This document shows, piece after piece, positions 1-64,000 of a stretch of 64,000 bases of DNA. The position numbers and the translations under genes were made by a program. The first letter of the stretch is position 1. The number at the start of each line of letters is the position of its first letter. The stretch comes from Burkholderiaceae bacterium (GTDB lineage: Bacteria; Pseudomonadota; Gammaproteobacteria; Burkholderiales; Burkholderiaceae_C), in assembly GCA_026125795.1 (NCBI GenBank), contig JAHCKM010000001.1:1984001-2048000 (forward strand). Direction: 5' to 3'. The notes below the pieces were generated by a model. It saw only the letters and a list, made by a program, of their open reading frames with translations, searched no databases and was not told the DNA's origin.

Positions 1-333
1 GCACCGATCTTCGAAACCGCTTTCACCGTGGTGTTCGTCGCATCGGCGCTGTTCCTGCTCGCCGGGGCCGCCGTTCTGAAGCGCGCATCGCCAGCTCTGC
101 TGCGTGCCGGTGCCTGGATGGCGCTGCTGCTGATGTTGATGTATGCGCGGCGCTGGAGCGGCCAGCTGGCGGCACCATGGGCCGAGTGGGCCGGCTACCT
201 GATCCTGGTGGTGCCCGTGGTGGCCGGCGTGCTGTTGCTCGCGCTGGCGGCCCAGGCCTGGCGCGAGTTGGCGGGGGCGGCAGCGCCGGCAGGTGTCGGT
301 GCCGTGCCTCAGACCAGCGCTTCGATCAGATAG
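1..333 (+). CDS. Membrane protein, 5' truncated by window edge
   Basis: The reading frame is open from base 1 and ends at TAG 331-333, so the true start lies upstream. The visible 110 residues contain three hydrophobic segments: one near the start, one rich in Leu/Met (about residues 36-52) and one ending in LLLALAAQAW. This is a small integral membrane protein, but I do not recognise the family. Its last 25 bases overlap the 3' end of the convergent thiamine-diphosphate enzyme gene. A GTG at 28 could act as a start, but the hydrophobic stretch begins upstream of it, which favours truncation. Confidence 0.55.
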   Translation, partial: APIFETAFTVVFVASALFLLAGAAVLKRASPALLRAGAWMALLLMLMYARRWSGQLAAPWAEWAGYLILVVPVVAGVLLLALAAQAWRELAGAAAPAGVGAVPQTSASIR

Positions 334-1940
334 GGACCCTGGCTGGCGAAACCGCGCTCGGTCTCGCGGATGAACGCCTCGGGCGTCTGCACGCTGGCGC
401 CTGGCATGCCGTGGCCTCTGGCGATGGCGACCCAGTCGAGCGCGGGCGCGTCGAGCGTCAGCATGCGCGTCGCCTTGGGGCCGCTAACGGCGTGAACCCC
501 CTGGCTCGCTGCTGCGTGCGCGTCCCCCCGAGGGGAATCGGCCGCTTCGGGCGGCCGGGCGCGGCCGGCGCCCACGCTCTTCAGCTCGCCTTGCAGGATG
601 CGGTAGGCACGGTTCGCGAACACAACCACCACCACCGGCAGCGACTCGCGCGCGATGCTCCACAGGGCTTGCAAGGTGTACATCGCGCTGCCGTCGCCTT
701 CCAGCGCCAGCACCGGCCGACCCGGCGCGCCAATGGCCGCACCGAGCGCGGCCGGCAATCCGAAGCCGATCGCGCCGCCCATCACCGTCAGCCAATCGTG
801 CGGCGCGGCAGCGGCGAAACGGTTGCCGAACGCGCGGCCCGATGTGACGGCCTCGTCGACCACGATCGTCTGCTCCGGCAGCAGTGCAACCAGCGCGTGG
901 CCGATCAGATCGGCATCGAGCGTAGAAGCGCGGCGCAACGCATCGAGGTCGACCGCTGTCGGCGTATCGGGCGGCACGGCGCGGGCACCGAGTTCGTCGC
1001 ACAGCGCCTGCAGCGCGGCGGGCACGTCGTCGCGTGCGTCGCACAAGGTCTGCAGCGCGCAGCCGGCCGCCTTGAGCTGGCTCGGTTTACCCGGATAGGC
1101 AAAGAAGCCGATAGGTTCGGTGGCGCCGGCCATCACGAGACAATCGGCACCCTTGAGCTTGTCGAGTGCGGCGTCGGTTGCATACGGGAGACGCTCCAGG
1201 CGCGTGCGACCGCGGCCGCCTGCCGTGCGCGGGCTGTAAAACTCCGCCATGACTCGACAGCCGGTCTTACGCGCGATCGCCGCGGCGAGCGGCGCGCCGC
1301 GTTCGCCGACGCCGGCGGCGCCCACCAGCAGCAGCGCACGTTCTCCGAGCCGGGCGAGGGTCCGCGCGCACGCGCGCACCGCCTCGTCATCAGCAGGCTT
1401 CAGCGGTACCCGATCGGGGACGCGCGCGATGGCACCGCCAGGACCCCATGCGGTGTCAGCCGGCAGCGCGAGCGTCGCGATGCGGCCGAGCGCGCCGTCG
1501 CGCGTGGCGGCGATGGCCTGTGCGCCGGCAGCCGCCACGTCGAGCGAACGTTTGCAGGTGTACACCCAATGCGATACCGGCCTGGCGATGCCTTCGAGGT
1601 CGCTCTTGAGCGGTGACTCGAAACGCACGTGGTCCGTGGCGTGATCGCCGACGATGTTGACGATGCCCGAGCAGGCCTTCTTTGCGTTGTGCAGGTTGGC
1701 CAGGCCGTTGCCCAGGCCGGGCCCCAGGTGCAGCAGCGTGGCCGCCGGCTGACCCGTCATGCGGTAGTAGCCGTCGGCGGCCCCGGTCACCACGCCTTCG
1801 AACAGGCCGAGCACGCAGCGCGGCCCGTCGATGCGGTCGAGCGCCGCCACGAAGTGCATTTCGGACGTGCCGGGGTTGGCGAAGCACACGTCGACGCCGT
1901 TGGCGGCCAGCGTGGCCACAAGGGATTCGGCACCGTTCAT
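309..1940 (-). CDS. Thiamine-diphosphate enzyme, acetolactate synthase large-subunit-like, with in-frame repeat insertion
   Basis: The 543-residue protein has the three-domain layout of the acetolactate synthase/benzoylformate decarboxylase superfamily. The catalytic Glu lies in GLFEGVVTGAADGYYR (E48). The C-terminal cofactor motif begins GDGSAMYTLQ near residue 415 and its Asn is in FANRAY near 441. The ATG at 1938-1940 follows AAGGAA at suitable spacing; the upstream extension of the frame is an acnB shadow. Substrate is uncertain: it could be an acetolactate synthase or a decarboxylase of a related 2-oxo acid. Residues about 456-481 (Arg/Ala/Pro-rich, including DSPRGDAHAAASQG) are encoded by a copy of the dispersed repeat described below. 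They interrupt the sequence between the usual GELKSVGA and GPKA segments. The frame is kept, so a full-length protein is possible, but activity is not assured. Confidence 0.85.
   Translation of the reverse strand: MNGAESLVATLAANGVDVCFANPGTSEMHFVAALDRIDGPRCVLGLFEGVVTGAADGYYRMTGQPAATLLHLGPGLGNGLANLHNAKKACSGIVNIVGDHATDHVRFESPLKSDLEGIARPVSHWVYTCKRSLDVAAAGAQAIAATRDGALGRIATLALPADTAWGPGGAIARVPDRVPLKPADDEAVRACARTLARLGERALLLVGAAGVGERGAPLAAAIARKTGCRVMAEFYSPRTAGGRGRTRLERLPYATDAALDKLKGADCLVMAGATEPIGFFAYPGKPSQLKAAGCALQTLCDARDDVPAALQALCDELGARAVPPDTPTAVDLDALRRASTLDADLIGHALVALLPEQTIVVDEAVTSGRAFGNRFAAAAPHDWLTVMGGAIGFGLPAALGAAIGAPGRPVLALEGDGSAMYTLQALWSIARESLPVVVVVFANRAYRILQGELKSVGAGRARPPEAADSPRGDAHAAASQGVHAVSGPKATRMLTLDAPALDWVAIARGHGMPGASVQTPEAFIRETERGFASQGPYLIEALV
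495..573. repeat. Dispersed GC-rich palindromic repeat, copy 1 (inside coding sequence)
   Basis: This stretch carries the family's CCCCCTGGCTCGCT start, the CCCCCCGAGGGG palindromic core and the CTTCGGGCGGCCGGGCGC tail. It matches intergenic copies at 9755, 20261 (reverse), 42446, 45483 and 62421 (reverse). Here it is embedded in frame in the thiamine-diphosphate enzyme gene and adds about 26 residues. Confidence 0.75.
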
Positions 1941-2047
1941 CGCGTTCCTTTTCGGAAGGAGCGACGATGCTATCTCCACCAAGCGAACGCCGCGGATCTG
2001 GCCCTGCCAGTCCGCTGGCGTTCCACCCCTTGAGGAGAAAGTGGCCG

Positions 2048-4651
2048 CTAGGCCAGTGCGGGGGTGGTCACATTCTTCGCCGTGTCGACGTATTCCTCGA
2101 TCTGGTCGAAGTTCATGTAGCGGTACACCGTCGTCGCGTCCTTGTTGATCACGCCCATGTCGGCGTGGTACTCGGCCACCGTCGGCAGGCGGCCGAGCTT
2201 CGATGCGATAGCGGCCAACTCGGCCGAGGCGAGGTACACGTTGGTGTTCTTGCCCAGGCGGTTGGGGAAATTGCGCGTGCTGGTGGAGACCACGGTCGCG
2301 CCTTCGCGCACCTGCGCCTGGTTGCCCATGCACAGGCTGCAGCCCGGCATCTCGGTGCGCGCGCCAGCGGCGCCGAACACGCCGTAGTGGCCTTCCTTGG
2401 TCAGCTCGGCCTGGTCCATCTTGGTGGGCGGCGCGACCCACAGCTTGACCGGGATGTCACGCCTGCCTTCGAGCAGCTTGCTGGCGGCGCGAAAGTGGCC
2501 AATGTTGGTCATGCACGAGCCGATGAATGCCTCGTCGATCTTGGCGCCCGCCACCTCGCTGAGCAGCTTGGCGTCGTCGGGATCGTTGGGGCAGCACAGC
2601 ACCGGCTCTTTCAGCTGATCGAGGTCGATCTCGATCACCGCGGCGTACTCGGCATCCCGGTCGGCCTCGAGGAGCTGCGGCTTGGCGAGCCACGCTTCCA
2701 CTGCCTGGATGCGCCGTTGCAGCGTGCGCGCGTCCTGGTAGCCCTGCGCGATCATGTTCTTCATCAGCACCACGTTGCTGGTGAGGTACTCGACGATCGG
2801 CGCCTGGTTGAGCTTGACGGTGCAGCCGGCGGCCGAGCGCTCGGCACTGGCGTCGCTCAACTCGAAGGCCTGCTCCACCTTGAGGTCGGGCAGCCCCTCG
2901 ATCTCCAGGATGCGACCGGAGAAGACGTTCTTCTTGCCTTGCTTGGCCACCGTGAGCAGGCCCTGCCGGATCGCAAAGTAGGGAATCGCGTGCACCAGGT
3001 CGCGCAGCGTGATGCCGGGTTGCATCCTGCCCTTGAAGCGCACCAGCACGCTCTCGGGCATGTCGAGCGGCATCACGCCGGTGGCGGCGGCGAACGCCAC
3101 CAGACCCGAGCCGGCCGGGAAACTGATACCGATCGGAAAGCGCGTGTGCGAGTCGCCGCCGGTGCCGCAGGTGTCGGGCAGCAGCAGGCGGTTGAGCCAG
3201 GAATGGATCACGCCGTCGCCCACGCGCAGCGACACGCCGCCGCGGTTGCTCATGAACGCCGGCAACTCGCGGTGCGTCTTGATGTCCACCGGCTTCGGGT
3301 ACGGCGCGGTATGGCAGAAGCTCTGCATCACCAGGTCGGCGCTGAAGCCCAGGCAGGCGAGGTCTTTCAGCTCGTCGCGTGTCATCGGGCCGGTGGTGTC
3401 CTGCGAACCGACGGTGGTCATCTTCGGTTCGCAGTAGGTGCCGGGTCGCACGCCCTGGCCTTCGGGGAGGCCGCAGGCGCGTCCCACCATCTTTTGAGCC
3501 AGCGTGAAGCCCTTGCCGCTGTCCTGGGGCACCTGCGGCAGGCGAAACACCGTGGACGCCTTCAGTCCCAGGTGTTCGCGCGCCTTGGCAGTGAGCGAAC
3601 GGCCGATGATCAGGTTGATGCGGCCGCCGGCGCGCACCTCGTCGAGCAGAACATCACTCTTGAGCTGGAAGGTGGCGACGGTGGCGCCGTTCTTGACGAT
3701 CTTGCCGTCATAGGGCAGCACGTCGGCCACGTCGCCCATCTCGAGCTGCGACACGTCCACCTCGATCGGCAGGGCGCCGGAGTCTTCCTGCGTGTTGAAG
3801 AAGATCGGCGCGATCTTGCCGCCGAGCGTGATGCCGCCGAAACGCTTGTTGGGCACGAACGGGATGTCTTGTCCGGTGGCCCAGATCACGCTGTTGGTCG
3901 CGCTTTTGCGCGATGAACCGGTGCCCACCACATCGCCGACATAGGCCACGGTGTGGCCTTTCTTCTTCAGGTCCTCGATGAACTGGATCGGACCGCGTTT
4001 GCCGTCCTCCTCGGGCCTGAACGCGGCGCCTGCGCGCGTGTTCTTCAGCATCGCGAGGTAGTGCATCGGGATGTCGGGCCGGCTCCACGCGTCGGGCGCG
4101 GGCGACAGGTCGTCGGTGTTGGTTTCGCCGGGCACCTTGAACACGGTGACGGTGATCTTCATCGGCACCTCCGGACGCGACGTGAACCACTCGGCATCGG
4201 CCCAGCTCTGGATCACCTGCTGCGCGAACCCGTTGCCGGCCTTGGCCTTGATCGCCACGTCGTGGAAATAGTCGAACATCAACAACGTTGCCTTCAGCGC
4301 CTGGGCGGCGGCAGGGGCGACGCTGGCATCGTCGAGCAGGTCGATCAGCGGCTTGACGTTGTAGCCCCCGACCATCGTGCCGAGCAACTCGGTGGCACGC
4401 GTCCGGGAGATCAGCGGCACCTGGATGTCGCCATGTGCCACGGCGGCCAGGAACGAGGCCTTTACCTTGGCCGCGTCGTCCACGCCGGGAGGCACGCGCT
4501 GCACCAGCAGATCCAGCAGATAAGCCTCTTCGCCGGGCGGCGGGCTCTTGATCAGCTCTATCAACTCGGCGGTCTGCCTGGCATCGAGCGGCAGCGGCGG
4601 AATGCCGAGCGCGGCGCGTTCGGCAGCGTGTTGGCGGTAGGCGGTGAGCAT
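2048..4651 (-). CDS. acnB: Bifunctional aconitate hydratase 2 / 2-methylisocitrate dehydratase
   Basis: This 867-residue protein is AcnB, which interconverts citrate and isocitrate and can hydrate 2-methylaconitate. Length matches the E. coli enzyme (about 865). The [4Fe-4S] ligands fall at the familiar positions: Cys in FIGSCMTN near residue 710 and two Cys in PGCSLCMGN near 769 and 772. The N-terminal HEAT-like domain (about residues 1-160) precedes the aconitase domains, the arrangement specific to AcnB. The start follows a GGAG about ten bases upstream. A perfect 18-bp palindrome lies about 50 bp upstream (4699-4716) and probably controls transcription. The gene is part of the TCA cluster with mdh, sdh and gltA. 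It is also the dehydratase for propionate via methylcitrate, although prp genes are not seen here. Confidence 0.97.
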
Positions 4652-4692
4652 CGGGCGGTTCTCCGGGACAAAGCGTTCGGGTCGTTGCTCGG

Positions 4693-4716
4693 CATTCTAA
4701 GTCTTATATAAGACTT
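4693..4716 (-). promoter_or_regulatory. Perfect palindrome and candidate -10 upstream of acnB
   Basis: AAGTCTTATATAAGACTT at 4699-4716 is an 18-bp perfect inverted repeat and an A+T island in GC-rich DNA. On the minus strand it is followed at once by TAGAAT (4694-4699), a five-of-six match to a sigma-70 -10 box, so the palindrome would fill the promoter spacer. Operators of HutC-subfamily GntR regulators have this form (short arms around a central TATA). A regulator of that subfamily is encoded at 8902-9669. The pairing of site and regulator is inference. Confidence 0.6.
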
Positions 4717-4778
4717 GAACAGCTTTTCGGCCGCGACGGGGCGTTGCACCTGTCATGCAGGTCACGGGTCCGGCGTTG

Positions 4779-4809
4779 AAAACGAGAAAGCCCGCCGTTG
4801 GGGCGGGCT
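4779..4809 (-). terminator. Rho-independent terminator after the 44-residue ORF
   Basis: The stem AGCCCGCC/GGCGGGCT (4789-4796 with 4802-4809) has a 5-nt loop. On the minus strand it is followed by a T-rich run (TTTCTCGTTTTC). It lies about 55 bp downstream of the small gene at 4863-4997 and ends transcription before the acnB promoter region. Confidence 0.75.
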
Positions 4810-4862
4810 GTCGGGCTGGGGTTCGTTCGCGGCGCTTCGACGCGCGCGAATGACGCGCGGCC

Positions 4863-4997
4863 TCAGGTGTTGTCACGCATCCATTTGGCGGCCCATTCGT
4901 CAGAGCGGCGCTGTTCGCGCGCACCGGTGGTCATGGTCCAGACGAGGGCGCCGGTGGCGAAGCCGAGCGGCACGATGGCAAGAAAGACGTTGATCAT
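4863..4997 (-). CDS. Small single-pass membrane protein, 44 aa, unknown function
   Basis: This short ORF begins MINVFLAIVPLGFATGALVW, which is a single hydrophobic segment, followed by a charged tail (GAREQRRSDEWAAKWMRDNT). Third codon positions are strongly GC-biased (ATC, GTC, GCC, CTC, GGC), as expected for a real gene here. An AGGA lies just upstream of the ATG. A clear rho-independent terminator follows it, which supports it as an independent small transcription unit. The topology is likely N-terminus in the membrane and a cytoplasmic basic/acidic tail. I do not recognise the family. Confidence 0.6.
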   Translation of the reverse strand: MINVFLAIVPLGFATGALVWTMTTGAREQRRSDEWAAKWMRDNT

Positions 4998-5138
4998 GTT
5001 CCTGTGCAGGGAGGGTTGAAAAAAGGGCGCATCGATGAATGCTGCGGTGCAGCATAACAGATCCCAAAGGCCGATGCGGGGGTGCGACCCGATCCGGGCG
5101 CAACCGCCAGTGGGGTATTGGAGGCGCGCCGCCGTGAC

Positions 5139-5396
5139 TCAGGCGGCGACAGCTTCGAGCAAGGTGTTTTCCGACGTGAGTTCGCCCGCTGCGGACCGTG
5201 CGCGCGATGCGCCGAGCGGCTTGCCCTCGTCGACCGCGGCATCCCAGGCGACCCACTCGGTGCTTTGCATGCGCCCCGGCCGGTCGGCCGAATGACGCTG
5301 GCGCGTCAAAGTCTTGAGGGCAGGGGATTGCTCGCACAGGGCGAGAACGGCGCTCGGATCGACCAGCGAAGCGAAGAAGTTGGAGGAAGCGGACAC
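5139..5396 (-). CDS. Hypothetical protein, 85 aa
   Basis: The ORF starts at GTG 5394-5396; no ATG is available upstream before a stop. Codon use is GC3-rich and the composition is that of a soluble globular protein (SNFFASLVDPSAVLALCEQS near the N-terminus, ending LLEAVAA). No clear Shine-Dalgarno sequence precedes the GTG. It lies about 140 bp upstream of the 44-residue membrane protein gene on the same strand and the two could share a transcript. I do not recognise it. The alternative is a chance ORF. Confidence 0.5.
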   Translation of the reverse strand: MSASSNFFASLVDPSAVLALCEQSPALKTLTRQRHSADRPGRMQSTEWVAWDAAVDEGKPLGASRARSAAGELTSENTLLEAVAA

Positions 5397-5600
5397 GGCA
5401 GTGGAGGCAGGTGCGGACGAAAAGCGCGCACTCTACGGTCCCATCGGTCCGCCGCCGTGTATAGCCGACTCTAGCGTCGGGAATTGAGCGCGACTTATGT
5501 CGCGGCTTGGCCTCGATCGGCATGCATCGGCCCCATCGCTGTTGCGGCGCGGGCCTGCGACGCGCAACCGGCGTGAAGGCACGAAGCGCCGGGTGAGGCC

Positions 5601-5640
5601 CAAAAATGCAACAGCCCCGCTGCGGCGGGGCTGTTGCATT
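5601..5640 (-). terminator. Rho-independent terminator of the secreted-paralogue genes
   Basis: A perfect 16-bp stem (5605-5620 with 5625-5640) closes a TGCG loop. On the minus strand the stem is followed by TTTTGGGC. It begins 15 bp after the stop of the gene at 5656-6063, so it terminates that transcript. Confidence 0.85.
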
Positions 5641-5655
5641 GCTGGGATCGCGGGA

Positions 5656-6063
5656 TCAGGTGCGCTGGCTCGGATGCACGCAGTTGTCGACCATGCGCTG
5701 GCCGATCTTGCTGTTCATCAACATCGACTTGTTGGCGATCTGCAGCCACATCATCCCGGCCTTCTTGTCCTCCAGACGCACAGCGCCGGTGGTGGTGGCC
5801 TCGGGCGCCATCAGGTACGACTTGCCCTTGTGTTCGACGTTGAACCAGCCCTTTTGGTTGGGGATGGCGGCGACGTTGACCGACTGGTCGAACTCGCAGC
5901 GCGATTGGCCGGTGAGCACGCGGTCAGCTGTGCTGAGTTGCTCGGCCGACAACGCCGCGTACTGTTGTTTTGTCGCTGGCTTGGCAGCCGGCTTGTGCTT
6001 CTCGGCGGCCATCGCGCCAATCGACAGCGCGGTGGCAATGGCAACGAGGGTCAGGCGCTTCAT
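5656..6063 (-). CDS. Secreted hypothetical protein, paralogue A
   Basis: The 135-residue product begins MKRLTLVAIATALSIGAMAA, a typical Sec signal peptide, after a good AGGAGA ribosome binding site. The mature part has two conserved blocks also present in the neighbour at 6251-6760: DRVLTGQSRCEFDQSVNV, and LEDKKAGMMWLQI followed by KSMLMNSKIGQR and DNCVHP. Two cysteines (CEFDQ and DNC) are shared and could form a disulfide in the periplasm. The function is unknown. A strong terminator follows directly. I chose MKRLT over the longer frame because of the ribosome site and signal peptide. Confidence 0.8.
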   Translation of the reverse strand: MKRLTLVAIATALSIGAMAAEKHKPAAKPATKQQYAALSAEQLSTADRVLTGQSRCEFDQSVNVAAIPNQKGWFNVEHKGKSYLMAPEATTTGAVRLEDKKAGMMWLQIANKSMLMNSKIGQRMVDNCVHPSQRT

Positions 6064-6250
6064 TCGTATCTCTCCTTGGGGAAGCGGGGTGCAAAGCATT
6101 CTTTACAGAGCGCTTCGCCCAAGGCGTTGCCAATTGATTCGGTGCGCGATTTCGCCCGTGTCACTCTTCACGGAAGTGCACGTGGTGACACACCTGGCCA
6201 GGCGCGTCACAAACGCCGCTCTGAGCGCACGCCGTGCGCTCCACAGGGCA

Positions 6251-6760
6251 TCAAGGCTTGCGTTCGGCGGCGCCTTCGACGGCCCTCACCGCGGCCCGTT
6301 GCTCGGGGTGCAGGCAGTTGTCGGCCAGGCGCTGGCCGATCTTGCTGTTCATCAGCATCGACTTCGAGGGAATCTGCAGCCACACGATGCCGGCCTTCTT
6401 GTCCTCCAGCCGCAACGCGCCGCTCGTGGTCTCTTCAGGGACCACGGTGTAGGACGCCTTCTTGTAGGTCAGCTTGAAGTGCCCCGGCTTGCCATCGATG
6501 CGCACGAGGTTCACCACCTGATCGAACTCGCAGGCCGCGTCCCCGGTGTGCACACGGTCGGCGATCTCCAACTGGGCTTCGCTGACGCGCTGAACGGTTT
6601 CTTCGGCCAGCGCACGGCCCTTGGCCTTGTCGGCGCGCTGCTGCGCCGCCGATGGTTTGGCGGGCTTGCTGCCTTTGGCCTTTTCGTCGGCGGCAGGGAG
6701 CGGCGTGGCCCAGGCCAACAAGGCGATCGCGGCGACGCCGCGCATGATGCTGGTTTGCAT
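6251..6760 (-). CDS. Secreted hypothetical protein, paralogue B
   Basis: The 169-residue product starts MQTSIMRGVAAIALLAWATP with a signal peptide ending near PAAD. A Lys/Ala-rich linker follows, then a C-terminal domain that matches paralogue A over about 90 residues, including CEFDQ, LEDKKAG, KSMLMNSKIGQR and DNCLHP. The tail EGAAERKP is longer than in A. The two genes are in tandem on the same strand, 187 bp apart, which suggests a local duplication. The extracytoplasmic role is unknown. Confidence 0.8.
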   Translation of the reverse strand: MQTSIMRGVAAIALLAWATPLPAADEKAKGSKPAKPSAAQQRADKAKGRALAEETVQRVSEAQLEIADRVHTGDAACEFDQVVNLVRIDGKPGHFKLTYKKASYTVVPEETTSGALRLEDKKAGIVWLQIPSKSMLMNSKIGQRLADNCLHPEQRAAVRAVEGAAERKP

Positions 6761-6781
6761 GCGCTTTCCCTCGGGTTCTGT

Positions 6782-7795
6782 TCATGCCGCTTCGATGCCG
6801 AACCAGGCCTGTTCAGCCTCGGCCGGCAGCGGCTGCCCGGTGCGGCGCGCGCGCTCGATCACCTGCCAGTAATAGCGGTAGCTCGCGCGGTCGTGCAGCA
6901 GCTCGCGGTGGCGGATCGGTGCCCACTGCGCGGCGATGCCGGCGTTGATGATCTCGATCGCCTCGTCGAGTTCGGCCACCGTGGGCGCAAACGTCTCGAC
7001 GATCGGCTGCACCTGCGACGGGTGGATGCTCCACATGCGCGTGAAGCCGAACTCGTGCGCCGCCCGTGCGGCGGCGGTCTGGATCGCCTTTGCGTGCTTG
7101 AACTCGGTCACCACGCTGTGCGAGGGCACCTTGGCAGCGGCATGGCACGCGGCGCTGATCTCGAGCTTGGCGCGACGGATCAGCGGATGCTCGAACTGAC
7201 CTTGCGCGCTCATTGCCGTGGCCGGCACAGCGCCCTGGTGCGCCGAAACGAAATCCATCAACCCGAACGACAGCGATTGCACGCGCGGCAACGCGGCGAT
7301 CGCGAACACATCGCGCAGCGCGCCATGGGTCTCGATCAGAAAGTGCACGGCGGGCCCCTGCGCCTGCCGGTGGCGCTTGGCCGCCGCGTCGATGGCGCTG
7401 ATGGCCCGTTTGGCATCCGCCAGATCGCGCGGCTTGGGCACCATCAGGTACGGCAACCTCTTGCCGGCGCGCGACACCAGCACCTCGACGTCGTCGGCGA
7501 ACTTGGGGTGATCGATCGGATGCACGCGCGCGCCGACGCGCCCGAAGCGGTTTTCGCTCGACAGCAGCAGGTCGGTGGCCATGCGCACGTGCTGCTGCTC
7601 GGCGCCCACGGGCGCACCGTCTTCGCAGTCGAAGGTGATGTCGAACACCGGGCCCAACTCGGCCTGCAACTGCAGGCTCTTGACCATGCGCTCCTCGACG
7701 CCGCAATAGTGGTCGCACACCGGGATCTGCGGCGCGAGTTCGCCGTCGGCGAACAACACGTCGCGTGGGTGCGCAGCGCCGTTGCTCATCGCCAC
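6782..7795 (-). CDS. HpcH/HpaI aldolase / citrate lyase beta-like (CitE-like) protein
   Basis: The 337-residue protein belongs to the CitE-like branch of the HpcH/HpaI aldolase family, a TIM barrel using Mg2+ and CoA esters. Visible landmarks are [11 protein letters not shown] near the N-terminus (acidic metal-binding region), [11 protein letters not shown] (conserved Glu) and the substrate-loop segment [11 protein letters not shown]. No citF or citD genes are present, so it is not part of a citrate lyase complex. A malyl-CoA, citramalyl-CoA or related lyase/thioesterase role is likely. It starts 7 bp after the mdh stop and is almost certainly cotranscribed with mdh. Confidence 0.85.
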
Positions 7796-7802
7796 GTTCG
7801 GG

Positions 7803-8789
7803 TCACAGCAGGTGCTTGACGCCTTCCTGCTCCTCCTGCAGCTCCTTCAGCGTGAGGTTGATGCGCTCCTGGCTGAAGGCATCGATCGCGAGGCCTTCGA
7901 TGATCTTGTATTCGCCACCCGCGCAGGTGACCGGGAAGCCAAACATCACGTCCTTGGGGATCCCGTATTCACCGCCGGACGGCACGCCCATCGTCACCCA
8001 CTTGCCGTGGGTGCCGAGCGCCCAATCGCGCATGTGGTCGATGGCGGCGTTGGCGGCCGAGGCCGCCGACGACAGGCCGCGCGCCTCGATGACCGCCGCG
8101 CCGCGCTTGCCGACGGTGGGCAGGAAGACGTCCTTGTTCCAGGCCTGGTCGTTGATCAGGTCCTTCACCGACTGGCCGTCGATGGTGGCGAATCGGTAGT
8201 CGGCGTACATCGTGGGCGAGTGGTTGCCCCACACGCACAGCTTCTCGATCGAGGCCACCGGCTTGCCGGTCTTGGCGGCGATCTGCGAGGCCGCGCGGTT
8301 GTGATCCAGGCGCAGCATCGCGGTGAAGTGCTTCGCCGGCAGGCCAGGAGCCGATTTCATCGCGATGTAGGCGTTGGTGTTGGCCGGATTACCCACCACC
8401 AACACGCGGACGTTGCGGCTGGCCGCCTTGTCGAGCGCCTTGCCCTGATTGGTGAAGATCTGCGCGTTGGCCGCCAGCAGGTCCTTGCGCTCCATGCCGG
8501 GCCCGCGCGGGCGTGCACCGACGAGCAGCGCATAGTCGGTGTCCTTGAAGGCGGTGTTCGGATCGCCGTGTGCTTCCATCCCGGCCAGCAGCGGGAAAGC
8601 ACAGTCCTCCAGTTCCATCATCACGCCCTTGAGCGCCTTCTGCGCCTTCTCGTCCGGAATCTCCAGCAGTTGCAGGATCACCGGCTGGTCCTTGCCGAGC
8701 ATCTCGCCGGCGGCGATGCGGAACAACAACGCATAACCGATCTGGCCGGCAGCGCCGGTGACGGCCACGCGAACGGGCTTCTTGCTCAT
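7803..8789 (-). CDS. mdh: Malate dehydrogenase
   Basis: The 328-residue NAD-dependent enzyme oxidises malate to oxaloacetate. It has the N-terminal Rossmann motif [13 protein letters not shown], the [11 protein letters not shown] segment, and the catalytic His in [12 protein letters not shown]. The length and sequence match the proteobacterial MDH type common in Burkholderiales. I chose the ATG at 8787-8789 ([10 protein letters not shown]) with GGAG upstream over a TTG two codons earlier. It is divergent from the GntR gene at 8902, so the 112-bp gap holds both promoters. Confidence 0.97.
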
Positions 8790-8901
8790 GGGCAACTCCA
8801 GGAAAGAGGGATTCGGGTGTGTGGTGCGCTGTCGAATGGAATCGACGCGTCGGGCACGAAGTGTAGGTCAGGCCGCTCGAAGCCTGTGCTGCAATGGAGG
8901 C

Positions 8902-9669
8902 ATGAAACAACCGCCGACGCGCAAAGGCCGGATGGCCGGCCCAAGCGCCTCCAGCGAAGCGTTCAGCCCCTTGTACCGCCAGATCAAGGTGCTGATCACG
9001 CAGGACATGCAATCCGGCGTGTGGAAGCCCGGAGAGGTGATCCCGAGCGAGTTCGAGCTGGCCGAGCGCTTCAAGGTGAGCCAGGGCACGGTGCGCAAGG
9101 CGATCGACGAACTCGCGGCCGAGAACCTGGTGGTGCGGCGTCAGGGCAAGGGCACGTTTGTCGCGACGCACACCGAGCAGACCACGCGCTACCGGTTCCT
9201 GCGCCTGGCTGCCGACGACGGCAGTGGCCGAGGCCTGGAGCGGCGCCTGCTGGAGTGCAGGCGCATGCGTGCCAGCGTGGATGTGGCGCACGCGCTGGAG
9301 CTCAAGGGCGGCGATCCGGTGGTGTTCGTGCGCCGCCTGCTGCTCGACTTGCAGCAGCCGGTCGTGCTCGACGAGATCTGGCTGCCCGGGCGGCTGTTCA
9401 AGGATCTGAGCGCGCAGCGGCTGGCCGAGTACAAGGGACCGATGTATGCGTTGTTCGAGGCTGCGTTCGGAGTGCAGATGCTGCGCGCCGAAGAAAAGAT
9501 CCGTGCGGTCGCCGCCACCCCCACGGCTGCCGAGTGGCTGGCGGTGGCGCCAGGTGCCCCGCTGCTCAGCGTCGAGCGCCGCTCGCTCACCTATGGCGAG
9601 CGCCCCGTGGAGCTGCGGCGGGGCCTCTACCGCACGGACGCGCACCACTATCGCAACGAACTGAATTGA
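8902..9669 (+). CDS. GntR-family (HutC subfamily) transcriptional regulator of the TCA cluster
   Basis: The product has an N-terminal winged helix (SPLYRQIKVLI, then PSEFELAERFKVSQGTVRKA) and a C-terminal UTRA-type ligand domain (about residues 95-250), ending YRTDAHHYRNELN. It sits between mdh (divergent) and sdhCDAB (downstream), so it is the natural candidate regulator for TCA genes, including the palindrome before acnB. Start choice is uncertain: ATG 8902 is almost touching GGAGG (1 nt spacing), and ATG 8932 (MAGPSASSEAF) has AAAGG at better spacing and begins closer to the domain. The ligand is unknown. Confidence 0.88.
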   Translation: MKQPPTRKGRMAGPSASSEAFSPLYRQIKVLITQDMQSGVWKPGEVIPSEFELAERFKVSQGTVRKAIDELAAENLVVRRQGKGTFVATHTEQTTRYRFLRLAADDGSGRGLERRLLECRRMRASVDVAHALELKGGDPVVFVRRLLLDLQQPVVLDEIWLPGRLFKDLSAQRLAEYKGPMYALFEAAFGVQMLRAEEKIRAVAATPTAAEWLAVAPGAPLLSVERRSLTYGERPVELRRGLYRTDAHHYRNELN

Positions 9670-9754
9670 GGCGGAACGTGCGCAGCTGTCACGATCGCAG
9701 ACGCCGGCGCGACGGGCAGGTGCCGCCGTTGAAATAAAATCGCCGCCTGACAGC

Positions 9755-9825
9755 AACCCCTTGCTCGCTGCGCTCGCGTCTCCCAGAGGGGAGCCAGTCG
9801 GCTTGGGGCGGCCCGGCGCCGACTC
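9755..9825. repeat. Dispersed GC-rich palindromic repeat, copy 2 (sdhC leader)
   Basis: The stretch reads AACCCCTTGCTCGCTGCGCT, then TCCCAGAGGGGAG, then GGCTTGGGGCGGCCCGGCGC, matching the other family members. It ends about 22 bp before the sdhC start, and no good Shine-Dalgarno sequence remains between them. Confidence 0.75.
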
Positions 9826-9847
9826 GAGCCGCAAGCACACACAAGCG

Positions 9848-10273
9848 ATGGCAGAAAACACCAAACCACGCCCCGGCGAGAACATGCGGCTTGTCGAGGC
9901 GTTGCAGTACAAGCTGCCGCCGGCCGGATGGGTGTCGATCCTGCACCGCGTCAGCGGCGGCCTGATGTTCGTGCTGCTGCCCCTGATCGTCTGGCTGCTC
10001 GACGTCAGCCTCGGCAGCGAGATCTCCTACGAGCGTTTCAGCAACGCCTTTGTCGCCGGCATCGGCTTCGTTCCGGCGTTCTTGCTGAAGCTGGTCGTGC
10101 TGGCACTGATCTGGGCTTACTTGCACCACTTCATCGCCGGCATCCGTCACCTGTGGATGGATGCCACCCACAGCGTCAGCAAGCAGCAGGGCCGCATCTC
10201 GGCGATCGTCACGCTGGCATCCAGCGGCGTGCTCACGGTGCTGCTGGGCGCCAAGCTGTTCGGCTTGTATTGA
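9848..10273 (+). CDS. sdhC: Succinate dehydrogenase cytochrome b556 subunit
   Basis: The 141-residue membrane anchor has three transmembrane helices and the family signature of ILHRVSGGLMFVLLPL followed by YLHHFIAGIRHLWMD. The His in the latter is the expected heme b ligand. It anchors the SdhAB catalytic subunits and binds ubiquinone together with SdhD. It is the first gene of sdhCDAB-sdhE. The candidate -10 TAAAAT at 9735-9740 lies upstream, with the dispersed repeat between it and the gene. Confidence 0.95.
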   Translation: MAENTKPRPGENMRLVEALQYKLPPAGWVSILHRVSGGLMFVLLPLIVWLLDVSLGSEISYERFSNAFVAGIGFVPAFLLKLVVLALIWAYLHHFIAGIRHLWMDATHSVSKQQGRISAIVTLASSGVLTVLLGAKLFGLY

Positions 10274-10287
10274 TAACTTCCACCGCC

Positions 10288-10650
10288 ATGGCTCAAAACT
10301 TCGGATCCAAGCGCCTGGTGGTCGGCGCGCACTACGGCCTGCGCGACTGGCTGAGCCAGCGCATCACCGCGGCGGTGATGGCGATCTACACGCTGCTGCT
10401 GGTGGCGCAACTGCTGTTCGGCCCCAAGCTGGGATACGAGCGTTGGTCGGCGATCTTCTCGCAGCAGTGGATGCGCTTTGCCACCTTCGTGGTGATCGTG
10501 TCGCTGGCGGTGCACGCCTGGGTGGGCATGCGCGACATCTGGATGGACTACATCAAGCCGGTGTGGCTGCGCCTTGCGCTGCAGGTGGCCACCATCGTCT
10601 GGCTGGTGGGCTGCACCGGCTGGGCGGTGCAGGTGCTGTGGAGGCTCTGA
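10288..10650 (+). CDS. sdhD: Succinate dehydrogenase membrane anchor subunit
   Basis: The 120-residue protein has three transmembrane helices. The second contains SLAVHAWVGMRDIWMDY, in which the His serves as the other heme b axial ligand and Asp/Tyr lie near the quinone site. It starts 14 bp after sdhC and is followed 6 bp later by sdhA. Confidence 0.95.
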   Translation: MAQNFGSKRLVVGAHYGLRDWLSQRITAAVMAIYTLLLVAQLLFGPKLGYERWSAIFSQQWMRFATFVVIVSLAVHAWVGMRDIWMDYIKPVWLRLALQVATIVWLVGCTGWAVQVLWRL

Positions 10651-10656
10651 CGGCTT

Positions 10657-12456
10657 ATGACTTCTCTTCCCAGACGCAAGTTCGATGTCGTCATCGTCGG
10701 TGCCGGCGGCTCTGGCATGCGCGCATCGCTGCAACTGGCGCGCGCCGGCTTGAACGTTGCCGTGTTGTCCAAGGTGTTTCCGACGCGCTCGCACACCGTG
10801 GCGGCGCAAGGCGGCATCGGTGCCAGCCTCGGCAACATGAGCGAAGACAACTGGCACTACCACTTCTACGACACCGTCAAGGGCAGCGACTGGCTCGGCG
10901 ACCAGGATGCCATCGAGTTCATGTGCCGCGAGGCTTCTAAGGTGGTGTACGAGCTCGAGCACTTCGGCATGCCGTTCGATCGCAACGCCGACGGCACGAT
11001 CTACCAGCGCCCGTTCGGCGGCCACACCGCCAATTACGGCGAGAAGCCGGTGCAACGTGCCTGCGCCGCGGCCGATCGCACCGGCCACGCGATGTTGCAC
11101 ACTCTGTACCAGCAGAACGTGAAGGCGCGCACGCAGTTCTTCGTCGAGTGGATGGCGCTCGATCTGATCCGCGATGCAGAAGGCGACGTGCTGGGCGTGA
11201 CGGCGCTCGAGATGGAGACGGGCGACGTCTACATCCTCGAAGGCAAGTGCACGCTGCTCGCCACCGGCGGGGCGGGCCGCATCTTCGCGGCCAGCACCAA
11301 CGCGTTCATCAACACCGGCGACGGCCTGGGCATGGCGGCGCGTGCCGGCCTGCCGCTGGAGGACATGGAGTTCTGGCAGTTCCATCCCACCGGCGTGGCC
11401 GGTGCCGGCGTGCTGCTCACCGAGGGCTGCCGAGGCGAGGGCGCCATCCTGCGCAACGTCGACGGCGAACGCTTCATGGAGCGCTACGCGCCGACGCTGA
11501 AAGACCTGGCGCCGCGCGACTTCGTGTCGCGCTGCATGGACCAGGAGATCAAGGAAGGGCGCGGCTGCGGTCCCAACAAGGACTACATCCATCTCGACAT
11601 GACGCACATCGGCGTCAAAGACATCCTGAAGCGCCTGCCGTCGGTGTACGAGATCGGCCACAACTTCGCCAACGTCGACATCACGAAGGAGCCGATTCCC
11701 GTGGTGCCGACCATCCACTACCAGATGGGCGGCATTCCCACCAACATCCACGGGCAGGTGGTGGCCCCCAAGGGCGGCAGCCCGAACAGCATCGTCAACG
11801 GTTTGTACGCGGTGGGCGAGTGCGCCTGCGTGAGCGTGCACGGCGCCAATCGCCTCGGCACCAACTCGCTGCTCGATCTGCTGGTGTTCGGGCGCGCTGC
11901 CGGCAACCACATCGTTGAATCGCTCTCCATGTCGCCCAAGGCGCACAAGGATCTGCCCGCCGATGCGGCCGATCGGCCGCTTGAGCGCCTGGCGCGCCTC
12001 GATGGCGCCACCGACGGCGAATACGCGCAGGACGTGGCCAACGACATCCGCTCCACGATGCAGGCGCATGCCAGCGTGTTTCGCACGCAGGCGCTGCTCG
12101 ACGAAGGCGTCAGCAAGATGGTGGAACTGCGCCGGCGCTGCGAGGCGATCGGCCTCAAGGACAAGAGCAAGGTGTTCAACACTGCGCGGGTCGAGGCGCT
12201 CGAGGTCGAGAACCTGATCGAGTGTGCGCAGGCCACCATCGTGTCGGCGGCCGCACGCAAGGAGTGCCGCGGCGCGCACACCGTCAAGGACTACGAGCGC
12301 CCGGCCGACGACCCGCAGCACCCGCTGGGCCGCAACGATGCGCAGTGGATGAAGCACAGCCTCTGGTACAGCAAGGGCAGCCGGCTCGACTACAAACCGG
12401 TACAGCTCAAACCCCTGAGCGTGGATTCGATCCCGCCCAAGGTCAGGACGTTCTAG
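10657..12456 (+). CDS. sdhA: Succinate dehydrogenase flavoprotein subunit
   Basis: The 599-residue subunit oxidises succinate to fumarate. It has the FAD-binding GAGGSGMRASLQLA motif at the N-terminus, the covalent-FAD histidine in RSHTVAAQGG, the conserved HPTGVAGAGVL segment, and the Arg-containing GANRLGTNSLLDLLVFGRAA. The C-terminus is the usual WMKHSLWYS region. GGAGG lies upstream within the end of sdhD. It matures with FAD delivered by SdhE, which is encoded two genes downstream. Confidence 0.98.
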   Translation: MTSLPRRKFDVVIVGAGGSGMRASLQLARAGLNVAVLSKVFPTRSHTVAAQGGIGASLGNMSEDNWHYHFYDTVKGSDWLGDQDAIEFMCREASKVVYELEHFGMPFDRNADGTIYQRPFGGHTANYGEKPVQRACAAADRTGHAMLHTLYQQNVKARTQFFVEWMALDLIRDAEGDVLGVTALEMETGDVYILEGKCTLLATGGAGRIFAASTNAFINTGDGLGMAARAGLPLEDMEFWQFHPTGVAGAGVLLTEGCRGEGAILRNVDGERFMERYAPTLKDLAPRDFVSRCMDQEIKEGRGCGPNKDYIHLDMTHIGVKDILKRLPSVYEIGHNFANVDITKEPIPVVPTIHYQMGGIPTNIHGQVVAPKGGSPNSIVNGLYAVGECACVSVHGANRLGTNSLLDLLVFGRAAGNHIVESLSMSPKAHKDLPADAADRPLERLARLDGATDGEYAQDVANDIRSTMQAHASVFRTQALLDEGVSKMVELRRRCEAIGLKDKSKVFNTARVEALEVENLIECAQATIVSAAARKECRGAHTVKDYERPADDPQHPLGRNDAQWMKHSLWYSKGSRLDYKPVQLKPLSVDSIPPKVRTF

Positions 12457-13248
12457 ATGACAGCCGCGACCACCGAAGCCACTGCCGCACCCGCGGCTTC
12501 CGACAGCACCTATCTCAACTCGCGCTTCGAACGGGTGGCCAACGTCAAGCGCCGCACGTTCCAGATCTACCGCTACGACCCCGACCGCGACGAGCGGCCG
12601 CGCATGCAGACGATCGAGCTCGATCTCGACGGTTCCGAGCGCATGCTGCTCGACGCGCTGGTCAAGCTGAAGTCCGTCGATCCCACGTTGAGCTTCCGGC
12701 GCTCCTGCCGCGAAGGCGTGTGCGGGTCCGATGCGATGAACATCAACGGCAAGAACGCGCTGGCCTGCCTCACCAACCTGCGTCGCCTGCAGGACCCGAT
12801 CGTGCTCAAGCCGCTGCCGGGTCTGCCGGTGGTGCGCGATCTGATCGTCGACATGACGCTGTTCTTCAAGCAGTACCACTCGATCAAGCCGTATCTGGTG
12901 AACGACGAAGTGCCGCCCGAGAAGGAGCGCCTGCAGTCGCCCGAGCAGCGCGAGGAACTGAACGGCTTGTACGAGTGCATCCTGTGCGCGAGCTGTTCCA
13001 CCAGTTGCCCGAGCTTCTGGTGGAACCCCGACAAGTTCGTCGGACCCGCCGGACTGCTGCAGGCCTACCGCTTCATTGCCGACAGCCGCGACCAGGCCAC
13101 CGGCGAGCGGCTCGACAATCTGGAGGATCCGTACCGGCTGTTCCGCTGCCACAGCATCATGAATTGCGTCGACGTCTGTCCCAAGGGGCTCAACCCCACG
13201 GCCGCGATCGGCAAGATCAAGGAACTGATGGTGCGCCGCGCGGTATGA
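12457..13248 (+). CDS. sdhB: Succinate dehydrogenase iron-sulfur subunit
   Basis: The 263-residue subunit carries the three Fe-S clusters. The [2Fe-2S] ligands are in SCREGVCGSDAM and ALAC, the [4Fe-4S] ligands in CILCASCSTSCP, and the [3Fe-4S] cysteines in FRCHSIMNCVDVCPKGLNP. The N-terminus is extended by an Ala/Thr-rich stretch of about 18 residues before TYLNSRFERV. The ATG directly follows the sdhA stop codon, implying coupled translation. Confidence 0.97.
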   Translation: MTAATTEATAAPAASDSTYLNSRFERVANVKRRTFQIYRYDPDRDERPRMQTIELDLDGSERMLLDALVKLKSVDPTLSFRRSCREGVCGSDAMNINGKNALACLTNLRRLQDPIVLKPLPGLPVVRDLIVDMTLFFKQYHSIKPYLVNDEVPPEKERLQSPEQREELNGLYECILCASCSTSCPSFWWNPDKFVGPAGLLQAYRFIADSRDQATGERLDNLEDPYRLFRCHSIMNCVDVCPKGLNPTAAIGKIKELMVRRAV

Positions 13249-13532
13249 CGATCGAGCCTCTTGTCGAGCCCGTCGCGCTCAACCGGCTGCGCTGGCGCTG
13301 CCGCCGCGGCCTGCTGGAGAACGACCTGCTGATCGAGCGCTACTTCGACAGGCACGGCGCTTGCATCACGCTGCGCCAGGCCGACGGCCTGCAAGCGCTG
13401 ATGGAACTACCCGACAACGACCTGCTCGATCTGCTGCTGGCGCGCAGCGAGCTCTCCGGAGAGCTCGACCGCCCGGCCGTGCGCGAGGTGTTGGCGCAGT
13501 TGCGCCCGCCGATGCCGAGAACGCCCGCTTAA
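13245..13532 (+). CDS. sdhE: FAD assembly factor SdhE
   Basis: The 95-residue protein has the family hallmark [15 protein letters not shown] (the RGxxE motif) near residues 19-33 and the [13 protein letters not shown] helix. SdhE promotes covalent attachment of FAD to SdhA. The start ATG overlaps the sdhB stop (ATGA at 13245-13248), so the two are translationally coupled. Confidence 0.93.
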
Positions 13533-13560
13533 GAGTACGCACACGCCACAAGGAAACGCC

Positions 13561-14877
13561 ATGATGACCCCGTCGAACGTCAAAGCCACCCTGTCGTTCT
13601 CGGACGGCAGCCCTGCGATGGAGCTGCCGCTGTACAAGGGCTCGATCGGACCGGATGTGATCGACATCCGCAAGCTCTACGCGCAAACGGGCAAGTTCAC
13701 CTACGACCCGGGCTTCCTGTCCACCGCGTCGTGCAACTCCACGATCACCTACATCGACGGCGATAAGGGCGAGTTGCTGTACCGCGGCTACCCGATCGAG
13801 CAGCTCGCCGTGCATTGCGACTTTCTCGACACCTGCTACCTGCTTCTCTACGGCGACCTGCCGAATGCGCAGCAGCAGAAGGAGTTCCACAAGCTCGTGA
13901 CCAACCACACCATGGTCAACGAGCAGATGCAGTTCTTCCTGCGCGGCTTCAGGCGTGATGCGCACCCGATGGCGGTGATGACCGGCCTGGTGGGCGCACT
14001 GTCGGCCTTCTATCACGACAGCACGGACATCAACAACCCGACGCACCGCGAGATCGCCGCGATCCGCCTGATCGCCAAGATGCCCACGCTGGTGGCCATG
14101 GCCTACAAGTATGGCGTGGGGCAGCCCTACATGTACCCGCAGAACAACCTGTCGTACTCGGCGAACTTCATGCGCATGATGTTCGCGACGCCGTGCGAGC
14201 CGTACGAGCCCAACGACGTGCTGGTGCGCGCCATCGATCGCATCTTCATCCTGCATGCCGACCACGAGCAGAACGCCTCCACCTCCACCGTTCGCCTGTG
14301 CGGGTCCTCGGGCACCAACCCGTTCGCGGCCATCGCCGCCGGCGTGGCCTGTCTGTGGGGGCCGGCGCATGGTGGCGCCAACGAAGCCGCGCTCAACATG
14401 CTGGAAGACATCCAGCGCGCCGGCGGCGTGGAGAAGATCGGCGAGTTCATCCGCCAGGTGAAGGACAAGAACTCCAACGTCAAGCTGATGGGCTTCGGCC
14501 ACCGCGTCTACAAGAACTACGATCCGCGCGCCAAGCTGATGCGCGAGACCTGCCATGAGGTGCTGACCGCGCTCGGCCTGGGCAACGACCCGCTCTTCAA
14601 GCTGGCGATGGCACTGGAGAAGATTGCCCTCGAAGACGAGTACTTCGTCGCGCGCAAGCTGTACCCGAACGTCGACTTCTATTCCGGCATCGTGCAGCGC
14701 GCGATCGGCATTCCGGTGAGCCTGTTCACCGCCATCTTCGCGCTGGCTCGTACGGTGGGGTGGATCGCCCAGCTCAACGAGATGATCGGCGATCCCGAAT
14801 ACAAGATCGGCCGGCCGCGCCAGCTCTATGCCGGCGCGCCGCGCCGCGACGTGCAGCCGATCGCGCAGCGCGCCTGA
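13561..14877 (+). CDS. gltA: Citrate synthase (type II)
   Basis: The 438-residue enzyme condenses acetyl-CoA and oxaloacetate. Its landmarks are the N-terminal small domain typical of the hexameric Gram-negative type, the catalytic His in [26 protein letters not shown], the oxaloacetate-binding [14 protein letters not shown], and the catalytic Asp in YPNVDFYSG. It follows sdhE by 28 bp and is probably the last gene of the sdh operon. Confidence 0.98.
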
Positions 14878-15163
14878 GTCGCGCGCAAACCCAGCTCGGG
14901 CCGGCCGCGCCCGCGAAGCGGCCGATGCCTGCAGCGCGCCCGGGCGCGCACGCCAGATCGCGGCCGCCGTGGCCCGAATGTGGCCAGATGTTGCGCCTCC
15001 TCGGTGCGATTCCCCGGCGCGTAACTTTTCCGCTACGCAAACGACTCAGTTGTGGACGCAGGGGCGTTCCCTCTGCGGCCGGCCTGCTGTGGCGGCTATT
15101 CTGCTCAACGGCCGACGAATCCTTTCGAGCCCGCGTGCGTATACAACGATCGTGTCCGCCTCG

Positions 15164-15967
15164 ATGCCCCTGAAACGCCGTCAACTGTTGGGCCTGCTGG
15201 CGCTCGGGGCAGCGCCGGTGCGGGCCCAGGCCTTCGACCACGGCTACACAGCCTGGGATGCGCTGCTGAAGAAGCACGTGCGCTGGCTGCCGGACCAGAA
15301 ACAAAGCCGCGTGGCCTATGCCGCGATGGCGGCTGACCGGGCGGCGCTGAAGGCGGTTCTGGCCGACCTGTCCGGCGTGAGCGCGGCGGCATTCGGCTCG
15401 TTCACTCGGCCGCAGCAGATGGCGTTCCTGATCAACGCCTACAACGCATTCACGATCGAGCTGATCCTGACTGCGTACCCCAAGCTCAAGTCGATCAAGG
15501 ATCTCGGCTCGTTCGTCACCTCGCCGTGGAAGAAGCCGTTCTTCACGCTGCTCGGCGAGACGCGGCACCTGGACTGGATCGAGCACGAGCAGCTGCGGCC
15601 CAAGTACAACGAGCCGCGTGTGCACACAGCCATCGTTTGCGCCAGCATCGGCTGCCCGGCACTGCGGCCGGAAGCCTTCACGCCCGACAAGCTCGAGGCG
15701 CAGCTCGAAGATGGCATGCGCCGATTTCTCGGCGACGCCACGCGCAACCGCGCCGGCGTCGGCAAGCTCGAGGTCAGTTCGATCTTCAAGTGGTTCCGCG
15801 AAGACTTCGAGAAAGGCCATCAGGGCTTCCAGCGCGTGGAGGACGTGTTTGCCCGCTACGCGCCGCTGCTGAGCAGCGATCCCGCGGCGCAGGAGCAGCT
15901 CACGGCGCGCCAGCTCAAGCCCGAATTCCTCGACTACGACTGGTCGCTCAACGACGCCGGACGTTGA
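15164..15967 (+). CDS. DUF547 domain protein, exported
   Basis: The 267-residue product begins MPLKRRQLLGLLALGAAPVR, which resembles a Tat/Sec-type signal, and continues AQAFDHGYTAWDALLKKHV. The DUF547 landmarks follow: FLINAYNAFTIELIL, SPWKKPFFTLLG, and AIVCASIGCPALRPEAF, ending FLDYDWSLND. DUF547 proteins are periplasmic and of unknown role. The ATG at 15164 is preferred; a GTG four codons earlier is possible. The 286-bp gap after gltA shows no other gene. Confidence 0.85.
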   Translation: MPLKRRQLLGLLALGAAPVRAQAFDHGYTAWDALLKKHVRWLPDQKQSRVAYAAMAADRAALKAVLADLSGVSAAAFGSFTRPQQMAFLINAYNAFTIELILTAYPKLKSIKDLGSFVTSPWKKPFFTLLGETRHLDWIEHEQLRPKYNEPRVHTAIVCASIGCPALRPEAFTPDKLEAQLEDGMRRFLGDATRNRAGVGKLEVSSIFKWFREDFEKGHQGFQRVEDVFARYAPLLSSDPAAQEQLTARQLKPEFLDYDWSLNDAGR

Positions 15968-15992
15968 GCAGCTCACGCACGGACACCGCATC

Positions 15993-17345
15993 GTGACCCA
16001 TCGCGCCCGCACGCTGATCCTGTTTGGTTACGACTGGGATGCCAGCGCCTTCGCGCGTCTGAAGCACCACGGGGCCACCGATCACGCCGGCTTCGATCTG
16101 TTCAGCTTTCCCAGCTGCCTGCGACTGGCCAGCTTCGACCTGCGACGTTTCGTCGACGACCTCGCTTTGCGCGCGCGGCGCCGCGGCTGGACGGCTGTGG
16201 TGTCGCACCATGAGCAGTTCGGCGCGCTCGGCGCGGCGCTGCTGGCCGAGCGCATGGGGTGGCCCGGCACGCCGGTGGCCGCGGTACTGGCGTGTCAGCA
16301 CAAGGTCTACGCACGGCAGGTGCTGCAACGCGTGGCGCCCGAGGCCAACATCCAGTTCGTCCGGCTCGATGCGCGTTATGGCGACCCGATCCCCGCCGGC
16401 TTGCAGTACCCGACGTTCGCCAAGCCGGTGAAAGCCGCGTTCTCGGTGCTGGCGCGCCGCGTCGCCAATCATGCGCAGCTCACGGCGCTGACGCGCTTCG
16501 GCCCGCTCGAACAGTGGATCATCCACCGCCTGGTCGAGCCGTTCGACGCGATTGCACGCGCGCGGCTGGGTGACGTGCCAAGCGCACATGGCATGCTGCT
16601 GGAGGAACCGGTCGACGCTCCGCAATACAACCTCGACGGCTACGTGCACGAGGGTCGGGTGCATGCGATCGGTGTGTGCGATGCGGTGATGTACCCGGGC
16701 ACCGGCGCGTTCCAGCGTTTCGAGCGTCCAAGCCGGTTGCACGAGCGTGTGCAACAGCGGGCGCTCGAGGTGGCCACACGCTTCCTGAACGCCGTGGGCT
16801 TCAGCCACGGCTTCTTCAACATGGAGTTCTTCTTCGACGCTGCCTCCGACGCGCTGAAGGTGATCGAGTTCAACCCGCGATTGGCGTCACAGCTGGCCGA
16901 CTTGTATCGCCGCGTCGACGGCATCGATGCACACGCCGGGTCGCTGGCGCTGGCGCGCGGCGAGGATCCGCGCGACGCGATGCACTGCCGTCCGAGCGCC
17001 GGCGCGGCGGCGAGCTTCGTGTTTCGCAGCTTCGACCAGCACACCGTACCCGGCGCGCCCACGCACGGCCGGCTGCGCAAGTTCTTCGAGCGCTTCCCGG
17101 ATGCCTGGTTGCAGGCCATGCCTAAGCAGGGGAGCGGCCTGGCGCGCGACTTCAAATGGCTCGGCAGCCACCGCTATGGCGTGATGCACCTGGGCGGTGA
17201 CGACGCCTTCGATCTGCACGACCGCTATCGCCGCGCGTGTTCCATGCTCGGCTGGCCGGTGGCCGAGTCGCGCGATGCCCACGTGCTCCCGTCCACGGTG
17301 CCGGTGGCGGGCCGCATGCCCAACATCGAGGGCGTACCCGGCTGA
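15993..17345 (+). CDS. ATP-grasp superfamily protein
   Basis: The 450-residue protein starts at GTG. The N-terminal part has a Rossmann-like segment (TLILFGYDWDASAF). The middle has the ATP-grasp elements YPTFAKPVKAAFSVLARR (ATP-binding Lys) and EFFFDAASDALKVIEFNPRL, where Glu and Asn bind Mg2+. Such enzymes form acyl-phosphates to ligate carboxylates with amines or thiols. The substrate is not evident. It starts 25 bp after the DUF547 gene and precedes the patatin gene closely; the three may form an operon. Confidence 0.8.
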   Translation: MTHRARTLILFGYDWDASAFARLKHHGATDHAGFDLFSFPSCLRLASFDLRRFVDDLALRARRRGWTAVVSHHEQFGALGAALLAERMGWPGTPVAAVLACQHKVYARQVLQRVAPEANIQFVRLDARYGDPIPAGLQYPTFAKPVKAAFSVLARRVANHAQLTALTRFGPLEQWIIHRLVEPFDAIARARLGDVPSAHGMLLEEPVDAPQYNLDGYVHEGRVHAIGVCDAVMYPGTGAFQRFERPSRLHERVQQRALEVATRFLNAVGFSHGFFNMEFFFDAASDALKVIEFNPRLASQLADLYRRVDGIDAHAGSLALARGEDPRDAMHCRPSAGAAASFVFRSFDQHTVPGAPTHGRLRKFFERFPDAWLQAMPKQGSGLARDFKWLGSHRYGVMHLGGDDAFDLHDRYRRACSMLGWPVAESRDAHVLPSTVPVAGRMPNIEGVPG

Positions 17346-17377
17346 GCGCGTCGGCGCCGCGCGCCGACAATCGAGCC

Positions 17378-18259
17378 ATGCACCGTCGCTGCGCCATCAT
17401 CGCCTCGGCCGCGCTGGCCGGCTGCTCGTTCGCGCCCGATGTCGACCATGACGGCGCCGATGCGCCGCGCGCCCTGCCGCTGCCGCGCGCGCCGCGGATC
17501 GCCTGGGTGCTCAGCTCCGGCGGGCCGCGCGGCTTCGTGCACGTGGGCGTGCTCAAGGCGCTCGACGAGTTGAACCTCAAGCCCGACCTGATCGTGGGTG
17601 CCTCGGTCGGTGCGCTGGTGGGGTGCCTGCGCGCCTCCGGCGTTCCAGGCCCCGATATCGAAGCGCTGGCGCTGGAACTGCAGCCCACCAGCATGGCCCG
17701 GCTGGCGATCTGGTCCGACCAGCGCTTCAGCGGCGCACCGGTGGCCGAGTTGGTGCACCGGTACGCGCGCCAACGTCTGCTCGAGGACATGCCGGTGCCG
17801 ATGGCCTGCGTGGCCACACGGCGCAGCGACGGCGCCGTGGTGGCGTTTACCGCCGGCGATGCCGGTGTCGCGGTGCAGGCCTCATCGGCGATCGAAGGTC
17901 AGTTCACGCCGGTGCGCATCCGTGGCGAGCCGCATGTCGATGCGGATTGGTTTGCGCCGCTGCCGGTGCGGCTGGCACGATCACTCGGCGCGCGCCGCGT
18001 GCTGGCGGTGGACGCGTCGGTGCACCTCGACCGTGCGCCGCCGGGCGCCGAGCGCTACCGCGATGGCGACCTGCGCAAGCGCGCGCTGGTGCAGCCCGAT
18101 GCGCAGCAGGCCGACCTGTTGCTGCATCCCGATTTCGGCTATTGGGTCAGCTTCTCGCGCGACTTTCGCGAGCGCGCGATCGGCGCCGGTTACCGTGCAA
18201 CGATGGATCAGGCCGCGCGCCTGCTCAAACTGCACACGGCCACGGCGCCGGCGGCGTGA
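17378..18259 (+). CDS. Patatin-like phospholipase, predicted lipoprotein
   Basis: The 293-residue protein begins MHRRCAIIASAALAGCSFAP; LAGC is a lipobox, so it is probably lipidated and membrane-attached. The patatin fold is shown by the oxyanion loop SGGPRGFVHVGV (near residue 46) and the nucleophile elbow GASVGA (Ser near 75). The usual DGG of the catalytic dyad appears as DAD (HVDADWFAPLP near residue 186), so the aspartate is kept but the loop is atypical. The protein resembles the bacterial NTE/RssA-like branch. It should be a lipid acyl hydrolase facing the periplasm. Confidence 0.85.
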   Translation: MHRRCAIIASAALAGCSFAPDVDHDGADAPRALPLPRAPRIAWVLSSGGPRGFVHVGVLKALDELNLKPDLIVGASVGALVGCLRASGVPGPDIEALALELQPTSMARLAIWSDQRFSGAPVAELVHRYARQRLLEDMPVPMACVATRRSDGAVVAFTAGDAGVAVQASSAIEGQFTPVRIRGEPHVDADWFAPLPVRLARSLGARRVLAVDASVHLDRAPPGAERYRDGDLRKRALVQPDAQQADLLLHPDFGYWVSFSRDFRERAIGAGYRATMDQAARLLKLHTATAPAA

Positions 18260-18898
18260 TCATCGTGCCGGCACGTCCTGCGGCGCGCCGGGCATCACCG
18301 GCAGCGTCTTGGCGGCCAGCTTGGCTTCCCACTCCTCCTGCAAAGCCTTGTCAGTCTTGTAGTGCGGCACGCGGAAGATGAGGCGCCGGTAGCGCGTGAG
18401 CAGCGCGTTGGATCCGGCGACCTCCTCGTTCCACAACTGGTGCGCGAGCCGCAGGTTGCGTTCGGTGTCCATCTCGAAGTGGTCGCGCGAAGACCGGCCG
18501 CCGAACACATAGAGCTTGCCGCGGTAGATGCGCCAGGTGTCGGGACCGCCACCGGCGCCCCAAGGCACGGCGTAGTTGATGCCGTTGGCGCAGAAGCCGC
18601 CGAACTGTGGCATGTATTTCTCCGGGTTCTTCTGGAACTCCTCCTTGTGCGCCTCGCTCGCAAAACGATAGGTCACGCCCAGGTGATCGACCTTGATGTT
18701 GGGGTCGCCCTTGACGGCGGCGTTCTGCGTGAAATAGGCGACTGCGTCGTAGCCCAACAGCATCAGCATGGCGTCAGCGCCGTCGCTGATGGTGCGAAAC
18801 GGCCCGTTGTTCGGCGACGAATAGGTCTGTGCCTGCGCCCACGCGGCGCTCAACAGCAAGGTGGTCGCGCACAACGCGCGCAGCAGCAGGACTCGCAT
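18260..18898 (-). CDS. YHS domain protein, exported
   Basis: The 212-residue protein has a signal peptide (MRVLLLRALCATTLLLSAAW, cleaved after AQA) and a YHS-type domain: GYDAVAYFTQNAAVKGDPNI, YRFASEAHKEEFQKNPEKYM, FGGFCANGI. A C-terminal region of about 60 residues follows with no motif I know. GGAGG six bases before the ATG fixes the start. YHS domains are thought to bind metals; here the location would be periplasmic. It lies downstream of egtB on the same strand (31 bp), and is convergent with the patatin gene, abutting its end. Confidence 0.85.
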   Translation of the reverse strand: MRVLLLRALCATTLLLSAAWAQAQTYSSPNNGPFRTISDGADAMLMLLGYDAVAYFTQNAAVKGDPNIKVDHLGVTYRFASEAHKEEFQKNPEKYMPQFGGFCANGINYAVPWGAGGGPDTWRIYRGKLYVFGGRSSRDHFEMDTERNLRLAHQLWNEEVAGSNALLTRYRRLIFRVPHYKTDKALQEEWEAKLAAKTLPVMPGAPQDVPAR

Positions 18899-18929
18899 CG
18901 ACAGCCTCCAGGAATGCACGGAGCCTCGA

Positions 18930-20240
18930 TCATTCCACGTCCCGGGCCAGGCGCACACCGGTGAACTGCCAGCGCGCGTCGCTGGGAAAGAAGTTGCGAT
19001 AGCTGGCCCGCACGTGTGCACGCGGCGTGGCACACGAGCCGCCGCGCAGCACGTACTGGTTGACCATGAACTTGCCGTTGTATTCGCCCACCTCTCCGTC
19101 CCAGGCCTTGAAGCCAGGGTAGGGCGCGTAGCTGCTCGAGGTCCACTCCCAGACATCTCCGGCCATCTGAGCCAGTGTGTTGCCACTCGAACGCGCCACC
19201 GGCATCGGATGCAGCGCCTGCGATTCGATGAAGTTGCCGCCGGCCCATGCGGCGGCCGGCAGGGCGTTTGCGGCATGCTCCCATTCGGCCTCAGTGGGCA
19301 GACGGGCGCCGCGCCACGCCTCGCGTTGCGCGCCGGCCCAGCGCGCGAACGCATCGGCCTCGAAGTAGCTCACGTGCGTGATCGGCGTGTGGGGATCGAT
19401 CGGCACCAAGCCGTGCAGCGTGAAGCTGAGCCATTGACCCTGATCTTCGCGTTGCCAGTACAGCGGTGCCCGTGCGCCTTGGCTGCGCACCCACTCCCAG
19501 CCGGCGGAGAGCCACCAGCGCGGATCGTTGTAGCCGCCATCGGCGATGAACTCGGCCCATTCGCCGTGCGTGACCAGGCGATTGCCGAGCGCATGCGGCC
19601 TCAGATGCACGGCATGACGGGGGCTCTCGTTGTCGAACGCGAAGCCGCTGCCGTCGTGACCGATCTCGACCAGACCGCAATCCTGCTCGAGCCACGCCAT
19701 CGGCAAGGGCGCCACTGTCGCCAGCGGCCACGACGCGCGATACACCGGCGCCAGCGGGTTGCACGAAAGCACGTGCTTGATGTCGGTGAGCAGCAGTTCC
19801 TGATGCTGCTGCTCGTGCTGCAAGCCCAGCTCGACCAGCGCATCAACCGCCGGATCGTGCGTGCGCGCCAACAGCGCCGCCATGCGCTGGTCAACGTGCG
19901 CGCGATAGGCCTTGACCTCGGCCAGGCTCGGGCGCGACACCAGCCCGCGTTGCGGTCGCGGATGCTGCTGGCCCACCTGGTTGTAGTAGCTGTTGAACAG
20001 CACGCGATAGTGCGGATGAAACGGCTTGAAGCCGCGCTCGTGGCGCTCGAGGATGAAGGTCTCGAAGAACCACGTCACGTGCGCCAGGTGCCATTTGGTC
20101 GGGCTGACGTCGGGTATCGACTGCACCTGCGCGTCGGCCTCGGACAACGGCGCGGCGAGCTCGAGCGATTGCGCGCGGACCTGCGCGTAGCGCTGCGCCA
20201 GCGCGCTCGGTTCGATCTGAGGTCGGGGCAGTGGATTCAT
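18930..20240 (-). CDS. egtB: Ergothioneine biosynthesis sulfoxide synthase EgtB
   Basis: The 436-residue non-heme iron enzyme couples hercynine to a thiol (cysteine or gamma-glutamylcysteine) with O2. The N-terminal DinB-like domain carries the iron ligands: His51 in KWHLAHV, and His142 and His146 in HEQQHQE. The C-terminal formylglycine-generating-enzyme-like domain has RLPTEAEWEHAA, GDVWEWTSSSYAPYPGF and VLRGGSCATPRAHVRASYRN. No egtA or egtC is present in the window, which suggests the two-enzyme route. The partner egtD is divergent, 1.3 kb away. Confidence 0.95.
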   Translation of the reverse strand: MNPLPRPQIEPSALAQRYAQVRAQSLELAAPLSEADAQVQSIPDVSPTKWHLAHVTWFFETFILERHERGFKPFHPHYRVLFNSYYNQVGQQHPRPQRGLVSRPSLAEVKAYRAHVDQRMAALLARTHDPAVDALVELGLQHEQQHQELLLTDIKHVLSCNPLAPVYRASWPLATVAPLPMAWLEQDCGLVEIGHDGSGFAFDNESPRHAVHLRPHALGNRLVTHGEWAEFIADGGYNDPRWWLSAGWEWVRSQGARAPLYWQREDQGQWLSFTLHGLVPIDPHTPITHVSYFEADAFARWAGAQREAWRGARLPTEAEWEHAANALPAAAWAGGNFIESQALHPMPVARSSGNTLAQMAGDVWEWTSSSYAPYPGFKAWDGEVGEYNGKFMVNQYVLRGGSCATPRAHVRASYRNFFPSDARWQFTGVRLARDVE

Positions 20241-20260
20241 GCTTCGTCCTTCAGCGGTTA

Positions 20261-20329
20261 GGCCTCGCCCGGCCGCCCGAAGAGGCCTGCTCCCCCTCGG
20301 GGGGACGCGAGCGGAGCGAGCAAGGGGTC
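20261..20329. repeat. Dispersed GC-rich palindromic repeat, copy 3 (reverse orientation)
   Basis: The stretch contains GCTCCCCCTCGGGGGGACGC and GAGCGGAGCGAGCAAGGGG, the reverse complement of the copy before sdhC. It fills the gap between egtB and the methyltransferase gene. Confidence 0.75.
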
Positions 20330-20332
20330 ATG

Positions 20333-20956
20333 TCAGTGGCTGCGCTTGACGCCACTGGCGATGTAGCCCATCCCGAACTGGGTCGTCCAGCGCTGGAACG
20401 AATCGCAATACGCTTCGATCCGGTCCCACGGATGCCACAGATCGCCGGGCTTGGCGTTGTAGGGTCGGTTCTTCAGCCAGGTGTAGATGTTCAGGGGCCC
20501 GGTCCACCAGGGAAAGTACTTGATGCCGGCTATGGCAATGCGCGCGCCCGGCTTCACCTGTCGCATCAGGTTGGACAACGCGGCTGGAGAACGCAGGATG
20601 TCGTGCGTGTAGTTGAAGAGCACCGCATCGGCGGCCTCCGGCAACTGCACGCCTTCGGCCGACGCGCACACATGCCACACGTTGCGCCACCCTTCGCGAT
20701 CGACGCGCGCCGCGGCCAGCGCGAACATTTCGGGGCTCTGCTCGAAGGCGAGCACGCGGCCCGTCTCGCCCACGCCTTCGCGCAGCAACGGGTAGCTCAG
20801 ACCGGTGCCGGCGCCCACATCGAGCACCACCTGGCCCGGCCGCAGTTGCAGCAGCGCGACGGTGCGCTGGCGCAGCGGCATCGTGTATTGGGCCGACTCA
20901 TCGTAGCCGGCCGCCTTGCGCTTGTAGCGCTGGATCGACAGCTCGTTGGGCGTCAC
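20333..20956 (-). CDS. Class I SAM-dependent methyltransferase
   Basis: The 207-residue enzyme has the SAM-binding motif VLDVGAGTGLSYPLL (near residues 44-58), an acidic residue after the second strand (VLAFEQSPEM), and a motif IV region VLFNYTHDIL. The C-terminal half includes KYFPWWTGPLNIYTWLKNRP. It lies between egtB and an SMR transporter gene and is cotranscribed in their direction. The substrate is unknown; its position suggests a link to ergothioneine or a lipid/quinone-like substrate, which is inference only. Confidence 0.82.
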   Translation of the reverse strand: MTPNELSIQRYKRKAAGYDESAQYTMPLRQRTVALLQLRPGQVVLDVGAGTGLSYPLLREGVGETGRVLAFEQSPEMFALAAARVDREGWRNVWHVCASAEGVQLPEAADAVLFNYTHDILRSPAALSNLMRQVKPGARIAIAGIKYFPWWTGPLNIYTWLKNRPYNAKPGDLWHPWDRIEAYCDSFQRWTTQFGMGYIASGVKRSH

Positions 20957-20981
20957 GGCGTCCCCGATGTCGGCAAAAGAT

Positions 20982-21329
20982 TCAAACCGCGCTGCGCGAG
21001 GCGGTGTGCAAGCCGATCACGCCGATCACGATCAGGCCGGCCGACACCATTTTCAGCGCGGTGGCCGGCTCCTTGAAATAGAGATAGCCGATGGCCGCGG
21101 TGAGCACCGTGCCGACGCCCGACCACACCGCGTAGACCACACTCAACCCCAGGGTACGCGTCACGAGCGTGTTGAGCGCGAAGGAGATCGCGTAAAAGAC
21201 AAAGATGAGAACCGATGGTGTGAAGCGGGTGAAGCTCTCGCTCAGGCGCATGCAGGTGGTGCCGGCCACCTCGAACACGATGGCCAGGCTCAGCACGGCC
21301 CAGGCCTGGTTCACTGTCAGGGTCTGCAT
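20982..21329 (-). CDS. SMR-family multidrug efflux transporter (EmrE/Qac type)
   Basis: The 115-residue protein has four transmembrane helices and the family's essential membrane Glu in FEVAGTTCMRLSESF (Glu20). YAVWSGVGTV and IGYLYFKEP are also conserved. The sequence after the Glu (GTTCMRLSESFTR) is of the EmrE/Qac type and not the guanidinium exporter type. I looked for a guanidine riboswitch upstream and saw none. It is the first gene of the minus-strand run SMR-methyltransferase-egtB-YHS. Confidence 0.88.
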   Translation of the reverse strand: MQTLTVNQAWAVLSLAIVFEVAGTTCMRLSESFTRFTPSVLIFVFYAISFALNTLVTRTLGLSVVYAVWSGVGTVLTAAIGYLYFKEPATALKMVSAGLIVIGVIGLHTASRSAV

Positions 21330-21471
21330 CGTCGACGACCGGGCGGGACGGCTGCCGTTTCATTTGTTTGCACGGGGTGCGCATCCACCCGGCCACCGCG
21401 GGCCGTACCAAGGGCAGTCGCGCGGCGCCCATTAAACCTTACCTATGGATTTCCCGCGCAAGGATCCGGCC

Positions 21472-21511
21472 GCTCGATCGACATACTGAATGCTCGATCG
21501 ACATACTGAAT
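21472..21511. repeat. Perfect tandem 20-bp repeat at the egtD start
   Basis: GCTCGATCGACATACTGAAT occurs twice back to back (21472-21491 and 21492-21511). The second copy ends one base before the egtD ATG. No Shine-Dalgarno sequence is visible in this leader. The unit contains the short palindrome TCGATCGA. Confidence 0.9.
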
Positions 21512-21512
21512 C

Positions 21513-22463
21513 ATGGCGACACCCCGATTCATTCAGCTGCACCGCGAAGACAGCGCGGCGCTGCGTCGCGAGCTGATCTCGGGACTGCTGGCAGCACCGG
21601 CCACGGTGTCGCCCAAGTTCCTGTACGACGCGCTCGGCTCGCGGCTGTTCGACGCCATCACCGAGTTGCCCGAGTACTACCCCACGCGCACCGAGCGTGG
21701 GATCCTCGACGTGCATGCCGCGGCGATGGCACGGCAGATCGGGCCGGGCCGCACGCTGATCGACCTGGGTGCCGGCAGCGGCGAAAAGGCTGCCCGGTTG
21801 TTCGACGTGATGCGGCCGGTGCGTTACGTGGCGGTGGATATCTCCGTCGAATACCTGCGCCAGGCGCTGGACAGCCTGCAGCGCCAGCACCCGCGGATCG
21901 AGATGGTGGGCGTCGGCGCCGACTTCTCGTCCTCGCTCGAGCTGCCGCCGGAGGCCGGTGGTGGCGAGCGGCTGCTCTTCTACCCCGGCTCGAGCATCGG
22001 CAACTTCACGCCGGAGCAGGCGCTGCGCTTCCTGCGCCAGGCGCGCAGCGTGGGCGGCCCCGGCGGCGCGCTGCTGATCGGGGTTGACCTGGTCAAGGCC
22101 AAGTCCGTGCTCGAACTCGCCTACGACGACCCGCTGCAGGTGACCGCGGCGTTCAACCTCAACCTGCTGCGACGGCTCGACGCGCTGCTGGGCTGCGATG
22201 CGCGCATCGAAGACTTTGCGCACGTGGCGCTCTTCAACGAAGCCGAAAGCCGCATCGAGATGCACCTGCAGGCGCGCCGCGCGCTGACGCTGCGCTGGCC
22301 GGGCGGCGAGCGTCGCTTGGCCGAAGGCGAACGCATCCACACCGAAAACTCCTACAAGTACACCGTCGAGGGCTTCGACCGTCTGCTGCGCCAGGCCGGG
22401 TACGCGCGCACGGCGTGCTGGACCGACGAGCGCCGCTGGTTCGCAGTGTTCCTGGCGTCCTGA
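21513..22463 (+). CDS. egtD: L-histidine N(alpha)-methyltransferase EgtD
   Basis: The 316-residue enzyme trimethylates histidine to hercynine, the first step of ergothioneine synthesis. EgtD landmarks are LYDALGSRLFDAITELPEYY PTRTE (substrate-binding Tyr), the SAM motif DLGAGSGEKAARL, FYPGSSIGNFTP, and the C-terminal HTENSYKYTVEGF. Length matches the family (about 320). The start lies right after the tandem 20-bp repeat with no clear ribosome site. It is divergent from the SMR-methyltransferase-egtB run, so both halves of the pathway are here. Confidence 0.95.
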   Translation: MATPRFIQLHREDSAALRRELISGLLAAPATVSPKFLYDALGSRLFDAITELPEYYPTRTERGILDVHAAAMARQIGPGRTLIDLGAGSGEKAARLFDVMRPVRYVAVDISVEYLRQALDSLQRQHPRIEMVGVGADFSSSLELPPEAGGGERLLFYPGSSIGNFTPEQALRFLRQARSVGGPGGALLIGVDLVKAKSVLELAYDDPLQVTAAFNLNLLRRLDALLGCDARIEDFAHVALFNEAESRIEMHLQARRALTLRWPGGERRLAEGERIHTENSYKYTVEGFDRLLRQAGYARTACWTDERRWFAVFLAS

Positions 22464-22554
22464 GCCTTTCCGGCGCGCTGACGCGTGGGTGTCAGGGGCG
22501 CGCAGGCCGCGCGGCTATGCTGCGGTCGATGCGCAGCGCGCAAGGAGATTCGCC

Positions 22555-23658
22555 ATGGAGATCACAACGCTGTTGACCTCGCAGCGCGATCCGGCCGAAG
22601 GCCGGCTGCAGGCGGCACCCGCACCCGCGCTGCAGCCCGGGTCGGTGCGGCTGGCGGTGCGGCGGGTGTCGATCACGACCAACAACGTGACCTACGCGCT
22701 GTTCGGCGAGCGCATGAGCTACTGGCAGTTCTTTCCCAGCGGACAAGAAGGCTGGGGCGTGGTGCCGGTGTGGGGCTTTGCCGACGTGGTGGAGAGCACG
22801 CTGCCCGAGGTGGCGGTCGGGACCCGCTACTACGGCTATTGGCCGCTGGCCGACGCGGTGGACCTGCAGCCAACCAAGGTCTCGGCCGGCGGCTTCACCG
22901 ACGGCGCGGCGCATCGGGCGCCACTGCCGTCGACCTACAACCGCTACAGCGCGGCGCCGTCGAACCAACCCGCCGACACCGAAGGGGCGCTGGCGATCAT
23001 GCGTCCGCTGTTCGGCACCGCATTCCTGCTCACCGAATTCCTGCAGGACAACGATTGGTTCGGCGCGCGCCAACTGGTGCTGTCGAGTGCCTCGAGCAAG
23101 ACGGCGTATGCGACCGCTTGGTGTGTGCGCGAACTGTTGGGAGGCGGACAAGGGCCGGCCGTGCGCACGATTGGCCTGACTTCGCGCGCCAACGCCGACT
23201 TCGTGCGCCGGCTCGGCCTCTACGACAGCGTGCTGGGCTACGACGAGATCGCGCGGATCGACCACGCGCTGCCCACCGTGTTCTGCGACTTCTCCGGCAG
23301 TGCCGAACAGCGCGAGCAACTGCACCGCCACCTGGGCGATGCGCTGCGCCACAGCGCGGTGATCGGCGCCACGCAGTTCAGCACCGGGGCGCGCGACGCG
23401 CCGCTGCCGGGTGCCAAGCCCACGTTCTTCTTCGCGCCCGACCGGCGCCGCAAGCGGCTGGAGGATTGGGGTCCGGCGCTGCTGCTGCAGCGTGTGGAAG
23501 ACAGCCAGAGCCGCTTCCTGCAGCAGGTGTTGTCAGGACCCGCGCCGGCGCTGCGCATCGTCACGCACAAGGGCCTGGCCGCCGCTCGCGACGTGATGGC
23601 GGAGCTGGCGCGCGGACGCATCGATCCTGCCGTGGGGCACGTGATCGACCTGTCTTGA
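22555..23658 (+). CDS. DUF2855 family protein
   Basis: The 367-residue protein starts at ATG 22555 with AAGGAG upstream, 91 bp after egtD. It has an N-terminal region reminiscent of a degenerate MDR/quinone-oxidoreductase fold (SVRLAVRRVSITTNNVTYAL, GWGVVPVWGFADVVES) and a later Rossmann-like part (LVLSSASSKTAYATAW, RTIGLTSRANADFVRRLGLY). This matches the DUF2855 family, of unknown function. It could be cotranscribed with egtD. Confidence 0.82.
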   Translation: MEITTLLTSQRDPAEGRLQAAPAPALQPGSVRLAVRRVSITTNNVTYALFGERMSYWQFFPSGQEGWGVVPVWGFADVVESTLPEVAVGTRYYGYWPLADAVDLQPTKVSAGGFTDGAAHRAPLPSTYNRYSAAPSNQPADTEGALAIMRPLFGTAFLLTEFLQDNDWFGARQLVLSSASSKTAYATAWCVRELLGGGQGPAVRTIGLTSRANADFVRRLGLYDSVLGYDEIARIDHALPTVFCDFSGSAEQREQLHRHLGDALRHSAVIGATQFSTGARDAPLPGAKPTFFFAPDRRRKRLEDWGPALLLQRVEDSQSRFLQQVLSGPAPALRIVTHKGLAAARDVMAELARGRIDPAVGHVIDLS

Positions 23659-23710
23659 GCTGGGGGAGCCGCGCCGCCCAGGCCCTCGCAGAGCTCGGGC
23701 CGTTCGCGAG

Positions 23711-23742
23711 GCGTGCGGGTCTGCGCAGGCCGACCCGCACGC
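23711..23742. terminator. Terminator-like hairpin between convergent genes
   Basis: The stem GCGTGCGGGTC/GACCCGCACGC (23711-23721 with 23732-23742) has 11 perfect pairs and a 10-nt loop. It sits in the 90-bp gap between the convergent DUF2855 and GntR genes. There is no U-run on either side, so termination may be rho-assisted. Confidence 0.5.
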
Positions 23743-23748
23743 CCACGC

Positions 23749-24393
23749 TCACCCACCCGCGGCTTCGAGCCCGTTGTCGAAGTGGGTGCGCATCAGGCGC
23801 GTGGCCTTGGCCGCGTCACGCGCGGCGAGCGCGCGCATGATCGCGCGGTGCTCGTCCAGCGACTCCGCCAATCGTCCCTGCTTGAACAGCGAATGGTGGC
23901 GGTTGAGCTTCATCACCTTGCGCAGGTCAGCCACGATCTGCGTGCGCCAGCGGTTGCCTGCCACCGCCAGCAACCGCATGTGAAAGGCCTCGTTGGTAGC
24001 AAAGAACGCGTCGCGCTGGCGCACCTGCTTTTCCAGCCGATCGTGCAGCGTCTGCAACGACGCGATCTCGGCGTCGCTGGCGTGGGCGGCCACCTCACCG
24101 GCCGCGTCGCTCTCCAGCAGCGCCAGCAGGCGATACACCTGCGACACGTCGTCGCGCGACATCTCGGTCACATACGCGCCGCGGCGCACCTTCATCGTGA
24201 CCAGGCCTTCGACGGCCAGCACCTTCAACGCCTCGCGCAGCGGCGTGCGGCTGATGCCCCACTCGGCGGCGAGCTTCAGCTCGTCGATCCAGGCGCCGGG
24301 CTCCAGCTCGCGCGCGAAGATCTTCTCGCGCAAGCGGTCGGCCACCTCCTGATACAGCGCGCGCGGCGACAGCAGGGCTTGGTCAGAATTCAT
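23749..24393 (-). CDS. GntR-family (FCD subfamily) transcriptional regulator
   Basis: The 214-residue protein has an N-terminal winged helix (ALYQEVADRLREKIFARELE, then WGISRTPLREALKVLAVEGLV) and an all-alpha FCD ligand domain (about residues 75-205), which includes the metal-binding-type residues NEAFHMRLL and DEHRAIMRALAARD. It is divergent from the methylmalonyl-CoA mutase gene with 119 bp between them. It probably represses that operon and itself, sensing a propionate- or methylmalonate-related acid. The MNSDQALL start lies inside the palindrome CATAATTATG. Confidence 0.88.
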   Translation of the reverse strand: MNSDQALLSPRALYQEVADRLREKIFARELEPGAWIDELKLAAEWGISRTPLREALKVLAVEGLVTMKVRRGAYVTEMSRDDVSQVYRLLALLESDAAGEVAAHASDAEIASLQTLHDRLEKQVRQRDAFFATNEAFHMRLLAVAGNRWRTQIVADLRKVMKLNRHHSLFKQGRLAESLDEHRAIMRALAARDAAKATRLMRTHFDNGLEAAGG

Positions 24394-24407
24394 AATTATG
24401 GATAATG
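24385..24407. promoter_or_regulatory. Candidate operator between GntR gene and methylmalonyl-CoA mutase operon
   Basis: CATAATTATG at 24391-24400 is a perfect 10-bp palindrome within an A+T-rich island (GAATTCATAATTATGGATAAT). It overlaps the regulator's own start codon, a placement typical of autoregulation. GATAAT at 24401-24406 could also serve as a -10 box. Confidence 0.45.
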
Positions 24408-24512
24408 GCGCGCATGATAGGCCGCCACCCGCGCATTTGGCAAGGCGCTCGGCGCAAGATCCCTGCGGTGGCAAGCGCCCGGCGATGATGGGCGCCTCGA
24501 GGAGTTGAATGC

Positions 24513-26669
<2,157 letters not shown>

Positions 26670-26687
26670 CGCCAGGCTTCGCGCGCC

Positions 26688-27695
26688 ATGCTCAGCCCGG
26701 AGGACCAGGCCCTGCTTGACGGCGTGCTGCATCGGCGCGGCGAGCCGCAGCGGCGGGCGATCGCCAAGACGATCACGCTGCTCGAGAGCACGCGCGCGGA
26801 CCATCGTGCGCGGGCCGAGGAACTGCTCAACGCCTTGCTGCCGGCCAGCGGCAAGTCGCTGCGTCTGGGCATCTCCGGTGTTCCGGGCGTCGGGAAAAGC
26901 ACGTTCATTGAAACGCTGGGGCTGCATCTGCTTCGCAACGGGCACCGCGTGGCGGTGTTGGCGGTGGACCCGTCGTCGAGCGTGTCGGGCGGCTCGATCC
27001 TTGGCGACAAGACGCGCATGGAGCGCCTGTCGGTCGAGCCCAATGCGTTCATCCGGCCCAGCCCGACCGGCGGCACGCTGGGCGGCGTGACCGCACACAC
27101 GCGCGAGGCCATGCTGGTGCTCGAGGCGGCGGGCCATGACGTGGTCATCGTCGAGACCGTCGGCGTCGGCCAGAGCGAGACCGCGGTGGCTGGCATGACC
27201 GATTGTTTCGCGCTGCTGCAGTTGCCCAACGCTGGCGACGATCTGCAGGCGATCAAGCGCGGCGTGATGGAGCTGGCCGATCTGGTAGCGATCAACAAGG
27301 CCGACCTCGACGATGCCGCCGCCACACGCGCGCAGGCGCAGATCCTGTCGTCGCTGCGTTTGATGCAGCAGCGCGGCGTGCCGGGCGAGCGGCAGGCGCT
27401 GCACTGGGTGCCGCGTGTGTTGAAGCTCAGCGCCGTGAGCGGTGCCGGCGTGGCGGAGTTCTGGCAGGCGGTGCACGAGTTTCGGGTGCTGCACGAAACC
27501 AGTGGGCGCCTCGCGGCCCGGCGCCGTGAACAGGACGAGGCCTGGATGTGGGAGCGCATCGAGGCGCTGCTGCACGAGCGCTTCCGCGGCCATCCGCAGG
27601 TGGCGGCGGCGCTGCCCGCGCTCACGGCCGACGTGCGCGCCGGCCGCGTGGCGGCTTCGGCGGCCGCGCGCCGCTTGATCGATTTGACGAACTGA
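26688..27695 (+). CDS. meaB: Methylmalonyl-CoA mutase chaperone GTPase MeaB/ArgK
   Basis: The 335-residue G3E GTPase guards and reloads the mutase with adenosylcobalamin. It shows Walker A GVPGVGKST (near residue 63), VDPSSSVSGGSILGDKTRM, VIVETVGVGQSE (switch II) and NKADLDDAA (base specificity). It follows the mutase by 18 bp. Confidence 0.95.
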   Translation: MLSPEDQALLDGVLHRRGEPQRRAIAKTITLLESTRADHRARAEELLNALLPASGKSLRLGISGVPGVGKSTFIETLGLHLLRNGHRVAVLAVDPSSSVSGGSILGDKTRMERLSVEPNAFIRPSPTGGTLGGVTAHTREAMLVLEAAGHDVVIVETVGVGQSETAVAGMTDCFALLQLPNAGDDLQAIKRGVMELADLVAINKADLDDAAATRAQAQILSSLRLMQQRGVPGERQALHWVPRVLKLSAVSGAGVAEFWQAVHEFRVLHETSGRLAARRREQDEAWMWERIEALLHERFRGHPQVAAALPALTADVRAGRVAASAAARRLIDLTN

Positions 27696-27719
27696 CGAGG
27701 CTTTCGAGGAGACCCGCGC

Positions 27720-29252
27720 ATGCATGACATCATCGAACAGCTCGAGAAGAAGCGCGGCGGCGCGCGTCTCGGCGGTGGGAAGAGGCGCATCGACGCGCAG
27801 CATGCCAAGGGCAAGCTCACTGCGCGCGAGCGGCTCGATCTGCTGCTTGACGAAGGCACGTTCGAAGAATGGGACATGTTCGTCGAGCACCGCTGCGCCG
27901 ACTTCGGCATGGCCGAGCAGAAGGTCCCGGGTGACGGCGTGGTCACCGGCTACGGCATGATCAACGGCCGCTTGGTGTTCGTGTTCAGCCAGGACTTCAC
28001 CGTGTTCGGCGGCGCGCTGTCCGAAGCGCATGCGGAGAAGATCTGCAAGGTGATGGACCAGGCGATGAAGGTGGGCGCGCCGGTCATCGGCCTCAACGAT
28101 TCCGGCGGCGCGCGCATCCAGGAGGGCGTGGCCTCGCTCGGCGGCTACGCCGAGGTGTTCCAGCGCAACGTCATGGCCTCGGGCGTGATCCCGCAGATCA
28201 GCCTGATCATGGGGCCTTGCGCCGGCGGGGCGGTGTACTCCCCGGCGATGACCGACTTCATCTTCATGGTGCGCGACAGCTCGTACATGTTCGTGACCGG
28301 CCCCGAGGTGGTGAAGACGGTGACGCACGAAGAGGTCACCGCCGAGCAGCTCGGCGGCGCGGGCACCCACACCACACAAAGCGGCGTGGCCGATCTGGCA
28401 TTCGCCAACGACGTCGAGGCGCTGCTGATGCTGAGGCGCTTCTTCAACTACCTGCCGCTGAACAACCGCGACGGTCCGCCGCTGCGGCCCAGCGGTGACG
28501 TGCCGGACCGCGAAGACCTGTCGCTCGACACACTGGTGCCCGACAGCCCCAACAAGGCCTACGACATGAAGGAGCTGATCCTCAAGGTGGTGGACGACGG
28601 CGACTTCTTCGAGCTTCAGGCGGACTATGCGAAGAACATCGTCGTCGGCTTCGGCCGCATGGCGGGGTACAGCGTGGGCATCGTCGCCAACAACCCGCAG
28701 GTGCTCGCCGGTTGCCTCGACATCAAGAGCAGCATCAAGGCGGCGCGCTTCGTGCGCTTCTGCGACGCCTTCAGCATCCCGGTGATCACCTTCGTCGACG
28801 TGCCGGGCTTCATGCCGGGGACCAGCCAGGAGTACGGCGGCATCATCAAGCATGGCGCGAAGCTGCTCTATGCCTATGCCGAGTGCACGGTGCCCAAGGT
28901 CACCGTGATCACGCGCAAGGCCTACGGCGGTGCCTACGACGTGATGAGCTCCAAGCACCTGCGCGGCGACGTGAACTTCGCCTGGCCCAATGCGGAGATT
29001 GCCGTGATGGGCGCCAAGGGCGCGGTGGAGATCATCTTCCGCGAAGACAAGGGCGATCCGGCCAAGCTGGCGGCGCGCGAAGCCGAATACAAGGCGCGCT
29101 TCGCCAACCCGTTCGTCGCCGGCGCGCGCGGCTATATCGACGACGTGATCCAGCCGCACGAGACGCGGCGCCGCATCTGCCGCTCATTGGCGATGCTCAA
29201 GGACAAGAAGCTGCAGAACCCGTGGCGCAAGCACGGCAACATTCCGCTGTGA
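27720..29252 (+). CDS. pccB: Propionyl-CoA carboxylase beta (carboxyltransferase) subunit
   Basis: The 510-residue subunit transfers CO2 from carboxybiotin to propionyl-CoA. It has two crotonase-like halves: [38 protein letters not shown] with the oxyanion glycines, and [20 protein letters not shown]. The N-terminal [20 protein letters not shown] is typical of PccB. A ribosome site CGAGGAG precedes it. The alpha subunit starts 8 bp downstream. Confidence 0.95.
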
Positions 29253-29260
29253 GTGCGCGC

Positions 29261-31288
29261 ATGTTCACCAAGATCCTCATTGCCAACCGCGGGGAGATCG
29301 CCTGCCGCGTCATCAAGACCGCCAAGAAGATGGGCATCGCCACCGTGGCGGTGTACTCCGAGGCCGATCGCGACGCCATGCAGGTGGAAATGGCCGACGA
29401 GGCGGTGCCGATCGGCCCGGCGCCGTCGCGCGAGAGCTACCTCGTGGCCGACAAGATCATCGACGCCGCGAAGAAGACCGGGGCGCAGGCGATCCATCCG
29501 GGCTACGGCTTCCTCAGCGAGAACGAAGACTTCGCGCGCCGGGTGGAGGCGGAAGGCCTGGTGTTCATCGGCCCGAAGCACCACTCGATCGCCGCCATGG
29601 GCGACAAGATCGCGTCGAAGAAGCTGGCCGGGGAGGCTTCGGTCAACACCATTCCCGGCTACAACGACGTGATCGAATCGCCCGAGCAGGCGGTGAGGAT
29701 CGCGCGCGAGATCGGCTATCCGGTGATGATCAAGGCCAGTGCTGGCGGCGGCGGCAAGGGCTTGCGCGTGGCATACGGCGACAAGGAAGCCTCTGATGGC
29801 TTCAGCTCGTGCCGCAACGAGGCCAAGGCCGCCTTCGGCGACGACCGCGTGTTCATCGAGAAGTTCGTCGAGAGCCCGCGGCACATCGAGATCCAGGTGC
29901 TGGGCGATGCGCACGGCAACGTGATCTACCTCAACGAGCGCGAGTGCTCGATCCAGCGCCGCCACCAGAAGGTGATCGAGGAGGCGCCTTCGCCGTTCAT
30001 TAGCGAGGCCACGCGCAAGGCGATGGGCGAGCAGGCGGTGGCGCTCGCCAAGGCGGTGAACTACCAGAGCGCGGGCACGGTGGAGTTCGTGGTCGGCAAG
30101 GACCAGAGCTTCTACTTCCTCGAGATGAACACGCGGCTGCAGGTCGAGCACCCGGTCACCGAGTGCATCACCGGGCTCGACCTCGTGGAGTTGATGATCC
30201 GCGTGGCGGCCGGTGAAAAGCTGCCCTTGAAGCAGGCCGACGTGCAACGCAACGGCTGGGCCATCGAGTGCCGCATCAACGCGGAGGACCCGCAGCGCGG
30301 TTTCCTGCCGTCCACCGGCCGGCTTTCGCGCTACCTGCCGCCCCCGACGCCCCAGGGCGGCGGCATCCGCGTGGACACGGGCGTCTATGAAGGCGGCGAG
30401 ATCCCGATCTACTACGACTCGATGATCGCCAAGCTGATCGTGCACGGCAACGATCGCGCGCAGGCGATTCGCCTGATGCGCGAGGCGCTCAACGGCTTCG
30501 TGATCCGCGGCATCTCGAGCAACATCGGTTTCCAGTCAGCGCTGCTGGGGCACCCCAAGTTCGTGGCCGGCGACTTCAACACCGGCTTCATCGCCGAGCA
30601 CTTCAGCCAGGGCTTTCGCATGGCCGACGTGCCGCACGACGACCCGTTGTTCCTGGTGGCGATGGCAGCGTTCGTGCGGCGCAAGGCGCGCGAGCGCTCG
30701 GCCGGCATCAGCGGCCAGCTGGCCGGCCACGGCGTGAAGAACCTGCCCAACCTGGTGGTCGTGGTGCTCAAGCCCGACGGGCGGCACGAGCACCACGCGG
30801 CGCGCATCGAGGGTTTCGACGCGGCGGCGACCAAAGCCGACGTCGTCATCGGCGAGCGGCGCTTCGCCATCCAGAGCCCGACACAACTCGGCGAGGTGCT
30901 TGTCACCGGCATCTGCAACGGCAAATCCTTCACCGCGCAGATCGAACGCGGCAGTGCCAAGCATCCGCTGGGCATTCGAGTCACGCACAATGGCCTGCAG
31001 ATCGAGGCGCTGGTGCTGCTTCCGCGCGCGGCCGAGCTGTTGAAGTTGATGCCGCACAAGGCGCCGCCTGATCTGAGCAAGTTCCTGCTGTCGCCGATGC
31101 CGGGGCTGCTGGTCGACGTGGTGGTGCAGCCCGGTCAGAAGGTGATGGCCGGCGAAAAGCTCGCGGTGATCGAGGCGATGAAGATGGAGAACATCCTGGT
31201 CGCCACGCAGGATGGCGAGGTGCGCGAGGTGCTGGCTCGGCGCGGCGAGAGCCTGACCGTCGACCAGCCGATCCTGGCGTTTGCCTGA
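29261..31288 (+). CDS. pccA: Propionyl-CoA carboxylase alpha (biotin carboxylase/biotin carrier) subunit
   Basis: The 675-residue subunit starts MFTKILIANRGEIACRVIKT. The biotin carboxylase part (residues 1 to about 450) has the ATP-grasp glycine loop KASAGGGGKGLRVAY and FLEMNTRLQVEHPVTE. The linker BT domain follows, and the C-terminal biotinyl domain carries VIEAMKMENILV, with the biotinylated Lys near residue 640. It makes methylmalonyl-CoA with PccB for the epimerase and mutase. Confidence 0.96.
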   Translation: MFTKILIANRGEIACRVIKTAKKMGIATVAVYSEADRDAMQVEMADEAVPIGPAPSRESYLVADKIIDAAKKTGAQAIHPGYGFLSENEDFARRVEAEGLVFIGPKHHSIAAMGDKIASKKLAGEASVNTIPGYNDVIESPEQAVRIAREIGYPVMIKASAGGGGKGLRVAYGDKEASDGFSSCRNEAKAAFGDDRVFIEKFVESPRHIEIQVLGDAHGNVIYLNERECSIQRRHQKVIEEAPSPFISEATRKAMGEQAVALAKAVNYQSAGTVEFVVGKDQSFYFLEMNTRLQVEHPVTECITGLDLVELMIRVAAGEKLPLKQADVQRNGWAIECRINAEDPQRGFLPSTGRLSRYLPPPTPQGGGIRVDTGVYEGGEIPIYYDSMIAKLIVHGNDRAQAIRLMREALNGFVIRGISSNIGFQSALLGHPKFVAGDFNTGFIAEHFSQGFRMADVPHDDPLFLVAMAAFVRRKARERSAGISGQLAGHGVKNLPNLVVVVLKPDGRHEHHAARIEGFDAAATKADVVIGERRFAIQSPTQLGEVLVTGICNGKSFTAQIERGSAKHPLGIRVTHNGLQIEALVLLPRAAELLKLMPHKAPPDLSKFLLSPMPGLLVDVVVQPGQKVMAGEKLAVIEAMKMENILVATQDGEVREVLARRGESLTVDQPILAFA

Positions 31289-31300
31289 AGGAGCGCCGCG

Positions 31301-31774
31301 ATGGACAAGCCGTTTCGCATCCTCGGGCTGCAGCAGATCGCCATCGGTGGGCCTGACAAACAGCGCCTGCGGACGCTGTGGGTCGACATGCTGGGTCTCT
31401 CGATCAAGGGCCATTTCGTCAGCGAACGCGAGAACGTGGACGAAGACATCTGTGCCATCGGCGATGGCGTGCACGAGGTCGAGATCGATCTGATGCAGCC
31501 GCTCGATCCCGACAAGAAGCCGGCCGTGCATCAAACGCCGCTCAACCACATCGGGCTGTGGGTCGATGACCTGCACAAAGCGGTCGAGTGGATGGCGGCG
31601 CACGGCGTGCGTTTTGCGCCCGGCGGCATCCGCAAGGGTGCGGCCGGCCACGACATCTGCTTCATGCATCCCAAGGGCAACGAGCAGTTCCCGATCGGAG
31701 GCGAGGGGGTGTTGATCGAACTGGTGCAGGCGCCGCCCGACGTCGTTGCAGCACTGAGTCGCAACCACATGTAG
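31301..31774 (+). CDS. VOC family protein, probable methylmalonyl-CoA epimerase with an altered metal ligand
   Basis: The 157-residue protein has two glyoxalase-fold repeats. Position (12 bp after pccA, last in the methylmalonyl-CoA operon) points to the epimerase that links carboxylase and mutase. The second-half His ([16 protein letters not shown]) and the C-terminal Glu (VLIELVQAP) are conserved. The usual first-strand His ligand is replaced by Gln ([13 protein letters not shown]), and the acidic/Gln ligand region reads [10 protein letters not shown]. So either the metal site is modified or the protein has another VOC function. The name is therefore tentative. Confidence 0.75.
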
Positions 31775-31850
31775 CGAGCGGGGCTTTCGCGCACGCTGTT
31801 TGCCGGCGACGCCGGTCGCCCTCCGGGGGCTGCGCCTCACCCGCTCGACC

Positions 31851-32660
31851 ATGCCCTTCGTCGCATTCAACCGCATCGCGCGCGCGGCCGCCGCGCCTGC
31901 ATCGTTGCTCATGTTCCTGCCGCCGGCGCTCGCCGAGTTGGCGCCGCCTCCCAAGGATGGGCTGTGGCGCGGCATCGCCGGTGCCGCGCTGTCGGCCACA
32001 TCGGGCAACACCAGGACGTCCTCGGTCGTGCTCAGCACCGACGCGGTGCGCGCCACCGGGCATGACAAGATGGCGCTCGGTGCGGTGGTGAACCATGCCC
32101 GTGGCAGGGACGAGGACGGCGAGCGCGTCACAACGGCCGACAAGGCGAGCGGCTTCGGCCAATACGACCGCGATTTCGCGCCGCGTTGGTTCGGCTTTGG
32201 CCGTCTCGCGTACGACCGCGATGCGCTGATCGACCTGTCCTCGCGCCACACGGCCACCATCGGCGTGGGCCATCGGCTGGTCGACAACGACATCAACACG
32301 TTCACGCTGTCGGGTGGCGCCGGTTACCTGGTCGAGCGCTACAACACGCCGCAGACCATCGCCGACGAAACCGACACGCGCTTCGGCCGGCCGACCGCGT
32401 TCCTCGCCGAGGAGTCGGCGCACAAGCTGAGCGCCACCACGTCGCTGAAGCAGCGCCTGGAAGCTGCATCGGCATTGGACGGCAGCGGCAGCGTGCTGTG
32501 GAAGTTCAACGCCAACCTCGACGTGGCCATCAACAAGTCGCTCAGCCTGGCGGTCGGCGTGATCGACACCTACAACACCGAGCCGCCTCAGGGCGCCGCC
32601 AAGAACGACCTCAGTGTCTTCACCGGCATCAACTTCAGATTCGGCGCGGCGCCGCCCTGA
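31851..32660 (+). CDS. DUF481 outer-membrane beta-barrel protein
   Basis: The 269-residue protein has a signal peptide (hydrophobic core LLMFLPPALA) and a mature part with alternating strands typical of DUF481/YdiY proteins: GNTRTSSVVLSTDAVRATG, FGFGRLAYDRDALIDL, LSGGAGYLVERYNT, ending INFRFG, with an aromatic near the C-terminus as in outer-membrane barrels. Function is unknown. The start ATG 31851 is chosen because the signal peptide begins there. A strong hairpin follows the gene. Confidence 0.8.
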   Translation: MPFVAFNRIARAAAAPASLLMFLPPALAELAPPPKDGLWRGIAGAALSATSGNTRTSSVVLSTDAVRATGHDKMALGAVVNHARGRDEDGERVTTADKASGFGQYDRDFAPRWFGFGRLAYDRDALIDLSSRHTATIGVGHRLVDNDINTFTLSGGAGYLVERYNTPQTIADETDTRFGRPTAFLAEESAHKLSATTSLKQRLEAASALDGSGSVLWKFNANLDVAINKSLSLAVGVIDTYNTEPPQGAAKNDLSVFTGINFRFGAAPP

Positions 32661-32674
32661 GGGTTTGGACGCAT

Positions 32675-32701
32675 CGAGCCTTCGCCATCGGCGAAGGCTC
32701 G
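32675..32701 (+). terminator. Hairpin after the DUF481 gene
   Basis: CGAGCCTTCGCC/GGCGAAGGCTCG (32675-32686 with 32690-32701) is a perfect 12-bp stem with an ATC loop, 14 bp after the stop codon. No U-tract follows, so it is a probable rather than certain terminator. Confidence 0.55.
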
Positions 32702-32769
32702 GTTCACAATTGCCGGACCGACACTGAACGCGACGCGGCGATGATGGGAGTCCGCGCGCGCCGGACGCG

Positions 32770-33660
32770 ATGCGCTTCGACCTCGTCACGCTGAATCTCG
32801 TGCTCGCCATTGCCGACACTCGCAGCATCACACGCGGCGCCGCGCGCGAGAACCTCGCGCTCGCCGCCGCCAGCAAGCGCCTGTCCGATCTGGAGTCGCG
32901 CCTCGGGGTCAGCCTGTTTCAGCGGCGCGCGCGCGGTGTCGAGCCCACCGAAGCGGGGCGCGCGCTGTTGCGCCACATCCGCACGCTACACGCCTCGTTG
33001 CACGCGCTGGAGAGCGAAGTGGCGGAGTTCTCGCGCGGCATCAAAGGTCACCTGCGCGTGGCGGCCAATGCCAGCGCGATCGCCGAGCATCTGCCGGCCG
33101 ATCTGGCGCGCTTTGCCAAGGCCAACCCCGGCATTCGCATCAGCCTGGAGGAGATGACCAGCGTCGACGTGCAGAGTGCTGTGGTCGATGGCCGCGCCGA
33201 TGCGGGCGTCTTTGTCGCGCCGGCACGCGAATCCGCCCTGGACTGCCGGCCTTACCGCGACGGCACGCTGGCGATCCTGGTGCCGCGAGGCCATGCTCTG
33301 GCGCGGCGCAGCGGCCACCGCTTCGACGTACTGCTCGATCACGACATCGTCGGGCTGCATGCCGGCGCCGCGGCGCAGGAGCAGATGCGCGAACGCGCCC
33401 AGGCGCTCGGCCGCACGCTGGATGCCCGCATGCAGGTGCACGGCTTCGATGCCATCGCGCAACTGGTGGAGGCCGGCCTTGGCGTCGCGGTGCTGCCGGC
33501 CGCCGTGGCGCAGCGCTTTGCCAAGGTGTTTCGCGTGCAGCCGCTGAAGCTCAACGAAGACTGGGCGCAGCGGCATTACCTGCTGGCTGCGCGCCGCCAG
33601 GACGTGCTGCCGCCGACGCTGCAGCGCTTCATCGAAGCCCTGGCGCGCAAGCCCGCCTGA
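32770..33660 (+). CDS. LysR-family transcriptional regulator
   Basis: The 296-residue protein has an N-terminal LysR helix-turn-helix ([20 protein letters not shown], then [19 protein letters not shown]) and a periplasmic-binding-protein-like effector domain ([39 protein letters not shown]). It stands 40 bp upstream of leuC on the same strand. Its target is not evident; LysR genes are usually divergent from their target, and leuC is not. An ATG two bases after the GCGCGCCGGACGCG stretch is the start; no strong ribosome site is seen. Confidence 0.88.
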
Positions 33661-33700
33661 TCCGGTTCACACTTGCCATTGGCGCACACCACCCACGACC

Positions 33701-35125
33701 ATGACCGCCCGCACGCTGTACGACAAGCTCTGGGACGACCACGTCGTCCACACCGAGGAGGACGGCACCGCCATCCTCTACATCGACCGCCATCTGGTGC
33801 ACGAGGTCACCAGCCCGCAGGCCTACGAGGGTCTGCGCCTGGCCGGCCGCAAGGTATGGCGCACCAGTTCGGTGGTGGCCACGGCCGACCACAACACGCC
33901 CACCACCGGCTGGGAGCGCGGCTATGACGGCATCGTCGATCCCACCAGCAAGCTGCAGATCGTGACGCTCGATGCCAACATCAAAGCCAACGGGGCGGCG
34001 GCGTACTTTCCGTTCCTCGACAAGCGGCAGGGCATCGTGCATGTGATCGGGCCGGAGAACGGCGCCACGCTGCCCGGCATGACGGTGGTGTGCGGCGACT
34101 CGCACACCAGCACGCACGGCGCGTTCGGCGCGCTGGCCTTCGGCATCGGCACCAGCGAGGTCGAGCACGTGCTGGCCACGCAGACCCTGCTGGCCAAGAA
34201 GATGAAGAACCTGCTGATCAAGGTCGACGGTGTGCTGCCCAAGGGCTGCAGCGCCAAGGACATCGTGCTGGCGATCATCGGCCGCATCGGCACTGCCGGC
34301 GGCACCGGCTGCACGATCGAGTTCGGCGGATCGGCGATCCGCGCGCTGTCGATGGAAGGCCGCATGACGGTGTGCAACATGGCCATCGAGGCGGGTGCGC
34401 GCGCGGGCCTGGTGGCCGTTGACGAGGCCACCATCGGGTACGTGAAGGGCCGTCCGTTCGCGCCGCGGGGCGTTGAGTGGGATCAGGCGGTGACCCACTG
34501 GCGCACGCTGCAATCCGACCCGGGCGCCAGGTTCGACAAGGTGGTCGAACTCGACGCGGCGCAGATTCGTCCGCAAGTCACCTGGGGCACGTCGCCCGAG
34601 ATGGTGCTGTCGATCGAGGATCGTGTGCCCGACCCTGACCGGGAGAAAGACGCCACGCGGCGCGATGCCATCGAACGCGCTCTGGTCTATATGGGCCTCA
34701 CACCGAACAAGCCGCTGGCCGACATCGGCATCGACAAGGTGTTCATCGGCTCGTGCACCAACAGCCGCATCGAAGACCTGCGCGAGGCCGCCGCGATCGT
34801 GCGCCGCATCGGTCAGCGCGTGGCGCCCAGCGTGAAGCTCGCGATGGTCGTGCCGGGCTCGGGCCTGGTGAAGGCGCAGGCCGAGAAGGAAGGCCTGCAC
34901 GAGATCTTCAAGGCCGCCGGTTTCGAGTGGCGCGAGCCCGGCTGCTCGATGTGCCTGGCGATGAACGCCGATCGCCTCGAGCCCGGCGAGCGTTGTGCCT
35001 CCACCAGCAACCGCAACTTCGAGGGGCGCCAGGGTGCCGGCGGCCGCACGCATCTGGTGAGCCCGGCGATGGCGGCAGCCGCGGCACTGAACGGGCACTT
35101 CGTCGACGTGCGCCGTTTCGCCTGA
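33701..35125 (+). CDS. leuC: 3-isopropylmalate dehydratase large subunit
   Basis: The 474-residue subunit, with LeuD, isomerises 2- and 3-isopropylmalate. Its [4Fe-4S] cysteines are in [13 protein letters not shown] and GCSMCLAMN. The active-site segment [20 protein letters not shown] is conserved. leuC, leuD and leuB are contiguous, as is usual in Burkholderiales. Confidence 0.97.
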
Positions 35126-35143
35126 ATGCAGGGAGTCGTCCAC

Positions 35144-35791
35144 ATGCAAGCCTTCACCGTGCACAAGGGCCTGGTCGCGCCAATGGACCGTGCCAACGTC
35201 GACACCGACGCCATCATCCCGAAGCAGTTCCTCAAGTCGATCGCGCGTTCGGGCTTTGGGCCGAACTTGTTCGACGCCTGGCGCTACCTCGACCCCGGCG
35301 AGCCGGGGCATGATCCCGCATCGCGCAAGCCCAACCCCGATTTCGTGCTGAACCAGCCGCGCTACCAGGGCGCGTCGATCCTGCTGGCGCGAGAGAACTT
35401 CGGCTGCGGCTCGAGCCGCGAGCATGCGCCATGGGCGCTGGAGCAATACGGCTTTCGCGCGTTGATCGCGCCGAGTTATGCCGACATCTTCTTCAACAAC
35501 TGCTTCAAGAACGGGCTGTTGCCGATTCAGCTGCCGGCCGACCAGGTGGCGCGGCTGTTCGACGAGGTGGCCGGCTTCGTCGGCTACCAGCTCACGATCG
35601 ACCTGCCGCGCCAGGTCATCGTGAAGCCAGACGGCAGCGAGATCGCGTTCGACGTGCAGCCGTTTCGCAAGTACTGCCTCGTCAACGGCTTCGACGACAT
35701 CGGGCTCACGCTGCGCCACGCCGACAAGATCCGTGCGTTCGAGGCCGAACGCCTGGCGCGCCAGCCCTGGCTCGCCAATCGTCCCACTTGA
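35144..35791 (+). CDS. leuD: 3-isopropylmalate dehydratase small subunit
   Basis: The 215-residue swivel-domain subunit shows [15 protein letters not shown] and [16 protein letters not shown], both diagnostic of LeuD. The start MQAFTVHKG at 35144 is preferred over ATG 35126 because of the family N-terminus and an upstream GGGAG. It is 18 bp after leuC. Confidence 0.96.
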
Positions 35792-35805
35792 AAGCCATAT
35801 CCCCC

Positions 35806-36897
35806 ATGAAGATCGCAGTGTTGCCGGGTGACGGCATCGGCCAAGAGATCGTCGCGCAGGCGGTGCGTGTGTTGCGCGCGCTGGAGCTCAAGGTGGAGCT
35901 CGAAGAGGCGCTCGTCGGCGGCGCGGCCTACGAGGCGCATGGCCATCCGCTGCCCGAATCGACGCTCGAGCTCGCCAAGGCGGCAGACGCGGTTCTTTTC
36001 GGGGCCGTGGGCGACTGGAAGTACGACAAGCTCGAGCGATCGCTCAGGCCCGAGCAGGCGATTCTCGGGTTGCGCAAGCACCTGGGGCTGTTCGCCAACT
36101 TTCGCCCGGCCATCTGCTACGAGCAGCTCACGCACGCTTCGAGCCTGAAGCCCGAGCTGGTCTCGGGGCTCGACATCCTCATCATCCGCGAGCTTACCGG
36201 CGACATCTACTTCGGCCAGCCGCGCGGCCGCCGCAAGGCGCCCGACGGCACGTTCGCCGGTGCCGACGAGGCGTTCGACACCATGCGCTACACCCGCCCG
36301 GAGATCGAGCGCATCGCCCGGGTGGCTTTTGAAGCCGCCCGCAAGCGCCGCGGCAGGTTGACCAGCGTCGACAAGGCCAACGTGCTGGAGACCTTCCAGT
36401 TCTGGAAGGACGTGGTCACCGAGGTGCACAAGGACTACCCCGACGTCGCGCTCGACCACATGTACGTCGACAACGCGGCAATGCAGCTGGTGCGCGCGCC
36501 CAGGAGCTTTGACGTGATCGTCACCGGCAACATGTTCGGTGACATCCTGTCCGACGAAGCGGCCATGCTGACCGGCTCGATCGGCATGCTGCCGTCGGCA
36601 TCGCTTGACTCAAGCCAAAAAGGTCTCTACGAGCCGAGCCACGGCAGCGCGCCGGACATTGCTGGAAAGAATCTGGCCAATCCTCTGGCTACAATCTTGT
36701 CCATGGCCATGATGCTGCGCTTCACGTTGAACCAGCCCGAGTCGGCAGACCGGGTGGAAGCAGCGGTGCGCCACGTGCTGCAGCAGGGTCTGCGCACGGC
36801 CGACATCTGGTCCGAAGGCACGACAAAGGTGGGCACGCGCGAAATGGGCGACGCCGTCGTCGCGGCCATCACCAAAACCATCACCAAGAAGAGCTAG
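35806..36897 (+). CDS. leuB: 3-isopropylmalate dehydrogenase
   Basis: The 363-residue NAD-dependent enzyme starts [16 protein letters not shown]. Active-site segments are [29 protein letters not shown] (Lys), and [17 protein letters not shown] (Asp pair). The NAD-binding [14 protein letters not shown] is present. It completes leuCDB. Confidence 0.97.
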
Positions 36898-36984
36898 CAG
36901 CTCCCGGTTCGTCTCGCCCGCTATTCCTGCAACCGGCGAACGAGCCGGGTGGCAAGGATTCAACGCAACGAAAGGGCGACTGAA

Positions 36985-38112
36985 ATGGCACTGGTAGGAA
37001 TCGTCGGTTGGCGCGGCATGGTCGGCTCCGTGCTGATGGAGCGCATGCAGGCGGAGAACGACTTTGCGTTGTTCGAGCCGTTGTTCTTCTCCACCAGCAA
37101 TGCCGGCGGCGCCGCGCCGGCGCAGGCCAAGAACGAAAAGAAGCTGGTCGACGCGCAAGACCTGAAGGCGCTCGCGCGCTGCGACATCGTCGTCACCGCC
37201 CAAGGCGGCGACTACACCAACGAGGTGTTCCCCAAGCTGCGCGCGGCCGGATGGAAGGGCCACTGGATCGACGCCGCGTCGGCGCTGCGCATGAAGGACG
37301 ACGCGGTCATCATCCTCGACCCGGTCAACATGCCGGTGATCAAGAACGCTCTCGCCAGCGGGAACAAGAACTGGATCGGCGGCAATTGCACGGTGAGCTG
37401 CATGCTGATGGGCGTGGGCGCGCTGTTCAAGGCCGGGCTGGTCGAGTGGATGAGCACGATGACGTACCAGGCCGCTTCGGGTGGCGGCGCGCAGCACATG
37501 CGCGAGATGCTGGTGCAGTACGGCGCGCTCAACGCCGAGGTGAGGTCGCTGCTCGACAACCCGGCCAGCGCGATCCTCGAGATCGATCGCAAGGTGCTGG
37601 CGCGTCAGCAGGCGATGACCGGCGCTGAGGTCGAGCACGTCGGCGTGCCGCTCGGTGGCTCCCTCGTGCCGTGGATCGACAAGGACATGGGCAATGGCCA
37701 GAGCCGCGAAGAGTGGAAGGGCATGGCCGAGACCAACAAGATCCTCGGCCGCGGTCCCGGCTTCGACACGGCAGCCGTGCCGGTCGACGGCGTGTGCGTG
37801 CGCGTCGGTTCGATGCGCTGCCACAGCCAGGCGTTGCACTTCAAGCTCACGCGCGACGTGCCGGTGGCCGACATCGAGGCGATGATCGCGGCCGACAACC
37901 CCTGGGCCAAGGTCGTGCCCAACGAGCGCGAGGCGACGCTGCGTCAACTCACGCCCGTGGCGGTGACCGGCACCATGGACATACCGGTTGGACGCATCCG
38001 CAAGCTCGCCATGGGGCCGCAGCACCTCGCGGCGTTCACCATTGGTGATCAGTTGCTCTGGGGCGCAGCGGAGCCGCTTCGTAGAATGCTCAGGCTGCTG
38101 CTGGAGGCATGA
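36985..38112 (+). CDS. asd: Aspartate-semialdehyde dehydrogenase
   Basis: The 375-residue enzyme reduces aspartyl phosphate on the way to lysine, threonine and methionine. It has the NADP-binding [18 protein letters not shown], the catalytic Cys in [14 protein letters not shown], and the [15 protein letters not shown] segment of the Gram-negative type. The start MALVGIVGW with AAAGGG upstream is preferred over an ATG 12 codons earlier. It lies 87 bp after leuB. Confidence 0.96.
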
Positions 38113-38185
38113 CGTTCGGATGAGGCATCGTACGCAACGTTGTCCGACGGCAACAAACGGCGACAGGAGGCCGAGCGCGGGAGAT

Positions 38186-38243
38186 TTGACACAAACGTCA
38201 GCTTTTGCATGAGCTTGTCAGCCTATATGCTTGATGTTATTGT
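38186..38243 (+). promoter_or_regulatory. Candidate promoter(s) for fimV
   Basis: The asd-fimV gap contains a perfect TTGACA (38186-38191) and, further on, TTGTCA (38215-38220) followed after 17 bp by TATTGT (38238-38243). The second pair is the better spaced. This A+T-richer stretch is unusual for the region and lies about 60 bp upstream of fimV. Confidence 0.35.
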
Positions 38244-38299
38244 GGTTTCGACGAGTTACCCGCGACCGAGGTGAAACGCTCGAGCTGCACCACCTGTGA

Positions 38300-40879
38300 A
38301 TGTCGGCGCGCTTGCAGTTTGCGCGCCGGTTGCACTTGGGAGACGCCTTGAAAAACCGCACTGGACATGCCGGACGTGTCGCGCTGAACACCGTCGCGCT
38401 GGCCGCGATGCTCGCTGCCTCGGGCAGCGCCTGGGCCCTGGGCCTCGGCCGCCTCAACGTTCAATCCGCCCTTGGCGAAGCGCTGCGCGCCGAGATCGAC
38501 ATCACCAGCCTCAGTTCCGAAGAAGACTCGTCCTTGCGCGTGCGCATTGCGCCGCCGGAGTCGTACCGCGCCTCGGGCGTCGACTACAACTCTGTTCTGC
38601 AGTCGACCACCGTCACGTTGGCGCGCCGCCCCGATGGTCGGCCGTACTTGCGCGTGACCAGCGATCGTGCGGTGCAGGAACCCTTCGTCGACGTGATCCT
38701 CGAGCTGACGTGGTCGTCCGGCCGCTTGGTGCGCGAATACACGTTGCTGCTCGATCCGCCGCAGTCGCGCGTCGCGCCGCCGGTGATGGCACAGGCGCCG
38801 GCGGCACCGCAGATTTCGGCCGCTCCGCAGCCGATCGCGCCGGCGCCGAGCCAGAGCGCAGTGGTCACGCCGCCGCCGGTTGCGCCGCAGGCCGCGGCGC
38901 CCACGCCACGTGCCACGCCGGCTCCCCGCGCCACCACGGCGCAGCGCGCGTCGCCCGCGGCGCCGGCCGGTGCGCCCAGCGCAGAGGGTGAGTACAAGGT
39001 CAAGGAAGGCGACACGCTGTACCGCATCGCCAAGAACAACCAGCGCGCCAACGTGTCGCTCGACCAGATGCTGGTGGCGCTGTTTCGCAACAACCCCAGC
39101 GCGTTCATCGGCGAGAACATGAACCGGCTCAAGGCCGGTGCGGTGTTGAGCGTGCCGTCGTCGGAGCAGGCGGGTCAGGCCACCACCGCCGAGGCGCGCG
39201 AAGTGATCCGGGCGCAGAGCGCCGACTTCGGCAAGTACCGTCAGACCCTGGCCGGCAACGTGCCGACCACGCCGGCCGGCGAGAGGTCGCGACAAGCGGC
39301 CGGCAAGGTGCAGGCCGCGATCGACGATCGCAAGCAAGCCGCCGCAGCCACCCCCGACAAGCTCACGCTGTCGCAAGGCGCCGTCAAACCGGGCACAGCC
39401 AGCACCGAAGCCAAGGTCTCGAAAGAAGCCGAGAAGAAGGACGCGGCCACACGAGTGGCCGAGTTGGCCAAGAACATCGAAGACCTGAAGAAGGTCCAGC
39501 AAGGCGCACCCGGCGCGACGGCACCGGCTCAGCCGGCGGCGCAGGCCGCTCCTGGGGCGCCGCCGGCCCCCGCGCCTGAAGCGAAGGCCCCGACCCCCGC
39601 GCCAGCGACGCCCGCAGCACCCCCACCGGCACCAGCGGTTGTCGCGCAAGCCCCGACCGAGCCGCCGAAGAGCGAGCCCGTGACACCGGCCGTGCCGATT
39701 ACGCCGCCGGCGGCGAGCGCACCGGCGCCGGCACCGGCTCAGGCGGCGACACCACAGGCGGCGCCGAAGCCCCCTGCGCCCCCCGTTGAAGAACCCAGCA
39801 TGCTGGCGGCGCTGACCGAACACCCGATGGCGGTGCCCGGGGGCATCGGTTTGGCGGTGCTCTTGGCCGGCTTGGCGCTGTACCGCCTGCGCGGCCGGTT
39901 CCGCAAGGACAACGGGGAGACGTCGTTCCTCGAGAGCCGCCTGCAGCCCGACTCGTTCTTCGGCGCCAGCGGCGGCCAGCGGGTCGACACGCGCGATGCG
40001 ACGGGCGTGTCGTCGTCGATGAGCTACTCGTTGAGCCAACTCGACGCGATCGGAGACGTTGACCCGGTGGCCGAAGCGGACGTTTACCTGGCCTACGGCC
40101 GCGACCTGCAGGCCGAAGAGATCTTGAAGGAGGCGATGCGCGGCAACCCCGATCGCCTGGCCATCCGCACCAAGCTGCTGGAGGTGTACGCCAAGCGTCG
40201 CGACACCAAGGGCTTCGAGATGCTGGCGACGCAGCTGTATGCGCTCACCAAAGGCGAAGGCGACGACTGGGCCAAGGCGCAGGAGCTCGGCCGACAGATC
40301 GACCCGGAGAACCCGCTGTACAAGCCGGGCGGACAACCGGTGGCGGCGGTCACCGGCGACGGTGGCCGCATCATCGAGCCGTTGGGCGCCAGCACGATGC
40401 CGCAATCGATCATGCCGCACACGTCGGGATTCCCGACGTCGACGATCGACAGCATTTCGGGCCACACCGACAGCCGACCCGCGCCGGACCTCGACCTCGA
40501 CCTTGATATCGGCACGATGCCGCCGCCCAGCGCACCGCAGCGGCGCGAGGCCCAGCCGAGCCAGGCGCCGGTCGTCGATCTGGAATCGATCTCGCTGGAC
40601 CTGAACCCGAGCGCTGCGATGCCGCTGACCTCCGGCGCGCAAGCCGCGTCGAGCGCCAAGCCCACGCTCGACTTCGGCGACTTCACGCTGCCGGCGCAGC
40701 CCTCTGCGCATGGATCGTTTGACGACAACGACCCGCTGGCGCGCAAACTCGAGCTGGCCGAGGAGTTCCGCCAGATCGGTGACATGGAAGGGGCGCGCGA
40801 CCTGCTCGAAGAGGTTGTCGCCAAGGCCGGCGGGGCCTTGAAGACCAAGGCCCAGAGCATGCTCGACAGCTTGGCATGA
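38300..40879 (+). CDS. fimV: FimV/HubP polar hub protein
   Basis: The product (up to 859 residues) has a signal region (LNTVALAAMLAASGSAWA), the FimV N-terminal domain starting LGLGRLNVQSALGEALRAEI, and a peptidoglycan-binding LysM domain (EYKVKEGDTLYRIAKNN, about residues 230-280). A long Pro/Ala-rich stretch and one transmembrane helix (GGIGLAVLLAGLALYRL, about 512-530) follow. The cytoplasmic part has DVYLAYGRDLQAEEILKEAM and the C-terminal FimV motif ARDLLEEVVAKAGGALKTKA. It organises the cell pole for type IV pili and related systems. A TTG at 38348 with GGGAGA upstream is an equally good start. Confidence 0.93.
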   Translation: MSARLQFARRLHLGDALKNRTGHAGRVALNTVALAAMLAASGSAWALGLGRLNVQSALGEALRAEIDITSLSSEEDSSLRVRIAPPESYRASGVDYNSVLQSTTVTLARRPDGRPYLRVTSDRAVQEPFVDVILELTWSSGRLVREYTLLLDPPQSRVAPPVMAQAPAAPQISAAPQPIAPAPSQSAVVTPPPVAPQAAAPTPRATPAPRATTAQRASPAAPAGAPSAEGEYKVKEGDTLYRIAKNNQRANVSLDQMLVALFRNNPSAFIGENMNRLKAGAVLSVPSSEQAGQATTAEAREVIRAQSADFGKYRQTLAGNVPTTPAGERSRQAAGKVQAAIDDRKQAAAATPDKLTLSQGAVKPGTASTEAKVSKEAEKKDAATRVAELAKNIEDLKKVQQGAPGATAPAQPAAQAAPGAPPAPAPEAKAPTPAPATPAAPPPAPAVVAQAPTEPPKSEPVTPAVPITPPAASAPAPAPAQAATPQAAPKPPAPPVEEPSMLAALTEHPMAVPGGIGLAVLLAGLALYRLRGRFRKDNGETSFLESRLQPDSFFGASGGQRVDTRDATGVSSSMSYSLSQLDAIGDVDPVAEADVYLAYGRDLQAEEILKEAMRGNPDRLAIRTKLLEVYAKRRDTKGFEMLATQLYALTKGEGDDWAKAQELGRQIDPENPLYKPGGQPVAAVTGDGGRIIEPLGASTMPQSIMPHTSGFPTSTIDSISGHTDSRPAPDLDLDLDIGTMPPPSAPQRREAQPSQAPVVDLESISLDLNPSAAMPLTSGAQAASSAKPTLDFGDFTLPAQPSAHGSFDDNDPLARKLELAEEFRQIGDMEGARDLLEEVVAKAGGALKTKAQSMLDSLA

Positions 40880-40974
40880 GACCACGCCCGTCAAAGCGGC
40901 CCGGCAGCCGCCTCTCCCTCTAGGGCGCGACACCGGCGGACCGGCGGCGCCGGATCCGCGGTGTCCACTTGGAA

Positions 40975-41775
40975 ATGCACGCCGCGACCGGCGTTCGCTG
41001 GGCACTGGGCGTCAGCTACCGAGGCAGCGCGTACAACGGTTGGCAAAGCCAGCCTGATGGCCACACGGTGCAAGACCATCTCGAACGCGCACTGTCGACG
41101 TTTGCCGATACGCGTGTGAGCACGGTCTGTGCCGGCCGCACCGACGCGGGCGTGCATGCGCTGAACCAGGTGGTGCACTTCGACGCGCCGGTGCGGCGCG
41201 ACGCGTTCTCGTGGGTGCGCGGCACCAATCGTTACCTGCCGGACGACATCGCAGTGCAGTGGAGCGCGCCGGTCCCAGCCGATTTTCATGCGCGCTTTGC
41301 GGCACGCGGCCGGCGTTATCGTTATGTGCTGTTGCGTTCGCCGGTGCGGCCGTCGCTGGAGGCCGGCCTGGTCGGATGGGTGTTCGACGACCTGGAAATC
41401 GAACCGATGCGCGCTGCGGCACAGCATCTGGTCGGCGAGCACGACTTCAGCTCGTTTCGCTCCAGCGAGTGTCAGGCCAAGTCGCCGGTGAAGACGCTGC
41501 GCTCGATCACGATCGAACGACGCGGCGCGTACTGGCATTTCCAGTTCGACGCCAATGCGTTCCTGCATCACATGGTGCGCAACATCATGGGTTGCCTGCT
41601 CGCGGTGGGCAGTGGTCGGCGGACGCCCGACTGGCTTCTCGACGTGCTGGCGGCGCGACATCGTGACGCCGCCGCGCCGACGTTTGCGGCCGCAGGGCTG
41701 TACTTCGCCGGCCCGTACTACGATGCCACCCTGCAGTTGCCCGACCGGGTGCCGGTGAGCGACTGGTTGCCCTGA
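40975..41775 (+). CDS. truA: tRNA pseudouridine(38-40) synthase TruA
   Basis: The 266-residue enzyme modifies the anticodon arm. The catalytic Asp is in [26 protein letters not shown] and [21 protein letters not shown] are also family motifs. ATG 40975 is the likely start; TTG 40969 is possible. It sits between fimV and trpF, its usual place in Burkholderiales. Confidence 0.96.
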
Positions 41776-41786
41776 CGAGAACCCCT

Positions 41787-42434
41787 TTGCAGCAACGCAC
41801 CCGCATCAAGATTTGCGGCCTGTCGCAGGAGGCCGATGTGGCGGCCGCCGTCGAGGCCGGTGCCGATGCCGTGGGCTTCGTGATGTACGGCAAGAGCGCG
41901 CGCCACGTCAGCGCGGCGCGTGCCGGTGAGCTGGCGCGAGCGCTGCCTCCTTTCGTGACGCCGGTGTGCCTGTTCGTCAACGCCAGGCCCGACGACATCG
42001 GCCGCGCTCTCGACCATGTGCCGCGCGCCGTGCTGCAGTTCCATGGCGACGAGACGCCGGCGCAGTGCGAGGCGGCGCGGCGCACATACATCCGGGCGGC
42101 GCGCGTGGCCGAGGGCTTTGCGCTGTTAGACTTCGCGCACGCTTTCGCCAGTGCGTCGGCGCTGCTGCTGGACGCCGATGTCCAGGGTTATGGCGGCGGC
42201 GGAAAGGTCTTTGATTGGTCACTCATTCCACCAAACGTGCCCCTTCCGGTCGTTTTGTCTGGTGGGTTGAATCCTGCAAACGTGATCGATGGGGTGATGC
42301 GCGTCCGGCCCTGGGCCGTTGACGTGAGCTCCGGCGTGGAGGCAAGCAAGGGCGTCAAGGACGCTGCGCTGATCCGCCGGTTCTGCGAAGCGGTGCGCGA
42401 AGCCGATGCGCGCATCGACGACGCCATCCACTAG
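41787..42434 (+). CDS. trpF: Phosphoribosylanthranilate isomerase
   Basis: The 215-residue TIM barrel starts at TTG with RTRIKICGLSQEADV, where the Cys is the catalytic base. The general acid Asp lies in LLLDADVQGYGGGGKVFDW, and VLSGGLNPANV and VDVSSGVE form the phosphate site. It starts 11 bp after truA. Confidence 0.95.
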   Translation: MQQRTRIKICGLSQEADVAAAVEAGADAVGFVMYGKSARHVSAARAGELARALPPFVTPVCLFVNARPDDIGRALDHVPRAVLQFHGDETPAQCEAARRTYIRAARVAEGFALLDFAHAFASASALLLDADVQGYGGGGKVFDWSLIPPNVPLPVVLSGGLNPANVIDGVMRVRPWAVDVSSGVEASKGVKDAALIRRFCEAVREADARIDDAIH

Positions 42435-42445
42435 AAAGGAATGTC

Positions 42446-42522
42446 GGCCCCCACGCTTGGCGCCTCGCGCCGGCGCTGCCCCCGCGGGGGCACAGTCCGG
42501 CTTGGGGCGGCCCGGCGCCGGC
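42446..42522. repeat. Dispersed GC-rich palindromic repeat, copy 4 (trpF-trpB gap)
   Basis: The stretch contains CCCCCACGCTTGGCGC, GCTGCCCCCGCGGGGGCAC and GGCTTGGGGCGGCCCGGCGC. It fills the trpF-trpB gap and ends about 10 bp before the trpB start, leaving no visible Shine-Dalgarno sequence. Confidence 0.75.
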
Positions 42523-42532
42523 CTGATCCATC

Positions 42533-43780
42533 ATGAAGCACTACCAACAGCCCGACGCGAGCGGGCATTTCGGGCCTTACGGCGGCCGTTTCGTCGCCGA
42601 GACCCTGGTCCATGCGCTCGACGAACTGCGCGCCGCCTACGAGCACTATCGCAACGATGATGCGTTCATGGCCGAGTTCCGCAACGAGCTCGAGCACTTC
42701 GTCGGGCGTCCGAGCCCGATCTACCATGCGGCGCGCCTGAGCCGCGAGATCGGCGGCGCGCAGATCCACTTGAAGCGCGAGGACTTGAACCACACCGGCG
42801 CGCACAAGGTGAACAACACCGTCGGCCAGGCGCTGCTGGCCAAGCGCATGGGCAAGCCGCGCGTGATCGCCGAGACCGGCGCCGGCCAGCACGGCGTGGC
42901 CACTGCCACCGTGTGCGCACGCTACGGCATGGAATGCGTGGTCTACATGGGCAGCGAAGACGTCAAGCGCCAGTCGCCCAACGTCTACCGCATGCATCTG
43001 CTGGGGGCCAAGGTCGTGCCGGTGGACAGCGGCTCCAGGACGCTGAAGGATGCGCTCAACGAAGCGCTGCGCGACTGGGTCACGCACGTCGACAACACCT
43101 TCTACATCATCGGCACCGTCGCCGGGCCGCACCCATACCCGATGCTGGTGCGCGACTTTCAGCGTGTGATCGGCGATGAATGCGTCGTGCAGATGCAAAG
43201 ACAGATCGGCCGCCAGCCCGACGCGGCGATCGCCTGCGTCGGCGGCGGCAGCAACGCGATGGGCTTGTTCTATCCGTACATCGAGCACGAGCGCGTGCGC
43301 TTGATCGGGGTGGAGGCTGCGGGACAGGGTCTGGCCAGCGGCAAGCACGCCGCCAGCCTGTCGGCCGGCTCACCCGGCGTGCTGCACGGCAACCGCACCT
43401 ACCTGCTGCAGGATGACAACGGGCAGATCCTGGAAACCCACTCGATCTCCGCCGGGCTCGACTACCCGGGCGTTGGCCCCGAGCATGCCTACCTCAAGGA
43501 CATCGGTCGCGCCGAGTACGTCGGCATCACCGACGACGAGGCGCTGGCCGCGTTCCACAAGCTGTGCCGCACCGAAGGCATCATCCCCGCCCTTGAATCG
43601 AGCCATGCGGTGGCCTACGCGATGAAGCTCGCAGCCACCATGAAGCCCGATCAGCACCTGCTGGTCAACCTGTCGGGCCGAGGCGACAAGGACATCGGCA
43701 CGGTGGCCGACCTCTCGGGAGCCGACTTCTACTGCCGGCCGTCGTGCCGCGGACAGTCGGTGAAAGGAGGGGCGAGATGA
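42533..43780 (+). CDS. trpB: Tryptophan synthase beta chain
   Basis: The 415-residue PLP enzyme joins indole and serine. It has the PLP Lys in [30 protein letters not shown], the phosphate loop [10 protein letters not shown], and [12 protein letters not shown]. Its leader consists of the dispersed repeat, with no good ribosome site. It overlaps trpA by four bases. Confidence 0.97.
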
Positions 43781-44607
43781 GCCGCATTGCCGAGACGCTG
43801 CAACGCCTGCAGCGCGCGGGACGCAAGGCGTTGATCCCGTACGTGACCGTCGGCGATCCGTACGCCGATGCCACCGCCGACATCGTGCAGGGGTTGATCG
43901 ACGGCGGCGCCGACATCATCGAACTGGGCGTGCCGTTCTCCGATCCGATGGCCGACGGCCCGGTGATCCAGAAATCCTCCGAGCGCGCGCTCGCCCGCGG
44001 CATCGGACTTCCCCAGGTACTCGACGCGGTGCGTGCCATCCGACGGGCAAACCCGCAGACGCCGCTGGTGCTGATGGGCTACGCCAACCCGATCGAGCGC
44101 TTCGACCAGCGCCATGGCGACGGCGCGTTCGTGCAGGCCGCGGCGCAAGCCGGCGTCGACGGCCTGCTGGTGGTGGACTACCCGCCGGAGGAATGCGAGG
44201 CATTCGCCGCCTCGTTGAGGCAGGCGGGCCTCGACCTCATCTTTCTGCTCGCGCCGACATCGACCGATGCGCGCATCGAGCAGGTGGCGCGTATCGCCAG
44301 CGGCTTCGTGTACTACGTCTCCCTCCGGGGTGTCACCGGCGCCGGCCATCTCGACGTGTCGTCGGTGGCGCAGGCGATGCCGCGCATCCGGGCGCACGTG
44401 ACGCTGCCCGTCGGCGTGGGTTTCGGCATACGGGATGCCGCCAGCGCTCGCGCCGTGGCCCAAGTTGCCGATGCCGTGGTGATCGGCGCGCGCCTGGTGC
44501 AGATTCTGGAGGCCGAACCGCGCGAGAATGTCGCGCTGGCCGGCCGGCGCTTCATGGCCGAGATCCGGACCGCGCTCGATACTTCCGTCGAAGGGACGCA
44601 CGCATGA
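43777..44607 (+). CDS. trpA: Tryptophan synthase alpha chain
   Basis: The 276-residue TIM barrel cleaves indole-3-glycerol phosphate. The catalytic Glu and Asp are in [31 protein letters not shown] and [10 protein letters not shown] bind the phosphate. The ATG overlaps the trpB stop, with AAAGGAGG just upstream. It overlaps accD by four bases as well. Confidence 0.97.
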
Positions 44608-45479
44608 GCTGGCTCGAGAAACTGCTCCCACCTAGGATCCAGCAAACCGACCCTGCCGAGCGGCGCTCGGTGCCGGAAGGCCTGTGGATCAAGTGCCCGG
44701 CATGCGAGACCGTGCTCTACAAGACCGACCTCGAGGGCAACCTCAATGTCTGCCCGAAGTGCGGGCACCACCACCGTATTGGGGCCCGGCCGCGGCTGGA
44801 TGGTTTTCTGGATCCCGAAGGTCGCTTTGAGATCGGCCAGGAGGTCGTGCCGGTCGACCCGCTGAAGTTCAAGGACAGCAAGAAGAAGTACCCCGAGAGC
44901 CTGAAGGGTGCGCTTGAGGCCACCGGAGAGACCGACGCGCTGGTGGTGATGGGAGGCGCCGTGATGAGCGTGCCCATCGTGGCGGCGTGCTTCGAGTTCG
45001 ACTTCATGGGCGGCTCGATGGGCAGCGTGGTTGGCGAGCGTTTCGTGCGCGGCGTGGAGACCGCCGTCGAGCAGAAGATGCCGTTCGTCTGCTTCACCGC
45101 GTCGGGTGGCGCGCGCATGCAGGAAGGCTTGTTGAGCCTGATGCAGATGGCCAAGACCAACGCGGCGCTGACGCGCCTCTCGAAGGCGAGGCTGCCGTAC
45201 ATCAGCGTACTGACCGATCCCACGATGGGCGGCGTGTCGGCGAGCTTTGCCTTCATGGGCGACGTGGTGCTGGCCGAGCCCAAGGCGCTGATCGGCTTTG
45301 CCGGTCCGCGCGTGATCGAGAACACGGTGCGCGAGAAGCTGCCCGAGGGCTTTCAGCGTGCCGAGTTCCTGCTCGGCAAGGGCGCGCTCGACATGATCGT
45401 CGATCGCCGTCAGCTGCGGCCGGCGGTGGCCAAGCTTGCTGCGATGCTGCTGAAGCAGAGCGCCGACGCCATCGCATGA
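44604..45479 (+). CDS. accD: Acetyl-CoA carboxylase carboxyltransferase beta subunit
   Basis: The 291-residue subunit has the N-terminal zinc ribbon ([10 protein letters not shown] then [11 protein letters not shown]) and the crotonase core with [20 protein letters not shown] and [16 protein letters not shown]. With AccA it transfers the carboxyl group to acetyl-CoA. It overlaps the trpA stop (ATGA), a common trpA-accD-folC arrangement. Confidence 0.97.
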
Positions 45480-45482
45480 TTG

Positions 45483-45648
45483 TCGGCGCCTACGCTTGTC
45501 GCTTCGCGCCTTCGCTGCTCTTGCAGGGCGCGTTGGCCGCAAGCGGCCAACCCCTCGCCAGGCATGAACAGTCCACCGGACTGTTCATGTCCGGGCTCGG
45601 CCCCAAGGGGGCGCAGTCCAGCTTGGGGTGGCTCGGCGCTGGAGGGGT
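45483..45648. repeat. Dispersed palindromic repeat, copy 5, split by extra hairpins
   Basis: The accD-folC gap begins like copy 4 (CGCCTACGCTTGTCGCTTCG) and ends like it (CCCAAGGGGGCGCAGTCC, AGCTTGGGGTGGCTCGGCGC). Between the halves lie two extra hairpins: TTGGCCGC-AA-GCGGCCAA at 45533-45550, and CATGAACAGTCC-ACC-GGACTGTTCATG (12-bp perfect stem) at 45563-45589. It looks like one repeat expanded by a second palindromic unit. Confidence 0.7.
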
Positions 45649-45675
45649 CTAGCCAGGCGCCGGCGGGCTGCACGC

Positions 45676-46989
45676 ATGACACCGCCGCGCACCCTTGATG
45701 ACTGGCTCGCGCACTGCGAGCGGCTCAATCCGAAGAGCATGGAGTTCACGCGCGAGCGCGTGGAGTTCACGCTCGAGCGCGCCCGCACCGTGCGCGACCG
45801 ATTGAACCTGCGCTTTCACTGCCCGGTGATCAGCGTGGCCGGCACCAACGGCAAAGGCTCGACCTGCGCGATGATCGAGTCGATCGCGCGCCATGCCGGC
45901 TATCGCACGGCGCTGCACATCAAGCCGCATCTGGTGCACTTTGAAGAACGCTGCCTGATCGACGGCGTGCCGGTCGAGCCGGCCACCCTGCTGCCGCATT
46001 TCGAGGCCGTGGAGGCGGCGCGCGGCGACATCGCGCTGACCTACTTCGAGTTCACGCTGCTGGTGATCCTGCGCGCGTTCATCGAGGCGCGGCCCGACGT
46101 CGTGATCCTCGAAGTGGGACTTGGCGGCCGGCTCGATGCGGTCAACGCGATCGATGCAGATTGTGCGGTGTTGACCAACATCGCCCTCGATCACACGGAG
46201 TACCTCGGCCCCGACCGCGAATCGATCGGGCGCGAGAAAGCCGGCATCTTCCGTGCGGCCAGGCCGGCCATCATCGGCGACCCCGAACCGCCCGACAGTG
46301 TGATCGAACATGCAAGAGCGATCGGCGCCGATCTCTGGCAGCACGGCCGCGACTTTCGCCTGAAGGGCGACCGGCAGCAGTGGTCGTGGAGCGGGCGCAA
46401 GCGTCGCTACAGCGGACTGGCGCATCCGGCGCTGCGCGGTGCGAATCAACTGCTCAATGCGGCCACCGCCCTGGCCGCGCTGGAGTCGCTGCACGAGCGC
46501 TTGCCGATACCCGCGCAAGCGGTGCGCAGCGGGCTTGCGCTGGTCTCCCTGCCGGGGCGCTTCCAGATCGTGCCGGGGCAACCGGCGCTTGTCCTCGACG
46601 TGGCACACAACCCGCAAGCCGCTGGGGCACTGGCCGCAGGACTGGACCAGATGGGTTTCTATCCGCGCACGCTTGCCGTGTTCGGCGTGATGGCCGACAA
46701 AGACATCGAGCACGTGGTGGCGCCTCTGCGGCCGCTGGTGGATGCATGGTTCGTCACCGATCTGCCGATCGCGCGCGCGGCCAAGGCCGAAGCGCTGGCA
46801 CGCATCCTGGTGGCACCACCCCACACAAGCACGCCGGTGAGTACGCATGCGACACCGAGCGATGCCTTGCGCGCCGCGCTGGCCGACGCAACCCCCGCTG
46901 ATAGAATCCTCGTGTTCGGCTCGTTCTCCACAGTGGGTGGTGTGCTGAAAGATGGTTTGCCGCGAACAGCGGCACCCCACTCGCGTTGA
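45676..46989 (+). CDS. folC: Bifunctional dihydrofolate/folylpolyglutamate synthase
   Basis: The 437-residue ligase has the P-loop SVAGTNGKGSTCAMI (near residue 53), VILEVGLGGRLDAVNAIDAD, and the C-terminal domain starting LVLDVAHNPQAAGAL. It adds glutamate to dihydropteroate and folates. The start at ATG 45676 is supported by the family N-terminus (TLDDWLAHCERLNP). Confidence 0.95.
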   Translation: MTPPRTLDDWLAHCERLNPKSMEFTRERVEFTLERARTVRDRLNLRFHCPVISVAGTNGKGSTCAMIESIARHAGYRTALHIKPHLVHFEERCLIDGVPVEPATLLPHFEAVEAARGDIALTYFEFTLLVILRAFIEARPDVVILEVGLGGRLDAVNAIDADCAVLTNIALDHTEYLGPDRESIGREKAGIFRAARPAIIGDPEPPDSVIEHARAIGADLWQHGRDFRLKGDRQQWSWSGRKRRYSGLAHPALRGANQLLNAATALAALESLHERLPIPAQAVRSGLALVSLPGRFQIVPGQPALVLDVAHNPQAAGALAAGLDQMGFYPRTLAVFGVMADKDIEHVVAPLRPLVDAWFVTDLPIARAAKAEALARILVAPPHTSTPVSTHATPSDALRAALADATPADRILVFGSFSTVGGVLKDGLPRTAAPHSR

Positions 46990-47055
46990 ACGCCTCCAAC
47001 GGGCCGCGCGGCGCTGCTGAGATGACAGCGTTCGCAGGCACACGCTCAGCAGCGC

Positions 47056-47883
47056 ATGGGTCTGTTCTCGTTCCTGCAAGGATCATCGGCGTCAGACAGT
47101 GAACGCACCGGCGCGGGTGACCCGGTGCAGGCGGCGCGCTCGCGTGCGCGCCGTCGGCTGATCGGCGCCGCCGTGCTGCTCGGCGTCGGCGTGATCGGCT
47201 TTCCGTTGTTGTTCGAGACCCAGCCGCGGCCGATCCCGGTGGATATTCCGATCGAGATCCCGCGCAAGGAAGGCGCACCCACGTTGCCGTTGCCGCCGCC
47301 GCGCGTCGCCTCGGCCGCGCCTGCGGTGGTGGGCCGGGTCAGCAGCGGTGTCACGACTACGGAGCCGACGGCCGCGGCACCGGCCAGTGCACCTGCGGTC
47401 GCGGCCGCACGCAGCGAAGCGGCACCGCCACGCAGCGAGCCGACGGCTCGCAACGATGCCGGCACCGCAGCCCCGGCGGCGGCGACCAAGGCCGCACCGT
47501 CAAAGACCGAAGGCACCAAGCCCGAGGCCGCCAAGGTCGACCCGCGCGCCGACGACGGCGCGCGTGCGCGTGCGTTGCTCGAAGGGCAGGGCGGTGCCCA
47601 CAACAAGACGGCGACCGTTGCAGCGGCCGAGCCCGACAAGCCCGATGCGGGTACGGGCCGTTTCGTCGTGCAGGTGGGTGCCTACGGTGCTGCCTCGTCG
47701 GCGCGCGACATGCGGCAGCGCGTCGACAAGCTTGGTCTGAAAAGCTACACGCAGACCGCCGAAGTCGACGGCAACAAGCGCATCCGCGTGCGCGTGGGAC
47801 CGTTCAATTCGCGCGAGGACGCCGAAAAAGCGGCGGGCACTCTCAAGGCTGCAGGCCTGCCTGCGGCGATCCTGACGCTGTGA
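47056..47883 (+). CDS. dedD: SPOR-domain cell-division protein, DedD-like
   Basis: The 275-residue protein has a short cytoplasmic N-terminus, one transmembrane helix (RRLIGAAVLLGVGVIGFPLL), a long Ala/Pro-rich periplasmic linker, and a C-terminal SPOR domain (GRFVVQVGAYGAASSARDMR, then RVRVGPFNSREDAEKAAGTL). SPOR domains bind denuded glycan at the septum. The gene is between folC and cvpA, as in many proteobacteria. Confidence 0.92.
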   Translation: MGLFSFLQGSSASDSERTGAGDPVQAARSRARRRLIGAAVLLGVGVIGFPLLFETQPRPIPVDIPIEIPRKEGAPTLPLPPPRVASAAPAVVGRVSSGVTTTEPTAAAPASAPAVAAARSEAAPPRSEPTARNDAGTAAPAAATKAAPSKTEGTKPEAAKVDPRADDGARARALLEGQGGAHNKTATVAAAEPDKPDAGTGRFVVQVGAYGAASSARDMRQRVDKLGLKSYTQTAEVDGNKRIRVRVGPFNSREDAEKAAGTLKAAGLPAAILTL

Positions 47884-48386
47884 CCGGGATGGACACGATC
47901 GGGTGGGTCGATTGGGTGTTGTTGGCGGTGCTGCTCGCGTCTGTGGTCGTCGGGCTGGTACGCGGCCTGGTGTTCGAGGTGTTGTCGCTGCTCGGCTGGG
48001 TGGCGGCCTACGTAGCGGCCCAGATGTTCAGCGGCGCGCTCGCACCGCACCTGCCTGTCGGTGCGCCCGGCTCGGCGTTGAATCACGGTGCGTCGTTCGC
48101 CGTGACCTTCGTGGCAGCGCTGGTCGTGTGGATGTTGCTGGCACGTCTGGTGCGCCTGATCGTGCATGCCACGCCGTTGACGCTGATCGATCGAACGCTG
48201 GGCGGAGTGTTCGGCCTGGTGCGCGCACTGGTGCTGCTGCTTGCGGTGGCCACCGTGGTGTCGTTCACGCCGGCGGTGCGCGCCTCGTCGTGGCAGGCAT
48301 CGCACGGGGCGGCCTGGCTGGGTGTTCTGCTGTCGGGATTGAAACCCGTGTTGCCGCCGGCGGTCGCGCGGCATCTGCAGGCCTGA
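47880..48386 (+). CDS. cvpA: CvpA family membrane protein
   Basis: The 168-residue protein has four hydrophobic helices and the family N-terminus DWVLLAVLLASVVVGLVRGL. It is encoded directly before purF, which defines the classical cvpA-purF operon. A GTG start at 47880 overlaps the dedD stop; ATG 47889 is the alternative. Confidence 0.9.
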   Translation: MTGMDTIGWVDWVLLAVLLASVVVGLVRGLVFEVLSLLGWVAAYVAAQMFSGALAPHLPVGAPGSALNHGASFAVTFVAALVVWMLLARLVRLIVHATPLTLIDRTLGGVFGLVRALVLLLAVATVVSFTPAVRASSWQASHGAAWLGVLLSGLKPVLPPAVARHLQA

Positions 48387-48421
48387 TAACGCCGACAATG
48401 GCACCTCGAGGTTCTTGATCC

Positions 48422-49933
48422 ATGTGCGGCATCGTCGGCGTCATTGCCCAGGCTCCCGTCAACCAGCTGATCTACGACGCGCTGCTGCTGTTGCAGCACC
48501 GCGGCCAGGACGCGGCCGGCATCGTCACGATGCAGGGCACGCAGTGTTTCATGCACAAGGCGCGCGGCATGGTGCGCGACGTGTTCCGCACGCGCAACAT
48601 GCGCGCATTGCCGGGCGACGTGGGGCTGGGCCAGGTGCGTTATCCGACCGCGGGCAACGCCTACAGCGAAGAGGAAGCCCAGCCGTTCTACGTCAACGCG
48701 CCGTACGGCATCGTGCTGGTGCACAACGGCAATCTCACCAATGCCGCCGCGCTGAAGCAGGAGCTGTTCGACGTCGACCGCCGCCACATCAACACGGGCA
48801 GCGACACCGAGGTGCTCATCAACGTGCTGGCGCACGAGATCGAGCGTGCCGGCCGCGACCGGCCGCTGTCGCCCGACGTGATCTTCGCCGCGGTGTCCGC
48901 GGTGCATCGACGCGTGCGCGGCTCGTATGCGGTGATCGCGCTGATCGCGGGCCACGGGTTGCTGGCGTTTCGCGACCCGTACGGCATCCGGCCGCTGGTG
49001 TTCGGCCGCTCGTCGGCCGATGCGGGAGGTGAGCTGATGGTGGCCAGCGAGACCGTCGCTCTCGAAGGCACGGGCCACCGCGCCGAGCGCGACGTGGCTC
49101 CGGGGGAGGCGATCTTCATCGATCTGCAGGGCCGCGTGCACGCACGCCAATGCGCCGAAGCTCCCAGCCTGAACCCGTGCATGTTCGAGTATGTGTACCT
49201 CGCGCGGCCCGACTCGGTGATCGACGGCGTGTCGGTCTACCAGGCGCGGCTCAATCTCGGCGAGACGCTGGCGCAGCGCGTGATCTCCACGATGCCGCCC
49301 TCAGAGATCGACGTCGTGATCCCCATTCCGGAGTCTAGCCGCCCGTCGGCGATGCAGCTGGCGCAGAAGATCGGCAAGCCGTATCGCGAGGGCTTCGTGA
49401 AGAACCGCTACGTCGGTCGCACCTTCATCATGCCGGGGCAGGCGGTGCGCAAGCGCTCGGTGCGGCAGAAGCTCAACGCGATGCCGCAGGAGTTCAAGGG
49501 CCGCAACGTGCTACTGGTCGACGATTCGATCGTGCGCGGCACCACCAGCAAGGAGATCGTTCAGATGGCGCGCGAAGCCGGAGCCCGCAAGGTCTACATG
49601 GCGTCGGCCGCGCCGCCCGTGCGCTATCCCAACGTCTACGGCATCGACATGCCGACCAAGGAAGAGTTGATCGCGCATGGCCGCAGCATCGAGGAGATCC
49701 GCCACTTCATTGGCGCCGATGCGCTGATCTACCAGGACGTGGATGCGATGAAGCGCGTCGTCAAGGCGCTCAATCCCAGGCTCGACGGCTTCGAGGCTTC
49801 GTGCTTCGATGGCGTGTACATCACCGGTGACGTGTCGGCGGCCAGTGCAGCACCGCGTGCTGCGGCGCGCGACGACGAAGACGATGCACAGCGTTCGCGC
49901 CTGGCGCTGCACAGCGCGGCCGAACGCTCCTGA
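48422..49933 (+). CDS. purF: Amidophosphoribosyltransferase
   Basis: The 503-residue enzyme makes the first committed step of purine synthesis. It begins [10 protein letters not shown], with Cys2 as the glutaminase nucleophile. The glutaminase domain includes [17 protein letters not shown] and the phosphoribosyltransferase motif is [18 protein letters not shown]. It follows cvpA by 35 bp. Confidence 0.97.
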
Positions 49934-49941
49934 GGCGCCCC

Positions 49942-51177
49942 TTGAGCGAGAACGACAAGAGGATTCCGCGCACGCAGCTGCCGGGCGATGCCCGGCTCGA
50001 CACGCTGGCCGTGCGCGAGGGTCTTCCGCCCAGCCAGTGGGGCGAGAACTCCGAGGCGTTGTTCGTCAGCAGCAGTTTCGTCCACCCCGATGCGGCCACC
50101 GCGGCGGCGCGTTTCGCCAACGAGGAAGAAGCCTTCGTCTACAGCCGCTTCAGCAACCCCACCGTCACGATGATGGAGCGCCGCCTGGCGGCGCTGGAAG
50201 GCAGCGAGGCCTGCATCGGCACCGCCAGCGGAATGGGTGCCATCACCCTGCTGGCGTTGAGCCTGCTGCAGGCCGGCGACCACGTGATCTGCTCGCAGAG
50301 CGTGTTCGGCTCGACGATCAAGCTGCTCGGCGGCGAGTTCAGCAAGTTCGGCGTCGAAACCAGCTTCGTGTCGCAGACCGACGTCGCGCAGTGGCGCGAG
50401 GCGGTGAGGCCCAACACCAAGCTGCTGTTCGCAGAGTCGCCGACCAATCCGTTGACCGAGGTGTGCGACATCGCCGCGCTGGCGAGGATCGCGCACAACG
50501 CCGGCGCGCTGCTGGTGGTGGACAACTGCTTCTGCTCGCCGGCGTTGCAGCGGCCGATCCATCTCGGCGCCGACATCGTGATGCACTCGGGCACCAAGTA
50601 CCTTGACGGCCAAGGCCGGGTGATCGCCGGCGCGCTGTGCTGCAGCCAGAAGCTGGTCGACGAGAAGTTCATGCCGATGATGCGCAGCGCCGGCATCACG
50701 CTGTCGCCCTTCAATGCGTGGGTCGTGCTCAAAGGCATGGAGACACTTTCGATCCGCATGCGCGAGCAGAGCGCGCGCGCTCTCGAGCTGGCGCGCTGGC
50801 TCGAGCAGCACCGCGCCGTCGAACGCGTGTACCACCCCGGCTTGCCGTCGCACCCTCAGCACGAGCTGGCGATGCGCCAGCAAGACGGTGTGGGTGGACC
50901 GGTGGCGTCGTTCATCGTCAAGGGAGCCGACGCCGACCGCGCACGCGCAAACGCGTTTGCGGTGATCGATGGGACGCGCATCTGCTCGATCACCGCCAAC
51001 CTCGGCGACACCAAGACCACCGTGACGCACCCGTCGAGCACCACGCACGGTCGGCTCACCGAGGCGCAGCGCCAGGCCGCCGGCATCACACAGGGCATGA
51101 TCCGCATCGCCGTAGGCCTGGAAGACCTCGAGGACCTGAAGGTCGACCTGGCGCGCGGGCTCGACGCGATCCGATGA
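49942..51177 (+). CDS. metZ: O-succinylhomoserine sulfhydrylase
   Basis: The 411-residue PLP enzyme of the Cys/Met-metabolism family makes homocysteine from O-succinylhomoserine and sulfide. The PLP Lys is in MHSGTKYLDGQGRVIAGAL. Also seen are FVYSRFSNPTVTMMERRLA and GTASGMGAI. It starts at TTG, 8 bp after purF, the normal purF-metZ arrangement. The stop codon overlaps the start of a 27-codon ORF. Confidence 0.94.
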   Translation: MSENDKRIPRTQLPGDARLDTLAVREGLPPSQWGENSEALFVSSSFVHPDAATAAARFANEEEAFVYSRFSNPTVTMMERRLAALEGSEACIGTASGMGAITLLALSLLQAGDHVICSQSVFGSTIKLLGGEFSKFGVETSFVSQTDVAQWREAVRPNTKLLFAESPTNPLTEVCDIAALARIAHNAGALLVVDNCFCSPALQRPIHLGADIVMHSGTKYLDGQGRVIAGALCCSQKLVDEKFMPMMRSAGITLSPFNAWVVLKGMETLSIRMREQSARALELARWLEQHRAVERVYHPGLPSHPQHELAMRQQDGVGGPVASFIVKGADADRARANAFAVIDGTRICSITANLGDTKTTVTHPSSTTHGRLTEAQRQAAGITQGMIRIAVGLEDLEDLKVDLARGLDAIR

Positions 51178-51257
51178 CGGCACGCGCGCGCAAGGCCGCC
51201 TCAAGCGCGCGGCGCTCCCTGGGGCGGACGGCGCGCAGCGCCAAGAGTGACACATGA
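51174..51257 (+). CDS. Possible 27-residue basic peptide linking metZ and gltX
   Basis: ATG at 51174 overlaps the metZ stop (ATGA), and the TGA at 51255-51257 overlaps the gltX ATG (again ATGA). The predicted peptide is rich in Arg, Lys, Ala and Ser (begins [14 protein letters not shown], ends SAKSDT). The double overlap would pass ribosomes from metZ to gltX. It could be a real coupling peptide, or a chance ORF in a 76-bp gap. Confidence 0.35.
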
Positions 51258-52654
51258 CTTTGGTACGCACGCGCATCGCGCCGTCGCCCACCGGCTTCCT
51301 GCATCTGGGCACCGCGCGCACCGCGCTGTACTCGTGGGCTTATGCGCGCCACCATGGCGGGCAGTTCGTGCTGCGCATCGAAGACACCGACGTGGCGCGC
51401 TCGACGCAGGAGTCGGTCGACCAGATCCTCGACGCCATGCACTGGCTGGGCCTGGACTACGACGAAGGCCCGGTGCACCAGATGCAGCGCCTGGCGCGCT
51501 ACCAGGAGGTGGCCGAGTCGATGATCGCCGCAGGCACGGCGTATCGCTGCTACTGCACGCCCGAGGAACTCGACGCGATGCGCGAGACGCAGCGTGCGCG
51601 CGGCGAGAAGACCCACTATGACCGCCGCTGGCGTCCGGAGCCGGGCAAGACGCTGCCGCCGGTGCCGGCCGGCGTGAAGCCCGTGGTGCGCTTCTGCAAC
51701 CCCAAGTCGGGCAGCGTGTCGTGGAACGACCTGGTCAAGGGCCCGATCCGCATCAGCAACGAAGAGATCGACGACCTGATCATCGTGCGCAACGATGGCG
51801 TGCCGACGTACAACTTTGCCGTCGTGGTCGACGACTGGGACATGCGCATCACGCACGTGTTTCGCGGCGACGAGCACATCAACAACACGCCCTGGCAGAT
51901 CAACATCTTCCACGCGCTGAATGCGCCGCTGCCGCTGTTCGGCCACTGTCCGATCATCCTCGGCGAAGACGGGCTCAAGCTGTCCAAGCGCCGCGGCGCG
52001 GTGAGCGTGATGGCCTACGAAGAGGCCGGCTATCTGCCCGAGGCGATGCTCAACTACCTCGCGCGCCTGGGCTGGAGCCACGGTGACCACGAGCTGTTCA
52101 CGCGCGAGCAGATGGTGCAGTGGTTCGACGGCAGCCACATGGCCAAGAGCCCTGCGCAGTGGGATCCGGCCAAGCTCGCGTGGGTCAACGCGCACCACAT
52201 CAAGCTGGCCGACGACGCGCGGCTGGCGCGCCTGGTGGCGCGTCACCTGGCCGCGCTCGGCATCGGAGCCGATGCCGCCGATGCGCGCCTCGCACAGCGT
52301 TGCGCGCTGTTCAAGGATCGGTGCGCCACGCTGGTTGAACTGGCGCGCTGGCTGGCGATGTTCGACGCGCCGGCGCCGCCGAGCCCGCAAGACCGCGCGG
52401 CCCACCTCACCGACGCCGCGCGGCCCGGCCTGCGGTCGCTGTGCGAGCGATTGCGCGTGGCGCCGTGGGAGCCAGCCGGGATCACGCAGGCGCTCAAGGA
52501 CACGCTGGCCGAGCACAAGCTCAAGATGCCCCAACTCGCCATCCCTGTGCGGGTGGCGGTGTGCGGCCGGGTGCAGACGCCGGCCATCGATGCGGTTCTG
52601 GCGCTGTTCGATCGGGAGACCGTGCTCCACCGCCTCGCCGAAGCGGTGAATTGA
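51254..52654 (+). CDS. gltX: Glutamyl-tRNA synthetase
   Basis: The 466-residue class I synthetase has the HIGH-type motif [11 protein letters not shown] at residues 9-19, [11 protein letters not shown], and the KMSKS-type motif [12 protein letters not shown] near 240. The C-terminal anticodon-binding helical domain is complete. It is followed directly by tRNA-Ala and tRNA-Glu, its own substrate. Confidence 0.97.
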
Positions 52655-52674
52655 GCCGCTATAATTCGCGGCTC
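52653..52674 (+). promoter_or_regulatory. tRNA promoter -10 inside an inverted repeat
   Basis: TATAAT at 52660-52665 is a perfect -10 box about 47 bp before tRNA-Ala. It is followed by a GC-rich discriminator (TCGCGGC), typical of stringently controlled stable-RNA promoters. It lies in the loop of the inverted repeat GAGCCGC/GCGGCTC (52653-52659 and 52668-52674). No good -35 was found at the usual spacing. Confidence 0.55.
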
Positions 52675-52711
52675 GCTCGAGGTGCGTTGCCGTGCCGGGT
52701 GGTTCCGAGTC

Positions 52712-52787
<76 letters not shown>

Positions 52788-52827
52788 ATCACGGCACGCA
52801 TCGAGAGAGATCGAAAGAAGAGTTCTT

Positions 52828-52903
52828 GACCCCTTCGTCTAGAGGCCTAGGACACGACCCTTTCACGGTTGTAACAGGGGTTCGAATCCCCTAGGGGTCG
52901 CCA
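52828..52903 (+). tRNA. tRNA-Glu(TTC)
   Basis: The 76-nt cloverleaf has acceptor GACCCCT/AGGGGTC, anticodon stem CGACC/GGTTG with loop CTTTCAC (anticodon TTC), T-arm GGGGTTCGAATCCCC, and encoded CCA. It is 40 bp after tRNA-Ala, likely the same transcript. Confidence 0.97.
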
Positions 52904-52929
52904 TCTTGCACATAGGTCGTTGACCCTCC

Positions 52930-53050
52930 GGAAGGAGACAACGCTTGTGTCGGATGGCTCAACGCCCGGCGCCACAGGCCGTGTGGCAAGTCTGCCGGGC
53001 GGTGCGACAACAGCACAGCGGACGGCGCCGAAAGGCGCCGTCCGTCTTTG
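52930..53050 (+). ncRNA. Candidate structured small RNA after tRNA-Glu
   Basis: The region has a consecutive set of perfect helices. An outer 8-bp stem CGCCCGGC/GCCGGGCG (52963-52970 with 52994-53001) encloses a 6-bp hairpin GCCACA/TGTGGC (52971-52976 with 52982-52987). The bases AAGTCT form a bulge on the 3' side. A 12-bp GAAA-capped terminator-type hairpin follows at 53018-53045. A GGAAGGAGA lies just upstream. No convincing ORF is present. It does not match a class I recognise (I considered fluoride, guanidine, SAH and SAM types). Confidence 0.4.
53018..53050 (+). terminator. Terminator hairpin with GNRA loop
   Basis: GGACGGCGCC/GGCGCCGTCC (53020-53029 with 53034-53043) with a GAAA loop, extendable by two pairs, is followed by GTCTTTG. 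It probably ends the tRNA or small-RNA transcript. Confidence 0.6.
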
Positions 53051-53144
53051 GGGTCGCGAATCAGACCTCACACAGGCCGGCCGGTACGCAAACGCGGAAA
53101 CGTCACCGCACACGGCGAGCCGGCCGCACCGACGCGCCCATCGT

Positions 53145-53474
53145 TCAAGCATCGACGTGCGAGCCGGGTCTCTCGTGGCTCGCTGCTGCACGATGCCTGG
53201 GTGGAGGTGGGATCGCGGCGGCAATCACGCCGACAAGCGTCGAAGCCTTGTCGACAAGGACACGCAGCGCCTCTGCGGCGTCGGGACCATCCGCGGCTGC
53301 TGCGACCTTGAGCGTCATCACGTGTTGCGCCGCATAGGCGTAGTCAGCACGCGCCACGTCGATTCCGCGAGCCGCGTAGAGGCCCAGGATGCGACACAGC
53401 AAGCCCGTGTCGCGTTCGGTCAAGTAGACCTGTTCAAGGGTCGAGTGAAGCGGGGGAGGTTCCTGAGAGTTCAT
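53145..53474 (-). CDS. Stand-alone ACT-domain protein
   Basis: The 109-residue product has the ACT pattern: strand LEQVYLTERDTGLLCRILGL with the turn and helix, ARGIDVARADYAYA, HVMTLKVAAAAD, a second helix (AAEALRVLVDKASTLVGVI). It is similar in layout to IlvN/IlvM, the regulatory subunits of acetolactate synthase. The Met at 53474 is preferred; a start at 53531 would add a 19-residue extension (MVTTTFFRGLVLPANRIET). No catalytic partner gene is adjacent. It could be a small-molecule-binding regulatory subunit acting elsewhere. Confidence 0.65.
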   Translation of the reverse strand: MNSQEPPPLHSTLEQVYLTERDTGLLCRILGLYAARGIDVARADYAYAAQHVMTLKVAAAADGPDAAEALRVLVDKASTLVGVIAAAIPPPPRHRAAASHERPGSHVDA

Positions 53475-53584
53475 CGTTTCGATCCTGTTGGCCGGGAGCA
53501 CCAAGCCACGAAAAAACGTGGTGGTGACCATGGACGCGTGGGATCGAGCAACGAGAGAGCACGCAAGAACGCTCGCAGCATCGA

Positions 53585-53663
53585 CCCGGCTGACCGGGCC
53601 GACGCGTGCGTGCCCGGTCAGCGGGGAATTCGAATCTTCTTCAGCACCGGAGACATGCTCATG
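53585..53663 (-). promoter_or_regulatory. Possible leader with short ORF and competing hairpins upstream of the ACT gene
   Basis: On the minus strand a 14-codon ORF (MSMSPVLKKIRIPR, 53619-53663) ends inside TGACCGGGC/GCCCGGTCA, a perfect 9-bp stem (53612-53620 with 53591-53599). The 3' arm can instead pair CCGGG with CCCGG at 53585-53589. Mutually exclusive stems after a short ORF recall an attenuator, but no U-run follows. It lies about 115 bp upstream of the ACT-domain gene. Confidence 0.3.
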
Positions 53664-53672
53664 AATGTGAGT

Positions 53673-53818
53673 CTAGCGGTTGTAGTTGATCCCGCGGCCT
53701 CGCATGAACACCGGCCATAGACGCTGGTGTCGGCGGCGATCGCGTTCACACCGTCGTAGCGATGATCATCGTCGTCGATGCGGACCCAGGTGGCGCCCGT
53801 GTCGGCCGAACGACTTGG
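53673..53818 (-). pseudogene. Remnant of a BNR/GH74-type glycosidase C-terminus, frameshifted
   Basis: The minus strand encodes RSADTGATWVRIDDDDHR then YDGVNAIAADTSVYGR, and after a one-base loss VFMRGRGINYNR followed by TAG at 53673-53675. The pattern GATWxRIxDDxHxYGxxNxIxxDxxxYGRVYxxTxGRGxxYGD is the C-terminal signature of GH74 xyloglucanase/BNR-repeat proteins as I know them. Only the last 50 residues or so survive, and the frame is broken, so this is a decayed gene. The rest of the 53475-53907 gap shows no intact gene besides the leader noted above. Confidence 0.5.
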
Positions 53819-53907
53819 TACGACATCGCGTCGCTCACGGCTCCGCCGCGCGCGCGTTGAGATGGCTCAAACTGATACGTGGTCCCGCGGCCCGCCCGGG
53901 TTGGGGT

Positions 53908-54399
53908 TCAAGAACCGTCGCGCGCAACGCTCAGGCTCGTGCGCAAACGGTCCAGCAGATGAACGAGTTGCGTGGTCTCGCGCTCGCCGAGGCTGGCCAG
54001 CGCGGCCTCTGCCATGGCGCGCCGCCGCTCCGCCATCGCGGCCTGGTGACGTTGCGCCGTGGCACTGAGCGTGTAGCGCGTGACGCGCCGATCGCCAGGG
54101 TCGGTTGCGGCGTGCAGCCAGCCGGCGTCGCGCAGACCCTGCACGAGGCGCGCCACCTGGGCCTTGTCGCGGCCCGCGTGCTGCACCAGGTCGCTCTGAG
54201 AGGCACCCGGGTGGCGGGCATAGAAGCCCAGCACCCGGCTTTCCAACGGGGACAGCGGGCTGCCCGCAGCGCGCAGCCTCTCCAGCTCGTTCGCACGCAG
54301 CAGGTGCACCAGCTCATGCAGCGATTCGAGCAACCGCTCGGCGATGGTTGTCCCGGGTTGGTTGACATTATCAACTATCCTCGGCATGATGGTTGACAT
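53908..54399 (-). CDS. MarR-family transcriptional regulator
   Basis: The 163-residue protein has the MarR winged helix (LSPLESRVLGFYARHPGASQ, SDLVQHAGRDKAQVARLVQG, TDPGDRRVTRYTLSATAQ). It is divergent from a siderophore-interacting protein gene, starting 22 bp away. The ATG at 54399 (MSTIMPRIVDN) and the ATG at 54387 are both possible starts; the repeated motif GTTGACATTATC overlaps this N-terminal coding part. It probably represses itself and the neighbour. Confidence 0.87.
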   Translation of the reverse strand: MSTIMPRIVDNVNQPGTTIAERLLESLHELVHLLRANELERLRAAGSPLSPLESRVLGFYARHPGASQSDLVQHAGRDKAQVARLVQGLRDAGWLHAATDPGDRRVTRYTLSATAQRHQAAMAERRRAMAEAALASLGERETTQLVHLLDRLRTSLSVARDGS

Positions 54400-54403
54400 T
54401 ATC
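54361..54403. promoter_or_regulatory. Repeated operator-like motif between marR-type and SIP genes
   Basis: GTTGACATTATC occurs at 54361-54372 and again at 54392-54403, 31 bp apart (three helical turns). The first extends to the palindrome GTTGACATTATCAAC. The first copy contains a perfect -35 TTGACA (54362-54367), with CATGAT 17 bp downstream (54385-54390) as -10 for the plus-strand gene. A bound regulator would block this promoter. Confidence 0.55.
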
Positions 54404-54420
54404 TACTTTAAGGCATCCCG

Positions 54421-55182
54421 GTGACACTCCTCTCGAGCCCGTCGATCCGGCGCGTGCAGCGCGTCCGCCACGACCTGCGGATCCGCCGGCTCGCCGTTTC
54501 GCGCGTGCAGCGCATCAGCCCCGGCTTCGCCGCCGTCTGCTTTGCCGGCGCCGAGCTGGCGGACTTCACGTCGCTCTCGTTTGACGATCACGTGAAGCTG
54601 ATGCTGCCCAGCGCCGCGGGCGAGCCGCTGCGCCGAGACTTCACGCCACGCCGTTTCGACGCGGCGCGCCAAGAACTGACGGTCGAGTTCGCGCTGCACG
54701 GACACGGAGCGGCCGGCGCCTGGGCGACCGACGCCGCGCCGGGGCAGTCGGTCACCATCGGCGGCCCGCGCGGCTCGATGGTGATTGCCGCCGACCACGA
54801 GTGGCACCTGCTCGCCGGTGATGCCAGCGCCTTGCCGGCGATCCACCGTCGGCTGGAAGAGCTGGGGTCCGGGCAACGAGCGCTGGTGCTGGTCGAACTC
54901 GCCGATCCGGCCGACGAGCGCCGCTTCGACACCGCGGCGCAGCTGGAGCTGCAGTGGGTGCGCAATGCGCAGCAGTGGCTCGCCGCGCTGCGCGAGCTGG
55001 AGTTGCCGCGCACCGAGGGCTTCGTGTGGTGCGCCGGCGAAGCGCGCACGATGGCCACCGCGCGCGCTCTGCTGCGTTCGCACCACGGCCACCCGCCGGA
55101 GGCGATGCGGGTCTCGGCCTACTGGAAGTCCGGCGCACCGGCTTTCCACGAGGTGCTGTCGGAGCCCGCGCAGCAGCCTTGA
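54421..55182 (+). CDS. Siderophore-interacting protein (SIP/ViuB-type ferric-siderophore reductase)
   Basis: The 253-residue protein starts at GTG. The N-terminal FAD domain has VQRISPGFAAVCFAGAELAD and the family FAD site, here RRDFTPRRFDAARQELTVEF. The C-terminal SIP domain has AGDASALPAIHRRLEEL, FVWCAGEARTMATARALLRS and SAYWKSGAPAFHEVL. It reduces ferric siderophores to release iron in the cytoplasm. It is divergent from the MarR gene, whose operator repeats overlap its promoter. Confidence 0.9.
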   Translation: MTLLSSPSIRRVQRVRHDLRIRRLAVSRVQRISPGFAAVCFAGAELADFTSLSFDDHVKLMLPSAAGEPLRRDFTPRRFDAARQELTVEFALHGHGAAGAWATDAAPGQSVTIGGPRGSMVIAADHEWHLLAGDASALPAIHRRLEELGSGQRALVLVELADPADERRFDTAAQLELQWVRNAQQWLAALRELELPRTEGFVWCAGEARTMATARALLRSHHGHPPEAMRVSAYWKSGAPAFHEVLSEPAQQP

Positions 55183-55192
55183 AGCGGCAGTG

Positions 55193-56134
55193 TCAGTGTT
55201 CCATCGCGCGGCGCACCAGGCCCTCGACCGTGCCGTCGTGGCGAAAGCCCAGTGCCTCTGCCTTCGGTGTGCGCAGCGGCGGTTGCGACGCGAACAGGCG
55301 TTGCACCGCGTCCTGCGGCTCATGGCGCACCAGCCGATGATGCGCCTGCGGGCAGGTGCGCACCAGCGCGTCGACCACCGATTGCAGCGTCAGATGCAGC
55401 GCCGGCATCTGCACCACGCGCGTGGCGTCGAGCCGGCTCGTGTCGAGCGTGGCGGCGTGCAGCAGGTTGTCGACGCAGGCGCCCACCGAGATCCACCACG
55501 CGGTGCCGTGCGCGGAGACCGGCAGCACGATCGGCTCGCCGGCCGCAAGCTTCCAGAACAGCTGGCTCATGAAGGCCGACACCAGACCCGCGCCGTCCCC
55601 CGGCCGCGCCACCACACCGGGCAGGCGCAGCGAGCAGGCATCCGCCGAGCCGCGGCGTGCCGCATCGGCGATCAGCACTTCGGCGGCGAGCTTGTGCGCG
55701 CCGTAGCTCATGGCTGGGCGCGGCGGCGTCTGTTCGGTCACCACCGCCGGCCACGGATGGCCGTAGACCGCGACCGTGCTCGAGAACACCAGGCGCGGCC
55801 GCGTGCCCTGTTCGCGCAGCAGCGTCAGCAGGTGCGCGGTGGCATCGAGGTTGACGCGCCGACCGAGGTCGGGCGCCTGCTCGGCCGCGCCGCCGGGCAC
55901 GCTGGCGAGGTGGAACACCGCGTCCACCGGCTCGGCGAGCGCGCGCTCCAGCACGCCGGCCTCGGCTATCGAACCGCTCAGGCATCGCAGCCGCGCATCG
56001 TCGGGCACGCCCTGCAGCGACAGATCCACTGCCACGATGCGTTCGACACGGCGCCCGGCCAGCCCCTGCGCGAGCAGGCGCTGCACCAGCACGCGGCCGA
56101 TGAAGCCGCCAGCGCCGGTGACGAGTACGCGCAT
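55193..56134 (-). CDS. NAD-dependent epimerase/dehydratase (SDR, DenD-like)
   Basis: The 313-residue extended SDR begins MRVLVTGAGGFIGRVLVQRL (Rossmann TGxxGxxG). The catalytic SSTVAVYG and SYGAHKLAAE (YxxxK) follow. The sequence resembles the D-erythronate dehydrogenase/UDP-sugar epimerase branch. Its start overlaps the stop of the FAH gene by one base (TGATG), so it is the last gene of the cluster operon. The substrate is uncertain. Confidence 0.82.
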   Translation of the reverse strand: MRVLVTGAGGFIGRVLVQRLLAQGLAGRRVERIVAVDLSLQGVPDDARLRCLSGSIAEAGVLERALAEPVDAVFHLASVPGGAAEQAPDLGRRVNLDATAHLLTLLREQGTRPRLVFSSTVAVYGHPWPAVVTEQTPPRPAMSYGAHKLAAEVLIADAARRGSADACSLRLPGVVARPGDGAGLVSAFMSQLFWKLAAGEPIVLPVSAHGTAWWISVGACVDNLLHAATLDTSRLDATRVVQMPALHLTLQSVVDALVRTCPQAHHRLVRHEPQDAVQRLFASQPPLRTPKAEALGFRHDGTVEGLVRRAMEH

Positions 56135-57126
56135 CACGTCGCCGCGGCGCGCACCACGCGCTGGTGGATCACGCCGAACGGCCCGTCGCGCGCGTCGTCG
56201 AAGCGCGTCTGCATCTGCACACGGTCGCCGAATGCCATGTACGGCGTACGCGCCGCGCCCTCGTCGAGCATCTCGATGGCGCGCCGCTCGGCGATGCACG
56301 ACGAACCGACCTCGCGATAGTTCGGATTGGACACTGTGCCCGAGCCGATGACCGTGCCGGCCACCAGCTCGCGGCTGTAGGCCGCGTGCGCCACCAGCTG
56401 ATCGAAGCCGAAGGCCATCGGCCCGCCGTGCGCGGCACCGAAGCGCTTGCCGTTCCAGTCCACCTCCAGCCGCATCTGCACGCGCGCGTCGCGCCACGCC
56501 GCGCCGAGCTCGTCGGGCGTGACGGCGATCGGCGCCATGCTGCTCGCCGGCTTGGCGTGGATCCAGCCGAAACCGGTCTTCATCTCGATCGGCGCGATGC
56601 GGCGCAGCGACCAGTCGTTGATCAGCACCACCAGCCGGATGTGGTCAAGCGCCTGCTCGCGCGAGGCGCCCATCGGCACGCGGTCGGTGATGACGCCGAA
56701 CTCGCCTTCGAAGTCGATGCCGTCGTCGGCCGACGGCAGCGGCACGTCGGCACGCGGCGCGATGAAACGGTCGGACAGACCCTGGTACATCAGCGGCCGC
56801 GTGGGGTCGGCGTGCGCGTCGTGCTTGAACACGGTGGCCATCAGCTCGCCGTGCGAGGCATAGGCCGAGCCGTCGAGCCACTGCCACGCGCGAGGCAGTG
56901 GCGCCAGCGCGTGCGCTGCATCGAACGGTTGGGCATCGGCCGCGCCGCCTGCATCGAGCGTCTGCTGCAGCCGGCGCAGCAGCGGCTCGACCTTGGTCCA
57001 GCGCTCGAGCGCGGCCTGCAGCGTGGGGGCGGCTTGCGCGCCGGCGGTCAGGCAACGCGTGCCGTCGGCCGATACGAGCACGAGGCGGCCATCGGGGCTG
57101 CCGTCCGGGAGGGATGCGAATCTCAT
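56134..57126 (-). CDS. Fumarylacetoacetate hydrolase family protein
   Basis: The 330-residue protein starts MRFASLPDGSPDGRLVLVSA and has the FAH catalytic-domain signatures: YQGLSDRFIAPRADVPLPS, DGIDFEGEFGVITDRVP (metal-binding Glu/Asp), INDWSLRRIAP and GSGTVSNPNYREVGSSCIAE. Such enzymes cleave C-C bonds of acylpyruvates or hydrate/decarboxylate meta-cleavage products. In this cluster it would act late in ring-fission product breakdown. Confidence 0.88.
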   Translation of the reverse strand: MRFASLPDGSPDGRLVLVSADGTRCLTAGAQAAPTLQAALERWTKVEPLLRRLQQTLDAGGAADAQPFDAAHALAPLPRAWQWLDGSAYASHGELMATVFKHDAHADPTRPLMYQGLSDRFIAPRADVPLPSADDGIDFEGEFGVITDRVPMGASREQALDHIRLVVLINDWSLRRIAPIEMKTGFGWIHAKPASSMAPIAVTPDELGAAWRDARVQMRLEVDWNGKRFGAAHGGPMAFGFDQLVAHAAYSRELVAGTVIGSGTVSNPNYREVGSSCIAERRAIEMLDEGAARTPYMAFGDRVQMQTRFDDARDGPFGVIHQRVVRAAAT

Positions 57127-57142
57127 GGTGTCTCTCGTCGTG

Positions 57143-57724
57143 TCAGGTTCGGCGCGCCAGTGCCGTGGCGATGGCCGGCTCGTAGCAGCCATCGACCAGC
57201 ACGAACAGCATGCGACACGGCCGGCCCGAGCGGTTGGCCCAGGCATGGTTGGTGCCGCGCTGGATCACCACGCTGCCCGGCTTGAGCAGCACCTCGGAGT
57301 CGTCGAGCACCAAGGTCATCTCGCCTTCGATGACGATGCCGTAGTCCACCGACTCGGTACGGTGCATCAATGGGTGCGGCGAGTGCGCCCGCACGGTCGA
57401 GGCCTTTTCGTCGCCGATCTGCGCAAACGCCTGCTTCATGCGGCCGGCGCCGTGCGCGAGGAACTCCGGCGTGTCCGGCGGGATGTCGACGAAGCGCATG
57501 CGCGTGCCGTGCTTCGGCGGCGGCAGCATCAGCGGCCCGGTGGTGGGATCGGCGCCGTTGTCCACCGGCGCGGGTGCGCCTTGCGTGCTCCACACCTCGT
57601 GGAACACGGTGCCGGGAATGGCGGCGATCTCCACGACCGTCGGCAGCGGACCATCGCTCGCGACGATGGCCTTGCCGTCGGCGTCGTGGCCGGTGACGAC
57701 GCGATGGATAGTCGGGAAGCTCAT
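57143..57724 (-). CDS. Cupin-domain protein
   Basis: The 193-residue protein has one C-terminal cupin: HPLMHRTESVDYGIVIEGEM, then LDDSEVLLKPGSVVIQRGTN and HAWANRSGRPCRML, with the conserved His/Glu metal ligands. The N-terminal 60 residues have no motif I know. It lies between the cyclase and FAH genes with short gaps (18 and 16 bp). It may be a metal-dependent enzyme of the catabolic pathway; it lacks the two-domain size of gentisate dioxygenase. Confidence 0.82.
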   Translation of the reverse strand: MSFPTIHRVVTGHDADGKAIVASDGPLPTVVEIAAIPGTVFHEVWSTQGAPAPVDNGADPTTGPLMLPPPKHGTRMRFVDIPPDTPEFLAHGAGRMKQAFAQIGDEKASTVRAHSPHPLMHRTESVDYGIVIEGEMTLVLDDSEVLLKPGSVVIQRGTNHAWANRSGRPCRMLFVLVDGCYEPAIATALARRT

Positions 57725-57742
57725 ATTTCGTTCACTGCCTTC

Positions 57743-58546
57743 TCAGTCCTCGAAGATCGCCACCGCGCGCGTCCAGCCGGCGGAGGCGCCGCGGATCTTG
57801 TGCGGGAAGCAGCTGATCGTGAAACCGTGCGGCGGCAGCGCCTCGAGGTTGTGCAGCTTCTCGAGGTGGCAGTAGCCGATGTCGCGTCCGGCCTTGTGGC
57901 CCTCCCAGATCAGCGACTTGTTGCCCGTCTCGGCCACCTTCTTCGCGGTGTAGGAAAACGGCGCGTCCCAGCTCCAGGCGTCGGTGCCGGTCAGGCGCAC
58001 GCCACGCTCGAGCAGGTGCATCGTGGCCTCGTAGCCCATGCCGCAACCGGCGCTCACGTAGTCGTTGTGTCCGTATCGCGAGCCGGCGCGCGTGTTGACG
58101 ACCACGATGTCCAGCGGCTCGAGCACATGGCCGATGCGCTTCAGCTCCGCCTCGACATCCGCCGCCGTGGCCACGTAGCCGTCGGGGAAGTGCCGAAAGT
58201 CCAGCTTCACGCCGGGCTGGAAGCACCATTCGAGCGGCACCTCGTCGATCGTGATCGATCGGCGCGCGCCGCCGATCGCGGCGTCCTGCGTCGAATGGAA
58301 GTGCCACGGCGCATCGAGGTGCGTGCCGTTGTGCGTGGTCAGCGTCACCCACTCGGCGGCCGCGGCCTCGCCGTCGGGATAGTCCTCCGGCTTCGTGCCG
58401 GGCAGCATGGCCATGAACTCCGGCAGCGTGTCGGCGTGCTTCTGGTAGGTGATCCTCGGCGCCAGCGGCGGCGGGTCTGACAGCACGTCGTTCTCGAGGT
58501 AGATCGAGAGGTCGACGAAGCGGCGGCGCGGTCTCGTGGGTTTCAC
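57743..58546 (-). CDS. Cyclase family / kynurenine formamidase-like metal hydrolase
   Basis: The 267-residue enzyme has the family motif THNGTHLDAPWHFH (HxGTHxDxPxH metal site), RSITIDEVPLEWCF and GYEATMHLLERGVRLTGTDA. The members hydrolyse cyclic or formyl amides (isatin hydrolase, kynurenine formamidase). The GTG at 58546 with GGAGG eight bases upstream is the likely start. The IS110 element lies immediately upstream and separates it from the rest of the cluster. Confidence 0.85.
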   Translation of the reverse strand: MKPTRPRRRFVDLSIYLENDVLSDPPPLAPRITYQKHADTLPEFMAMLPGTKPEDYPDGEAAAAEWVTLTTHNGTHLDAPWHFHSTQDAAIGGARRSITIDEVPLEWCFQPGVKLDFRHFPDGYVATAADVEAELKRIGHVLEPLDIVVVNTRAGSRYGHNDYVSAGCGMGYEATMHLLERGVRLTGTDAWSWDAPFSYTAKKVAETGNKSLIWEGHKAGRDIGYCHLEKLHNLEALPPHGFTISCFPHKIRGASAGWTRAVAIFED

Positions 58547-58634
58547 TGGACTACCCTCCGCGCTACGCGCTTCGGGGCTATGAGCCCTGGGAGCGGCCCG
58601 GCGGCTCATTGGGCATCCTCCCCGGTATTGACAC

Positions 58635-58860
58635 CGCGAAGGAGAGCAGCCGATGGTGTGACCGACTTCCGTGCCCTCGCGGTGACTGCCTTGCGCGGCT
58701 GCCTCTTGAAGGCCCGCATGAGACCCGCGGCGCCGTGGGGTGCCGGAAGGCCACAACGGGCCACTGGATGTAGCGCCACGCCTTGGAAGCTGGAGCGCCG
58801 ATCAATGAGCTCCCCGTCGCGCCTTCCGACACGGGCAGTCATAGCGCAACTGCTAGGAGT
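58635..58860 (+). ncRNA. Candidate bridge-RNA region of the IS110 element
   Basis: The sequence upstream of the transposase has no convincing plus-strand gene and several possible stems: CGGCGCC/GGTGCCG near 58729-58746 and nested GGAAG/CTTCC plus GGAGC/GCTCC at 58785-58827. IS110-family recombinases are known to use a bridge RNA transcribed from the non-coding end. The 10-mer CACTGGATGT shared with the right end lies here at 58762-58771 and could be part of a donor guide. This is inference from family knowledge. Confidence 0.35.
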
Positions 58861-58866
58861 CTGTCT

Positions 58867-60081
58867 ATGAGTGCTGATGTTTCCGTCGGCCTGGACTGGG
58901 CCACAACCACGCACGCGGTGTGCATCATCGACGCCACCGGGCACGTGCTCGAGCGCTTCAGCGTCGCTCACGATCGCGACGGCCTGGCCGAGCTGCTGCG
59001 CCGGCTGGCGCGCTTTGGCCCGCGCGTGCGCATCGCCATCGAGCGCCCCTCGGGCCTCATCGTCGATGCCTTGGTCGAAGCCGGGCACCAGGTCTTCCCG
59101 ATACATCCCAACGCCGTGGCAGCCAGCCGGCCGCGCTATCGCAGCCACGGCGCCAAGAGCGATGCCAGCGATGCGTACCTGCTGGCCGATTTGCTGCGCA
59201 CCGACGGCCATCGCTGGGCGCCGCTGTCGCCGCAATCGGACTCCATCCGCGCCTTGCGCGCGCTGGTGCGTGCGCGCGATGAACTGGTGGCCACCCGCAT
59301 CGCGTTGGCCAACCAGTTGCGCGCCACGCTGGAGGCCTTCTGGCCCGGCGCTGCGCGCATCTTCGCCGCCGTGGACTCGCCTATCGGGTTGGCGTTCCTG
59401 CGCCGCTATCCAGCGCCGGCCATGGCAGCTCGCTTGGGCCAAGTGCAACTCGGGCGCTTCTTGCGCGCCCAGCACTACAGCGGTCATCGCAGCCCTGCGC
59501 AACTGCTGGCACGCCTGCGCGCCGCAGCGCCTGGACACACCGGCGCGCTGACCACAGCGGCCATGGGCGATGTCGTGCTGGCCCTGGTGAGCGTGCTCAA
59601 GCCCTTGGTCGAGCAACTGGCCTCGCTCACCCGACGCATCGAGCACTTCGTGCACTCGCTGCCCGACGGTCTGATCTTCATGTCCTTCCCGCGTGCAGGG
59701 CGCGTGTGTGCCGCTCAGATCCTTGCCGAGATCGGCGACGTGCGCGAGCGCTACCCCAGCGATGATCGCCTCGCCGCCGAGGCCGGTGTCGTGCCGCTGA
59801 CCTATGAGTCGGGCAAGCGCCGCTGCGTGGGCTTCCGCTGGGCGTGCAATCACCGCTTGCGCCGCGCCATCACCACCTTGGCCGACAACTCCCGTCATGC
59901 CAATCTGTGGGCACGCAACATCTACACCGCCGCTCGTCATCGCGGTTGCGACCATCCACACGCCATCCGCATCCTCGCGCGCGCCTGGTTGCGCGTCATC
60001 TGGCGCGCCTGGGTCGATCGCAAACCCTACGACCCCCAGCTCCACCTCGGCGCCCTCAAGGCTTCGGAGCACGGAGGTTGA
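58867..60081 (+). CDS. IS110-family transposase
   Basis: The 404-residue protein has the N-terminal DEDD (RuvC-like) domain: GLDWATTTHAVCIIDATGHV, RIAIERPSGLIVDALVEAGH, and SDASDAYLLADLL. The C-terminal Transposase_20-type domain includes FPRAGRVCAAQILAEIGDVR and AAEAGVVPLTYESGKRRCVG. Both domains are intact, so the element may be active. I cannot place the catalytic serine with certainty. The gene is on the strand opposite to the host operon. Confidence 0.93.
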   Translation: MSADVSVGLDWATTTHAVCIIDATGHVLERFSVAHDRDGLAELLRRLARFGPRVRIAIERPSGLIVDALVEAGHQVFPIHPNAVAASRPRYRSHGAKSDASDAYLLADLLRTDGHRWAPLSPQSDSIRALRALVRARDELVATRIALANQLRATLEAFWPGAARIFAAVDSPIGLAFLRRYPAPAMAARLGQVQLGRFLRAQHYSGHRSPAQLLARLRAAAPGHTGALTTAAMGDVVLALVSVLKPLVEQLASLTRRIEHFVHSLPDGLIFMSFPRAGRVCAAQILAEIGDVRERYPSDDRLAAEAGVVPLTYESGKRRCVGFRWACNHRLRRAITTLADNSRHANLWARNIYTAARHRGCDHPHAIRILARAWLRVIWRAWVDRKPYDPQLHLGALKASEHGG

Positions 60082-60092
60082 CACTGGATGTC

Positions 60093-61259
60093 TCATGCCA
60101 GCGCCTCGCGCGGTGCCGCGGCCGGTTGCACCGGCAGGCGCAGGAAACAGATGACCGAGACGGCGGCGATGACCGCCGCGGCCAGCGCCAGGCTGCCGTA
60201 GCCGTAGGCCTTGACCAGCGTGCCGCCGAGGATCGGCCCGATCGCCGAGCCGGTCATGATCATCGCCGGCGTCGCCGCAAGCGCACGGCCGCTCGGCTCG
60301 AGCCGGGCCAGCAGGCCGAACGCGAAGGTGTGCGTGAAGATGATCACCGCGGCGAACACCGAGGCCGCCGCCGCATAGGGCGCAAACGCGGCCGACAGCA
60401 TGATCACTGCCACCAGCAGCGCCTGCAGCACGGGCCCGGCCAGCAACACGCTGCGAGCCTGCAGACGCCGCTGCAGCAGCGCGGCGAGCGGGGCCGGGAA
60501 CAGGTTGACGATCGACAGCGCCACCAGCACCGCGCCGACCGCGGCCACCTCGAAGCCGCGCGCATGGGCCACGCGCTCGAGGAACGCGAAGGTCATGGCC
60601 TGCACCAGCCCCATGCAGCCGATGCCGACGATGCCGAACCACACCGCGGACGACAGCGGCGCGGGCCGCGCGGCCGGCGCTGCGGGCGCGGCCGCTTGCG
60701 CGGCCGCGTCGACCTGCGGAAAGGCGAGCAGCGCGACCACCCCCGCAACCGCCATCACCACGGCAAAGACCTGGAAGATCACCGTGCCGCCAAGCGAGGC
60801 CAGCAGCGCCGGCACCGTGGCGAAGAAGCCGATCGCAAAGACGCCGAGCGCGGTGCCGACGATCGCGAACAGCCGGTGCGGATTGATCGAGCGCGCGATC
60901 GTGCCGTGCGTGACGCTCAGGGCCGAGCCCGCGGCCAGGCCAGCCACCGCATGCAGCACCGCCATGGCGGCGAAGTCCGCGCGCTGCGTCGCGGCGAGAA
61001 AGGCCAGCGCCGCGATGCCGAATCCGGCCACCGCGACGCCACGGCGTGGTAGCCGGCCGAAGCGCGGCGCAAGCGCGCTGCTGGCCAGCACCGCGCCGAT
61101 CAGGAACAGCGTGGCGAGCCCGCCGGCCCGCTGCGGGTCGAAGCGGTAGTGACCCATCAGCGTGCCCACCCACACGGGCAGGGCCACGAGGTCCACCATG
61201 CCGGCGCAGTGTGCCACCATCAGCGCTGCACGGCCGCGATGGGAATCGGTTGTGGTCAT
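60093..61259 (-). CDS. MFS transporter
   Basis: The 388-residue protein has about 12 hydrophobic helices of the major facilitator fold. It includes GLAAGSALSVTHGTIARSINP and a central loop after about 200 residues. It ends SVICFLRLPVQPAAAP with REALA. It is the last gene of the part of the catabolic operon upstream of the IS element and should take up or export the aromatic substrate. The stop codon is within about 10 bp of the element. Confidence 0.85.
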   Translation of the reverse strand: MTTTDSHRGRAALMVAHCAGMVDLVALPVWVGTLMGHYRFDPQRAGGLATLFLIGAVLASSALAPRFGRLPRRGVAVAGFGIAALAFLAATQRADFAAMAVLHAVAGLAAGSALSVTHGTIARSINPHRLFAIVGTALGVFAIGFFATVPALLASLGGTVIFQVFAVVMAVAGVVALLAFPQVDAAAQAAAPAAPAARPAPLSSAVWFGIVGIGCMGLVQAMTFAFLERVAHARGFEVAAVGAVLVALSIVNLFPAPLAALLQRRLQARSVLLAGPVLQALLVAVIMLSAAFAPYAAAASVFAAVIIFTHTFAFGLLARLEPSGRALAATPAMIMTGSAIGPILGGTLVKAYGYGSLALAAAVIAAVSVICFLRLPVQPAAAPREALA

Positions 61260-61275
61260 GCGGGTCTCCCGCGGT

Positions 61276-62403
61276 TCAGATCGGCTGCGCCAGCGCCATC
61301 AACGAGTCGCGCATGATCTGCGCGTGCTCGTCCTTGCTTCCGCCTTCCATCTCGATCTCACCGAGGCGGAACGAGTTCTCGACCACCATGCGACAGCGTT
61401 CCCAACGCCGATCCTGAAACGCCTGCAGCGCGGCAGGCACCGCCGCGGCGCGCGACAGCTCCTCGGCCAGCACGATTGCGTCCTCGATGCCGATGCACGC
61501 GCCGCTGGCCAGGTGCGGCGTCGTTGCATGCACCGTGTCGCCGATCAGCACCACGCGACCCTTGAACCAGGGCCGCGGCATCAGCAGGCCCTCGAGTGGC
61601 CGGAACACGATCTGCGCCTGGTCGTCGATCTGATCGCGGATGCGCTGCAGCAGCGGTGCCGGAAACTCGGCCAGCAGCGCGCGCAGCAGCCGCGCGAAGT
61701 CGCTCGGGTCGACGCGCTCGTTGGCGGGGCGGTGTTCGGTGAGGAACAGGTACATGTGCTCCTTGGACACCGGGTTGACGCCGGGCTTCACGCGGCCCAT
61801 CCACATCGTTGCCGTCGTCACCTCGGGCGGCCGCGGCAGCACCGCGCGCCACACCGCCTGGCCGCTGTAGCGCGGCTTGGGCGCGCCCGGGAACAGCGCC
61901 TCGCGCGTCTTCGAGTGCAGGCCGTCGGCGCCGACCACGAGGTCGTAGCGCTGTCGCCGGCCGTCGGTGAACGTGACGTCCACGCCGTCGGCGTTCTGCT
62001 CCAGCGACGTGAACGTGCAGCCGAGCATCACGTTCGTGCCGCTGGCGCGCGTGGCGTCGGCCAGGATGCGCGCCAGCACCGGCCGCATGATGCCGCCGCT
62101 GCCCGGCACGTCGGGCCCGGCGATGCGCGGGGTCGGCACCTCGCCCAACGGCGCGCCGTGCGGCGCGCAGATCTTCACCCCATCCGATGCGGCGCCCTCG
62201 CGCAGGAAGGCTTCCAGGATGCCGAGCTGGCGGAACGCGCGCAGCGTGGCGCCGCCCAGGCTGATGCCGGCGCCGTAGTTGCGCCAGCCGGCATCGATCT
62301 CGGCCAGGTCGACATCGGCACCGAGCTTGCGCAGCTCGATCGCGGCCGACATGCCGGAAAAGCCGCCGCCGATGATCAGGATGCGTCGGGCTGCGAGTGT
62401 CAT
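61276..62403 (-). CDS. FAD-dependent aromatic monooxygenase (group A)
   Basis: The 375-residue flavoprotein hydroxylase has the FAD motif RILIIGGGFSGMSAAIELRK, the NAD(P)H/FAD motif DLVVGADGLHSKTREA and the ribityl motif GRVVLIGDTVHATTPHLASG. It resembles salicylate/3-hydroxybenzoate hydroxylases. It probably adds a hydroxyl group before ring cleavage. GGAGG precedes the ATG. The gap to the Rieske gene holds a copy of the dispersed repeat. Confidence 0.88.
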   Translation of the reverse strand: MTLAARRILIIGGGFSGMSAAIELRKLGADVDLAEIDAGWRNYGAGISLGGATLRAFRQLGILEAFLREGAASDGVKICAPHGAPLGEVPTPRIAGPDVPGSGGIMRPVLARILADATRASGTNVMLGCTFTSLEQNADGVDVTFTDGRRQRYDLVVGADGLHSKTREALFPGAPKPRYSGQAVWRAVLPRPPEVTTATMWMGRVKPGVNPVSKEHMYLFLTEHRPANERVDPSDFARLLRALLAEFPAPLLQRIRDQIDDQAQIVFRPLEGLLMPRPWFKGRVVLIGDTVHATTPHLASGACIGIEDAIVLAEELSRAAAVPAALQAFQDRRWERCRMVVENSFRLGEIEMEGGSKDEHAQIMRDSLMALAQPI

Positions 62404-62420
62404 GGCAGCCTCCGACGAGC

Positions 62421-62476
62421 CGCCTCTAGGAGGCTGGGCCCCCTCGGGGGGCAGCGAACGCAGTGAGCGTGGGGGT
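62421..62476. repeat. Dispersed GC-rich palindromic repeat, copy 6 (reverse orientation)
   Basis: The stretch contains GGGCCCCCTCGGGGGGCAGC and GAACGCAGTGAGCGTGGGGG, the reverse orientation of copy 4. It lies between the Rieske and monooxygenase genes, upstream of the latter's ribosome binding site on the minus strand. Confidence 0.7.
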
Positions 62477-62839
62477 TCATGGTGTCTCCTCTAATATCGT
62501 GTTAGTGACGTGCACCGTGCCGTCGTCGTGCACGGTCAGCGGCACCGACGTCAGCGCCTGGCCCAGGCACGGCCCCAGGGTGCAGCGGCCGGTCTGGATC
62601 TCGAACTGCGCGCCGTGCGCGGCGCAGACGATGCGGTCGCGCGCGGCATTGAGGTAGGCGTGCTTGCGCCAGGCCATCGGGGCGCCGTGGTGCGGGCAGA
62701 CGTTGAGCCAGCCGTGCAGCGCTTGCCCCTGCCGCACGACGAAGAACGCGTCGCGGCCGCTACCGCGCGGGTCGAAGCCGCGCGAGTCGCCGTCGGGCAG
62801 GTCGTCGAGGTGGCACAGGTGCATGGTGGGCTCGGGCAT
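62477..62839 (-). CDS. Rieske [2Fe-2S] ferredoxin
   Basis: The 120-residue protein has the Rieske motif: CPHHGAPMAW (Cys-x-His) and CAAHGAQFE (Cys-x2-His). It is of the small ferredoxin type that feeds electrons to aromatic dioxygenases. The start overlaps the stop of the extradiol dioxygenase gene (TGATG at 62837-62841). No large dioxygenase subunit is in the window; it may lie beyond the right edge. Confidence 0.9.
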   Translation of the reverse strand: MPEPTMHLCHLDDLPDGDSRGFDPRGSGRDAFFVVRQGQALHGWLNVCPHHGAPMAWRKHAYLNAARDRIVCAAHGAQFEIQTGRCTLGPCLGQALTSVPLTVHDDGTVHVTNTILEETP

Positions 62840-63765
62840 CAGGGCTTCGCGTCGCCCGGCGGCCCCGAGGGCGCCCACTTCTCACGGTACTGGAACAGGA
62901 AGGCCTGCGAGGCATCGGCGTTCAACGCGGTCTCGCGCGCGGTCCAGCTGTCGTCGTGCAGATCCATGTCGGCGTCGTACTCGACATGACAGCCCAGCGG
63001 CGAGTTGAAGTACCAGAACCAGTTGCTGCCGTAGAGGTGGCGCCCCGGGCCCCAGAAGCTCTGGTAGCCCTTGTCGACGAAGCGCGTGCCGGCCAGCACC
63101 ACCTCGGTGGGCCCGCCCATGTGGAAGGTGAAGTGCTCGCAGCCCTTCATGAACGGCGGCGTCTGGATCATGAACAGCGTGTGGTGATCCAGCGTGCCGG
63201 CCGGACGCAGGAACGGGCCCACGTCGGTGAAGCGGTCGGTGCACACGAAGCCGAGCCGCTTGTAGAACGCCTCGGCCTTGGCGGCGTCGGGCACGAAGTA
63301 GACGACGTGCGACAGCGAGCGCGGCAGCGCCGGCATGTCCGGCGTCACGCCGATCGCGTTGGGCCCGCGCTGCGGCGCTGCGCCCGGCGCGTTGACGGCT
63401 TCCGCGGCCAGTGCGAGCGGGCGGCGCACGGTCACCTGGAAGGCGAGCGCGAAGCCCATGTCGTCCTGCGCACAGAGCACGCCGTCGCGTCGCGTGACCT
63501 CGCGGTCGCGCCGCAGCTCGGCCTCGATCGCATCGAGCGTCTTGCTGTCGGCCACGCCGTAGACCGTCTCGCGCAGCATGCTCGCGGTGCCCAGGCCGGG
63601 CGGCAGCGATGCATCGTCTTTGGCACGGATCACGACGGCGGTGCCATCGAGCGCCTCGAAGCGGCCGTGGCCTGCATCGGTCAGGCCGTAGTCGATCAGG
63701 TACTGGCGGCACGCCGCGACGTCGTCGACGCCGAAGACCAGCGCGTCCGGTCCGATGATGTTCAT
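62839..63765 (-). CDS. VOC-family extradiol ring-cleavage dioxygenase
   Basis: The 308-residue two-domain VOC protein has candidate Fe ligands His in LSHVVYFVPD, His in HFTFHMGGPTEV and Glu in GCHVEYDADMD, as in type I extradiol (catechol 2,3-type) dioxygenases. AAGGAGA precedes the ATG at 63765. It would open a dihydroxylated aromatic ring. Identity of the substrate is unknown. Confidence 0.88.
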   Translation of the reverse strand: MNIIGPDALVFGVDDVAACRQYLIDYGLTDAGHGRFEALDGTAVVIRAKDDASLPPGLGTASMLRETVYGVADSKTLDAIEAELRRDREVTRRDGVLCAQDDMGFALAFQVTVRRPLALAAEAVNAPGAAPQRGPNAIGVTPDMPALPRSLSHVVYFVPDAAKAEAFYKRLGFVCTDRFTDVGPFLRPAGTLDHHTLFMIQTPPFMKGCEHFTFHMGGPTEVVLAGTRFVDKGYQSFWGPGRHLYGSNWFWYFNSPLGCHVEYDADMDLHDDSWTARETALNADASQAFLFQYREKWAPSGPPGDAKP

Positions 63766-63788
63766 CAGCAGGTTCTCCTTGAATGGGT

Positions 63789-64000
63789 TCAGGCCGCCGT
63801 GCGAGCGCCGAGGGTCTCGGCCACCCAGTCGGCGATGTAGTGGCCGGCGTTGATGCTGTTGTCGAAGCTGGCGTGCTGCACGCCGCCGCCGCGCTCTGTG
63901 AAGATCTTCAACTCGCGCTTCGGGCTGTTGACGAGCTGCTCGTAGGTGCGGTGCGCCCACTTCAGCGGGATCTGCGAGTCCTTCTCGCCGTGCGTCACCA
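63789..64000 (-). CDS. Alpha/beta hydrolase, C-terminal part (truncated by window edge)
   Basis: The frame is open to the window end, so the N-terminus lies beyond 64000. Visible are THGEKDSQIPLKWAHRTYEQ (the Asp-loop region) and GGGVQHASFDNSINAG (catalytic His), ending ADWVAETLGARTAA. This is the C-terminal end of an alpha/beta hydrolase of the type often found beside ring-cleavage genes. It lies 23 bp upstream of the dioxygenase gene in the same operon. Confidence 0.8.
   Translation of the reverse strand, partial: VTHGEKDSQIPLKWAHRTYEQLVNSPKRELKIFTERGGGVQHASFDNSINAGHYIADWVAETLGARTAA

Follow-up and report, generated by a model that had tools for sequence, protein, structure and literature searches.

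A copy of a GC-rich palindromic repeat was found inserted in frame in the gene of a thiamine-diphosphate (ThDP)-dependent enzyme, and it is very probably a non-autonomous, hairpin-forming mobile element that is translated as a tolerated, disordered loop. The presence of such a repeat within this gene had been proposed in a preliminary description of the DNA and was confirmed by alignment with homologues and by the match to other copies in the window, i.e., the whole stretch of 64,000 nt that was analysed (positions 1984001–2048000 of contig C1, in a genome of 6.57 Mb and six contigs). Both the insertion and its membership of the repeat family are demonstrated, whereas the mobility of the repeat, its translation and the retained activity of the proteins that bear it are what we infer.

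The host gene (309..1940, minus strand) is an open reading frame of 543 amino acids, of the acetolactate synthase/benzoylformate decarboxylase-like type. Its product matched both Pfam TPP_enzyme_N and TPP_enzyme_C, and the best NCBIfam match was NF005760, "acetolactate synthase large subunit", with 669 bits (cut-off 363); with both TPP domains and a family profile above its cut-off, the protein classes as a PRK07586-type ThDP enzyme. The most similar solved structures were those of benzoylformate decarboxylases. The next open reading frame upstream (2048–4651) presumably encodes an aconitase. All positions that do not vary among 42 sequences, D416, G417 and N443 of the cofactor motif among them, are preserved, and the codon usage of both flanks of the insert resembles that of coding sequence. 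The closest orthologues (L144–L147 and L159) belong to two other genera, exhibit 65–68% identity in the alignment and carry no insert, the net gain of the window enzyme over them being 25 residues. No close orthologue was found in five genomes of the same genus, three of them less than 90% complete, which held one homologue of 52% identity (G002).

The alignment of homologues comprised 112 rows, of which L137, L141 and L142 are fragments and 109 reach the site (108 distinct ones, as L136 and L143 are one place). The insertion of 75 nt (489..563, minus strand; residues 460–484, RARPPEAADSPRGDAHAAASQGVHA) was absent from all 109 rows. The anchor columns on either side of the site enclose 26 residues in the window protein, compared with one residue in 107 rows and three in the other two (L072 and L077). 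In a second alignment, with 41 homologues, the same interval held 1–4 residues in 40 rows and 8 in one. A paralogue in the same genome (L140) was also found without the 25-residue stretch. The two flanks, described earlier as normally adjacent in the family, are indeed adjacent in every row that reaches the site and align normally, and the clean insertion of 24–28 residues between unaltered flanks that was anticipated amounts to 25; homologues with the same residues, which would have spoken against an insertion, did not occur among the 109 rows. The repeat had been located at 495..573, which is the right site with boundaries shifted by a few bases, the insertion spanning 489–563 and the full model match 483–579. 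No clean target-site duplication was observed at the two intragenic sites inspected, in the window gene and in the gene of a serine dehydratase, where 5-nt junction matches seen by eye (CGCCG and ACCCG, respectively) imply 78 and 72 nt instead of 75.

Fold prediction, suggested previously as a way to recognise an exposed loop, gave a low-confidence coil on an intact fold. The AlphaFold2 model of the window protein, calculated with the 41 homologues, presented a mean pLDDT of 90.7 and a pTM of 0.91, and the insert, situated after the cofactor-binding segment and between helices 447–455 and 488–494, showed mean pLDDT values of 56 (residues 461–470) and 48 (residues 471–480), with values below 50 at 475–483. 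By sequence alignment, the insertion site maps between chain residues 462 and 475 of a benzoylformate decarboxylase, and the placement in a loop is based on this alignment together with the secondary structure of the model. The model is compatible with an exposed loop and an undisturbed fold, a low pLDDT in itself not proving disorder. The window enzyme probably stays functional; that the insert may change its activity was suggested in the preliminary description.

The relation of the insert to copies outside genes was supported by two observations that are independent of any covariance model. The core CCCCCCGAGGGG occurs exactly three times in the window, with 0.41 occurrences expected when one mismatch is allowed and three reached in none of 100 shuffles, and one of the occurrences, an exact match at 524..535 (CCCCTCGGGGGG on the minus strand), lies within the ThDP gene, so that the core reported as intact proved to be so. 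Additionally, the insert and the copy at 20261–20303 show 81% complementarity along 43 nt. A covariance model detected eight copies in the window at E < 0.01, those starting at 483, 20248 and 62395 being part of its training set. The full repeat, with hairpin, C4TCG6 core and G-rich tail, was matched at 483..579 (minus strand, 59.5 bits), followed by a copy with a degenerate core at 9742..9836 (minus, 62.0 bits), copies with an intact core at 20248..20342 (plus, 82.7 bits) and 62395..62489 (plus, 84.3 bits) and a copy at 42434..42535 (minus, 46.3 bits). Decayed copies are probable at 51171..51264 (plus, 32.1 bits) and possible at 58537..58621 (minus, 24.5 bits) and 45559..45656 (minus, 21.9 bits). 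According to codon usage, the two flanks share an open frame only in the copy at 483–579; in the other seven, including those at 9742, 20248, 42434 and 62395, they do not. A search of the window with Rfam at gathering thresholds yielded two tRNAs only.

The repeat consists of a covarying hairpin, the CCCCTCGGGGGG core and a G-rich tail. In typical copies, the arms of the hairpin vary yet remain able to pair, with a conserved loop between them (GCCGGGCCGCCCCAA and variants), and the tail ends in GGGGG; deviant copies exist as well, such as L104, L176 and L204. The 11-mer CCCCTCGGGGG was found 112 times in the genome and its reversed string not once, and 100 of these 112 exact places were examined with their flanks, a sample that is biased towards well-kept copies since it was obtained through the intact core. 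The covariance model matched at least 150 places in the genome, with its 51 training copies lying within the searched sequence. Among the 51 chosen copies, 94.9% of the stem cells are paired (73.7% after shuffling), 193 stem cells are changed on both sides (65.5 ± 7.4 after shuffling) and the stem covariation score is 0.509, against 0.133 ± 0.012 in shuffled sets (reached in 0 of 500) and at most 0.095 with the partners slid. Helix 1 has 92.6% of its cells paired and 7 of its 8 pairs changed on both sides. A short stem-loop with compensating changes, as looked for in REP elements, is therefore present; as the 51 copies are paralogues, the covariation indicates that the hairpin was kept or co-copied and is not a phylogenetic test. 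In the family of this bacterium, CCCCTCGGGGGG was found in 81 of 90 genomes with 1082 copies, the own genome having the most (100), whereas in other families of the order it was found in 13 of 59 genomes with 18 copies, at most 5 per genome; the reversed control string gave 0–3 per genome over the 149 genomes. Within this sample of 149 genomes, the repeat is common in no family other than that of this bacterium. In a literature search, the repeat was not described in the matches listed, which is weak evidence of novelty as few subscription papers were covered, and for four core strings the sole match listed was a Toxoplasma paper.

The position of the 100 copies from the own genome relative to genes was evaluated from the codon usage to the left and right of each copy. 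A total of 84 gene ends run into these copies, and for 69 of them the stop lies ahead of the element or less than 20 nt into it, 53 of these 69 being at −12 to +8 nt from the element edge. Reading through in frame was found for 12 of the 84, with a stop at least 260 nt from the edge or a run to the end of the stretch, and all 12 had the same frame on both sides. The remaining three (L090, L217 and L226) stop at 74–90 nt, near or just beyond the far end of the element, which may there supply the C-terminal tail of the incoming gene. None of the 84 gene ends stops at 20–73 nt inside the element, although each of the six element frames is open in only 46–84% of the copies. Genes cut off inside an element are nearly absent, with the provision that a truncation inside the initial 20 nt would pass for a natural gene end in this census. 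The internal copies were selected by the same-open-frame test, so that their being in frame is partly built in, and the count of gene ends serves as the independent check. This test was passed by 15 copies, of which L173, L212 and L231 were dropped since a start codon just after the element places them probably outside genes. In comparison, 640 of 1000 random window positions passed the same test, with a codon table trained on the same window, which indicates that the copies are depleted inside genes.

In total, 12 of the 100 copies lie in frame inside genes, and alignment of residues confirmed five. Apart from the ThDP enzyme, the net gains were 25 residues in the replicative DNA polymerase DnaE (L180), 26 in NtrB (L192) and 25 in L-serine dehydratase (L210), and NudC (L170) was found to be 25 residues longer than the E. 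coli-type NudC. The last was rejected as a clean example and is kept with a warning, given that the length of this loop varies in the genus (long and unlike in G001, shorter in G002). In a Rieske oxygenase (L094), the STAS domain of a SulP transporter (L176) and a glycoside phosphorylase (L187), the insert is enclosed by a single family match or separates two parts of it, and in L175 (complex-I/hydrogenase-like) and L220 (TauD-like) it is found beside the domains; L174 had no Pfam match and L227, scanned in NCBIfam alone, no NCBIfam match. The direction of reading follows the element in eight of the 12 internal copies and opposes it in four, and this use of both directions argues against a designed coding function.

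Similar insertions were found in other genomes, from which 22 copies were taken (13 of the 14 listed for G019, 8 of 8 for G081 and 1 of 6 for G022). Reading through in frame was observed for 10 of the 22 (7, 2 and 1, respectively), which corresponds to 9 of 21 in the two other genera represented by G019 and G081. All ten hosts had Pfam matches, namely an M16 peptidase, UvrA, a RibF-type FAD synthetase, MoeA, an AidB-like acyl-CoA dehydrogenase, GlnD, an ABC transporter, a fructose-bisphosphatase, a biotin carboxylase and an FAD-dependent oxidoreductase (glycerol-3-phosphate dehydrogenase in NCBIfam). For the three of these ten that were compared with solved structures, the net insertion was about 28 residues in the fructose-bisphosphatase, 27 in the carboxylase and 33 in MoeA, where natural length differences may add.

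The fate of the inserts was followed in DnaE, located in 29 of 30 genomes including the own one, and in NtrB. In three of five congeners, DnaE carries an insert at the same place, diverged and 1–3 residues shorter (22 residues in G004, 24 in G005 and 22 in G001), and in the DNA of G001 and G004 the right-hand portion of the element can be made out by eye; the insert is absent from 26 of the 29 aligned other rows, comprising congeners G002 and G003 and 24 further rows. The excess of NtrB over its short form was +26 in the own genome, +21 in G004, +11 in G005 and +4 in G001, the last being no larger than the values of +4 (L275) and +3 (L279) in two NtrB rows that come from other genera and lack the repeat, and saying nothing, therefore, on erosion. 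A full erosion series for NtrB was accordingly rejected, G001 being within natural variation, and only G004 and perhaps G005 count. On the evidence of these alignments, a shared, diverged insert is demonstrated in DnaE and also in the NtrB of one or two congeners. Seven other genomes, including four of the same genus, gave a match to the serine dehydratase, and its insert was absent from all of these. The core is intact in the own DnaE and NtrB inserts (L180 and L192) and missing at the same site in the congeners (L233–L235 and L263–L264), which may reflect the bias of a search by intact core or copies homogenised in this genome.

Several alternatives to a translated mobile element were considered. 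The least probable, to a degree that makes it almost negligible, is that the stretch is a natural lineage-specific loop, or GC-rich by chance, and not the repeat: loop length may vary among ThDP enzymes, as the 8 residues in one of 41 homologues indicate, and the GC content is high, but the exact 12-mer core common to two other window copies, the 43-nt inverted match, a hairpin and loop motif like those of 50 other copies and the lack of any such stretch in 109 homologue rows speak against it. Removal or skipping of the insert after transcription, by RNA excision or translational bypassing, would give a protein without the insert, and it would be favoured by the hairpin that would form in the mRNA and by the conserved genes that hold copies. 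Inserts would then not need to be open and in frame, yet no gene end was found at 20–73 nt inside the element, and in sister species the DnaE inserts are still in frame after the palindrome has changed, which makes this explanation highly improbable. A pseudogene in the making, i.e., an insertion that inactivated the enzyme with decay yet to come, is improbable as well, albeit less so. It would agree with the lack of a close orthologue in the five same-genus genomes and with an insert that comes after the cofactor-binding segment in a protein whose enzyme activity is inferred; the reading frame is, however, intact, the insert in frame and open, the invariant columns preserved and the codon usage coding-like on both flanks, and the same repeat is found in DnaE, which has a single match in the genome.

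The most serious alternative concerns the mobilising enzyme, namely that a RAYT (Y1 transposase) moves the repeat as a REP element, in the manner of Pseudomonas or E. coli, and it is considered unlikely. The hairpin, the position at gene ends, the copy number and the intragenic copies are all REP-like, and a Y1 domain in 101 of 149 relatives suggests that a past helper may have acted and since been lost. Nevertheless, no match to PF01797 (Y1) was found in the own genome or in five congeners (68–99% complete), copy number was unrelated to the presence of Y1 in 90 family genomes (medians of 6 and 5.5, p = 0.56), and no copy was detected within about 3 kb of 18 Y1 genes in 17 genomes, chosen from the listed ones and searched with a model trained on own-genome copies. 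The tags of such elements were not enriched either, with GTAG present in 5 copies out of 100, where shuffled sequences gave 24, and CGTC in 28 (45 expected), and on the reverse strand CTAC in 5 (18 after shuffling) and GACG in 46 (54). A non-autonomous hairpin element that prefers gene ends is the most likely mechanism. Such an element would be a small mobile repeat of roughly 75–90 nt, found mostly at gene ends; in the ThDP gene, a stop-free frame and a net length of 75 nt would allow translation as a 25-residue disordered loop between two helices. Intragenic insertions would survive only if in frame, open and in a tolerant loop, and the surviving inserts may later drift and shrink in frame like ordinary linkers.

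The resemblance to Rickettsia palindromic elements (RPEs), pointed out previously as an analogy, holds for in-frame insertion in numerous protein genes that are unrelated to one another (in the own genome 12 of 100 copies, and 10 of 22 in three others) but not for membership, as the CGTC/GTAG tags are not enriched. RPEs are given as 105–146 bp long and an RPE-bearing guanylate kinase is translated and active (PMC2229807), while the RPEs of R. conorii end in CGTC and one R. conorii repeat lies in DnaE (PMC3733652). As far as these descriptions go, the present repeat is similarly palindromic and is found both in intergenic positions and, in frame, within numerous unrelated conserved genes, DnaE included, but is set apart by being shorter and GC-rich, with a covarying hairpin, a C4TCG6 core and no tag. 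The GTAG/CGTC REPs are hairpins near the 3′ ends of genes, some giving the stop codon, and their intragenic units encode 20–30 residues in hosts that include replication and repair genes (PMC3733652). The present repeat shares with them, as there described, the location near gene 3′ ends, the in-frame intragenic units and the replication and repair hosts, and differs in being an untagged, longer composite unit in a genome where no RAYT was found. The main text of that paper contains no occurrence of Burkholderia, Comamonad-, Leptothrix, Rubrivivax, Delftia, Variovorax, Acidovorax, Polaromonas or Ralstonia. Bacterial MITEs with open reading frames (ERIC and the 107-bp Correia element) are, according to PMC2229807, non-autonomous, below 200 bp and fused in frame to genes, as is the present repeat. 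When its 51 copies were aligned, no inverted ends could be seen, and a clear target duplication was not observed either, which would set the repeat apart from these elements. Working like RPEs and intragenic REPs and failing the tag and RAYT tests, the repeat appears to be a variant of an already known kind of element.

In Rickettsia, the tolerance of in-frame inserts could be due to weak selection on small genomes. In-frame palindromic inserts are best known from that genus (PMC2229807). In the present case, a genome of 6.6 Mb bears the inserts in DnaE, NtrB and further conserved genes, and an altered form of the DnaE insert is found in congeners, so that the question of whether mobile repeats turn into permanent parts of proteins is open to testing. 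A broader proposal, advanced tentatively and with somewhat more doubt than confidence, is that untagged hairpin repeats moved by non-RAYT machinery settle at stop/start junctions and time and again seed linkers of about 25–28 residues in conserved and essential proteins within this family of bacteria. Under this proposal, the DnaE and NtrB series in sister species would mean that inserts become permanent, diverging segments and that the repeat family provides new protein sequence.

The edges of the copies are in agreement with insertion at overlapping stop and start codons, since ATGA was found on both edges in 10 of 100 copies (permuted mean 2.2; 0 of 500), most of the ten being alike and so not independent, and TCAT in 14 (permuted mean 6.5; 0 of 500). 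Copies of the own genome with ATGA at both ends include L084, L087, L093, L096, L102, L103, L188 and L224, and in copies such as L084 and L096 a translation by eye from the first ATG gave what resembles an open reading frame of about 25 codons with a TGA stop that overlaps the next ATG. Tandem copies were observed in L183, L200, L224 and L225, with spacings of 74, 82, 74 and 78 nt, respectively; the tandem period of 74–82 nt in the own genome, and of 83–89 nt in examples from other genomes, is not always a multiple of three.

A second repeat at the contig breaks of draft orthologues, near residues 137–187, was considered and rejected, as no repeat core was seen in the contig ends displayed. 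The end of L143 (contig C7 of G016) looks like a sequencing adapter followed by a run of A, that is, a contaminant of the draft. In L009 (2501–4926), the tblastn match extends over about 2.4 kb rather than about 1.5 kb, which points to inserted sequence or to a second match within the contig.
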